A stretch of DNA of 40,953 nt from an uncultured Prevotella sp. (GTDB lineage Bacteria; Bacteroidota; Bacteroidia; Bacteroidales; Bacteroidaceae), in assembly GCA_900319715.1 (NCBI GenBank), contig ONPM01000044.1, positions 1 to 40,953 of the forward strand, written 5' to 3'. A model generated the notes under the pieces. It was not told the origin of the DNA. It saw nothing but the letters and a program-made list of their open reading frames with translations, and searched no databases. Made by a program: the position numbers and the translations under genes. Each line of letters opens with the position of its first letter. Position 1 is the stretch's first letter. Below, piece after piece: positions 1 through 40,953 of this stretch.

Positions 1-28
1 GGTGTGGCAGTTTATAGATTGAAAGAAG

Positions 29-1786
29 ATGATACAGCGTAATGAATATGTCTTGAAGAACATGTTCGGGTCGTTCTTCCTGGCGACCGTCATGTCGGCC
101 CTGATGGTCCAGTTGGGTGGTATGACAGACTCCATCGTGGTGACTCATATCGTTTCGCCCGATGCGCTGTCGGTGGTCCGTATCTGGCAGCCTATCGCAA
201 GTTGTATGTTCATCATCATCGGCATAATGAGTGCAGGCGCCAGGTACCTGAGCGCCCGAGGCATTGGTGCCCAGAACTACGACAAGGTGAACCAGGTGTT
301 CAATAACCACCTGTACTATGTCATCTTCTCCACGCTGTTGGTCATCGCCCTTATATTGCCTTTCCTCGACATAGTGGCTGGCCTTATTACCACCGACGAA
401 CGGCTGCTGCCCATGCTGAAGCCCTATATTCATGCCGACATGTTCGCCATCTTCATAGCAGCCGTCTGCGGTGTGCCCATCTCCTACATCATCACCAACG
501 GCAGTCCGCGCTTCATCACCCGACGTATCGTCATCTCCCAGATACTCAATGTCATTTTCGACCTGCTGCTTTGCGGCGTGTTCGACATGGGCATGGTTGG
601 TGCATCGGTTGCCTCAGCACTCGGCAATCTGCTCGCCTTCACCTCGCTGGTGGGCTATATGCGCAAGAACAGTAAGATATTCCGTCTCAGGCGCCCAGAG
701 AAGATATGCAGCATCAAGCAATATCGTGAGTGCTTCTCCATCGGCCTTCCCATGCTTATATCGGCCCTGATGGCACCCGCCTTGGCCTTTACCATGAACT
801 CGCTGGTAGTGGGGAAACTGGGTGCTGACGGCATGTATATCTTTACGATCTATTTCCAGGTCAATAGTTTCTGCATGCTGGCCTTATCCGGCTCTAACAC
901 CGCCATCACCAACATCGGCGGTATCCTGTTGGGCGAAGAAGACTTCGACAGTTTCCGCATTCTCACGCGGCGCATCTTCCGCCTGTTGATTACGGTGATG
1001 CTGGTGGTGAGCCTGCTCATTTTCCTCTTCCCTGATGTGCTGGCAAGGATATTCGGCGCTGACGACACCCTGATAGAAGCGAGTCACACCCCGTTCCGAC
1101 TGATGAGTCTGGCCTTCCTGCCCAATGCCATCTCCGAGACACTGAGCGTGCTTTACTTTGTGCAGGGACATCAGAAATTATGCCGCTGGATAGAGGTCGT
1201 GACTAATGTGGGTACTATCGCCATTATTGTCGTCATGGCCCTCTACACACCCCAACTCATCTGGTATATCCTGCCTTTCACCGCCTGGCTCCTGCTGCTG
1301 GTGATGGTGTCCATGGCGTATGTCGTACACCGTAAAAACTCCACCTTTAGTTGGCCTACATTGGAAAGCACGGTGCCATCGAACCCGGCCGTCACGTTCT
1401 CCGTGCCTTATACCGCCGAGGGTGCCGAACTGTTCCTGAATCAGGTGCGCCCCTTTATCGAGGCCTGTGAACTGCCGGACGGCATGGCTGTGGATATGGC
1501 ACTGGAAGAACTGGTCTACGAAATCGTGGAGACCAATACCGACCGCAAACCAGATGAGACTTTCGATGTGAGAATCATCGATAAGGAAACAGTCTTCACG
1601 GTGCTATTGAAGAGCAAAGGCCCCCTGAGAAATCCTATTTACAAATATTCGGATAGTGAGGTTATGGATCTAGATGACCATAACATGCGACGGGCCATCC
1701 TGTCGAGAGTGTGCAAGAATATCAGCCACAAATACATGAACGGCATCAATTGCATCTATCTGAATTATCACCGTCAGAGTCATTGA
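29..1786 (+). CDS. MATE-family efflux transporter with C-terminal anti-sigma-like ATPase-fold tail
   Basis: Integral membrane exporter of the MATE (MOP) superfamily, expected to move small organic cations or drugs out of the cell with a cation gradient. Residues about 1-430 form roughly twelve hydrophobic segments with MATE-like features (VQLGGMTDSIVVTH near the N-terminus, GNLLAFTSLVGYM in the middle). Family members are usually about 450 residues; this one is 585. The extra tail (about 445-585) is soluble and has an N-box-like motif (ALEELVYEIVETN, from residue 491) as in RsbW/SpoIIAB-type HATPase domains, but lacks a clear glycine-rich G1/G2 ATP lid, so ATP binding is doubtful. The start ATG follows an A/G-rich stretch (gaaagaag). 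Upstream sequence is cut off by the window edge. MATE assignment is strong; the tail assignment is from motif resemblance only. Confidence 0.85.
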   Translation: MIQRNEYVLKNMFGSFFLATVMSALMVQLGGMTDSIVVTHIVSPDALSVVRIWQPIASCMFIIIGIMSAGARYLSARGIGAQNYDKVNQVFNNHLYYVIFSTLLVIALILPFLDIVAGLITTDERLLPMLKPYIHADMFAIFIAAVCGVPISYIITNGSPRFITRRIVISQILNVIFDLLLCGVFDMGMVGASVASALGNLLAFTSLVGYMRKNSKIFRLRRPEKICSIKQYRECFSIGLPMLISALMAPALAFTMNSLVVGKLGADGMYIFTIYFQVNSFCMLALSGSNTAITNIGGILLGEEDFDSFRILTRRIFRLLITVMLVVSLLIFLFPDVLARIFGADDTLIEASHTPFRLMSLAFLPNAISETLSVLYFVQGHQKLCRWIEVVTNVGTIAIIVVMALYTPQLIWYILPFTAWLLLLVMVSMAYVVHRKNSTFSWPTLESTVPSNPAVTFSVPYTAEGAELFLNQVRPFIEACELPDGMAVDMALEELVYEIVETNTDRKPDETFDVRIIDKETVFTVLLKSKGPLRNPIYKYSDSEVMDLDDHNMRRAILSRVCKNISHKYMNGINCIYLNYHRQSH

Positions 1787-1850
1787 ACATTGAAGTGAGG
1801 TCTAATCATTAATAAAGAAGAAAATATTTCGTTATCTACGTAATTTTTGG

Positions 1851-1859
1851 TAACTTTGC
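1851..1859 (+). promoter_or_regulatory. Bacteroidota -7 box upstream of sufC
   Basis: TAACTTTGC matches the Bacteroidota -7 consensus TAnnTTTG and lies 22 nt before the sufC ATG. No convincing TTTG -33 element is seen at 19-21 nt upstream. It suggests that sufC-sufD-sufS can be transcribed independently of the MATE gene. Confidence 0.6.
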
Positions 1860-1881
1860 ACCCTGAAAACAGACAGACACG

Positions 1882-2637
<756 letters not shown>

Positions 2638-2640
2638 TTT

Positions 2641-2739
2641 GTTTACAGTTTACGGTTTACAGTTGACAGTTGATATGACTGGAGGCTGTATCCCCCGCAA
2701 AGGTAATCATCTGTAAACCGTAAACTGTAAACTGTAAAC
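2641..2739. repeat. Heptamer inverted-repeat element between sufC and sufD
   Basis: Left arm 2641-2675 is made of seven-base units (GTTTACA, GTTTACG, GTTTACA, GTTGACA, GTTGATA). Right arm 2705-2739 is AATCATC followed by TGTAAAC, CGTAAAC, TGTAAAC, TGTAAAC, the inverse complement of the left arm shifted by one unit. The core contains ACTGGAGGC next to the left arm and GCAAAGGTAATCATC at the right, both shared with the S23-gene element at 28.1-28.6 kb, so this looks like an internally deleted relative. It starts 3 nt after the sufC stop and ends 10 nt before the sufD ATG. Confidence 0.9.
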
Positions 2740-2749
2740 AGAAAGAAAA

Positions 2750-4156
2750 ATGAGCGAACAGCAATATATAGACCTCTATGAGCAAGCGCGGGAGTTGATA
2801 TGCTCTCATGCCCCAGAGGCGATGAATGCCGTTAGGGATCAGGCCTTCGAGGACTTCCGCAGGCAGGGCTTCCCGTCGAAGAAGGTGGAACGGTATAAAT
2901 ATACCGATATGCAGAAACTCTTCGCTCCTGACTACGGCGTGAACCTCAACCGCCTGCAGATACCCGCCGACCCCTATGAGGCTTTCCGCTGCGATGTGCC
3001 AAATCTGAGCACGAGCCTCTATTTCATGGTGAACGACTCGTTCTATCGTGGAGTGAGGAGTGAGGAGTATGGAGGGAGAATACCTAATACCACTCCAAAA
3101 CTGCCGGAGGGGGTAATCGTGGGATCTATGCAAGAACTATTCTCACTCCACACTCCACACTCCTCACTCCTCGAAAAATACTACGCCCGTCTGGCCAAGA
3201 CCAGCGACGATGCCGTCACAGCCCTGAACACAATGCTAGCCCAGGATGGCATGCTGATTTATGTGCCTAAGAATGTCAAGGTCGATCGTGCCATCCAGGT
3301 CATCAACATCCTGAAGGCTCTATCACCTCTCACCTCTCACCTCTCACCTCAAAATATCATGGTGAACCGCCGTGTGCTCATCATCCTCGAAGAGGGCGCA
3401 GAACTGAAGATGCTTTTCTGTGACCATACGGCCGACGACCGTAACTTCCTTGCTACGCAGGTCATTGAGGCTTTTGTGGGTGAGAACGCATCTCTCGACC
3501 TCTATTGTCTGGAGGAGACGCATTATAAGAATGTACGTGTAAGTAATGTCTATATCGACCAGCAGGCCAACAGCCGCGTGAACCACAATGTAATCACCCT
3601 GCACAACGGCATTACCCGTAATAAACTTGACCTGACTTTCTCTGGCGAGGGAGCCGAGTGCCAGTGCTTTGGCTGCGTGATTGCCGACAAACAACAGCAT
3701 GTGGATAATAATACGTTGATTACCCATCATGTGCCCCATTGCACCTCGAACGAACTGTATAAATATGTTCTCGATGATCAGGCCGTAGGGGCCTTCGCAG
3801 GTCGTGTGCTCGTGGAGCACGGTGCCCAGAAGACCTCTTCGCAGATGACGAACCAGAACCTGACGGCTACCAAAGAGGCCCGTATGTACACCCAGCCCAT
3901 GCTGGAGATCTACGCCGATGACGTGAAGTGCGCTCACGGTTCTACCGTTGGCCAACTCAACGATGCGGCCCTCTTCTATATGCGCCAGAGAGGCATCTCC
4001 CTCGACGAGGCCAAACTCTTGCTGCAAAATGCTTTCATCAACGAGGTCATCGACCATATGCAACTCGAACCACTCCGCGACCGTCTCCACTATCTGGTGG
4101 AGAAGCGCTTCCGTGGAGAGTTGAACAAATGTGCTGGTTGCAGGCTTTGTAAGTAA
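2750..4156 (+). CDS. sufD: Fe-S cluster assembly protein SufD, with in-frame heptamer arrays
   Basis: SufD is the SufB paralogue in the SufBC2D scaffold. The C-terminal beta-helix region is intact (for example CFGCVIADKQQHVDNNTLITH, EARMYTQPMLEIYADDVKCAHGSTVGQLNDAALFYMRQRGIS split over about residues 305-420), and the protein ends in a CAGCRLC cysteine motif. Length 468 is close to that of Bacteroidales homologues. Two loops hold tandem heptamers in frame: GAGTGAG-type units at 3051-3078 with inverse partners at 3143-3172, flanking the normal LPEGVIVGSMQEL stretch, and four perfect TCACCTC units at 3323-3350, read as LSPLTSHLSP. Both lie in loops before the conserved MVNRRVLIILEEG strand, so function is probably kept. 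Confidence 0.93.
   Translation: MSEQQYIDLYEQARELICSHAPEAMNAVRDQAFEDFRRQGFPSKKVERYKYTDMQKLFAPDYGVNLNRLQIPADPYEAFRCDVPNLSTSLYFMVNDSFYRGVRSEEYGGRIPNTTPKLPEGVIVGSMQELFSLHTPHSSLLEKYYARLAKTSDDAVTALNTMLAQDGMLIYVPKNVKVDRAIQVINILKALSPLTSHLSPQNIMVNRRVLIILEEGAELKMLFCDHTADDRNFLATQVIEAFVGENASLDLYCLEETHYKNVRVSNVYIDQQANSRVNHNVITLHNGITRNKLDLTFSGEGAECQCFGCVIADKQQHVDNNTLITHHVPHCTSNELYKYVLDDQAVGAFAGRVLVEHGAQKTSSQMTNQNLTATKEARMYTQPMLEIYADDVKCAHGSTVGQLNDAALFYMRQRGISLDEAKLLLQNAFINEVIDHMQLEPLRDRLHYLVEKRFRGELNKCAGCRLCK
3051..3172. repeat. Paired inverted heptamer arrays inside sufD
   Basis: Left array 3051-3078: GAGTGAG, GAGTGAG, GAGTATG, GAGGGAG. Right array 3143-3172 has ACTCC recurring exactly every 7 nt (3145, 3152, 3159, 3166) and is the inverse complement type. 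The 64 nt between the arrays encode ordinary SufD residues (KLPEGVIVGSMQEL). Confidence 0.85.
3323..3350 (+). repeat. TCACCTC x4 heptamer array inside sufD
   Basis: Four identical seven-base units, read in frame as LSPLTSHLSP. The same unit is found in sufS (5172-5199) and, on the coding strand, in the GH95 gene (11180-11207). Confidence 0.95.
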
Positions 4157-4178
4157 ACAACGAATTATACGAATTCTC

Positions 4179-5429
4179 ATGTACGATATAAATAAGGTAA
4201 GGGCTGATTTCCCCATTTTGTCAAGGGAGATATATGGCAAGCCGCTGGTCTACCTTGACAATGCCGCCACCACGCAGAAACCACTGTGTGTGCTTGATGC
4301 GATGAGGGATGAGTATCTCAATGTGAATGCAAACGTGCATCGTGGGGTACATTATCTGAGTCAGCAGGCGACAGATTTGCACGAGGCGGCCCGCGAAAAG
4401 GTGCGGGAGTTTATCAACGCCCGAAAGATAGAGGAGATAGTCTTTACCCGTGGAACGACGGAAGCCATCAACCTCGTGGCAAGTTCTTTCTGCGAAAGTC
4501 AGATGCAACCAGGCGACGAAGTGCTCGTCACGGAGATGGAGCACCATTCGAATATAGTATCCTGGCAGTTGCAGGCCCAAAAACGTGGTATCGTCGTCAG
4601 GCATATCCCTATCACTGACGATGGCCGCTTAGTTGGCTGCGATGACATCGCTGCAAGCATAACAGAGCGCACCAAACTCATCAGCGTCGCTCACGTCAGC
4701 AATGTCCTCGGAACCGTGAACCCTGTCGCCCAAATTGCCAAGATTGCCCATGGGCACGGCATCCCAGTCATGGTGGATGGTGCACAGAGTGCTCCCCACT
4801 TCAAGGTGGATGTGCAGGCGATGGACTGCGACTTCTTCGCTTTCAGCGGGCATAAGATGTACGGTCCAACAGGCATCGGTGTACTCTATGGTAAGGAGGA
4901 ATGGCTCGAAAAACTACCACCATATCAGGGTGGAGGTGAGATGATTGACAAGGTGACATGGGAGAAGACCACCTTCGAGCGCCTGCCCTTCAAGTTCGAG
5001 GCTGGCACGCCCGACTATGTGGCCACCCACGGGCTCGCCAAAGCCATCGACTATATCGAATCCCTCGGTTTCGAGGATATCCAACAGCACGAGCAGGAAC
5101 TCACCCGCTACTGTATAGAACAGTTGATGACCATCCCCGACATGCACATTTACGGCCCTCTAGGTAATCTCTCACCTCTCACTTCTCACCCCTCACCTCT
5201 AAAAGATGCTGTCGTTTCTTTCAATGTTGGCTCAATCCATCACCTCGACATGGGTACCCTACTCGACCGTCTGGGCATCGCTGTCCGCACTGGTCATCAT
5301 TGTGCCCAACCCTTGATGGACCGCTTAGGCATCAGCGGCACCGTACGTGCTTCGTTCGCCCTCTATAATACCAAAGAGGAGATTGATGCTCTCGTAGCCG
5401 GCATCCGCCGCGTGGCAAAGATGTTTTAA
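4179..5429 (+). CDS. sufS: Cysteine desulfurase SufS
   Basis: PLP-dependent enzyme that takes sulfur from cysteine and passes it as persulfide to Fe-S cluster assembly. I start it at the ATG at 4179 (MYDINKVRADFPIL), which gives the usual about 416 residues; an in-frame ATG at 4131 lies inside sufD. The PLP lysine is in SGHKMYGPTG (Lys226) and the persulfide cysteine in RTGHHCAQPLM (about Cys375). The loop before KDAVVSFNVGSIHHLDMG holds a four-unit TCACCTC-type array (5172-5199) read as LSPLTSHPSPL, which homologues are not expected to have. Co-directional with sufD, 22 nt apart. Confidence 0.96.
   Translation: MYDINKVRADFPILSREIYGKPLVYLDNAATTQKPLCVLDAMRDEYLNVNANVHRGVHYLSQQATDLHEAAREKVREFINARKIEEIVFTRGTTEAINLVASSFCESQMQPGDEVLVTEMEHHSNIVSWQLQAQKRGIVVRHIPITDDGRLVGCDDIAASITERTKLISVAHVSNVLGTVNPVAQIAKIAHGHGIPVMVDGAQSAPHFKVDVQAMDCDFFAFSGHKMYGPTGIGVLYGKEEWLEKLPPYQGGGEMIDKVTWEKTTFERLPFKFEAGTPDYVATHGLAKAIDYIESLGFEDIQQHEQELTRYCIEQLMTIPDMHIYGPLGNLSPLTSHPSPLKDAVVSFNVGSIHHLDMGTLLDRLGIAVRTGHHCAQPLMDRLGISGTVRASFALYNTKEEIDALVAGIRRVAKMF
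5172..5199 (+). repeat. TCACCTC-type heptamer array inside sufS
   Basis: Units TCACCTC, TCACTTC, TCACCCC, TCACCTC. Two units carry single substitutions, so this copy is older or under different constraint than the perfect sufD copy. Confidence 0.92.
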
Positions 5430-5438
5430 TCTTGTTTT

Positions 5439-5473
5439 GTTTATAGTTTAAAGTTGATTGTTTATAGACGATA
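5439..5473. repeat. Single heptamer arm running into the rnhB start codon
   Basis: GTTTATA, GTTTAAA, GTTGATT, GTTTATA, GACGATA: one arm of the GTTTATA-type element without the inverse partner. The element core word CTGGCAAGCCATT follows directly and is read as codons 2-5 of rnhB. Confidence 0.8.
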
Positions 5474-6075
5474 TGCTGGCAAGCCATTATTACGAAGGAA
5501 AGATTGAGGCAGGCTGCGACGAGGCCGGACGCGGCTGTCTGGCAGGCAGTGTCTATGCTGCTGCCGTCATCCTGCCTGATGATTATCAGAACGACTTGCT
5601 CAACGACTCAAAACAGTTAACTGAGAAGCGTCGCTATCAGTTGCGCGAGATTATCCAACGTGATGCTATCGCCTGGGCTGTGGGTATCGTCACACCCGAG
5701 GAGATAGACAAGATTAACATCCTTAACGCCTCCATTCTTGCGATGCATCGTGCTTTGGATCAACTCAAGATTCGTCCTGAAGCCATCATCGTTGACGGGA
5801 ATCGTTTCAAGCCATATCAGCAAATCCCTCACACCACCATCGTCAAGGGCGACGGAAAGTATCTCTCCATCGCTGCAGCAAGCATTCTTGCCAAGACCTA
5901 CCGGGACGACTACATGAACCATCTCGCCGAGGAATACCCCCAATACGACTGGCTGTCGAACAAAGGCTATCCCACGAAAAAACACCGCGAGGCTATCAAG
6001 CAATACGGCATCACACCCTATCACCGTAAGAGTTACAATCTCTTAGGTGACGGACAACTAAGTTTCGATTTCTGA
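5473..6075 (+). CDS. rnhB: Ribonuclease HII
   Basis: Cytosolic nuclease that removes RNA and single ribonucleotides from RNA-DNA hybrids. Motifs: [14 protein letters not shown] (catalytic Asp and Glu), [13 protein letters not shown] and IVDGNRF. The reading frame opens at a TTG at 5458, but the ATG at 5473 ([21 protein letters not shown]) gives the family's usual spacing to the first catalytic Asp. That ATG overlaps the last base of a heptamer arm, so no ordinary ribosome site precedes it. Length 200. It ends 4 nt before the stop of the convergent DUF3857 gene. Confidence 0.93.
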
Positions 6076-6079
6076 TTCC

Positions 6080-7009
6080 CTACTTTATTTTAAGGTGCGT
6101 ACAACCTTCCGGCAGGTTCGCTGGCAGGGTGACCCTGGGCGAGATCATCTGACTGGTGAAGTTGGCTATCACCGGGTCTTCTGGAAGAATATAGTCACCT
6201 GTGATCAGATAATGGTTCGTGGCACAGGTCTTTGCCCTCTTCATGTCAGTCCTGTTGGCATCGTATGTCAAATGGCCAGCCTCTACACCCGACTTGATGA
6301 GTTTGTTGATGGGGACATTCATCTTGAACTGCATGAAAGCAGGAATCTCTATGTCACATTTTGAGTGCACCGTCGGTATACACTCCTGAAATGCCCAGTC
6401 ATAGAGGAATGCGGGTCGGATACTTGTGATGTCGTATTGGTATTCGATGATGCTGCCAGCCTGAACATCAGGCACCGTCACATGCAGGACCATATAGTTG
6501 GCATCAAGACGTTCCTTGACAAAAGAATCCGTGTTGACTGTCTTTTTCTCCACCTTCCCTTTCTCGTTCTTGGTGAAGACCTTAATCTTCAGATCCGACA
6601 ATTCATCATGAATAAACATCTTATCGGTATCTGCATTAAAGTAGGTAATGTCGATATCAGCATGCCTGGCTCCTTCTGGCTTTAGGATCTTAGTACGGAG
6701 TCTGACCTCATAATTCACCACGATATTACTCTCATCAATCTGGTTTGGACTGAATTCCAGTATATTGTCCAAGTTGATTTCATTACCAGCCTGGTTGTAG
6801 TTAAACACCTGGTCAGAAAGTTGATATGACACCTTCATGGTCTTGCACAGGATTATGGCGTCAGCATTGACCGCATTACCCCATCCGACAAAGTCCCATT
6901 CCATACTTGAAGGCTTACCGAATTTCTCATTAGGCAACTGTGCTTCCGCCTGACTCCAGCAAGCAAGAAATAACACCAACCATAATAATTTCCGAAATGA
7001 ATAGTTCAT
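6080..7009 (-). CDS. DUF3857 domain-containing secreted protein
   Basis: A 309-residue protein with a signal peptide (MNYSFRKLLWLVLFLACWSQAEAQ) followed by a DUF3857 domain (about 45-290; AGSIIEYQYDITS is characteristic). In many Bacteroidota proteins DUF3857 is followed by a transglutaminase-like domain; here the protein ends after DUF3857. Function unknown; the signal peptide places it in the periplasm or outside the cell. Transcribed divergently from gpmI with its own promoter. Confidence 0.8.
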   Translation of the reverse strand: MNYSFRKLLWLVLFLACWSQAEAQLPNEKFGKPSSMEWDFVGWGNAVNADAIILCKTMKVSYQLSDQVFNYNQAGNEINLDNILEFSPNQIDESNIVVNYEVRLRTKILKPEGARHADIDITYFNADTDKMFIHDELSDLKIKVFTKNEKGKVEKKTVNTDSFVKERLDANYMVLHVTVPDVQAGSIIEYQYDITSIRPAFLYDWAFQECIPTVHSKCDIEIPAFMQFKMNVPINKLIKSGVEAGHLTYDANRTDMKRAKTCATNHYLITGDYILPEDPVIANFTSQMISPRVTLPANLPEGCTHLKIK

Positions 7010-7048
7010 ATTTTCCTAAGATTAAGTAAATGTATCGTCAAGTTGCGT

Positions 7049-7081
7049 GCAAAGATAGAAAAAAAAAGCGAAAGGCACAAA
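7049..7081 (-). promoter_or_regulatory. Promoter of the DUF3857 gene
   Basis: On the minus strand TATCTTTGC (7057-7049) is preceded by TTTG (7081-7078) with a 20-nt spacer, the Bacteroidota consensus arrangement. Confidence 0.7.
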
Positions 7082-7085
7082 TTTA

Positions 7086-7118
7086 TTTGGCTTTTCATTC
7101 GTTTTTTCGTAACTTTGC
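7086..7118 (+). promoter_or_regulatory. Promoter of gpmI
   Basis: TTTG (7086-7089), 20-nt spacer, TAACTTTGC (7110-7118): a full Bacteroidota promoter, divergent from and partly interleaved with the DUF3857 promoter. The start codon is 41 nt downstream. Confidence 0.8.
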
Positions 7119-7159
7119 AGCCAATTAGATAAGTATCATTCAAATTAGGAAATAAGATT

Positions 7160-8680
7160 ATGGCAAAGAAAGCACTTTTGATGATTCTCGACGGATGGGG
7201 AATCGGTAAGCACGGTAAGGGTGACGTTATTTATAACACGCCGACACCTTACCTCGATCTGTTAACAGCAACATCAGCCCACTCTCAGTTGCAGGCTTCT
7301 GGTGAGGATGTCGGTCTGCCCGACGGACAGATGGGTAACTCAGAGGTGGGTCACCTCAATATCGGTGCCGGACGCATCGTGTATCAGGACCTCGTAAAGA
7401 TCAACCGTGCCTGTAAGGATGGCTCTATCATGGAGAACCCGCAGGTAAAGGCTGCCTATACCTACGCCAAGGAGAACAATAAGAAACTCCACCTGATGGG
7501 TCTGACTTCCGACGGTGGCGTGCACTCCAGCCTCGACCACCTCTTCAAACTCATCGAGATTGGTAAGGCATACGGTCTGAAGAACCAAGTGTTCGTTCAC
7601 TGCTACATGGACGGTCGTGATACCGACCCCCGTTCTGGTAAGGGCTTCATCGAGCAGGTCAGCAAGGTATGCTCAGACAACGATGCCGCCATTGCCTCTA
7701 TCGTTGGCCGTTTCTACGCCATGGACCGTGACAAGCGCTGGGAGCGTGTGAAGGAAGGCTACGACCTGATTGTCGAGGGCAAGGGTAAGCAGGCTACAGA
7801 TATGGTACAGGCGATGCAGGAAAGTTACGACGACGGTGTGACCGATGAGTTCATCAAGCCGATCCACAATGCCAGCGTCAACGGCTGCATCGAGGAGGGA
7901 GATGTGGTCATCTTCATCAACTTCCGTAACGACCGCGCCAAGGAAATGACGATCGCACTGACTCAGGAGGATATGCCAGAGCAGGGTATGCACACCATCC
8001 CCAACCTGCAGTACTACTGCATGACCCCCTACGATGCCAAGTTCACGGGGGTTCACATCCTCTTCCCGAAAGAGAATGTGGAGGACACCCTCGGCGAGTA
8101 CCTCTCAAAGAAAGGTCTGAAGCAGTTGCATACCGCTGAGACTGAGAAATACGCTCACGTTACCTTCTTCTTCAATGGTGGCCGTGAGGCTCCATACGAT
8201 GGTGAGGACCGTATCCTTGTGGCTTCGCCGAAGGTGGCTACCTACGACCTGAAGCCGGAGATGAGTGCCTACGAGGTGAAAGACAAACTGGTGGGTGCCA
8301 TCAATACCCAGGAGTACGACTTCATCGTGGTGAACTTCGCCAATGGCGATATGGTGGGTCATACAGGTGTCTACAATGCCATCGCCAAGGCTGTATGGGC
8401 CGTCGACAACTGCGTCCGTGAAGTCATCGAGGCTGCCAAGGCCAATGACTACGAGGCTATCATCATCGCCGATCACGGTAATGCCGACAACGCCATCAAC
8501 CCCGATGGAACACCAAACACCGCACACTCATTGAACCCCGTACCGTTCATCTACGTGACGAACAACAACTCGGCTACCGTCAAGGACGGTCGTCTGGCCG
8601 ACGTGGCTCCTTCTATTCTCCATATCATGGGCCTGGAGCAGCCTTCGGACATGACAGGTGAGAACTTGATTACAGATTAA
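7160..8680 (+). CDS. gpmI: 2,3-bisphosphoglycerate-independent phosphoglycerate mutase
   Basis: Glycolytic enzyme that interconverts 3- and 2-phosphoglycerate through a phosphoserine using two metal ions. N-terminal metal site ILDGWGIG (Asp11), phosphoserine in [22 protein letters not shown] (Ser61), and the C-terminal metal motifs [11 protein letters not shown] and [10 protein letters not shown] are all present. Length 506 is normal. First gene of a probable gpmI-ndk-ung unit (16-nt and 7-nt gaps). Confidence 0.97.
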
Positions 8681-8696
8681 TATAAACATGATCATT

Positions 8697-9161
8697 ATGG
8701 AAAAGACCCTTGTATTACTAAAGCCCAGTTGCGTACAGCGCCAACTGATTGGTGAGATTGTGAACCGTTTCGAGCGTCGTGGACTCCGAGTAGCCGGCAT
8801 GAAGATGATGCAACTCTCTGACGAGATTCTGCGTGAACACTATGCCCACCTCGTTGACCGTCCCTTCTTCCCGTCGTTGGCAGCCTCCATGCAGGCTTCG
8901 CCAGTTGTGGCCCTTGCCCTTGAGGGTGTGGATGCCGTGCAGGTGGTACGTACCATGACAGGCTCTACCAACGGACGTGAGGCTGCCCCCGGAACCATCC
9001 GTGGCGACTATTCGATGAGCAACCAGCAGAACATCGTGCATGCCAGCGATTCAACATCGAACGCAGCGATAGAACTGAAGCGCTTCTTCCGCGATGAGGA
9101 GATCTTCGACTATACTAGCGGTGCCTTCGGCTATATCTACGGTGACGGCGAGGCGAAATAA
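8697..9161 (+). CDS. ndk: Nucleoside diphosphate kinase
   Basis: Transfers the gamma phosphate between nucleoside triphosphates and diphosphates through a phosphohistidine. MEKTLVLLKP start, GSTNGREAAPGTIRGD and the active histidine in NIVHASDS (His115) are present. I prefer the ATG at 8697 because it gives 154 residues and the family-typical MEKT start; an in-frame ATG at 8688 would add MII. Confidence 0.95.
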   Translation: MEKTLVLLKPSCVQRQLIGEIVNRFERRGLRVAGMKMMQLSDEILREHYAHLVDRPFFPSLAASMQASPVVALALEGVDAVQVVRTMTGSTNGREAAPGTIRGDYSMSNQQNIVHASDSTSNAAIELKRFFRDEEIFDYTSGAFGYIYGDGEAK

Positions 9162-9168
9162 GAAATGA

Positions 9169-9834
9169 ATGAACGTACAGATTGAACCCTCGTGGAAGGC
9201 TCATCTCGGACAGGAGTTTGAGAAGCCCTATTTTGTACAATTGACACAGGTCGTGCGCCAGGAGTATCAGCAGTCTACCTGCTATCCTCCTGGCAAACTG
9301 ATTTTCAATGCCTTCAACCTCTGTCCTTTCGACAAGGTAAAGGTGGTGATTATCGGACAAGACCCCTACCATGAGCCAGGACAGGCCCACGGACTGAGTT
9401 TCTCCGTACAAGACGGTGTGCCCTTTCCGCCCTCTCTGCAGAATATCTTCAAGGAGATACAGGCCGACCTCGGCACCCCCATCCCGACCTCAGGCAATCT
9501 GTCGCGCTGGGCAGAACAAGGTGTATTACTGCTCAACGCCTCACTGACGGTGAGGGCCCATCAGGCGAATAGTCATTCTGCCTTGGGTTGGCAGAAGTTC
9601 ACCGATGCCGCTATTCAGACACTGGCCACACAGCGTGAACATCTCGTCTACATGCTCTGGGGAGGTTATGCCCGTAGCAAGGCCTATATGATTGACAAAC
9701 AAAAGAACCTCGTACTAGAGTCTGTCCATCCCTCACCCCTCAGTGCCAACCGTGGGGGCTGGTTCGGTCAGCATCAGTTCTCCCACTGTAACGCCTACTT
9801 GGAACAGAACGGACTGACTCCTATAGAATGGTAG
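9169..9834 (+). CDS. ung: Uracil-DNA glycosylase, family 1
   Basis: Excises uracil from DNA as the first step of base-excision repair. Motif GQDPYHEPGQAHGLSFSV (catalytic Asp65) and the minor-groove loop HPSPLSANRGGWFG mark family 1. Length 221 is normal. Starts 7 nt after ndk; an overlapping ATG at 9165 is out of frame. Confidence 0.96.
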   Translation: MNVQIEPSWKAHLGQEFEKPYFVQLTQVVRQEYQQSTCYPPGKLIFNAFNLCPFDKVKVVIIGQDPYHEPGQAHGLSFSVQDGVPFPPSLQNIFKEIQADLGTPIPTSGNLSRWAEQGVLLLNASLTVRAHQANSHSALGWQKFTDAAIQTLATQREHLVYMLWGGYARSKAYMIDKQKNLVLESVHPSPLSANRGGWFGQHQFSHCNAYLEQNGLTPIEW

Positions 9835-9849
9835 AGTTGCTGATATTTT

Positions 9850-9957
9850 GTTTATAGTTTAAAGTTTATAGTTTATAGATGAATACTTCTATAGGCAGTA
9901 TAATCTGAATGGCTTGCCAGGTTATCAACTATAAACTATAAACTTTAAACTATAAAC
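9850..9957. repeat. GTTTATA-type heptamer inverted-repeat element
   Basis: Left arm GTTTATA, GTTTAAA, GTTTATA, GTTTATA, GATGAAT (9850-9884); right arm ends TATAAAC, TATAAAC, TTTAAAC, TATAAAC (9930-9957). The outer 28 nt are perfect inverse complements, including the odd GTTTAAA/TTTAAAC unit. The core reads ACTTCTATAGGCAG and then TGGCTTGCCAGGTTATC, shared with the copies at 15.3, 15.8 and 38.7 kb. Confidence 0.92.
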
Positions 9958-10008
9958 AAAAGCCAGGAACTATAAACAAAAACCTAAACTGTAAACAAAA
10001 AAAGAAAT
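9958..10008. repeat. Partial right-arm copies before the DUF3109 gene
   Basis: After the complete element there are further isolated TATAAAC (9971-9977) and TGTAAAC (9990-9996) units in A-rich sequence, ending 12 nt before the next ATG. They look like remnants of a second, C-type right arm. Confidence 0.6.
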
Positions 10009-10701
10009 ATGAACGAGTTACCCCCCATCATACAAGTTGGCGACGTGCTGCTTTCATCTGAAATCCTGACGGAGAAGTTCTGTTGTGATCTCAGCGCTTG
10101 TAAAGGACAGTGTTGTGTTGAAGGCGATGCCGGAGCCCCTGTAACGCTCGAAGAAATCGCCGAGATTGAGGATTGTCTGGATGCCGTCTGGGGCGACCTC
10201 TCCGCTTCAGCCCAGGCCGTCATCGACAAACAAGGGGTGGCCTATACAGATAAGGAGGGAGATCTTGTAACGAGTATTGTCCGAGGCAAAGACTGCGTTT
10301 TCACTTACTACGATCGTTTACAGTTTTCTGTTGACAGTTTACAGATGAATACTGAAACTGCAAAGAAATCAACTATAAACAGTAAACCGTCAACTGTTAA
10401 CATAGAGAATTGCTGTCTCTGCGCCTTGGAGAAGGCTTGCAGAGCAGGCAAGACCCACTTCAGCAAGCCGATCAGTTGTGCGTTATACCCCATCCGTGAA
10501 AAACGATTAGGCAATGATCTCATAGGATTGAACTATAACCGTTGGGAGGTCTGCAAATCGGCTATTGCCAAGGGCATTGAGAAAGATATCCGACTCTATC
10601 AGTTCTTACGAGAGCCTCTGATCCGCCGCTTTGGTGAGGCTTGGTATCAAGAACTACAAGATGTCACCAGGTTTTTACTGGCATCGTCTGACCAGCCTTG
10701 A
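10009..10701 (+). CDS. DUF3109 family cysteine-cluster protein with in-frame inverted-repeat insertion
   Basis: A 230-residue cytosolic protein of the DUF3109 (YkgJ-like) type with cysteine groups that may bind a metal or Fe-S cluster: FCCDLSACKGQCCVEGDAGAP near the N-terminus, then CVFTYYD, NCCLCALEKACRAGKTHFSKPISC and NRWEVCKSA. Homologues as I remember them run almost directly from CVFTYYD to the next CxC. Here about 25-30 residues (about 103-131) intervene, and they are the translation of a complete degenerate heptamer inverted repeat (10316-10401). Convergent with GH95 and overlapping its 3' end by 38 bp. Biochemical function unknown. Confidence 0.85.
   Translation: MNELPPIIQVGDVLLSSEILTEKFCCDLSACKGQCCVEGDAGAPVTLEEIAEIEDCLDAVWGDLSASAQAVIDKQGVAYTDKEGDLVTSIVRGKDCVFTYYDRLQFSVDSLQMNTETAKKSTINSKPSTVNIENCCLCALEKACRAGKTHFSKPISCALYPIREKRLGNDLIGLNYNRWEVCKSAIAKGIEKDIRLYQFLREPLIRRFGEAWYQELQDVTRFLLASSDQP
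10316..10401. repeat. Heptamer inverted repeat translated within the DUF3109 gene
   Basis: Left units GTTTACA, GTTTTCT, GTTGACA, GTTTACA, GATGAAT. Right units TATAAAC, AGTAAAC, CGTCAAC, TGTTAAC, preceded by AATCAAC. The seven-base register is kept in both arms while the units are more diverged than in intergenic copies. Confidence 0.88.
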
Positions 10702-13072
10702 GTTTAAGCGTCTTCTGCTGACTATTATATAATAAGGTAACTGTCCCGTTCTTGCGGGCCTTGATGCTGCAGGAGCGCACCTTGCCACCTTTCCACTCAA
10801 ACGACACCTCAAACCCGCCACGGGCACAGAGTCCGCTGACTTTGCCATCCTTCCAAGGCTCAGGCAAAGCCGGTAACAATTCTATTACGCCGTCACGTGA
10901 CTGCATAAGCATCTCGCAGACACCAGCCGTTCCGCCAAAGTTTCCGTCAATCTGGAAGGGCGGATGGGCATCGAAGAGATTGGGATAGGTGCCGCCTCCG
11001 AAACTATAATTGGGATAGTTGCTATGCTCTGGGGCCACGGCCGTGAGCAGTTTGCGATAAATCTGATACGCTTTCTCGCCGTTCTTCATCCTTGCCCAGA
11101 GGTTGATGCGCCAACCCGTGCTCCAGCCCGTGGTCTCGTCGCCCTTGATCTCCAAAGTGCGTTGGGCGGCCTTCAAAAAGAGGTGAGAGGTGAGAGGTGA
11201 GAAGCGAGAAATGGCCTCAGCGTCTCCAAGGTTAGAGATGTGGTTTCCTGGATAGAGGCCGATGAGGTGGCTCTGGTGACGATGCTTCGGATCCCAGTCA
11301 TCCCAGTCGTAATACCATTCGTTGAGATCACCCATGTGCCCGACGGTATAGGGGTGCAGTCGTGAGAGGGCTTTCTCCATAGCCTTGTTTTTCTCTCCTA
11401 AGACCTTTCCTGCCGCAATCGTGTTCGTAAGCAATTCACGGATGATGGCGAGATCAGCCGTACCACCGTAGCAGGTGACACCATGATAGCCCTGGTCTGT
11501 CTTATACTCATTCTCAGGCGAGGTACTGGGAGCCGTAATCAACTCTTCTGGTGCTTTGGGATTATCGATGAGCCAACGCAGACAGAAGCGCGCTGCACCC
11601 TTCATCAAAGGATAGGCCACATTACGCAAATACGCCTTGTCTTGTGTAAACAGGTATCTTTCCCACAGCGTATTCACAAGCCATGCGCCACCCATGTTCC
11701 AATTGGCCCACATCGGGCTCTCGTTCTTCTCGCCCACAGGGTTCGTCATCGCCCAAAGGTCTGAGTTGTGACTCGAGCACCAGCCTTCATCGATGCCATA
11801 GTAGTTTTTCGCGGTGTAAACACCGTTGGTAGCGAGAGCCTGAACGAAGCCGTCGAGGGGTTGTGCCATCTCTGCAAGATTCGCCACGAAGGCTGGCCAG
11901 TAGTTCTCTTCGAGATTGATGTTCACCGTGTAGTTACCCCTCCAAGGCGACCATAGGTGGGGTGTCCAAAGCCCTTGTAGGTTGGCAGGCACGCCCTCCG
12001 TCCGAGAGCAGGAGATGAGCAGATAGCGTCCGAACTGGAAGTAGAGTTCTTCGAGGTAGCGGCTGTCACCTTTTAATAAGAGGTCAGAGGTCAGAGGTAA
12101 GCGGTCAGAGGATGCCTCTGAGCCGTGGGAGATTTCCTTTGAACTGCCGAGGTTGATCTTCACCCGATCGTAAAGGGCCTGATAGTCTGCCAGGTGACGA
12201 CTGTAGAGGTCATCATAACTGTAGTTCTGCGTGTGCCAGATGTCGTTGGCGGCGTTCTCCAGATAGGGGGCGGCTTCACGGACAGGGTGTTTGTCGAAAC
12301 CATTGAAACTGGTCTCATTGATGATGTAGAGGATGGCCTCATGCGCATTGGTGATGGTCAGTGAGGAATCGCAGGCGGATGTCTCACCATCCGTCTTCAC
12401 ATTGATCATCGTACAGAAATGGATACTCTCCTGGGGGTCGCCTGTGGCGTGACCTGTCATCGTGAGTTGGGTGGGAATGGTCTTTACCTGATGAGGCACT
12501 TGGGCCGTAAGGGCGATGCGACAGTTGATGTCGCCCCTCAGGCGGATGGCAATGAGTTTGTCTGGATTGGAAGCAAAATACTCGCGTTCGATAGTCTTGC
12601 CGTTGCGCACATACCTATCTTTTATAATAGCAGAGTCGAGGCTCAGCGAGCGATGATAGCCGCTGACGGCTCCAAGCCCCAGGTCCTTGATATGCAGCGT
12701 GCCCAGCGGCTGGAAAAACTGTGAGTTCGGCCCCTGTACATAGTGCTGCAAGGAGTCGGCTAACTGATAGTCCTCATTAAAAAGGGCCTCGCGGATTTTC
12801 GGAATCCACTCGTGGGCATCCTCATCGAGATTCCTGTCCACAGGCTTACCTGTCCAGAGCGTAATATCATTCAGATAGATCATATTGTCGTCTGTGCCGC
12901 CATAGACGAGGGCACCGAGTTTGCCGTTGCCGATGGGCAGCGACTCTTCGAAATAGTCGGCAGGACGGTTGTATTGCAGCGCCATGGGTGCCTGCTCCTG
13001 GGCTGTCATGCTTGTCGCGGCAAGCAGGGTAAGGGCGAAAGACAAATACTTTCTTCTCATGAAAAAGGACAT
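10664..13072 (-). CDS. Glycoside hydrolase family 95 (alpha-L-fucosidase type)
   Basis: An 802-residue secreted glycoside hydrolase (signal peptide MRRKYLSFALTLLAATSMTAQ; the start could be the first Met at 13072 or the second at 13060). GH95 hallmarks: ESLPIGNGKLGALVYGG near the N-terminus, NINLEENYWPAF, the SPEN motif, WDPKHRHQSHLIGLYPG and FQIDGNFGGTAGVCEMLMQS, which carry the family's catalytic acid and supporting residues. Known GH95 enzymes are alpha-1,2-fucosidases or alpha-galactosidases; substrate here is not determined. No SusC/SusD pair is adjacent. Two loops contain heptamer arrays in frame (LPLTSDLLL and FSPLTSHLF). Confidence 0.9.
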   Translation of the reverse strand: MSFFMRRKYLSFALTLLAATSMTAQEQAPMALQYNRPADYFEESLPIGNGKLGALVYGGTDDNMIYLNDITLWTGKPVDRNLDEDAHEWIPKIREALFNEDYQLADSLQHYVQGPNSQFFQPLGTLHIKDLGLGAVSGYHRSLSLDSAIIKDRYVRNGKTIEREYFASNPDKLIAIRLRGDINCRIALTAQVPHQVKTIPTQLTMTGHATGDPQESIHFCTMINVKTDGETSACDSSLTITNAHEAILYIINETSFNGFDKHPVREAAPYLENAANDIWHTQNYSYDDLYSRHLADYQALYDRVKINLGSSKEISHGSEASSDRLPLTSDLLLKGDSRYLEELYFQFGRYLLISCSRTEGVPANLQGLWTPHLWSPWRGNYTVNINLEENYWPAFVANLAEMAQPLDGFVQALATNGVYTAKNYYGIDEGWCSSHNSDLWAMTNPVGEKNESPMWANWNMGGAWLVNTLWERYLFTQDKAYLRNVAYPLMKGAARFCLRWLIDNPKAPEELITAPSTSPENEYKTDQGYHGVTCYGGTADLAIIRELLTNTIAAGKVLGEKNKAMEKALSRLHPYTVGHMGDLNEWYYDWDDWDPKHRHQSHLIGLYPGNHISNLGDAEAISRFSPLTSHLFLKAAQRTLEIKGDETTGWSTGWRINLWARMKNGEKAYQIYRKLLTAVAPEHSNYPNYSFGGGTYPNLFDAHPPFQIDGNFGGTAGVCEMLMQSRDGVIELLPALPEPWKDGKVSGLCARGGFEVSFEWKGGKVRSCSIKARKNGTVTLLYNSQQKTLKLKAGQTMPVKTW
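11180..11207 (-). repeat. TCACCTC-type heptamer array inside GH95
   Basis: On the + strand GAGGTGA, GAGGTGA, GAGGTGA, GAAGCGA; on the GH95 coding strand these are TCACCTC units, read as FSPLTSHLF. Same unit and same coding orientation as in sufD and sufS. Confidence 0.9.
12080..12113 (-). repeat. TGACCTC-type heptamer array inside GH95
   Basis: Plus-strand units GAGGTCA, GAGGTCA, GAGGTAA, GCGGTCA, GAGGAT. On the coding strand the unit contains TGA, but at the in-frame position the third unit reads TTA (Leu), so the frame stays open as DRLPLTSDL. Confidence 0.85.
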
Positions 13073-13181
13073 ATACTATAATTGTTATTTTGCTGCAAAT
13101 TTACAATTTTTCCTTCAAAATCATATATGATATCAGAAAAAAATTGTATCTTTGACCCGAAAACGTAAAAAGCGCAACGAT
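13073..13181. promoter_or_regulatory. Divergent promoter region between GH95 and the acyltransferase gene
   Basis: Plus strand: TATCTTTG (13147-13154), 27 nt before the ATG at 13182. Minus strand: TAAATTTGC (13103-13095), 22 nt before the GH95 start. No well-spaced TTTG -33 element is seen for either, so these are candidates only. Confidence 0.5.
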
Positions 13182-14018
13182 ATGCAATCCATTAAGAATC
13201 TGAACGACATGATCGTCTTCCTGCAACAGCGGGGCAACAAGAAGCGTGTGGCTGTGGTGTGTGCCAATGATGCCAGTACCCGTTATGCTGTGGAGAAAGG
13301 CCAGGAGATGGGCTTCGTCGAGCCCGTCTATGTTGACGGTGATGACAAGGAAGAGTGCGCCCGTCGGGCTGTGGCTCTCTGTAAGAGTGGCGAGGCTGAT
13401 ATCCTGATGAAGGGACTCATCAATACAGACATCATCTTGCGGGCCATCCTTGACCGTGAGACGGGCATCCTGCGCCCAGGCCATGTGCTGACCCATATTG
13501 CGATGGCTGAGATTCCCAAGTATGAGAAGTTGCTTTTCTTCACCGATGCCGCCGTTATCCCTGTCCCTACTGATGAGCAGCGTCGACAGCAGATTCATTA
13601 TGTCAACTATGTCTGTCATGCTTTGGGTATCGAAGAACCGCGTATCGCGCTCATTCACTGTGCTGAGAAAGTGAGCGAAAAGACGTTCCCCTATACCGCC
13701 GACTATCTGGAGATTATCGCCGAAGCCCAGACAGGCAAGTTCGGACGCTGTATCATTGACGGTCCTCTGGATCTGAAGACATCGCTCGACAGTGTCAGTC
13801 TTCACGAAAAAGGCATTCACAGCATTATCGACGGACAAGCCGATGCCCTGATCTTCCCGGATATCGTGGCAGGAAACGTATTCTATAAGACGCTCACTCT
13901 CTTCGGCTATGCCAAGACGGCTGGTGTACTACAAGGCACACAGTGCTGCTGCGTGTTGCCTTCAAGAGCCGACAGTCCCGACTCGAAATACTATTCCTTA
14001 GCACTCGCCGCCATCTGA
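13182..14018 (+). CDS. Phosphate acyltransferase (phosphate butyryltransferase/acetyltransferase type)
   Basis: A 278-residue enzyme of the phosphate acetyl/butyryltransferase family, which exchanges CoA and phosphate on acyl groups. Recognisable stretches are KRVAVVCANDASTRYAVEKG, ADILMKGLINTDIILRAILDRETGILRPGHVLTHIAM and the C-terminal IDGQADALIFPDIVAGNVFYKTLTLF (quoted in parts of the same region). It resembles Ptb more than the longer Pta. A butyrate kinase gene, the usual partner, is not adjacent, so the acyl substrate is uncertain. Start chosen at MQSIKNLNDM; an upstream in-frame TTG would fall inside the promoter. Confidence 0.85.
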   Translation: MQSIKNLNDMIVFLQQRGNKKRVAVVCANDASTRYAVEKGQEMGFVEPVYVDGDDKEECARRAVALCKSGEADILMKGLINTDIILRAILDRETGILRPGHVLTHIAMAEIPKYEKLLFFTDAAVIPVPTDEQRRQQIHYVNYVCHALGIEEPRIALIHCAEKVSEKTFPYTADYLEIIAEAQTGKFGRCIIDGPLDLKTSLDSVSLHEKGIHSIIDGQADALIFPDIVAGNVFYKTLTLFGYAKTAGVLQGTQCCCVLPSRADSPDSKYYSLALAAI

Positions 14019-14022
14019 TTCT

Positions 14023-14046
14023 CACCTTTCCACCTTTTCACCTTTC
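14023..14046. repeat. Octamer array between convergent genes
   Basis: CACCTTTC, CACCTTTT, CACCTTTC: three units with a period of eight, not seven. The minus-strand stop codon of the following permease gene (14040-14038) is inside it. Confidence 0.75.
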
Positions 14047-15270
14047 CAACAGCCTTTTGGCAAAGTACCGCACAGGGTACCACACAGAAAGGAAGCCCAC
14101 AAGCAGCACGGTGAAGAAAACAAGGATGATATCCTCAGGATGCACACTGACGGGATAGGCGTTGACGACGAACGAGCCACTACTGGACCCCAGAGCCACG
14201 AGTCCGAACTGCTGCTGCGCCCAACAGAGCAACAGTCCCACGGCAATGCCGATGATGGCACCGATGGCAGAGATCATACGTCCCTCGAACAGGAAGATAC
14301 GCACAATCTGCTTATCTGAGGCTCCGAGGTTACGCAGGGTCACCACATCATCTTTCTTGTCGATAATCAGCATCGAGAGCGAGCCGATGATATTGAAGCA
14401 GGCCACCATGAGGATAAACGTGAGGAAGATATAGGCAATGAACTTCTCAATCTTCATGATCTTAAAGGTGTCGTCCTGCTGTTCGAAACGATCCCTCACC
14501 AGGAACTTCGTACCGCACAACCGTTTGATCTCTTTCTTCACGGCGTCGAAGTTACTGCCTGGCTTCAGACGCAGTTCCAATGACGAGAGCATCCCCTGCT
14601 GGTCGAAGATGCGACGGGCAAAGCCGATACTCGTAAGGATATAGTTCTGGTCATATTTCGACTGTTTCACATTGAACAGCACACCTGGCGAATAGAGTTC
14701 ATCCTCCTCGAAGGCATTCTCCGGGGCTGTCATGTCAAACTGTCCCTCCCGCCGCGGGGCATAGATCTTCAAGGGCTCCTGATAAGTATAGCCCGTAGCC
14801 AACTGTTCTGCCAGCCGTATGCCGAGGATGCCATAGTGAAGATCGGCAGCGTGCAGACAGAACTCCCCCTCGCCCATCAGAATCTCGTTGATATGGGTCA
14901 GTTGGTCGAAGTTGTCGTCCACGCCCTTTACCACCACCATCGCCTGACGGCCATGATAGATGGCCAGGGCCTGATCCTCCAAACACTCAGTGGCTATCTC
15001 CACTTGTGGCAACTGCCGGATTTCCGTCAGGATGGGGTCATCGGCAGCGACGGTCTTTCCCTCTACGGGCTGGATCTTCAGTTGCGGGTCGAAAGAGGTG
15101 AAGAACGAGGCCACAAGGTCGTGGAAGCCATTGAACACGGAGAGCGTCACCACCAGGGCCATCGTCGCCACCGCCACCCCAACCACAGAGATGGCGCTGA
15201 TCACATTGATGGCATGCGTCGACTTCTTCGAGAAGAGATACCGTCGGGCTATGAAGAAGGGAAAATTCAT
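14038..15270 (-). CDS. LolC/LolE-like ABC transporter permease (FtsX family)
   Basis: Inner-membrane permease of 410 residues with the LolC/E layout: transmembrane segment 1 near the N-terminus (AINVISAISVVGVAVATMAL), a periplasmic MacB-like domain (about 50-275), then three C-terminal segments including the FtsX signature region DKKDDVVTLRNLGASDKQIV. In the family it extracts lipoproteins from the inner membrane with a LolD ATPase, which is not visible here. Last gene of an apparent minus-strand operon dus-aroQ-methyltransferase-rbfA-permease. Its leader is formed by an inverted-repeat element ending 15 nt before the ATG. Confidence 0.88.
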   Translation of the reverse strand: MNFPFFIARRYLFSKKSTHAINVISAISVVGVAVATMALVVTLSVFNGFHDLVASFFTSFDPQLKIQPVEGKTVAADDPILTEIRQLPQVEIATECLEDQALAIYHGRQAMVVVKGVDDNFDQLTHINEILMGEGEFCLHAADLHYGILGIRLAEQLATGYTYQEPLKIYAPRREGQFDMTAPENAFEEDELYSPGVLFNVKQSKYDQNYILTSIGFARRIFDQQGMLSSLELRLKPGSNFDAVKKEIKRLCGTKFLVRDRFEQQDDTFKIMKIEKFIAYIFLTFILMVACFNIIGSLSMLIIDKKDDVVTLRNLGASDKQIVRIFLFEGRMISAIGAIIGIAVGLLLCWAQQQFGLVALGSSSGSFVVNAYPVSVHPEDIILVFFTVLLVGFLSVWYPVRYFAKRLLER

Positions 15271-15285
15271 GATGCCTTTTTTTTG

Positions 15286-15400
15286 GTTTACAGTTTACGG
15301 TTTACAGTTTACAGTTGATTACCTGGCAAGCCATTCATTAGTTATAAGTTACTGTTTGGAAACTATAGAAGTAATCATCTGTAAACTGTAAACTGTAAAC
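15286..15400. repeat. GTTTACA-type heptamer inverted-repeat element (rbfA/permease gap)
   Basis: Left units GTTTACA, GTTTACG, GTTTACA, GTTTACA, GTTGATT (15286-15320) then ACCTGGCAAGCCATT; right end TATAGAAGTAATCATC and three TGTAAAC units to 15400. Read on the minus strand its core is GATGATTACTTCTATAG ... AATGGCTTGCCAGG, the same order as the copies at 9.85 and 38.7 kb, so this copy is inverted. It fills the gap from 11 nt after the rbfA stop to 15 nt before the permease ATG. Confidence 0.92.
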
Positions 15401-15411
15401 AATAAATCCCA

Positions 15412-15747
15412 TTACTTTTTCAGCAGTTCATCAATCCTATCGATATAATCGAGGCTGTCGTCAATGAAGAACCTCAGTTCCGGCACGATGCGCAGTTGGT
15501 TTCTCACCTTTGTGCCCAGTTCGTACCTGATGGCCTTGACGCTGGCATTGATGTTGGCCAGGATCTCCTCACTCTTCTCCGAGGGGAAGATGCTGAGGTA
15601 AGCGGTACAGATGCTCAGGTCGGGCGAGATCTTCGTTCGTGTCACACTGACCATTGTGCCGTGGGTGGCACGCGTCTGTTGTTGGAAAATCAGCGACAAC
15701 TCCTTCTGCAGAAGTCTTGCTATCTTGTTTTGTCTTGTCTCTTGCAT
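15412..15747 (-). CDS. rbfA: Ribosome-binding factor A
   Basis: Small KH-fold protein (111 residues) that helps mature the 30S subunit and process the 16S rRNA 5' end. Typical features: METRQNKIARLLQKELSLIF-like N-terminus (here MQETRQNKIARLLQKELSLI), DLSICTAYLSIFPSE and the C-terminal RIVPELRFFIDDSLDYIDRI. Flanked on both sides by heptamer inverted-repeat elements; the upstream one ends 12 nt before its ATG. Confidence 0.94.
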   Translation of the reverse strand: MQETRQNKIARLLQKELSLIFQQQTRATHGTMVSVTRTKISPDLSICTAYLSIFPSEKSEEILANINASVKAIRYELGTKVRNQLRIVPELRFFIDDSLDYIDRIDELLKK

Positions 15748-15759
15748 ATATCTATTTTT

Positions 15760-15870
15760 GTTTACTGTTTACAGTTTACGGTTTACAGTTGATTACTTCT
15801 ATAGTCTCCAGAGATATATCAAGGGCTTGCCAGGTATTCATCTATAAACTATAAACATTAAACTATAAAC
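15760..15870. repeat. Hybrid heptamer inverted-repeat element (methyltransferase/rbfA gap)
   Basis: Left arm is C-type (GTTTACT, GTTTACA, GTTTACG, GTTTACA, GTTGATT), right arm is T-type (TATAAAC, TATAAAC, ATTAAAC, TATAAAC), so the arms pair imperfectly. Core ACTTCTATAG ... GGGCTTGCCAGGTATTCATC matches the family. It begins 12 nt from the rbfA start and ends 3 nt from the methyltransferase stop. Confidence 0.9.
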
Positions 15871-15873
15871 CAA

Positions 15874-16506
15874 TTACTTCTTACGTATAATGGTGAGTCC
15901 GTCGCGGAGGGGTAGGATCACCTGCTCTGTCCTCACGTCCCGGGCGACGTGGTCATTGAAGTCCACGATGCCCTGTGTCTGGTGGTCCTTGCTATATGAC
16001 TCGTCCACCACGTGACCGTCCCAGAGCGTGTTGTCTGCCAGGATGAAGCCCCCAGGCCTCAGGATACCCATCGCCATCTCGTAGCACTCGCAGTAGGTCC
16101 GCTTGTCGCCGTCGATGAAGGCCATGTCGAAGGTGATACCAAGTTTGGGAGCCTCCGTCAGCGCATCGCCGATGATAAACTCAATCTTGTCTGCCACCTC
16201 AGAGCCTTCGATCCAGGGACGTGTGAAGTCCTCCATCTCGTCGTTGATCTCGAACGTGTAGAGCCGTCCGCCCTCAGGCAGTCCCTCCGCCATCGAGATG
16301 GCACTGTAGCCGCTGAATGTTCCCACTTCGAGCACCCGCTGTGGCTGGATCATCTCCACCAGCATCTTCAGCAGCCGGCCCTGCAGGTGTCCGCTGGCCA
16401 TCCGTCCATGAATGGTTCGGATGTTCGTTGCCCGCCACAGCCGGTACAGGTACTCCGGCTCTGCCTCTGTATGCCTCAGCACATACTCATCTAAATCATA
16501 ATGCAT
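15874..16506 (-). CDS. SAM-dependent O-methyltransferase
   Basis: A 210-residue class I methyltransferase of the COG4122 type (catechol-O-methyltransferase-like; some relatives modify tRNA). SAM-binding motif I is VLEVGTFSGYSAISMAEGLP, followed by LYTFEINDEMEDFTRPW and the metal/substrate region DMAFIDGDKRTYCECYEMAMG and LADNTLWDGHVVD. The acceptor is unknown. The start codon lies inside a CATAATG heptamer array that on the coding strand offers five ATGs seven bases apart; only the one at 16506-16504 opens this frame. Confidence 0.88.
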   Translation of the reverse strand: MHYDLDEYVLRHTEAEPEYLYRLWRATNIRTIHGRMASGHLQGRLLKMLVEMIQPQRVLEVGTFSGYSAISMAEGLPEGGRLYTFEINDEMEDFTRPWIEGSEVADKIEFIIGDALTEAPKLGITFDMAFIDGDKRTYCECYEMAMGILRPGGFILADNTLWDGHVVDESYSKDHQTQGIVDFNDHVARDVRTEQVILPLRDGLTIIRKK

Positions 16507-16531
16507 AATTCATAATGCATAATGCATAATA
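16497..16531. repeat. CATAATG heptamer array at the methyltransferase start
   Basis: CATAATG, CATAATT, CATAATG, CATAATG, CATAATA: five units. Each unit carries a minus-strand ATG, and the second provides the start codon. Confidence 0.92.
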
Positions 16532-16548
16532 CGCGGCGGCAGCAAATT

Positions 16549-16576
16549 CTTCACTCTTCATTCTTCACTCTTCACT
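16549..16576. repeat. CTTCACT heptamer array at the aroQ stop
   Basis: CTTCACT, CTTCATT, CTTCACT, CTTCACT. The aroQ stop codon (minus-strand TGA, 16574-16572) is read from the last unit. Only about 17 unrelated bases separate this array from the CATAATG array, so the whole aroQ-methyltransferase gap is repeat. Confidence 0.92.
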
Positions 16577-16994
16577 TAGCAATCGCCTCTATCGCCAATC
16601 TGTACGAGTCGAGTCCGAATCCACAGATCACTCCCTTGCACGCTGCGGATATCATCGACTGATGGCGGAAGGCCTCCCGCTGGTGAACGTTCGAGATATG
16701 CACCTCCACCACGGGGCACTTCAGACTCCTGATGCAGTCGTGCAGAGCCACGCTGGTATGGGTATAGGCACCGGCGTTCAGCACGATGCCGTCATAGCCT
16801 CCGAAGAATCCCACTTCCTGCATCTTGTCGATCAGTTCGCCCTCCACGTTACTCTGATAGTAGTCTATCTCCACGTCGGGATACCGCTTCCTGAGTTCCG
16901 GCAGGTAGTTCTCGAACGACTCTGTGCCATAGATACCTGGCTCACGCTGCCCCAGCAGGTTGAGGTTCGGGCCGTTGATTATCTGTATCTTCAT
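16572..16994 (-). CDS. aroQ: Type II 3-dehydroquinate dehydratase
   Basis: Third step of the shikimate pathway: dehydrates 3-dehydroquinate. The 140 residues match the family. Motifs NGPNLNLLGQREPGIYG (catalytic Tyr), LNAGAYTHTSVALHDCI and VEVHISNVHQREAFRHQS (catalytic His) are complete. It starts 14 nt after the dus stop; a possible internal -7 box TATCTTTGC lies at 17031-17023 inside the dus 3' end. Confidence 0.96.
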   Translation of the reverse strand: MKIQIINGPNLNLLGQREPGIYGTESFENYLPELRKRYPDVEIDYYQSNVEGELIDKMQEVGFFGGYDGIVLNAGAYTHTSVALHDCIRSLKCPVVEVHISNVHQREAFRHQSMISAACKGVICGFGLDSYRLAIEAIAK

Positions 16995-17008
16995 ACCTTT
17001 TCTATATA

Positions 17009-18010
17009 TTATATATCAGACTGCAAAGATAATGAATTAATTGTATCTGTGCAATAAAAAGTCGAAAATAATTCTTTCCTGACAGTTTCGAGGATCGTCA
17101 GGAGGTCTGACATCGTCTCGGCACGGAGCATGGCGATGCGCGTCTGGCGGAAGTTGGGGATGCCCTTGAAGATGGGTGTGGCAGCCAGATGGCGACGGGT
17201 ATGGAGGATGCCCCGCTTCTCGTCGATGCGCTCCACGTTGATGCGAAGGAGTTCCTCGAGCACGTCGAGTTTCTGGTCGGGGGAGAGAGCCTCGCGGCTG
17301 AAGATCCACGGGCAGCCGAAGGTGGCGCGCCCTATCATCACCGCATCCACACCATACTCGTCGAAGGCCTTGTCTGCCTCGTCGAGCGAATGGATGTCAC
17401 CATTGCCTATAATAGGAATATGGATGCGGGGGTTGCGCTTCACCTCGCCGATGAGCGTCCAGTCGGCATTGCCAGTGTACATCTGCGAACGGGTCCGGCC
17501 GTGGATAGTCAGCCCCTGTATGCCGCAGTCTTGCAATTGCTCGGCCAGCGAGGTGATGATCAGTTGTTCGTGGTTCCAGCCCAGACGGGTCTTCACGGTC
17601 ACAGGCAGTTTCACGGCGTCCACCACCTTCTGCGTGATCTCAAGCATCTTGGGGATGTTTTGCAGCATGCCGGCCCCAGCCCCCTTGCCAGCCACCTTCT
17701 TCACCGGACAGCCGAAGTTCAGGTCGATGAGGTCTGGCCCCGCCTGCTCCACGATCTTCGCCGCCTCCACCATCGCCTCCACGTCGCGACCGTAGATCTG
17801 GATGCCCACAGGTCGCTCCTCGTCGCTGATGGTGAGTTTCGAGATGGTCGACTTCACATCACGGATCAGCGCCTCAGCCGATACAAACTCGGTATAGACC
17901 ATCGCCGCTCCGAACCGCTTGCACAGCATCCGGAAGCCGATGTCCGTCACGTCCTCCATCGGGGCAAGGAACACAGGGCGCTCGCCGAAATCAATGTTGC
18001 CTATCTTCAT
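17009..18010 (-). CDS. dusB: tRNA-dihydrouridine synthase
   Basis: FMN- and NADPH-dependent enzyme reducing uridine to dihydrouridine in tRNA. Motifs FLAPMEDVTD, DLNFGCPVKKV (active-site Cys), VTVKTRLGW, GLTIHGRTRSQMYTG and IGNGDIHS are all present; 333 residues is normal. The DusB symbol reflects the best-known subfamily for this pattern; the exact subfamily was not tested. First gene of the minus-strand operon. Its -7 box ends only 7 nt before the ATG, suggesting a leaderless or nearly leaderless message. Confidence 0.93.
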   Translation of the reverse strand: MKIGNIDFGERPVFLAPMEDVTDIGFRMLCKRFGAAMVYTEFVSAEALIRDVKSTISKLTISDEERPVGIQIYGRDVEAMVEAAKIVEQAGPDLIDLNFGCPVKKVAGKGAGAGMLQNIPKMLEITQKVVDAVKLPVTVKTRLGWNHEQLIITSLAEQLQDCGIQGLTIHGRTRSQMYTGNADWTLIGEVKRNPRIHIPIIGNGDIHSLDEADKAFDEYGVDAVMIGRATFGCPWIFSREALSPDQKLDVLEELLRINVERIDEKRGILHTRRHLAATPIFKGIPNFRQTRIAMLRAETMSDLLTILETVRKELFSTFYCTDTINSLSLQSDI

Positions 18011-18017
18011 TCCGTCC

Positions 18018-18049
18018 GCAAAGATAATTAAAAAACCTGTAAGAGCAAA
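18018..18049 (-). promoter_or_regulatory. Promoter of the dus operon
   Basis: Minus strand TTTG (18049-18046), 19-nt spacer, TATCTTTGC (18026-18018). The start codon is at 18010, so transcription would begin at or within a few bases of the ATG. Confidence 0.75.
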
Positions 18050-18100
18050 GCGATTTGGGAAGATTAACGCAATTCGGCTTAAAATATAGTCCTGTCAATC

Positions 18101-18136
18101 ATGCACGTATTTGGTATGAGGCCCAAATATATGCAT
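18101..18136. promoter_or_regulatory. 36-bp palindromic operator, copy 1 (M23 gene)
   Basis: ATGCACGTATTTGG (18101-18114), 8-nt spacer, CCAAATATATGCAT (18123-18136); 12 of 14 positions are inverse-complementary. It ends exactly 30 nt before the -7 box TAACTTTGC at 18167-18175. No TTTG -33 element is present, as expected if an activator bound here replaces it. Confidence 0.85.
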
Positions 18137-18166
18137 GATTTTTTAAGGATTCTGGTTTTTATTTGT

Positions 18167-18175
18167 TAACTTTGC
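18167..18175 (+). promoter_or_regulatory. -7 box of the M23 gene
   Basis: TAACTTTGC, 33 nt before the start codon. The 45 nt around it are nearly the same as those before the M13 peptidase gene. Confidence 0.75.
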
Positions 18176-18208
18176 ATCCGATTTAAGTGAATATAAACAA
18201 GCATCGTC

Positions 18209-18733
18209 ATGAAACAGGCAATACACCTTAATATTCGTAGTATTTTAATGCTGGCTGTCCTCTTTGTCGGGGGACTGATACTGCTGACAGGCTGCTCGCG
18301 CAAAGTATATCCTTCAGACACAGAAGCAAGCGTCTCCAGACAATGGTGCTTCCCTCTGCCTGGTGCTAAGGTCATCAGCCCTTATGGCCAGCGCGGCGGG
18401 CGGCAGCATACAGGCGTCGACCTCAAGACGAAGGCCAAGGATAAGATCTATGCTGCCTTCGACGGCGAGGTGGTGTTCTCTGGCAAGTTCTCCGGCTACG
18501 GCAATCTGGTACGTATCAAGCACGCCAATGGCCTGGAGACCTATTACGGCCATAATTCCAAGAACATGGTCAAGGCAGGACAGCGTGTGAAAGCCGGGCA
18601 GGTGATAGCCCTCGTCGGACAGACAGGCCGCGCCACAACACCCCATCTGCACTTTGAGACCCGCATGAACGGCAAGCCACAGAACCCTGCCAACTACTTC
18701 AATCTGACCAATCACACTTTACGTAAACGCTAA
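18209..18733 (+). CDS. M23 (LytM-type) peptidoglycan endopeptidase lipoprotein
   Basis: A 174-residue envelope protein with a lipoprotein signal (lipobox LLTGCS, Cys about 29) and an M23 zinc endopeptidase domain. Zinc-site motifs HTGVDLKT and HLHFETRM are intact and GHNSKNMVKAGQRVKAGQVIALVG is typical, so it should cut peptide cross-bridges. It stands alone behind operator copy 1. Its leader and first 16 codons resemble those of the TPR-AraC regulator at 21057. Confidence 0.92.
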   Translation: MKQAIHLNIRSILMLAVLFVGGLILLTGCSRKVYPSDTEASVSRQWCFPLPGAKVISPYGQRGGRQHTGVDLKTKAKDKIYAAFDGEVVFSGKFSGYGNLVRIKHANGLETYYGHNSKNMVKAGQRVKAGQVIALVGQTGRATTPHLHFETRMNGKPQNPANYFNLTNHTLRKR

Positions 18734-18843
18734 ATACCCCCTGCCACTTTACCCTGTTAGTAATGCCTGTTTACTCCGTTACCGATGCCTCCTAACCTTA
18801 TAAAGGATAGGACTTTATCTATATAACTCCCTACACGGCTCTC

Positions 18844-18879
18844 ATGCACATATTTGGTATGAGGACCAAATGCGTGCAT
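18844..18879. promoter_or_regulatory. 36-bp palindromic operator, copy 2 (M13 gene)
   Basis: ATGCACATATTTGG (18844-18857), 8-nt spacer, CCAAATGCGTGCAT (18866-18879); 12 of 14 positions pair. Ends exactly 30 nt before the -7 box at 18910. Confidence 0.85.
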
Positions 18880-18909
18880 GATTTATTTATGATTCTCGTT
18901 TTTATTTGT

Positions 18910-18918
18910 TATCTTTGC
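18910..18918 (+). promoter_or_regulatory. -7 box of the M13 peptidase operon
   Basis: TATCTTTGC, 41 nt before the ATG, followed by CATCCGA as in the M23 promoter. Confidence 0.75.
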
Positions 18919-18959
18919 ATCCGAAACTATCAATTATACTTAAATAATTAAAAACGGTT

Positions 18960-21017
18960 ATGAAAAAAATGACTCGATGGATGCTGGCCGCCATCCTGAC
19001 TTTCTGCGGCGCGATGATGATGCTGACGGCTTGTACCGATGCGATCGGCACAGTAGATAATCCCGTCATTCCCGACCCGCCCTACGACCCTGCCGGAGAG
19101 TTGGCCAATGAGACCTTCATGCATGAAGACTGGATGGACCGCACCGTCAGGCCCGGCGACTCGTTCTGGAATTTTGCCATCGGCGGTTGGCTCAAGACGA
19201 GGGATGCCGACGACATTAGTACCAATCACCGACTTGCGAAGCACATCGATGAGAAACTCAAAAGCAATCTGGGCAACTGCGATTCGCCCGTGGCCGGCAA
19301 ACTGATCAAACTGATGACCCAGCCGGCACCAGAGAAGAGTGAGGAAATCAAGGTGATCAACGACTTCCTGGCGACGCTGAAAATGGACGGCGATATCAGC
19401 AAGGCCGACCTGATCAGGAATTTCGGTAAGCTGACGGACATAGGATGCCCTGCACTGGTGCGGATATCGGTAGAGTCCGTTAAAGGGAAAATAAAGAATG
19501 TCCTTGCCGCCGGAATGCCGTACAGTGCGCATTTCTGGGCAAGCTTGTTCATGGCGTTACAGGCTAATCATGGCAATACCAGGGGAATCAGTGAATCTGA
19601 TCCACCATATTTCATACTGCACGAACTGATGGGGTTGGACCTCGAATCGCCTGACATCAGTGCCAAGGTGGAGAAAATCCTTGAGATAGAGAATAAAATG
19701 GGTGCTTTGTATTATAGCTACAGTTTCTCGGATGAACAGACCGGCACAGTCAGAATCAAGCAGATCCAGCCCGCCACACTGCAATGCCTGAATGCCGCCG
19801 GCACACGGGCCGGGGAGGGTGAAAACCTGAAGGCGGCCTTCAACGAGGCCTTCCATGTAAACGAATCGACAATAATCAACAGTGACGTGGATAAGGCGCT
19901 GGCCTTGCTTGACGAATACAGCACCGACACCTGGCTGCTCTACCTGCAGTATTATATCTATGGCAGGTTCTCGTTCTTGTTCCGATATACTGATCATTAT
20001 GATGGGCAAGGTATCATCAAGCGTCTCTATACGCTGAATCCTACTGCCACCATGGACTATGATTTTTCCATACTCCTGGAGGATTGCGACGTGGAGGGTT
20101 GCCGCGAGATCCTGGAAAAGATGCGCCAACGCCTGGGGCAACGCATTGAGCAACTCGACTGGCTGGGCAGTGACACCAAGGCCAAGGCGCTGGAGAAATT
20201 GAAGTCGATGCACTTCACGGTGGGCAAGCCCGAACGTCTGTACAATGCCGACTTCGTACTGACGGGTAACACGGTCATAGAGGCCAGCATGCAGTATCTG
20301 AAACAGTACACTGACTACCTGCGCTCTTTAGACGGCCTGCCCACTAACGGCCATGCATGGGATTATGTCGCCAGTAATATCGGCCTATATTCCCCATCGA
20401 CAGTCAATGCCTTCTACATTCCTGATTGCAATGAACTTATCATCAACCCGGCATTTATCATGCCTGAAATGTTCCCCACCGACAAGAACAATGCCCAGCG
20501 TTATGCCACGGCTATGGTGTTTGGCCACGAAATGACTCACGGCTTCGATCCCCTTGGGGCACAGTATGATGCCAAGGGCATAAAGGTCAACTGGTGGACC
20601 GACGAAGATATGGCTCAATTCAAGCTGCAGCAGCAGAAGATGATTGACCGCTTCAACGAACTGGAACAGGCTCCGGGCCTGCCGGCAGACGGCGAGAAGA
20701 CGCTCGGCGAGAATATAGCTGACCAGGGCGGTGTGTCACTGGCCTACACCTTGTGGAAAGAACAACTGCAGGCCGAAGGACTCTCTGGCGAGGCCCTGCG
20801 CCACCAGCAGCGACAGTTCTTCCTTAGCTATGCCGACTTATGGCAAGCCTATGACACAGATGCGGACTTAAGAAAGAATATAAGTGATGCCCACTCCGCT
20901 AACCACAACCGCGTGAACGGTATTGCCCGGCTGATCGATGACTGGTACGACCTCTTCGGCGTGCAGCCAGGCGACAAACTCTACGTGAAGCCTGAGGACC
21001 GTGTGAAGATATGGTAG
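18960..21017 (+). CDS. M13 (neprilysin/PepO-type) metallopeptidase lipoprotein
   Basis: A 685-residue zinc endopeptidase anchored by a lipobox (MLTACTD, Cys about 25). M13 N-terminal region begins with RPGDSFWNFAIGGWL; catalytic zinc motif is VFGHEMTHGFDP (HExxH) and the third zinc ligand is in GENIADQGGVSLAY. Length fits the family. M13 enzymes cut oligopeptides. Behind operator copy 2 and followed after 39 nt by the TPR-AraC regulator, so probably co-transcribed with it. Confidence 0.94.
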   Translation: MKKMTRWMLAAILTFCGAMMMLTACTDAIGTVDNPVIPDPPYDPAGELANETFMHEDWMDRTVRPGDSFWNFAIGGWLKTRDADDISTNHRLAKHIDEKLKSNLGNCDSPVAGKLIKLMTQPAPEKSEEIKVINDFLATLKMDGDISKADLIRNFGKLTDIGCPALVRISVESVKGKIKNVLAAGMPYSAHFWASLFMALQANHGNTRGISESDPPYFILHELMGLDLESPDISAKVEKILEIENKMGALYYSYSFSDEQTGTVRIKQIQPATLQCLNAAGTRAGEGENLKAAFNEAFHVNESTIINSDVDKALALLDEYSTDTWLLYLQYYIYGRFSFLFRYTDHYDGQGIIKRLYTLNPTATMDYDFSILLEDCDVEGCREILEKMRQRLGQRIEQLDWLGSDTKAKALEKLKSMHFTVGKPERLYNADFVLTGNTVIEASMQYLKQYTDYLRSLDGLPTNGHAWDYVASNIGLYSPSTVNAFYIPDCNELIINPAFIMPEMFPTDKNNAQRYATAMVFGHEMTHGFDPLGAQYDAKGIKVNWWTDEDMAQFKLQQQKMIDRFNELEQAPGLPADGEKTLGENIADQGGVSLAYTLWKEQLQAEGLSGEALRHQQRQFFLSYADLWQAYDTDADLRKNISDAHSANHNRVNGIARLIDDWYDLFGVQPGDKLYVKPEDRVKIW

Positions 21018-21056
21018 TGCAGAGGTCGATTTGAGTGAACATAGACAAGCATCGTC

Positions 21057-22865
21057 ATGAAACAGACAGTACACCTTATTATTTATAGTATAATCGTGCT
21101 GGCTTTTGTGCGATGTGGGGATGGTAGTTCCGTAAGGCATCTGCCCCACTTGGGAGACACACCCTACCAACAGGATTCCATATTAGTGGCCTACGCTACT
21201 GATCCTAAGCGGGCACTCACGCTGCTCGACTCGGCATGGCTCTTAGGCAACGTCAGCGACTATCGCGCCCAGTTCATTCGCGCCAAGATCTACAGCAAGT
21301 CGCTTGTGGAGCAGCACCAGGACTCTGCCATCCTCATCTGCAAAGCCTTGCTCAACCACGACTCCGTGAGAAACGAGCCTACAGAGCAGATGAACATCCT
21401 CGACATGCTCATCGCCACCAGTCGTGCCAAGCCCGACTACGAGCAGTACTTGCATTGGGCTATGCAGAAAGCCGAACTCTGTCAGCAGCAGGGCGAGGAG
21501 ACCGAACGCTGGCGCACCGAGGCCGACATCGGACTGGTGATGACGCACCTGAGACAGGTGGACGAGGGACTCAGGAAACTCGACGAGGCCATCAGCCATC
21601 TCAACAGCCCTGGCAGCATCGACCGCATGGATGCCTTTATCGTCGCCGTGAAGCGCAAGATCAACGCGCTCAACGACTTGGGGCGCTATGCCGAGGTGAT
21701 TCCTCTGGCCCAGCGGATTCTCGACCGGCTGGACCATTATGAACAACACACCAAGGACTACGCCGAGGACAGTTATCGCCTATCATGGAGCGACCATCCC
21801 AACGACCGTGACCGCTATCTGGACTTCAGCCGTGCGCAGGCATGGGGATTCATGGCGCAGGCGCATGCCTGTTTGAGTGAAAAGGGAAAAGCGAATAGTG
21901 AAAAATCGGCTGCTGCACAAAAGGCAAAAGAGTATCTCGCGCTTTTCAACCAGAGCGGCTATGGTCATACATTCGGTGCCCGCCGCATGATAGCCCCCGC
22001 ACAGATGGCTCTTGGTATGTACGACGAGGCTCTGGCAACCTACACGGAGATAGAGCGCCGCATGGCTGCCGACACGCTCAATGAAGATTATGCTGTCATC
22101 CTACGCTCCCGCGCCATCGCCGCCAGGGCCAAAGGCAGGTTGGCTGAGGCCTACGACTATCAGGCGCGCTACGCAGCCCTTTCGAAAGCCGTCAGCGACA
22201 GCCTGCATAAGAGCGAGGCTCACGACTATGCAGCCCGTTACCGTGCCCAGGAACAACAGTTGCAGATACAGGAGAAGCAGGCTGAAGCCGAACGCTCCCA
22301 CATTGTCAGTCTCGCCATTGCCGTCGTTGCCTTGCTGGCCGCCGCCTTCGCCCTCTATTTCTTCCGCCAGAAACGGATTGTCAGCGAAAAGAACCGTGCA
22401 TTGGTACGTATGATCAGCGGTATGCCGCCCGAACCCGACGACGAGGCGGAAACCGTCGAAGAGAGCCGTGAAGTCCAAAATGCCGACGAGGCCGTCGAAG
22501 ATTCCGCCACAGACGACAATGCTGATGCCGACTTCTTCTCCACCATCGATGCCACCATCCGTTCCGAGCGCCTCTACTCCAACCTTACCCTGCAGCGTCA
22601 GGACATCTGCGACCGCTTCGGCATCCGTCGCCATACGCTCAACAACCTGCTCTCGACCTACGCCAATGGGCAGACCTTCCCCCAATATATCAATTCCCTG
22701 CGTATGGAGGAGGCCGTCATCCTGTTGCGTGACCATCCCGATATGACCCTCGCCGACATTGCTGCTGCCGTGGGGTTCACCCCTGCCAATCTGCGTGAGA
22801 AGTTCAAGCGCCAATATGGTATGACACCTGCAGAATACCAAAAGCAACGAGAAAAAATGTCATAA
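21057..22865 (+). CDS. Membrane-anchored TPR sensor with C-terminal AraC-type DNA-binding domain
   Basis: A 602-residue one-component regulator. Order: an N-terminal lipoprotein-like signal (LAFVRCGDG), an extracytoplasmic region of TPR-like helical repeats (about 40-390), a coiled stretch (AQEQQLQIQEKQAEAERS), one membrane segment (IVSLAIAVVALLAAAFALYF, about 418-440), an acidic linker, and an AraC HTH domain (about 505-595: DICDRFGIRRHTLNNLLS and LADIAAAVGFTPANLREKFKRQYGMTPAEY in two parts). A heptamer array at 21877-21904 lies in frame between TPRs (EKGKANSEKS). It may bind the 36-bp palindromes; this is inference. Confidence 0.85.
   Translation: MKQTVHLIIYSIIVLAFVRCGDGSSVRHLPHLGDTPYQQDSILVAYATDPKRALTLLDSAWLLGNVSDYRAQFIRAKIYSKSLVEQHQDSAILICKALLNHDSVRNEPTEQMNILDMLIATSRAKPDYEQYLHWAMQKAELCQQQGEETERWRTEADIGLVMTHLRQVDEGLRKLDEAISHLNSPGSIDRMDAFIVAVKRKINALNDLGRYAEVIPLAQRILDRLDHYEQHTKDYAEDSYRLSWSDHPNDRDRYLDFSRAQAWGFMAQAHACLSEKGKANSEKSAAAQKAKEYLALFNQSGYGHTFGARRMIAPAQMALGMYDEALATYTEIERRMAADTLNEDYAVILRSRAIAARAKGRLAEAYDYQARYAALSKAVSDSLHKSEAHDYAARYRAQEQQLQIQEKQAEAERSHIVSLAIAVVALLAAAFALYFFRQKRIVSEKNRALVRMISGMPPEPDDEAETVEESREVQNADEAVEDSATDDNADADFFSTIDATIRSERLYSNLTLQRQDICDRFGIRRHTLNNLLSTYANGQTFPQYINSLRMEEAVILLRDHPDMTLADIAAAVGFTPANLREKFKRQYGMTPAEYQKQREKMS
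21877..21904 (+). repeat. GTGAAAA-type heptamer array inside the TPR-AraC gene
   Basis: GTGAAAA, GGGAAAA, GCGAATA, GTGAAAA. Degenerate but in strict seven-base register. Confidence 0.7.
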
Positions 22866-22888
22866 TTTGCTTTAGAGTCCCGTTTCCG

Positions 22889-22924
22889 ATGCACGTATTT
22901 GGGTCATATCCCAAATGCGTGCAT
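22889..22924. promoter_or_regulatory. 36-bp palindromic operator, copy 3 (AraC operon)
   Basis: ATGCACGTATTTGG (22889-22902), 8-nt spacer, CCAAATGCGTGCAT (22911-22924); 13 of 14 positions pair, the best copy. Ends exactly 30 nt before the -7 box at 22955 although the intervening sequence differs from copies 1 and 2. Confidence 0.88.
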
Positions 22925-22954
22925 TGCTTTTGGGCTTTATCATTCCTTTTTCCG

Positions 22955-22963
22955 TATCTTTGC
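22955..22963 (+). promoter_or_regulatory. -7 box of the AraC-OMP operon
   Basis: TATCTTTGC, 21 nt before the ATG at 22985. Confidence 0.75.
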
Positions 22964-22984
22964 ACAAAATATTGAGAAATCAAC

Positions 22985-23335
22985 ATGAGTCAAGACCTCT
23001 TTAAGAAGATTAATGCTACTATCCGCAAGGAACGGCTTTATGCTGACATTGACTTAATGCGCGAAGATATCACGAGGCGCTTCGGTATTGGTCGCCACCG
23101 TTTGAACGATCTGCTGTCGGCTTATGCCGACGGTATGTCCTTCCCTCAGTACATCAATGCCATCCGTATGGAGGAAGCCTACATACTCCTCACAGACCGC
23201 CCGGAGATGACCATCGCCGAGGTGGCCTGTCATGTAGGATTCACCGCTCCTAATCTGCGTGAGCAGTTCAAGCGCTGTTACGGTATTACACCGGTGGAAT
23301 ACCGTGCAGGTTTGGTATCCGATGTGGATGACTAA
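22985..23335 (+). CDS. Stand-alone AraC-type DNA-binding protein
   Basis: A 116-residue protein consisting only of an AraC-family HTH domain (DITRRFGIGRHRLNDLLSAYADG and IAEVACHVGFTAPNLREQFKRCYGITPVEY). It is a clear paralogue of the C-terminal domain of the 602-residue regulator just upstream (shared pattern FF/LFKKIxATIRxERLY ... PQYINxxRMEEA). It has no sensor domain, so it may compete with or assist the membrane regulator. First gene of a five-gene unit behind operator copy 3. Confidence 0.88.
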   Translation: MSQDLFKKINATIRKERLYADIDLMREDITRRFGIGRHRLNDLLSAYADGMSFPQYINAIRMEEAYILLTDRPEMTIAEVACHVGFTAPNLREQFKRCYGITPVEYRAGLVSDVDD

Positions 23336-23343
23336 GTCAGTCT

Positions 23344-23937
23344 ATGGTAGTCATGGCCATGTTCGCCGTGATGCCTGCAAATGCTCAGGGAATTGCATTC
23401 GGTGTGAAGGGCGGTGTAAACTTTACCAAGATGAGCATCGACAATGATGCCGTCAATTCGGAGTCCGGCGTTGGCTTCTTTATCGGCCCGACGCTGAAGA
23501 TCGACTTCCTGCCGTTCCTCGGTATACAGGGATCTGTCATGTATGAGCAGGCCAATAGCAAGGTGGATGGCGAGAAGATCAAGCGTCAGAGCATCATTGT
23601 GCCCATCGACCTCCGCGTGAACCTTAAACTCAACGAGGATGCAGGCATCTATCTGGCAACGGGTCCGCAGGTTGGCTTCAATGTCGGTGAAAGTGATTTC
23701 TCCTGGAACGATACGAGTACCTACAAGAACACCTTCCAGATGAAGAAGTCGATGTTCAACTGGAACTTCGGCGCCGGTGCCATGTTGTCCAAGCACTTTG
23801 AGGTGGGTGTCGTCTACAGTCTCGGCATTTCCAAGACTGGTGAGTTGGAAGCAGAGATTGACAAGGCAAAGGCCAATAACAACGAACTCAAGCCCAAGTC
23901 CAGAACCTGGCAGATTTCCGCTACATATTTCTTCTAA
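23344..23937 (+). CDS. Outer-membrane beta-barrel (porin-family) protein
   Basis: A 197-residue small outer-membrane barrel: after Ala-Gln (PANAQ) the sequence alternates as in OmpA/OmpW-like barrels (GIAFGVKGGVNFTKM, FFIGPTLKIDFLPFLGIQGSVMYEQ, IYLATGPQVGFNVG) and ends in the aromatic TYFF. The signal peptide is unusually short (MVVMAMFAVMPANAQ) and has no Lys/Arg at its start; an in-frame stop (23329-23331) blocks extension. It begins 8 nt after the AraC stop, so the normal 5' end may have been lost. Confidence 0.82.
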   Translation: MVVMAMFAVMPANAQGIAFGVKGGVNFTKMSIDNDAVNSESGVGFFIGPTLKIDFLPFLGIQGSVMYEQANSKVDGEKIKRQSIIVPIDLRVNLKLNEDAGIYLATGPQVGFNVGESDFSWNDTSTYKNTFQMKKSMFNWNFGAGAMLSKHFEVGVVYSLGISKTGELEAEIDKAKANNNELKPKSRTWQISATYFF

Positions 23938-23940
23938 GGC

Positions 23941-25040
23941 ATGAGAAGACATCTGCGGTGGATGTTCACAATAGCCCTCGTCTACAGTTTTGCAGGCGAG
24001 GGTTTGGCACAGAAGAAGAACTTCTGGAAAGGTGTTGTGGCCTATTTTGACTCTTCTAACGTGAAGGGTGTCGACCCCGCCTATATCACTCAGCCCCAGA
24101 AGCCGTGGGCCCTTTCGATCAGATGAACTTGGAAGTGTCATCCACCATAGACGGCGAATTTACCACCCATATGCAGATCAAGCCTCCCGTCTCCACCTCT
24201 ATCGGTCTCTGGGCAGGCTATCGCGGATGGGGAGCCGGCTATTCCCTGTCGCTCTCTGGCAACAATGGCTACAGTTTCGCCATGAACATGGTGTCGCCCA
24301 GTTATGGCCTCAACCTTCGCATCAACCGTTTCAAGTTCGACAAGCCGAACGCATCCTTTTCGGCATCATCGCACGACGGCAGTTGGAGTCAGAGCGGCGA
24401 GTTTGACGAGGAATTCCTCAACGCGTTCCTAAGCAGCCCGATGAAGATCGGCATGCTCTCGTTCGACGGTTACTGGGTGTTCAATAAGAAACGCTTCTCC
24501 CTGCTGGCCGCCTACGACCAGTCCACCACCCAACTGCGCTCTGCAGGTTCACTCATCGCCGGCTTGATGTACTACTACCAGAAACTCGACTACGACAGTC
24601 CGAAGAACTTCTACTTCATCAAGAATGCGGGCGATGTGGCCCTGATGAAGGTCTATCAGGGCAGTATCGGCTTTGGCTATACCTACAATTGGGTGCCAGT
24701 CCGAGGCTTGGTGCTCAACGTGGTGGCCATGCCTGTGCTCACCCTGATCAACAAGGTGAAGTCGTCGCGCTATGAGATTATCCTTCCTGATGAAGGTGAA
24801 TACGATAGTTGGGACGCTGACAGTTATCTCAATGCCATCACGATGCGCCCAGCCGGCGAAGAGACGCTCAACGGCGGTGTCCGTCTGAACCTCGATCTGC
24901 GTATGGCAGCCTCCTACTGCTGGCGGGACTGGTATGTCGGCGCCACTGGCCAAGTCCACCGTTTTCGTTCAAACAATAATAACACTACTCTCAAACAGAC
25001 CGACTGGACCGTCAAGGCTTTCATCGGCATGAGACTATAA
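23941..25040 (+). pseudogene. DUF4421 outer-membrane protein interrupted by a frameshift
   Basis: The first 61 codons (23941-24126) give a signal peptide (MRRHLRWMFTIALVYSFAGEGLAQ) and the DUF4421 N-terminus (SSNVKGVDPAYITQPQKPWAL), then stop. The rest of the domain (QMNLEVSSTIDGEFTTHMQIKPPVSTSIG through FIGMRL) continues in another frame to 25040. The shift lies near 24105-24123. Neither part alone would make an exported barrel. It is a real frameshift, a sequencing error or, less likely, recoding. Starts 3 nt after the porin stop. The role of DUF4421 is unknown. Confidence 0.75.
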
Positions 25041-25057
25041 CATATTGAATGAGTGAT

Positions 25058-25684
25058 ATGAAACAAACGATTAAATGGGTGCTGGCCGCTACCCTGACAA
25101 GCGGCCTGAGTGTATCAGTAAATTCATGTTCTGGCAACATTGACAATGATGTAGTCCCCCAAGAGCACGGACAGTTGCTCGAAGTGTATGACGTGCAAGG
25201 CAGTACGGCTACGGCCCGTCTGACGGTCGACGGCAAGGTGCTGTTTACGACCAACGTGTGGATTGGTAAGAACGGCCTTGGCAAGACAGGTGAGGGAGAC
25301 TCCAAGACTCCAACAGGCACCCTCCGTCCACTGAGCGCCTTTGGCATCAAGCCAAACCCCGGCACCACGATGCCTTACATCGACGTGAAGCCCACTACCT
25401 TCGCCTGTGACGACAACTGCGAATACTACAACCAGATTATCGACACCGCCGCTGTACACCACAAGTGTGGCGGCGAGGAAATGTACTCCTACCAGCCACA
25501 GTACAACTACGGCATCGCCACCGACTTCAACAAGGAGTGCATCTATCCCAAGGGCAGCGCCATCTTCATCCATGTAAAAGGCACAAAGGGCTACACGGGT
25601 GGATGCATTGCTTTCGATGAAGATCGCATGATCGAGATTCTGCGCAACTGTGACATGTCGCTGGTTGTAAAGGTCAGGGAATAG
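25058..25684 (+). CDS. L,D-transpeptidase family (YkuD-like) protein
   Basis: A 208-residue exported protein with a lipoprotein-like signal (SVNSCSG) followed by a YkuD-type domain: WIGKNGLGKTGEGDSKTPTG, LSAFGIKP, and the catalytic region IFIHVKGTKGYTGGCIAFDED (His and Cys). The family forms 3-3 peptidoglycan cross-links or attaches proteins to the wall. I start it at the ATG at 25058 (MKQTIKWVLAATL); an in-frame ATG at 25049 would add MSD. The signal peptide resembles that of the M13 peptidase (WVLAATLT versus WMLAAILT). Confidence 0.85.
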   Translation: MKQTIKWVLAATLTSGLSVSVNSCSGNIDNDVVPQEHGQLLEVYDVQGSTATARLTVDGKVLFTTNVWIGKNGLGKTGEGDSKTPTGTLRPLSAFGIKPNPGTTMPYIDVKPTTFACDDNCEYYNQIIDTAAVHHKCGGEEMYSYQPQYNYGIATDFNKECIYPKGSAIFIHVKGTKGYTGGCIAFDEDRMIEILRNCDMSLVVKVRE

Positions 25685-25709
25685 ATATAAAGGATAATAT
25701 CATTAAAAG

Positions 25710-26678
25710 ATGCATCAAGGTAAGAAGATTGTTCAGCCATCATTTTTAGAAGAAGGAGACAAGGTGGCACTTGTATCCCCTGCCTATTGGGTACCGCAAG
25801 AGGCTCTGGAGCAGGCTGCGGAGGCCATCAAAAGCTGGGGACTGCAACCTGTCATCGGACCGCACACCAACAGCCTGAATGTCGATGCTTATGCAGGGAC
25901 TGCCGATGAACGGGCTGCAGACCTCCTATGGGCACTCGAAGACGATACGATCAAGGCGGTCGTCTGTTCAAGAGGCGGTTATGGAACCATTCACCTGCTA
26001 AACCGCATCCCGCAGGAGTGCTATCAGCAACACCCTAAATGGTTCATTGGTCATGGTGACATCACCACGCTGCTCTATACCATTGTCGGTGCAGGTGTCA
26101 TGTGCATACACGGCCCTATGGCTTTCCAGATGGCCAGCGGCCAGGAACCGGCATCAAGCATCACGCGGAATATCCTTTTTGGAACGGTGCCACAATACAA
26201 GATCCTAGGCAACCCATACAATCGGATAGGTCATGCAGAGGGTATCCTCGTAGGAGGCAACCTCTCCAGTTATTCCTCCATAGCAGGAACCAAATACCGT
26301 CTACCGTCAAAACAAGACATCATCCTTTTTATCGAAGAGGTGGAAGAACCGTTACACAATATCGACCGATTATTCTATATGCTGCGCCTGCAACTTGACT
26401 TTGAGAGAGTAAAAGGCATCATCTTCGGCACATTCAACTCCATCAAGTACGATCTTCAGTATGGCAGTGTCGAGCAAATGCTGATTGCCCATCTGCATGA
26501 CTATGACATTCCTGTATGCTGCGGTTTCCCAGTCGGAAGCAACAGTTGTATTCCGTTGATCGAAGGAGCCCCCTGCTCATTGGACGTGACCACAGAGAAG
26601 TCTGTGCTGACATACAACATCAAAGGCACATGCCAGCCTTATGATATAGAAAAAGAAAAGCAGCAACTGATTAAGTAG
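25710..26678 (+). CDS. S66 LD-carboxypeptidase homologue lacking catalytic Ser and His
   Basis: A 322-residue cytosolic-type protein with the S66 (LdcA/MccF) fold: LEEGDKVALVSPAYWV, VCSRGGYGTIHLLNRI, GILVGGNLSSYSSIAGT and the Glu motif LFIEEVEEPLHNIDRLFY. The nucleophile motif GYSD is GHGD (Gly at residue 116, codon 26055-26057), and the C-terminal GFPxGH histidine is replaced (GFPVGSNS, Ser at 277). Active S66 enzymes recycle muropeptides by cutting tetrapeptides; this one should be inactive and perhaps binds peptides. It closes the envelope operon, 25 nt after the transpeptidase gene. Confidence 0.85.
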   Translation: MHQGKKIVQPSFLEEGDKVALVSPAYWVPQEALEQAAEAIKSWGLQPVIGPHTNSLNVDAYAGTADERAADLLWALEDDTIKAVVCSRGGYGTIHLLNRIPQECYQQHPKWFIGHGDITTLLYTIVGAGVMCIHGPMAFQMASGQEPASSITRNILFGTVPQYKILGNPYNRIGHAEGILVGGNLSSYSSIAGTKYRLPSKQDIILFIEEVEEPLHNIDRLFYMLRLQLDFERVKGIIFGTFNSIKYDLQYGSVEQMLIAHLHDYDIPVCCGFPVGSNSCIPLIEGAPCSLDVTTEKSVLTYNIKGTCQPYDIEKEKQQLIK

Positions 26679-26755
26679 AAAGATTTTCATAAAAAAGGCT
26701 TAAAACGTATAATAACTTTTTTCCATAATTCCTTCTTTATTTCCCTTTTTTTGTT

Positions 26756-26764
26756 TACCTTTGC
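26756..26764 (+). promoter_or_regulatory. -7 box of the DUF2851 gene
   Basis: TACCTTTGC in a T-rich region, 37 nt before the ATG; no clear -33 TTTG. Confidence 0.6.
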
Positions 26765-26801
26765 ACCCAGTTAAACTTTAAAACTTATATGAAGAACGAC
26801 T

Positions 26802-28097
26802 ATGGAACAATTATTGCATTATGTGTGGAAGCACAAACTGTTCCCATTACGGGAACTGGAGACGAGCGATGGGCAGACCGTTGAGGTGATCGACCCTGGG
26901 TTGCACAACCACAATGCAGGGCCGGACTTCTTCAATGCGAAAGTGCGGATCGGACGGACACTGTGGGTGGGCAACGTGGAGATTCACGATAAGTCGTCGG
27001 ACTGGTATCTGCACGGCCACGACAAGGACCAGCGCTACGACAACGTGATCCTGCATGTGGCTGGGGTGCTCGACGCCGAGGTGATGAACACCAACGGGGA
27101 GTTCGTCAGGCAGATGCAACTCGACGTGCCGGACAACGTCAGGGAGCACTATGAGGAACTGCTGAAGACAGACAGTTATCCGCCCTGCTACAAGGTGATC
27201 CCTGATCTGACGCGGCTGATGGTACATGCCTGGATGGCAGCCTTGCAGACGGAGCGTCTGGAGCAGAAGACAGAGGCCATCCGACGGAGGGCAGAGCAGT
27301 GTGGTGGATCCTGGGAGGATGCCTACTTCGTGACCCTGGCCCGTAACTACGGCTTCGGCATCAACGGCGACGTGTTTGAGCAGTGGGCACAGAGCATCCC
27401 GCTCGATGCCGTCTCCCACCATCGTGACGACCTCTTCCAGATCGAGGCCATCTTCATGGGACAGGCTGGCCTGCTCGAACTGGAGGCGGTGCCGGAGTAT
27501 TATCAGAAGGAGGCGCTCAACGAGGGCTACTTTGCCAAACTGCGCAACGAGTACCTCTATCTGGCCCATAAGTTCTCGATGAGGCCGATCGACTTCCATC
27601 TCTGGCGCTTCCTCAGACTGCGACCTCAGAACTTCCCCCATATCCGCATCTCACAACTGGCGAACCTCTACTATCAGCAGAAGGCCGGACTGAGCCAGTT
27701 GGTGGAGTGCGAGACCATCGAGCAGTTGAAGACCCTCTTCTCGTCGCACGTCACACCCTATTGGGAGACACACTATACCTTCGGCTCCACCAGTTCGAAG
27801 ACTGAGAAGCATCTGACCTACGGCTCGCTGAACCTGCTGATGATCAACACCGCCATCCCGATGCTCTTCGCCTACGGACGGCATCGTTCGAAGGAGGTGC
27901 TCTGCGACCGTGCCTTCGACTTCCTGGAACAACTGAAGGCCGAGAACAATCACATCATCCGCATGTGGCAGCAAGTAGGCCTCCCCGTCCAGACGGCTGG
28001 CGACTCGCAGGCCCTCATCCAACTGAAGAAGGAGTATTGTGACAAGAAAGACTGCCTCCGCTGTCGCTTCGGATACGAGTATTTGAAGCGGAAGTAG
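26802..28097 (+). CDS. DUF2851 family protein
   Basis: A 431-residue protein of unknown function, conserved in Bacteroidota. Recognised by EVIDPGLHNHNAGPDFFNAKVRIG and WVGNVEIHDKSSDWYLHGHDKD near the N-terminus and the C-terminal cysteine cluster CDKKDCLRCRFGYEYL. No signal peptide or membrane segment is seen, so it is probably cytosolic. The His/Asp/Glu-rich N-terminal part resembles a nuclease-like active site, but this is only an impression. Confidence 0.85.
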   Translation: MEQLLHYVWKHKLFPLRELETSDGQTVEVIDPGLHNHNAGPDFFNAKVRIGRTLWVGNVEIHDKSSDWYLHGHDKDQRYDNVILHVAGVLDAEVMNTNGEFVRQMQLDVPDNVREHYEELLKTDSYPPCYKVIPDLTRLMVHAWMAALQTERLEQKTEAIRRRAEQCGGSWEDAYFVTLARNYGFGINGDVFEQWAQSIPLDAVSHHRDDLFQIEAIFMGQAGLLELEAVPEYYQKEALNEGYFAKLRNEYLYLAHKFSMRPIDFHLWRFLRLRPQNFPHIRISQLANLYYQQKAGLSQLVECETIEQLKTLFSSHVTPYWETHYTFGSTSSKTEKHLTYGSLNLLMINTAIPMLFAYGRHRSKEVLCDRAFDFLEQLKAENNHIIRMWQQVGLPVQTAGDSQALIQLKKEYCDKKDCLRCRFGYEYLKRK

Positions 28098-28144
28098 GGT
28101 TTTATAGTTTACAGTTTACGGTTTACAGTTTACAGATGATTACA

Positions 28145-28216
28145 CTGGAGGCCGATAAATGGTAGAAGATAAAGAATACGCTGGAGGCCGATAAATGGTA
28201 GAAAATAAAGAATTGA
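28145..28216 (+). repeat. Two 36-bp direct repeats in front of the S23 gene
   Basis: Each begins CTGGAGGCCGATAAATGG and continues with GTAGAA-G/A-ATAAAG. The copies differ only in a few bases near their ends. ACTGGAGGC is also found in the sufC-sufD element. Confidence 0.9.
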
Positions 28217-28235
28217 AAGTAAAGATAAAGTTGTT

Positions 28236-28622
28236 ATGATAGAGTTTGATTTTTCATATCGTAAATTGAATGTTTATCAGTTATCAAAGAAGTTGGTGAC
28301 TGATATCTATAAATTGATTGGGACTTTTCCCAATACGGAGACCTATGCATTGGGTGACCAATTGCGCAGAGCCGTGATCTCTATTCCCTCTAATATTGCA
28401 GAAGGCACAGCCAAAGCCTCGCCGAAAGAACAGTTCCATTTTCTAGAAATTGCCTATGGTTCATTGATGGAAATCATGTGCCAACTGGAAATCTCTTATG
28501 ATTTAGGGTATATCGACCAAGTCCAGCTTCGTCAGTCAGAAGAGGAAATCGTGATGATATATAAGATGTTGTCTTCTATGCAATCGACACTAAAATCCCG
28601 CATGCAAGGTAATCATCTGTAA
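28236..28622 (+). CDS. Four-helix-bundle protein, S23/IVS-encoded type
   Basis: A 128-residue helical protein of the S23 family (23S rRNA intervening-sequence protein; structurally related to Avd of diversity-generating retroelements). The family signature DQLRRAVISIPSNIAEGTAKASPKE and FHFLEIAYGSLMEI is complete and followed by YDLGYID. Family proteins are small, basic or neutral bundles that oligomerise; their cellular role is not established. The C-terminus QGNHL and the stop codon are encoded by the right inverted repeat, so gene and repeat form one unit. Lower-GC codon use (many A/T third positions) differs from neighbouring genes, consistent with transfer. Confidence 0.92.
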   Translation: MIEFDFSYRKLNVYQLSKKLVTDIYKLIGTFPNTETYALGDQLRRAVISIPSNIAEGTAKASPKEQFHFLEIAYGSLMEIMCQLEISYDLGYIDQVQLRQSEEEIVMIYKMLSSMQSTLKSRMQGNHL

Positions 28623-28653
28623 ACTGTAAACCGTAAACTGTAAACAAAAAAGT

Positions 28654-29778
28654 ATGGACCAGGAAATATTCTACGCGATGGCGCTGACGCGCCTGACGAA
28701 CTTCAACTACCAGCAGGCGCTGGAACTGTATAAGGCAGTAGGGAGTGCGCAAATGTTGTTTGAGCACAGGAATGAGATAGGCGATATCATCAAGGACGCC
28801 TCGCCGCGACTGATGGAAGCGCTGAAGGACTGGGACGAGGCGATGAGAAGGGCAGAGGCAGAACTCCGATTTATGGAGGAGCATCGTATCCGGGCCCTCA
28901 CGCTGAATGATGATGACTATCCTCAGCGGCTCACAGAGTGCCCCGATGCACCTATTATAATATATTATACTGGCAATGCAGACCTGAATCAGGAAAAGAT
29001 CGTCAGTATTGTGGGAACACGTCATGCTACGCCATACGGTCAGGATCTCATACACCGTTTTGTGAGTGAGTTGCGAGGGCTTTGTCCGCAAGTGCTGATT
29101 GTCAGCGGTCTGGCCTATGGTGTCGATATCTGTGCCCATCGGGAGGCGCTGGCCAATGGCTATCCTACGGTGGGGGTCTTGGCTCACGGACTGGATCAGA
29201 TCTATCCCTATCGCCATCGTGAGACTGCGGCACAGATGCTGAACCACGGTGGACTGCTGACGGAGTTCATGAGCCAGACGAATGCCGACAAACCCAACTT
29301 CGTGCGCCGCAACCGTATCGTGGCAGGTATGGCGGATGCCGTGATTCTCGTGGAGAGTGCGGCTAAGGGTGGAGGCCTCATCACCGCAGAGATTGCTCAG
29401 AGTTATGCCCGCAGCGTCTTTGCATTCCCAGGCAATGTGGGACAGCCCTATTCCGAGGGTTGCAACAATCTGATTCGCGATAACGGGGCAGGACTCATCT
29501 CCAATGCCCAAGACTTCGTGAAGGCGATGGGGTGGTGGGAAGAGACCCATCGGCAGCAGGCTTTTGCCGATGGAATCGAGCGAAATCTCTTTCCTGACCT
29601 TACGGCAGAGGAGCAACAGGTGGTCAGTCTGCTCCAACAGACCAACGACCTCCAACTCAACATCATCACCGTCAAGACCGGCATCCCCATCGGCCGTCTC
29701 ACGGCCCTGCTCTTCCAGTTAGAGATGAAGGGTATGGTGAAGCCATTGGCAGGGGGAATGTATCATCTGTTGTTGTAA
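28654..29778 (+). CDS. dprA: DNA-processing protein DprA
   Basis: Binds incoming single-stranded DNA and loads RecA during transformation. The 374 residues contain an N-terminal SAM-like region, the Rossmann-type core (VSIVGTRHATPYGQ, SGLAYGVDICAHREAL, FVRRNRIVAGMADAVILVESAAKGGGLITAE split over about 125-250) and a C-terminal winged-helix domain. All hallmarks are intact. Its ribosome site region (aaaaaagt) directly abuts the S23 element. Confidence 0.95.
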   Translation: MDQEIFYAMALTRLTNFNYQQALELYKAVGSAQMLFEHRNEIGDIIKDASPRLMEALKDWDEAMRRAEAELRFMEEHRIRALTLNDDDYPQRLTECPDAPIIIYYTGNADLNQEKIVSIVGTRHATPYGQDLIHRFVSELRGLCPQVLIVSGLAYGVDICAHREALANGYPTVGVLAHGLDQIYPYRHRETAAQMLNHGGLLTEFMSQTNADKPNFVRRNRIVAGMADAVILVESAAKGGGLITAEIAQSYARSVFAFPGNVGQPYSEGCNNLIRDNGAGLISNAQDFVKAMGWWEETHRQQAFADGIERNLFPDLTAEEQQVVSLLQQTNDLQLNIITVKTGIPIGRLTALLFQLEMKGMVKPLAGGMYHLLL

Positions 29779-30130
29779 TCGATGCTTTGCACGACAGTCA
29801 TCGATGCCTTGCAAAGGAGTAAGGGATGCCTTCTATAGGGGTATAGGAGGCATCCCTTACTGTCGTACTAAGCATCCCTTACACTCATGCAAGGTATCGG
29901 AACGACAGAAACCAGGCAGGCTCCCCCCAGCCACTAAAAGCCTTGATTTTTTTGAAGACTTCTCACGATTTTCGGCCCATCCCTCACATAATCTTCTGAA
30001 AAGCCTTTGTACAAAGGGGAAAACGAATGTGAGGGATGTTTTTTATCCCTCACAAATCCCTCACAAATCCCTCACATCATCCCTCACATCATGCTTATGC
30101 AGCCCGAAGCGGATACGCTTACGAAAGACA
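29779..30130. repeat. Intergenic region of nested palindromes and GTGAGGGATG-type repeats
   Basis: No gene is supported here. 29818-29861 is a long hairpin (AGTAAGGGATGCC stem with one mismatch over 20 bp, loop GGGG), nested in ACGACAGT/ACTGTCGT (29791/29859) and CGATGCCTTGCA/TGCAAGGTATCG (29802/29888). 29978-30038 is a second hairpin, CATCCCTCACAT ... ATGTGAGGGATG around the perfect 14-bp palindrome CCTTTGTACAAAGG (30004-30017). 30044-30094 holds five ATCCCTCACA tandem copies with irregular spacing. Confidence 0.75.
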
Positions 30131-30179
30131 GGCAGACAGGAGGGTTGACGTGAGTGTTAATGTGAGGGGTAAGTGAAGG
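30131..30179 (+). repeat. 49-bp direct repeat, left copy
   Basis: Identical over 49 nt to 32643-32691 (starts GGCAGACAGGAGGGTTGACG, ends GGGGTAAGTGAAGG). The two copies bracket the toxin, carboxypeptidase-regulatory, XRE and DUF2975 genes. Confidence 0.92.
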
Positions 30180-30200
30180 CTCAAAGGCCGGGAGAGGTAA
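30176..30200 (+). pseudogene. 3' remnant of a TPR regulator gene
   Basis: These 25 nt are identical to 34655-34679 and read RLKGRER-stop in the same frame, the last codons of the TPR membrane regulator at 33.1 kb. It is a scar of a second regulator copy or of recombination between copies. Confidence 0.65.
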
Positions 30201-30201
30201 G

Positions 30202-30624
30202 TTATTTGAAATTCTCAATAAGACGCAACCCTTGTTTGCGATAAAATGCAAACTTTGTGTCTGAACTTACAAGTGTCATTCTATGGGATATGGCTTGGGA
30301 AATGATGATGTGATCAAATGGGTCTTTATGATCTTGTGCCTCGTTAACTTGCAGTGCAGCCAATGTCCGAATAACATTTATGTCGGTATTGTCAATCTCC
30401 ACCGACGGGTCGTTAAGCACGAACGAAATCATTTCTGCCTCAGACTTCCATATATTCGACAGTAATTTCTTTGTACGGAATGCCGTTATCAACTCTTGCA
30501 GGCTAACGATGCTTAAGTACTTTAGATTTTCCGGGTCTTCAATCAGTTCACTAACATCCTTTGTCAACGACTGACGGTCGTTAACCATGAAGACATATAT
30601 ATTAGTATCAAGCAATAGCCGCAT
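30202..30624 (-). CDS. PIN-domain ribonuclease toxin (VapC type)
   Basis: A 140-residue PIN-domain protein: LLLDTNIYVFMV (first Asp), SLQELITAF (Glu), DPFDHIIISQA (Asp) and LVSSDTKF (Asp) provide the acidic metal site. Such toxins cut tRNA or rRNA. Its ATG shares one base with the stop of a 33-codon gene upstream, the usual layout of a VapBC toxin-antitoxin operon. Lower GC than the core genes around it, as expected for an accessory locus. Confidence 0.9.
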   Translation of the reverse strand: MRLLLDTNIYVFMVNDRQSLTKDVSELIEDPENLKYLSIVSLQELITAFRTKKLLSNIWKSEAEMISFVLNDPSVEIDNTDINVIRTLAALQVNEAQDHKDPFDHIIISQAISHRMTLVSSDTKFAFYRKQGLRLIENFK

Positions 30625-30725
30625 TAGTCTAATACTGCAGGGTCTGCAACGGTTATTGTTCCCTGGGTAGATTCATAATACTCCCAGAACTCCTTCACTT
30701 TCTTTTCTTTTTCTTTTTGACTCAT
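30624..30725 (-). CDS. Short antitoxin candidate upstream of the PIN toxin
   Basis: A 33-codon gene (MSQKEKEKKVKEFWEYYEST...VLD) whose stop overlaps the toxin ATG (TAATG). It is highly charged at the N-terminus and has an aromatic helix (FWEYYES), like the toxin-binding tails of VapB-type antitoxins, but it has no DNA-binding domain. A -7-like TATTTTTGC lies 20 nt upstream (30754-30746). Position and overlap are the evidence; the family is not recognised. Confidence 0.65.
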   Translation of the reverse strand: MSQKEKEKKVKEFWEYYESTQGTITVADPAVLD

Positions 30726-30896
30726 AATACAATTCTTTTGATGGTGCAAAAATACGAAAAGTTTTCAAAAATTGTTCTTTCTGCATCATCTTTTTATATT
30801 ATTTATGCAAAAAAGTCCGAAAAGCGGCTGCCGGGTGCTGCGCTCGTTCAATGTAATTGCATAAGTTGCCATATCTCTATATTTTTCTTGTTTCCA

Positions 30897-31724
30897 TTAC
30901 TTTTCTATCTCATAACCTTTTACCTGGATGGCTGGGCAGACGGGAAGTTTCTTGGTCTTTCCCTTCACTGCGTTGCGATACAAGCCGCTCTTCATATAGG
31001 CATTCAGGTATAAGTAGCCCTTATCGCCAAAGCCATCCACTACGCGAATACTGACATAATAGTCTGTCTTGGGTTTCAGCACGATGTTCTCCTCTGGGCA
31101 GATATCTAAGAAGTACTTGCTCTTTTCGTTGGTGATGGTCTCGTAAATTGGCTTCTGATGAATATTCACGAACTGCTTGCCTCTCCTCTCATAAATGTTA
31201 ATACTTACCTTACACTTCTTGAAAGTACAGCCGGATACCTTCACCAGAATATCGCTGATGACATAACTCTTTTTACACGAAAAAGCGACACCACCTTCAG
31301 GCCCTAAGTTCGATCCTTGTCCTGAAGTGCCAACGAGTCCTGGGGCAGGAATACCTTTGCCTACGATGGTCTTGGGCTTATTCTTCTTGCCAATCACCAC
31401 CTCAGCCAATTCTACCACTTTGTCTTTCAATACTACGGTGAGCTTGTCATTTTTAGCATATTTCTCATAGGGAATCTCTGCGGTGAGATACGATACATGG
31501 CTGAATGATAGTTCATCTTTCCGTCCAGCAGGAATCGTAAGTTCAAAGTGTCCTTTTGCGTCTGAGATGACGCCAACACTATCATTTTCGAATCCGATAC
31601 TGACGTATTCGATACTCTCACCTCGTTCATTAACCACATGGCCTTTGACTTTGGTCTGTGCCGATACTGGCAATGCTGCTGTTATGATAGCAATTAGCAT
31701 CGCAATATAAATGATCTTTTTCAT
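30897..31724 (-). CDS. Secreted protein with carboxypeptidase-regulatory-like (CarboxypepD_reg) domain
   Basis: A 275-residue exported protein (signal peptide MKKIIYIAMLIAIITAALPVSAQ). Residues about 25-115 form the Ig-like domain seen at the N-terminus of SusC receptors (KVKGHVVNERGESIEYVSIGF ... VSYLTAEIPY); no TonB-dependent barrel follows. The C-terminal part (about 130-275) is a beta-rich domain I do not recognise. It lies 3 nt downstream of the XRE regulator gene and may be co-transcribed with it. Function unknown. Confidence 0.8.
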   Translation of the reverse strand: MKKIIYIAMLIAIITAALPVSAQTKVKGHVVNERGESIEYVSIGFENDSVGVISDAKGHFELTIPAGRKDELSFSHVSYLTAEIPYEKYAKNDKLTVVLKDKVVELAEVVIGKKNKPKTIVGKGIPAPGLVGTSGQGSNLGPEGGVAFSCKKSYVISDILVKVSGCTFKKCKVSINIYERRGKQFVNIHQKPIYETITNEKSKYFLDICPEENIVLKPKTDYYVSIRVVDGFGDKGYLYLNAYMKSGLYRNAVKGKTKKLPVCPAIQVKGYEIEK

Positions 31725-31727
31725 CTT

Positions 31728-31934
31728 CTATTCTTCGCTACTATAGTCCAATATATCTGCCGGCGTACAATCCAATGCCTTGCAAATGGCATCGAGTGTG
31801 GTAAAACGTATGGCCTTAGCCTTACCCGTTTTCAGTTTCGAAAGGTTTGTGATAGTGATGCCAACTCGCTCAGACAACTCATTAAGCGAGATTTTCCTTT
31901 TGGCCATCATCACGTCTAAGTTTACAACTATCAT
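31728..31934 (-). CDS. Small XRE/Cro-type transcriptional regulator
   Basis: A 68-residue protein that is essentially one HTH domain (KISLNELSERVGITITNLSKLKTGKAKAIRFTTLDAICKALDC in two parts), of the YozG type. Such regulators often sit just downstream of a DUF2975 membrane protein gene, as here (12 nt gap), and are thought to control the pair. A palindrome in the DUF2975 promoter is a plausible binding site. Confidence 0.88.
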   Translation of the reverse strand: MIVVNLDVMMAKRKISLNELSERVGITITNLSKLKTGKAKAIRFTTLDAICKALDCTPADILDYSSEE

Positions 31935-31946
31935 CTGCTGACCTCC

Positions 31947-32432
31947 TTATACCGTTAAATCGTGTTCTGCTGCAACCTGATAGCCCATCTTGTACAAGAT
32001 GCCAAAAACGAGTAAAATAAGAGACTGCACGAATGGATTTGAGGTAAGGGCTATTGCTGCAGGGCCTTCAGAAATGAATGCCTGATCAAGATTGTCTGAT
32101 GCTACTGTCTGAAGGAATATCAATAGAACGGCAATAAAGATAAGCCTGATGTTCTTTTTAGGGAACAGTTCCTCATGCTGGATTCCTTTGATGAGGTTGA
32201 CAAAGAAAGCCACACAAACACCTATGACTGCCAACGTCAGCACTATATATAATAGAAATACAGTGGAGACAAACAAGACTTGGTTTTGTTTTGCTTCCCA
32301 ATGAATATGACTGCCTGTAGTATCAAACACCTGGTGATAGCTTTGATAACACAGGAATACGAACCATACGGCACAAAAGAACAATGCCACATAACTGAGC
32401 CATTTCAGCGTCATAGTCAATTTCTCATTCAT
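31947..32432 (-). CDS. DUF2975 membrane protein
   Basis: A 161-residue protein with four predicted membrane segments (about 12-30, 50-80, 98-112, 130-150) matching DUF2975. It forms a two-gene unit with the XRE regulator. The family's role is unknown; a sensor or anti-regulator for the HTH partner is a guess from gene order. Confidence 0.82.
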   Translation of the reverse strand: MNEKLTMTLKWLSYVALFFCAVWFVFLCYQSYHQVFDTTGSHIHWEAKQNQVLFVSTVFLLYIVLTLAVIGVCVAFFVNLIKGIQHEELFPKKNIRLIFIAVLLIFLQTVASDNLDQAFISEGPAAIALTSNPFVQSLILLVFGILYKMGYQVAAEHDLTV

Positions 32433-32463
32433 AGCGAAAATCTATTAATCTGTTATTATGGCT

Positions 32464-32499
32464 GCAAAGGTAATCATATTTGTCGAAAAACGACAAATA
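32464..32499 (-). promoter_or_regulatory. DUF2975-XRE promoter with palindromic operator
   Basis: Minus strand: TACCTTTGC (32472-32464) with TTTG (32497-32494) 21 nt upstream. The TTTG lies inside a perfect palindrome, TATTTGTCG-AAAAA-CGACAAATA (32477-32499). A repressor bound there would block the -33 element. Confidence 0.7.
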
Positions 32500-32642
32500 A
32501 TAGATGCTAATTAACTATTATTTAACTGAATTCGTATATGATTGCGAGATATTGTGTCATGGATTTCTGCCATGACCTCAAAGACAGACCTGACTGATTG
32601 CAAGTCTGTGAGGACATGATTTTGACGGCCTGCAGCGCGACT

Positions 32643-32691
32643 GGCAGACAGGAGGGTTGACGTGAGTGTTAATGTGAGGGGTAAGTGAAGG
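32643..32691 (+). repeat. 49-bp direct repeat, right copy
   Basis: Exact match to 30131-30179; sequences on both sides differ between the two copies except for related GTGAGGGATG motifs. Confidence 0.92.
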
Positions 32692-32921
32692 ATCATGTGA
32701 GGGATGATGTGAGGGATGAATCTCTCGAAACCCCTTTATATAAAGGATTCTTGCTCAAAAATGTGAGGGATGGGCTAGTTCAGGAAAAAGCAGCATGCGT
32801 CATCACGACGGATGCTGCAGGTTGAATCAAAATCAGAGTTTAATGAAACTCCTATCGCCTGCAAAATTATTCTATCCATTTGGCTTTAGCAAGAAAAATG
32901 CTGATAATATGAGGCAAGACA

Positions 32922-33005
32922 TGTTACAACGTTTTTGGAGTTAAAACTTTGATAATGAGCAGCGTAGTCTAAATGTTACAAACGAAAAAGTGCAGAATTG
33001 TAACA
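32922..33005. promoter_or_regulatory. TGTTACAA operator sites before the TPR regulator
   Basis: TGTTACAA occurs at 32922-32929 and 32974-32981, and its inverse TTGTAACA at 32998-33005; the last two form an inverted pair with a 16-nt spacer (24 nt centre to centre). They lie 83-166 nt upstream of the -7 box at 33088 and are a likely regulator-binding region. Confidence 0.55.
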
Positions 33006-33087
33006 CCTGACGAAGGGCGATACTCTTAAATTCCTTGAAATATTCTTTAAAATATCAATCGGGCGATATCAAGTCGAATATAATGAT

Positions 33088-33096
33088 TAACTTTGC
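33088..33096 (+). promoter_or_regulatory. -7 box of the TPR regulator
   Basis: TAACTTTGC, 17 nt before the ATG at 33114. It overlaps an in-frame alternative start at 33093, which is therefore not used. Confidence 0.7.
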
Positions 33097-33113
33097 CAAT
33101 CAAACAAAGAAAC

Positions 33114-34679
33114 ATGAAGAAGATTCTCTGCATATTGGTTGTAGTCACCTTGATGGTTGGTTGTGGTGAGGCGCGTCATCCTGTGCTGAAGGAGGCAGCC
33201 GGCATCGTACACCAGCATCCTGATTCAGCACGCGTCCTAATAAATAAGGTGGACACGACTTCGCTTTCTGAAGCGGATCTGGCTGAATACCATCTGCTGA
33301 AGGTGATGACGGACTATATCGTGCTGCATCAGGCGGATGGCGATTCGCTCGTCACGACTTGCGTGGATTACTACGATAAGCACGGCGACGCCTGGCATCG
33401 TGGCAGGGCGTATTATTACAGGGCAGGTATCAGAAGGCATTTGCTGGGTGAGACGTATGAGGCTATCAAGGATTACAAGACGGCTGAGACCATTGCCGAG
33501 GATGCTGACGACGAACTGCTGAAGAACATGGTGTACGAGAATCTGGCCTTTGCAAACTACAGATGCATCAACTATTCGCTCGGCATGAGATATTCGCAGA
33601 AGTTCTTGGAGAGCAGTGTCAAACTTAACGACACCATTATGGTACTAAGGGGTCTGCAGATGTGCGCAGCATCTTATGCACAAATGAATCTGAAAGACAG
33701 TGCTTATGCCTGTATTCTCAAGAGTTTGGACTATATCGACTTGTGCGATAGTATCTTGCGCTCAGACATCTATCACAATGTGGTGGTAATGTATCAAGAA
33801 AAGGGAGATGATGAAAATGCCCAGAAGTATCTCGACATTTGGAAACAGAATAGGTCTGCCAGTAGCACGAAAGGGTATATTAGTGAGGCCCGTCTCTTGA
33901 AAGCACAGGGACGTTATGAAGAAGCCATCGAGAAAGCAAAGGCTTGCCATCCTGAAGGAGATCCCTTGGTACGCATCAATTCTATGGAACTGTTGGCAGA
34001 ACTCTATGAACTGGCTGGCGACAAGAGCGAGGCTTTGGAGACAAAGAAGCAGGTGGATGCTTACAGAGACTCGGTGATGAATGCCAATCACAGCATAGAG
34101 ATAGCCGACTGGCAGCAGAAGTATGACGAGGAACGCTGGAGGGCTACAGCAATGTCAACAAATGTTAAATGGGGGGGGGTAATTTTAGTCTTCTCAGTTA
34201 TGTTGGCATTAGTCGTTTGGTGGCACCGTCGCAGGGTAAGGAACATAAGATTCCAACTTAACGAGCATGTCAGGCGAATCGCCGAGAACCAGACGGAGAT
34301 AGAACGGCTGCAACAGAACGGCGAGGCCAGTGAACAGACCATTGCCGAACTGAACAGACAGATAGAGACCAGCCGGGAGCGCATCTCCAACAAACTGCTC
34401 ATCGGCACGCGGGCCTTTGTGAAGCTTCAGCAAAAAGAGTCGGTAGCAGACATGAAATCAGAGGAACGCCATTGCTTAATCGACTACTTTGCCCAGTTGC
34501 GTCCCAAGCGCTGGCAGGAGTGGGAACGCACCTATGCTTCCCTCACACCAGCACAATACATCTTCCTCATTCTTCAGGATGATCTGCACTACGATGATGA
34601 CACCATCGCCCAAATGCTTGCCGTGAAACCCGCCTCCCTCCGCACCCTCCGCTCAAGGCTCAAAGGCCGGGAGAGGTAA
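33114..34679 (+). CDS. Membrane-anchored TPR regulator with C-terminal helix-turn-helix and a G9 tract
   Basis: A 521-residue lipoprotein-type sensor (MKKILCILVVVTLMVGCGE). TPR-like helices fill about 25-340, then one membrane segment (GGVILVFSVMLALVVWW), a coiled coil (about 375-425) and a C-terminal LuxR-like DNA-binding region (ASLTPAQYIFLILQDDLHYDDDTIAQMLAVKPASLRTLRSRL in parts). The start is 33114 because the promoter box overlaps the earlier codon. Nine Gs at 34171-34179 encode the first membrane residues; loss or gain of one G would remove the membrane and DNA-binding parts. The last 25 nt recur at 30176-30200. Confidence 0.85.
   Translation: MKKILCILVVVTLMVGCGEARHPVLKEAAGIVHQHPDSARVLINKVDTTSLSEADLAEYHLLKVMTDYIVLHQADGDSLVTTCVDYYDKHGDAWHRGRAYYYRAGIRRHLLGETYEAIKDYKTAETIAEDADDELLKNMVYENLAFANYRCINYSLGMRYSQKFLESSVKLNDTIMVLRGLQMCAASYAQMNLKDSAYACILKSLDYIDLCDSILRSDIYHNVVVMYQEKGDDENAQKYLDIWKQNRSASSTKGYISEARLLKAQGRYEEAIEKAKACHPEGDPLVRINSMELLAELYELAGDKSEALETKKQVDAYRDSVMNANHSIEIADWQQKYDEERWRATAMSTNVKWGGVILVFSVMLALVVWWHRRRVRNIRFQLNEHVRRIAENQTEIERLQQNGEASEQTIAELNRQIETSRERISNKLLIGTRAFVKLQQKESVADMKSEERHCLIDYFAQLRPKRWQEWERTYASLTPAQYIFLILQDDLHYDDDTIAQMLAVKPASLRTLRSRLKGRER
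34171..34179 (+). repeat. G9 homopolymer in the TPR regulator
   Basis: Nine consecutive G residues, the longest G run I noticed in the window, encoding W-G-G at the edge of the membrane segment. Confidence 0.95.
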
Positions 34680-34726
34680 AGTTGCCATTGAAAGGCTGAT
34701 AGCCGGCAGTGAATAGCAACCGAAAC

Positions 34727-34740
34727 CCTTTATACAAAGG
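34727..34740. repeat. Third copy of the CCTTTATACAAAGG-type palindrome
   Basis: CCTTTATACAAAGG, followed by ATTCTTGCT and GGAGGGATG, matches the stretch around 32733-32746 (CGAAACCC ... AAAGGATTCTTGCT). It lies 48 nt after the regulator stop. Confidence 0.7.
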
Positions 34741-34774
34741 ATTCTTGCTAATAAAATGGAGGGATGAGCGGTTT

Positions 34775-36112
34775 TCAAGCGATCAGAGATTTAATAAGCG
34801 TCATCCACTTATCGAGCCAGCCTGCCAATGGAGCAGGACTGCTTAGCAGACCACTGTTGTATTGGAGATTCAACATAGAAAAACGCATGCGATAGCGGGG
34901 ACTGTATGTCTTGAAATAGACAGAGAGGCTGTTGCCGCTGATATTCTCCTCGGCCTTGACCTCCACGGGGATGATCTCATCGTCCCATTGTATGACAAAC
35001 TCCACTTCTGCTGTTCCTGGTGATGTCCAATAATATGGCTTCTGGTCATCCATGAAGGGCATGATGGACTGAAGAACGGCATTCTCGGCCATTGCCCCCT
35101 TGAACTCCGTATAGTTGGCGATGGGGTCTGTAACAACGGTTGCAGGCAAGTGAGCCAGACGGCGGAGCAGACCACAGTCACAGGCGTAAACCTTAAAGGC
35201 TTCCGTCTCCTCGTATGCAGACAATGGCATGCCAGGCTTACTTATACTGAAGATGCGATAGATCATTCCCGCATCCTCCAACCACATCAAAGCATCTTCA
35301 TAGTCTTTCGAACGGGCGCCTGTCTTAATGACCTTATAGATAAATTTACGGTTCTCTTTCGACAACTGTGCCGGGAGTGAGTGCCAGATGGCATGAATGC
35401 GGGGAATCTCGCGTGGCTCAGCGTATTTGGCGAAATCAAGTTCGTAGAGGTCAAGAATATCCTGAAGTGCCGACTCCACCTCGCCGATACCTTTATTTTC
35501 GAGCAGTGCCACTATGGCCTCTGGCATACCGCCAGACACCTGATAGCGCCGGTATTCAGTGCGCAACTTGTTCATGATGACTTCAGGCAAATGACGGATT
35601 TCATCCAAGGATTCTATATAGTCGTATGTACGCACATCGCTGGCACGAAGGAATTCACGGAAGGTAACGGGGAACATATCGATGATCTTCACTTTTCCTA
35701 CAGGCACCGTCATCTTGCGTTTCTTAACTGCCACACCCAAAAGCGAACCTGCGGCAACGATATGATACTGAGGCGCTTCTTCGCAGAAATATTTCAGACT
35801 ATTCAGCGCTTCTTCACACTCTTGTATCTCGTCGAATATCATCAATGTCTCGCCTGCTATTATCGGCTGATCACAATAGAGCGTCAGTTCCTTGATAAGC
35901 CGCTGAGGGTCTTTGGATACTTGAAACACCGACTTCAATTCAGGATGTCGGTCGAAATCAAACTTGACACAATACTTGAAACACTCTTTGCCGAATGTCT
36001 CCATCGCCCACGTCTTGCCTATCTGACGGGCACCTTTCAGCAGTATAGGCTTTCTGTCAGGAGCCTCTTTCCATGCTTTAAACTGATTGACAATATCTCT
36101 TTCTATCCTCAT
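34775..36112 (-). CDS. AAA+ ATPase with DUF4143 C-terminal domain
   Basis: A 445-residue protein of the common bacterial ATPase-DUF4143 family. Walker A is LLKGARQIGKTWAM, Walker B LMIFDEIQECEEAL, with AAGSLLGVAV as sensor region; the DUF4143 part ends with a nuclease-like motif (AEVEFVIQWDDEIIPVEVKAEEN: E-x-D...E-V-K). Cellular role unknown; such genes are often in accessory regions. I start it at MRIERDIVNQ (36112); a start at 36121 would add MYI. Confidence 0.9.
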   Translation of the reverse strand: MRIERDIVNQFKAWKEAPDRKPILLKGARQIGKTWAMETFGKECFKYCVKFDFDRHPELKSVFQVSKDPQRLIKELTLYCDQPIIAGETLMIFDEIQECEEALNSLKYFCEEAPQYHIVAAGSLLGVAVKKRKMTVPVGKVKIIDMFPVTFREFLRASDVRTYDYIESLDEIRHLPEVIMNKLRTEYRRYQVSGGMPEAIVALLENKGIGEVESALQDILDLYELDFAKYAEPREIPRIHAIWHSLPAQLSKENRKFIYKVIKTGARSKDYEDALMWLEDAGMIYRIFSISKPGMPLSAYEETEAFKVYACDCGLLRRLAHLPATVVTDPIANYTEFKGAMAENAVLQSIMPFMDDQKPYYWTSPGTAEVEFVIQWDDEIIPVEVKAEENISGNSLSVYFKTYSPRYRMRFSMLNLQYNSGLLSSPAPLAGWLDKWMTLIKSLIA

Positions 36113-36172
36113 AATATACATCAGAAAGTTCGGTTTTGTGTATGTTCTCTACAATTTTCCTAACTTTCGGGT

Positions 36173-36204
36173 GCAAATATAATACTTTTTTCTATTCCCG
36201 CAAA
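36173..36204 (-). promoter_or_regulatory. Promoter of the DUF4143 ATPase gene
   Basis: Minus strand TTTG (36204-36201), 19-nt spacer, TATATTTGC (36181-36173). Confidence 0.7.
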
Positions 36205-36214
36205 ATTTATTAGG

Positions 36215-36529
36215 CTATTTTTTCGTACGACACATCTTTGCCCTCACACGGGGCACCTCACAACGTGTGGCCTTCATCTCTTTTAGCCATTGCCTGAGAA
36301 CAATTGTTCCCGCAAGATCTATACCGTTGAAAGGTTCGTCCATGATGACGATATCATTGTCTTGAAGCATGAGTATCAGTAGCATCAGCCAATCTGTCTG
36401 TTCTCGCTGACAAAGACAGAACCGTCATAAGGCTCTATTCCGGCCATGATCCCCAGTTCCTTAATCATCCGCCATAGGCATTTTGCTCTAAGTCCGAAAT
36501 ATAGTTTCAATACATCGTGCATGTTGTGT
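36215..36529 (-). pseudogene. Remnant of an ABC transporter ATP-binding protein
   Basis: On the minus strand one frame reads QREQTDWLMLLILMLQDND and then IVIMDEPFNGIDLAG and TIVLRQWLKEMK, a clear ABC Walker B and D-loop, ending at a stop at 36217-36215. Just upstream another frame reads RMIKELGIMAGIEPYDGSVFV, the usual GLIxPxxGSVxV stretch, before a stop at 36387. Walker A and signature motif are gone and the frame is broken. A promoter-like TACCTTTGC (36550-36542) remains in front. Confidence 0.75.
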
Positions 36530-36601
36530 CGTAATTTCGCTGCAAAGGTACGAAAAGTTTTAAGATCTGATGCCCGCATGACGTTAATGTTTTGTAATCG
36601 T

Positions 36602-36633
36602 TTTGTCATATCAGCAATTATTCGTAACTTTGC
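36602..36633 (+). promoter_or_regulatory. Promoter of dapB
   Basis: TTTG (36602-36605), 19-nt spacer, TAACTTTGC (36625-36633), 22 nt before the ATG. Confidence 0.8.
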
Positions 36634-36655
36634 AGCGTTTTAATTAGAACGCATT

Positions 36656-37369
36656 ATGAAAATAGCATTAATCGGCTACGGCAAGATGGGCAAGATGATC
36701 GAACAGATAGCCCTGGACCGTGGTCATGAGATTGTAAGTATCATTGATATTGACAACCAGCAGGACTTTGACAGTCCCGAGTTTGCTTCGGCTGATGTGG
36801 CCATTGAGTTTACGGCTCCGCAGGCTGCCTACGGCAACTACCTGAAGGCCTGGGAGAAGGGCGTGAAGGTGGTGAGCGGCTCTACGGGCTGGATGAAGGA
36901 GCACGGTGATGAGGTGCGCAAGGCCTGCAGTGAGGGCAAGACGCTCTTCTGGGCCTCGAACTTCTCCATCGGCGTAGCCATCTTCTCGGCAGTGAACCGC
37001 TATCTGGCCAAGATTATGAACCAGTTCCCGCAGTATGACGTAGAACTGGAGGAGACGCATCATGTACATAAACTCGACCACCCCTCAGGCACAGCCATCA
37101 CGCTGGCAGAAGAGATCGTAGAGCGTCTGGACCGCAAGGAGGGATGGGCAGAGGAGACGACAGACCCGAAACTGCTGCGTGTGGACGATATCCGCCGTGG
37201 TGAGGTGCCTGGCATCCATACCATCCGCTATGACTCGGAGGCTGATCTGATCACTATCTCGCACGATGCCCATAGCCGTAAGGGCTTTGCCCTCGGAGCC
37301 GTGCTCGCTGCGGAGTATACCAAGGAGCATCAGGGACTGCTGACCATCAGCGATATGTTTAAATTTTGA
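36656..37369 (+). CDS. dapB: 4-hydroxy-tetrahydrodipicolinate reductase
   Basis: NAD(P)H-dependent enzyme of the lysine/diaminopimelate pathway, which supplies peptidoglycan precursors. N-terminal nucleotide fold ALIGYGKMGKMIEQIA, ASNFSIGVAIF, and the catalytic motif ETHHVHKLDHPSGTA (His and Lys) are present. Length 237 is on the short side but fits Bacteroidota members. Followed after 12 nt by the lepB frame. Confidence 0.95.
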   Translation: MKIALIGYGKMGKMIEQIALDRGHEIVSIIDIDNQQDFDSPEFASADVAIEFTAPQAAYGNYLKAWEKGVKVVSGSTGWMKEHGDEVRKACSEGKTLFWASNFSIGVAIFSAVNRYLAKIMNQFPQYDVELEETHHVHKLDHPSGTAITLAEEIVERLDRKEGWAEETTDPKLLRVDDIRRGEVPGIHTIRYDSEADLITISHDAHSRKGFALGAVLAAEYTKEHQGLLTISDMFKF

Positions 37370-37381
37370 ATAAACAAAAAA

Positions 37382-38700
37382 ATGAAGAATAAAGAATTCA
37401 ATCCTAAAGTACAGTGGGCGAAGTTTATCGTTGTGCTGATTCTTTATCTGTTGTTCCTTTATTGGGTGAAGTCGTGGTGGGGACTGCTGGTGGTTCCGTT
37501 TATCTATGATGTCTATATCACCAAGAAGATCAAGTGGCAGTGGTGGAAGGAAGCGGAAAGGCCCGTGAAGTTCGTCATGTCGTGGGTCGATGCCTTGGTG
37601 TTCGCCCTCGTGGCTGTTTATTTCATCAACCAGTTCTTCTTCCAGAACTACGTGATTCCGTCGAGTTCGCTGGAGAAGTCGCTGCTGACAGGTGACTACC
37701 TGTTTGTGTCGAAAGTGAGTTACGGTCCCCGTATCCCTCAGACGCCACTGACGATGCCGCTGACACAGCATACACTGCCTGTCGTGGAGTGCAAGAGTTA
37801 CTTGGACTGGCCACACTGGGACTACCGTCGTGTGAAGGGACTGGGCGAGGTGCAGTTGAACGATATCGTAGTGTTCAACTTCCCCGCTGGCGACACGCTC
37901 TGCTCGGCACCGCAGTATCAGTCGTATGACTACTATCAGATGTGCTACAGCATCGGCTATCAGATCTATCCGAAATCATCACCCGCCCGACGGACCGCAG
38001 GGAGAACTACGTGAAGCGCTGTGTGGGACTGCCAGGACAGACGCTTGAGATCCGCAACCATATCGTCTATCTCGACGGCAAGGCGAATAAGGAGCCGGAG
38101 AATGTGCAGTACACCTACCGTGTGAAACTGAAGCAGTCTATCCCTGAAGAGGTCATGGACGATCTCGGCATATCCATGGAAGACCTGACAAGTCTGAACA
38201 CCTTAGGTTATATGCCATTGACAAAGCACGCCGTCGCATCGCTTCAGGGCAGAAAAGACATTGTGGAGAGTGTGACCTTGAATACCGATGCTAACGATCT
38301 GGAGATCTATCCTTTGAACGGTAACATGCATTGGACACGCGATAACTACGGTCCCATCTGGATACCCAAAAAGGGCGAATCCATCGATCTTACACTGGAT
38401 AATATCGCCATCTATGAGCGTCCTATTAAGGTCTATGAAGGCAACGACCTGCAGATCCGTGATGGTAAGATCTTCATCAATGGCCAGGAGGCTAAGAAAT
38501 ATACCTTTAAGATGGACTACTACTGGATGCAGGGCGACAACCGCCACAACTCTGCCGACTCCCGCTACTGGGGCTTCGTGCCTGAGGACCATATCGTAGG
38601 CAAGCCGATCTTCATCTGGTGGTCGAGTGATCCTGACCACAGCGGCATCGGCGGCGTCCGCTGGAACCGCCTCGGACGGATTGTGGATAATATTAAGTAG
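37382..38700 (+). pseudogene. lepB: Signal peptidase I split by a frameshift
   Basis: Inner-membrane serine/lysine protease that removes signal peptides. Frame 1 (37382-38014) has the N-terminal membrane part and the catalytic Ser motif VIPSSSLEKSLLTGDYLFVSK; frame 2 (up to 38700) has the catalytic Lys motif RRENYVKRCVGLPGQ, box D MQGDNRHNSADSRYWGFVP and the C-terminus. The switch lies between about 37942 and 38011, most likely near 37970-37985 (YQIYP in frame 1 continuing EIITRPTDRREN in frame 2). As written no single product has both catalytic residues. Sequencing error, real loss with another lepB elsewhere, and recoding cannot be separated here. Confidence 0.85.
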
Positions 38701-38712
38701 TAGTTAATAAGT

Positions 38713-38826
38713 GTTTATAGTTTAAAGTTTATAGTTTATAGATGATATGTTTTATAGGCAGAAAAGATACAGGCAGGATGGCTTGCAAGGTAATCATCTA
38801 TAAACTATAAACTTTAAACTATAAAC
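38713..38826. repeat. GTTTATA-type heptamer inverted-repeat element (lepB/wbqC gap)
   Basis: Left units GTTTATA, GTTTAAA, GTTTATA, GTTTATA, GATGATA; right arm AATCATC, TATAAAC, TATAAAC, TTTAAAC, TATAAAC. Core TTTTATAGGCAG ... ATGGCTTGCAAGGTAATC. Ends 8 nt before the WbqC ATG. Confidence 0.93.
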
Positions 38827-38834
38827 AAAAAAAT

Positions 38835-39449
38835 ATGAAAGAACTCCTCCTCAGTACAACCTACTTCGGCCCCATACAGTGGTATCAGAAACTGTATCGG
38901 GCCGAATCTGTTCAGATTGAGCGGTGGGAGAGTTTCCAGAAGCAGACCTACCGTAACCGTTGCATCATCGCCACCACCAATGGCCCTCAGGCCCTTACTG
39001 TCCCCATTGAAAGACAGTTTACAATAAACTGTATCAAGGACATTCGTATCAGCGACCACGGCAACTGGCGTCATCTGCATTGGAATGCTTTGCAGAGTGC
39101 CTACGGCGAGAGTCCTTTCTTCGATTATTATCAAGATGATATCCGTCCGTTCTTCGAACAGCGCTGGGACTATCTCTTCGATTTCAATGAGGCCATCCGC
39201 GAAAAGATGTGCGAACTGCTCGATATCCAGCCAAAGGTTGATTATAGTAAAAAGTTCACAGTTTACAGTTTAAGTTCTTGCGTCCCGGACTATCGCATGG
39301 TGATACGTCCTAAGAACCCAGAGCCTGATCCTGACTTCACGCCAAAGCGCTATTATCAGGTATATGAGCAGAAACATGGTTTCCTGCCCAACCTGTCTAT
39401 TTTGGACCTTCTCTTTAACATGGGTCCCGAGAGTATCTTCTATCTGTAA
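38835..39449 (+). CDS. WbqC family protein
   Basis: A 204-residue protein of the WbqC family, named from O-antigen clusters and of uncertain enzymatic role. Recognised by TTYFGPIQWYQKLYRAE, RNRCIIATTNGPQALTVPIE and WRHLHWNALQSAYGESPFFDYY. A three-unit heptamer stretch (39254-39274) adds FTVYSLS in frame before YRMVIRPKN. It starts 8 nt after an inverted-repeat element and is convergent with the S41 protease gene (14 nt apart). Confidence 0.88.
   Translation: MKELLLSTTYFGPIQWYQKLYRAESVQIERWESFQKQTYRNRCIIATTNGPQALTVPIERQFTINCIKDIRISDHGNWRHLHWNALQSAYGESPFFDYYQDDIRPFFEQRWDYLFDFNEAIREKMCELLDIQPKVDYSKKFTVYSLSSCVPDYRMVIRPKNPEPDPDFTPKRYYQVYEQKHGFLPNLSILDLLFNMGPESIFYL
39254..39274 (+). repeat. Three-unit heptamer array inside wbqC
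   Basis: GTTCACA, GTTTACA, GTTTAAG: exactly 21 nt, so seven codons are added without shifting the frame. Confidence 0.8.
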
Positions 39450-39463
39450 TTCCCTATTGCCTG

Positions 39464-40953
39464 CTATTCTTCTGAAGTTATCACTTCAAGCGCCTTCTTC
39501 ACAATCTCGCTACTTTCGTTGAAGATGGAGAAGTATTCGCTCATTTCCCAGAGGTCTCGTGCTATCAGGGCCTTCATCTGTATGCGGAGATAAGGTAAGG
39601 TCTTCTCGAGTTCAGCCTCATCCTTGGGCTTTACATTCTGCTTCTCACCCTCAGCCACAATGGCATCGAGAAAACTCTGGGGCACCTCATAATTCTGCTT
39701 GAAATCAGCAAAGTCTTTCCAGCGAGCCTTCAACTCCTTGCGATGGTTGTCGACATAGCGCAGGTTCTGCTGGATAATGATGCCCTTGGCCGCTAACTGC
39801 CGGTGGAATGGGGTATAGAGGGTGGTATCAAGCGGCACGTAATAGTCGGGCATGATGCCTCCACCACCATAGACGGTACGGTGCTCACGGAGCGTCTCAT
39901 ACTTCAGTGAATCGACGAAGTGAATACTATCGGCATTGGTCAGTTCGCCACTCTTCAGACGGTTCACCATATCCATCGCATAATCCTTGGCATCACCTTT
40001 CTTATAGGGCTTCTGGATGCAACGGCCAGAGGGCGTATAATAGTGAGAGACGGTGAGGCGGATCATAGAACCGTCTGGCAGGTCGATAGGCCGCTGCACC
40101 AGGCCTTTGCCGAAGGTACGACGCCCCACGACGACACCTCGGTCCTGATCCTGGATGGCTCCTGTGACGATCTCTGCGGCAGAGGCCGTATAGCCATCCA
40201 CCAATACCACAACCTTACCGTCCATAAAGGCGCCATTGCCATTGGCGGTATAGTCCGTACGGGGCGCCCTGCGACCTTTGGTATAGACGATGAGATCACC
40301 CCGCTGCAGGAACTCGTCGGCGATATCTACGGCAGCCTTCAGATAGCCCCCACCATTCTCCTGTAAGTCGAGGACCAGATGCTGCATGCCCTGGGCCTTC
40401 AGCAGGCGGAGCCCTTCGAGGAACTCCTGATGTGTGGTGGCGCTGAAATTACTAATACGGATATAACCAATACCAGGACGGATCATGTAGGTTGCATCGA
40501 TGGAATGGACAGGGATCTTATCACGCTTAACGGTGAACTTGAGAGTCTCGCTGATGCCTTGTCGCACCACACCCAGTTCCACCTTCGTACCCTTCGGACC
40601 ACGGAGGCGTTTCATGATCTCCTCTTTCGACATCTTCACCCCAGCAATGGCCGTATCATTGACAGACACGATACGATCGCCGGCGATGATGCCCACTCGT
40701 TCTGAGGGACCGTTGGAAACGGGCTGGATGACGATGAGGGTGTCCTCCATCATGTTAAACTGTACGCCAATGCCCTCGAAATTGCCGTCGAGCGGTTCCT
40801 TCAGTTCCTTCACCTCTTTGGGTGTGGAATATGATGAATGGGGGTCCAACTTGCTCAGCATCCCGCGGATGCCGTCCTCCACCAGTTTCACTTCATCGAC
40901 GCTGTCCACATAGAGGTTGTTGATAACCATCTCTGCATACTGTAACTTATGCA
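39464..40953 (-). CDS. S41 family C-terminal processing protease (partial, 5' end outside window)
   Basis: Periplasmic serine protease of the CtpA/Prc type. Visible: an N-terminal helical part (MLSKLDPHSSYSTPKE), a PDZ domain (about FEGIGVQFNM to LKFTVKRDK), then the S41 core with LDLQENGGGYLKAAVDIADEF, the catalytic Ser in DGYTASAAEIVTGAIQD and Lys in GRRTFGKGLVQ. The frame is open to the window edge (HKLQYAE before the first in-window Met at 40930), so the signal peptide and true start are missing. The C-terminal about 130 residues form the extra helical domain common in Bacteroidota members. Confidence 0.92.
   Translation of the reverse strand, partial: HKLQYAEMVINNLYVDSVDEVKLVEDGIRGMLSKLDPHSSYSTPKEVKELKEPLDGNFEGIGVQFNMMEDTLIVIQPVSNGPSERVGIIAGDRIVSVNDTAIAGVKMSKEEIMKRLRGPKGTKVELGVVRQGISETLKFTVKRDKIPVHSIDATYMIRPGIGYIRISNFSATTHQEFLEGLRLLKAQGMQHLVLDLQENGGGYLKAAVDIADEFLQRGDLIVYTKGRRAPRTDYTANGNGAFMDGKVVVLVDGYTASAAEIVTGAIQDQDRGVVVGRRTFGKGLVQRPIDLPDGSMIRLTVSHYYTPSGRCIQKPYKKGDAKDYAMDMVNRLKSGELTNADSIHFVDSLKYETLREHRTVYGGGGIMPDYYVPLDTTLYTPFHRQLAAKGIIIQQNLRYVDNHRKELKARWKDFADFKQNYEVPQSFLDAIVAEGEKQNVKPKDEAELEKTLPYLRIQMKALIARDLWEMSEYFSIFNESSEIVKKALEVITSEE

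Follow-up and report, generated by a model that had tools for sequence, protein, structure and literature searches.

S23 four-helix-bundle genes between inverted heptamer arrays: a probable family of mobile elements with short noncoding derivatives

A locus of an uncultured Prevotella sp. raises the question of why a gene for an S23-type four-helix-bundle protein, of the kind known from intervening sequences (IVSs) of 23S rRNA, would lie between protein genes inside a perfect inverted repeat. The locus belongs to a stretch of 40,953 nucleotides (contig ONPM01000044.1, assembly GCA_900319715.1), here called the window, in which an initial annotation had described an S23 open reading frame (ORF) enclosed by perfect 37-nt heptamer repeats, with the stop codon and last residues forming part of the right repeat. 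Both points proved exact. The inverted arms (locus L010) are exact reverse complements, with a score of 37 over 37 nt, and the final codons of the ORF, GGT AAT CAT CTG TAA, fall within the right arm, the GGT overlapping the arm edge (Table 1). The left arm reads GTTTACAGTTTACGGTTTACAGTTTACAGATGATTAC, and the repeat search stretches the arm pairing to 52 nt at 88%.

The enclosed ORF matches S23-type families only, namely, Pfam PF05635 (E = 1.4e-34) and NCBIfam TIGR02436, "four helix bundle protein" (1.6e-34), and no recognized catalytic domain was found with either collection. The NCBIfam model of Avd gives a weak match (E = 2.9e-5), under the model cutoff; a sequence search of the PDB at E up to 0.1 matched XCC0516 alone (2GSC, five chains); and a tblastn search of 50,697 phage records (E up to 0.01) produced no match. 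The cassette as a whole folds better than its shuffles (z -7.7). It is flanked by a DUF2851 gene (26802-28097) and dprA (28654-29778), and no Rfam family reached the gathering score anywhere in the window; given this location and the lack of an Rfam match at that score, identity with a 23S rRNA IVS was rejected. Just past dprA (29780-29899), there is a separate inverted repeat whose arms span 58 nt and are 72% complementary; 22-nt direct repeats accompany it.

Table 1. Coordinates of the S23 cassette and of the small elements within the window
Feature	Position	Strand	Description
Left inverted arm	28107..28143	+	Four tandem heptamers GTTTAC[AG], then GATGATTAC on the inner side
Leader, left arm to S23 start	28138..28209	+	Two 36-nt direct repeats, 92% alike
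S23 / 23S_rRNA_IVP four-helix-bundle gene	28236..28622	+	128 aa
Right inverted arm	28609..28645	-	Contains the S23 stop codon
Element A	2641..2739		GTTTAYR arms, noncoding; orthologous site empty in 5/5 relatives
Element F	3046..3174		Word GGAGTGA; within ORF 2750-4156
Element B	9850..9957		Noncoding; absent in 4 comparable of 5 close relatives
Element C	10316..10400		Degenerate small copy; absent in 5/5 relatives
Element D	15286..15400		Noncoding; absent in 5/5 relatives
Element E	15767..15870		Noncoding; absent in 5/5 relatives
Element H	38713..38827		Small noncoding copy; orthologous site not located in the relatives' loci compared

The ends of the cassette recur in the host genome. When up to 3 mismatches are allowed, the 16-mer inner word GTTTACAGATGATTAC is matched 12 times in the window (0.34 expected), a count of 12 being reached by none of 100 shuffles. 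Across the host genome, the word occurs 78 times without mismatch and its reversed control 0 times. In the window and 40 further stretches of the host genome (G000), 50 small inverted elements of the GTTTAYR type accompany a single S23 cassette. These elements (median, 112 bp) were picked by a script on the basis of arm pairing and a loose word filter, and the 40 stretches were picked for holding the word, so that their array density was not used as evidence. The initial annotation had proposed that smaller elements share both the ends and the core words of the cassette. The ends are indeed shared, but the core words only in part: allowing 1 mismatch, CTGGAGGC occurs in 11 and TGCAAGGTAAT in 13 of the 50 small elements and both occur in the cassette, whereas CTGGCAAGCCA (20 of 50) and CTTCTATAG (26 of 50) are absent from it. 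The number of array copies differs between elements. All but four of the small elements (46/50) are not wholly inside an ORF of at least 150 aa, and for three of those in the window, folding is much stronger than in shuffles (z -7.3, -10.5, and -11.6). The own arm of an element is more similar than other arms in 40 of the 50, a figure that is biased because the elements were selected by arm pairing.

The cassette and small elements were compared with orthologous sites in related genomes. At the five closest dprA loci (protein 79 to 86% identical), the gap between the DUF2851 gene and dprA is 12 to 40 bp and contains no S23 gene, compared with 560 bp in the host. The comparison of orthologous sites that had been proposed for this locus thus found the cassette junction free of S23 in all five relatives, and five of the small elements were missing from every comparable site (5/5 for A, C, D, and E; 4/4 for B). 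Such absence from all compared relatives favors gain in the host; a single site alone cannot separate gain from loss. Several sites of elements A to E hold other words in other species, indicating that the same sites were struck repeatedly by unrelated words. Approximately the place of element F, within its ORF, is occupied by three different heptamer arrays in G018, G025, and G013 and by none in G031 and G020. The flanks of the cassette and of the elements were too diverged or too AT-rich for a comparison of target-site duplications. Two side observations concern these relatives: G013 has a second dprA match, and the site of element C in G031 (L291, L297) holds an almost perfect long hairpin without heptamers.

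Cassettes at other loci can likewise be set against sites that lack them. On a Nostoc edaphicum plasmid, an S23 cassette separates a pair of ribonucleotide reductase genes that stand next to each other in Calothrix sp. NIES-4105 (pieces 85.7% identical). In Anabaena sp. 90, an S23 insert separates cas6 from cas4; a Dolichospermum plasmid (pieces 99.3% identical) lacks this insert and carries at the cas6-cas4 junction a different inverted-repeat insert with GTAGGTTGGGTTGA ends (L433, about 1920-2155); these junctions were read from the sequences together with BLAST pieces. The right heptamer array of L123 (2402-2480) seemingly lies inside the start of cas4, and the insertion therefore appears to have replaced the first Cas4 residues relative to L433.

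The association between S23 genes and inverted arms extends far beyond this locus. Each S23 gene was oriented, its upstream flank was aligned to the reversed downstream flank, and a score of at least 16 was taken as the threshold for arms. In Bacteroidales (the host and its relatives of the order; 79 genes, from which one duplicate [L049] and one weak match [E = 7.6e-8] were removed), 53 of 77 S23 genes reach this score and 24 fall below it, compared with 0.7% of 1,540 mismatched flank pairs. Among seven sampled S23-bearing genomes, 26 of 37 S23 genes are armed; in these genomes, arms were found for 5 of 1,000 random segments and for 4 of 554 ORFs other than S23. S23 matches of E above 1e-10 were excluded from this control as well as from the protein-word correlation described below. 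The best period of the 65 arms scoring at least 16 is 7 in 39 cases and 8 in 17, and the left arms are poor in C (on average 6.7% C and 27.6% G; there is more G than C in 56 and less in 6). The host genome itself has five S23 genes, and the GTTTACA word is found at the window S23 alone; three of the others have arms made of different words (L009, L012, and L013), and the remaining one (L011) scores 12.

The same arrangement was found in many phyla. A scan with one genome per species gave 585 confirmed stretches, and among the best 80 of these (named loci), 45 score at least 16 and 35 fall below, compared with 0.25% of 1,600 mismatched pairs; one mismatched control pair reached 62, and five loci that pass the threshold (L366, L390, L335, L339, and L375) are not clearly tandem. 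Within this best 80 of 585, a period of 7 fits best in 38 of the 45 armed loci, which by record title represent at least 10 phyla, including Pseudomonadota, Planctomycetota, Acidobacteriota, Chloroflexota, and Bacteroidota as well as Cyanobacteriota, Gemmatimonadota, Fibrobacterota, Kiritimatiellota, and Clostridia; the lone archaeal locus has a score of 8, with a one-sided array and no inverted arms. On cyanobacterial plasmids, arms scoring at least 16 surround 10 of 14 S23 loci (14 of 31 plasmid records, with no mismatched-pair control). The words of the arms vary from locus to locus. At two planctomycete loci, L334 and L359, the heptamer arrays next to the S23 genes are very long, exceeding 130 and 240 nt. 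None of the words that we take to be signatures of 23S rRNA was present at the 80 named loci (best 80 of 585). The cassette of the window is correctly described as lying between protein genes, but it is not the exception that the initial annotation had made of it, since armed S23 genes outside rRNA are the commoner state in the sets examined. Neither S23 genes lacking the repeats in all relatives nor repeats unassociated with S23 genes, the two outcomes named beforehand as contrary to the proposal, were seen; the association exceeds chance by far in all three of the controlled sets (53/77, 26/37, and 45/80 from the best 80 of 585).

Dispersed arrays also tend to be denser in genomes that carry S23 genes. 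Sampled away from the listed S23 matches, the seven S23-bearing genomes contain 127 arrays of period 7 or 8 per 800 kb, compared with a density of 6 per 762 kb in six genomes that gave no PF05635 match (Mann-Whitney p = 0.004; Spearman, 0.70), and Markov-resampled sequence contains 0. In this test, three of the six S23-free genomes come from other families of the order, G050 is represented by 42 kb, and G018 was left out. Exceptions exist: G001, which has 8 S23 matches, has a density of 5.0 per 100 kb, estimated from 40 kb, and the same density was obtained for the S23-free genome G003. The arrays are in part matched to the cassettes of their own genome, with 41 of the 127 exceeding 95% of random sets in similarity to the S23 arms of that genome (expectation, about 6; L257, which is the gene of L096, was removed from this test); the other 86 are unpaired, the list of cassettes being incomplete, and in G004, pairing is 1/15 with an own mean below the random mean.

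The words are mostly confined to genomes whose S23 genes carry them. The window 16-mer is present in 3 of 59 relatives. One of these, G018, has ten exact copies (L138, L140-L147, and L149) and no PF05635 match; these orphans may be noncoding copies that outlived the gene; alternatively, an S23 gene may be present in a part of G018 missing from the sequence, or the copies may have a different mover. Further words were taken from 30 inspected loci that partly overlap the 80 named ones. The pattern (GGGANTC)2 has 268 matches in Xanthomonas codiaei and 131 in Phormidium (overlapping matches rather than arrays), where S23 genes have GGGAATC/GGGATTC arms (L417) and GGGAGTC arms, respectively; 85 in Pseudoxanthomonas, where the S23 arms detected belong to a similar but distinct type, GGGACC; and 1 in G000. 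Ten other genomes have none. A word from Flavobacterium pectinovorum is matched 11 times in the genome of that species, at about nine places including the cassette, twice in a congener, and not at all in 12 others. For a Thiohalocapsa word, matches were confined to its own genome, with just two locations other than the cassette. The reversed control of GGGANTCGGGANTC gave 143 matches in the Thiohalocapsa genome G087 and 1 in G086; perhaps G087 has a heptamer family of its own. Similarity between S23 proteins correlates with similarity between their words (Mantel rho, 0.149; p = 0.002), arms being alike mainly above 60 to 70% protein identity; this correlation is weak, and linked inheritance alone could produce it, so coevolution of protein and word was not accepted.

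These observations are probably best explained by a family of mobile elements in which the S23 gene marks the coding member and the short derivatives are noncoding. A dispersed family with a coding member, as initially suggested, is supported by the 78 end words, the empty orthologous sites, and the association of S23 with arms. The further suggestion that the coding member might be autonomous is not supported, given an S23 protein without a recognized catalytic domain and the 10 word copies in G018 with no detected S23 gene. The main competitor, which we regard as unlikely, holds that the arrays are RNA hairpins useful to the host as processing, termination, or translation signals, that S23 is a coevolving host regulator that binds the repeats, and that recombination, rather than a function encoded by the element, spreads them. 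The position of most small elements relative to long ORFs and their strong folding agree with it, and in its accessible part, MacGregor 2015 (PMC4679880) suggests a posttranscriptional role for TAACTGA arrays. However, the fast, species-specific turnover, the absence of copies from orthologous sites, the insertion of element F within an ORF, the antisense orientation of the S23 gene between the two ribonucleotide reductase genes, and the packaging of S23 copies each in its own arms all speak against this explanation. It is extremely improbable that the arrays arose by replication slippage or assembly and that S23 genes are merely tolerant of them: array copy number varies among elements, as slippage would have it, but the two arms are inverted and mirror each other's variants, arms are almost absent from random segments and from the other ORFs of the sampled S23-bearing genomes (frequencies given above), resampled sequence yields no arrays, and plasmid records labeled complete show the same arms.

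Two other explanations would supply an enzyme. Short intergenic inverted pairs look like REPINs, and a Y1 transposase of the RAYT type could mobilize them with S23 as a passenger; Y1_Tnp is indeed found in G001, G004, G009, G028, and G059, all S23 bearing. Nevertheless, PF01797 is unmatched in the array-rich genomes G000 (89% complete), G008, and G019, and the arms enclose S23, not Y1, so this route was rejected and is given hardly any credence. Alternatively, S23, as a relative of Avd, might bring a hairpin RNA to a reverse transcriptase, in line with the weak Avd match of the window protein and with a group II intron reverse transcriptase near S23 in L134. This too is very improbable: L134 is without such arms (score 7), and although PF00078 (RVT_1) is present in G001, G009, and G059, it is unmatched in the array-rich genomes G000, G004, G008, G019, and G028, on which basis copying driven by a reverse transcriptase was rejected. 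Subject to the completeness of the genomes, the lack of matches in array-rich genomes disfavors both enzymes as partners.

The preferred reading, a mobile family with S23 as its coding member, can be worked out as follows. In the element, one S23 gene would be flanked on each side by an array of a 7- or 8-mer specific to that element, the two arrays being inverted relative to each other, and many short noncoding derivatives would retain the arms and scraps of the interior. The word would be recognized by the S23 oligomer of the same element, the likely target being an RNA or single-stranded DNA hairpin of the arms; that the arms take a hairpin form is likely in view of the mirrored variants in both arms and the published 23S rRNA cases. 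By recognizing the word, the protein might promote copying both of the element and, acting in trans, of the short derivatives, with insertion, mostly intergenic, relying on host enzymes or an unrecognized partner. Since the words change fast, each family would be nearly species specific. The S23-containing IVSs of 23S rRNA could then be insertions of the same kind, which we propose are tolerated there because the hairpin is cut from the transcript.

A broader proposal, which the evidence places about evenly between acceptance and doubt, is that S23/IVP genes constitute a wide bacterial class of mobile elements without a recognized transposase, each with an oligomeric four-helix bundle matched to its own 7- to 8-nt word; that this class is a source of much of the heptamer load of genomes (cyanobacterial repeats, GGGAATC of Xanthomonas, and possibly TAACTGA); and that the 23S rRNA IVS is one special landing site. 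If true, a single cause would account for the role of S23, its presence far from rRNA and in cas and other operons, and the origin of heptamer arrays; a class of mobile elements without a known recombinase would be added; and the protein-word pairs, differing by genome, would offer a natural test of nucleic acid recognition. In a literature search with most subscription journals and all preprints outside its coverage, no paper was found that links S23 to heptamer arrays.

Among known systems, REPINs are short inverted pairs scattered through intergenic DNA, and a RAYT is their coding partner. The host shares with them the dispersed inverted pairs (the 50 small elements) but differs in having 0 Y1 matches (G000, 89% complete), an S23 four-helix bundle without a known catalytic site, and heptamer-array ends. 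As in insertion sequences and their MITEs, terminal inverted repeats are common to long and short copies, but no transposase with a catalytic domain was matched in the coding copy. Diversity-generating retroelements offer Avd, which has a related four-helix-bundle fold and to which PF05635 is related according to the available part of PMC10053308; they require a reverse transcriptase, for which the host has 0 PF00078 matches in G000. A further likeness is to the 23S rRNA IVS, e.g., of Coxiella (PMC4990558), where, as far as the accessible text goes, an S23 ORF lies between complementary ends forming a long stem and mobility has been proposed, cited as a hypothesis by Warrier 2016 (same source). 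The window likewise has an S23/IVP-type ORF (PF05635) and stem-forming ends (37 bp; z -7.7), but it differs in its location outside rRNA, its tandem-heptamer arms, its many dispersed short copies, and words that differ between elements.

Heptamer repeats (STRR) in cyanobacteria are described in the older literature. Rehm 2015 (PMC4692102) describes dispersed heptamer arrays, GGGAATC in Xanthomonas and GGGGA[CT]T in Nostoc, with many convergent pairs, and MacGregor 2015 reports TAACTGA arrays in Beggiatoaceae, cyanobacteria, and Bacteroidetes that are intergenic and often just upstream of start codons. In the accessible portions of both, the arrays are described without a mobile-element cause, and that of PMC4692102 reports no association with mobile elements and does not mention S23. 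The TAACTGA arrays of PMC4679880 are mostly direct, whereas S23 arms are inverted. In the part of PMC3936711 that was available, S23 genes flanked by cmr2 and cmr3 or located near cas4 and cas6 are called CRISPR associated, with 18 counted in cas loci; the arms at L123 and L126, and more weakly at L132 (score 14), suggest that these genes are element insertions instead. The host shares with Xanthomonas and Nostoc its many intergenic 7-mer arrays, partly in inverted pairs, and in Xanthomonas codiaei, the GGGAATC/GGGATTC words form the very arms of an S23 gene.
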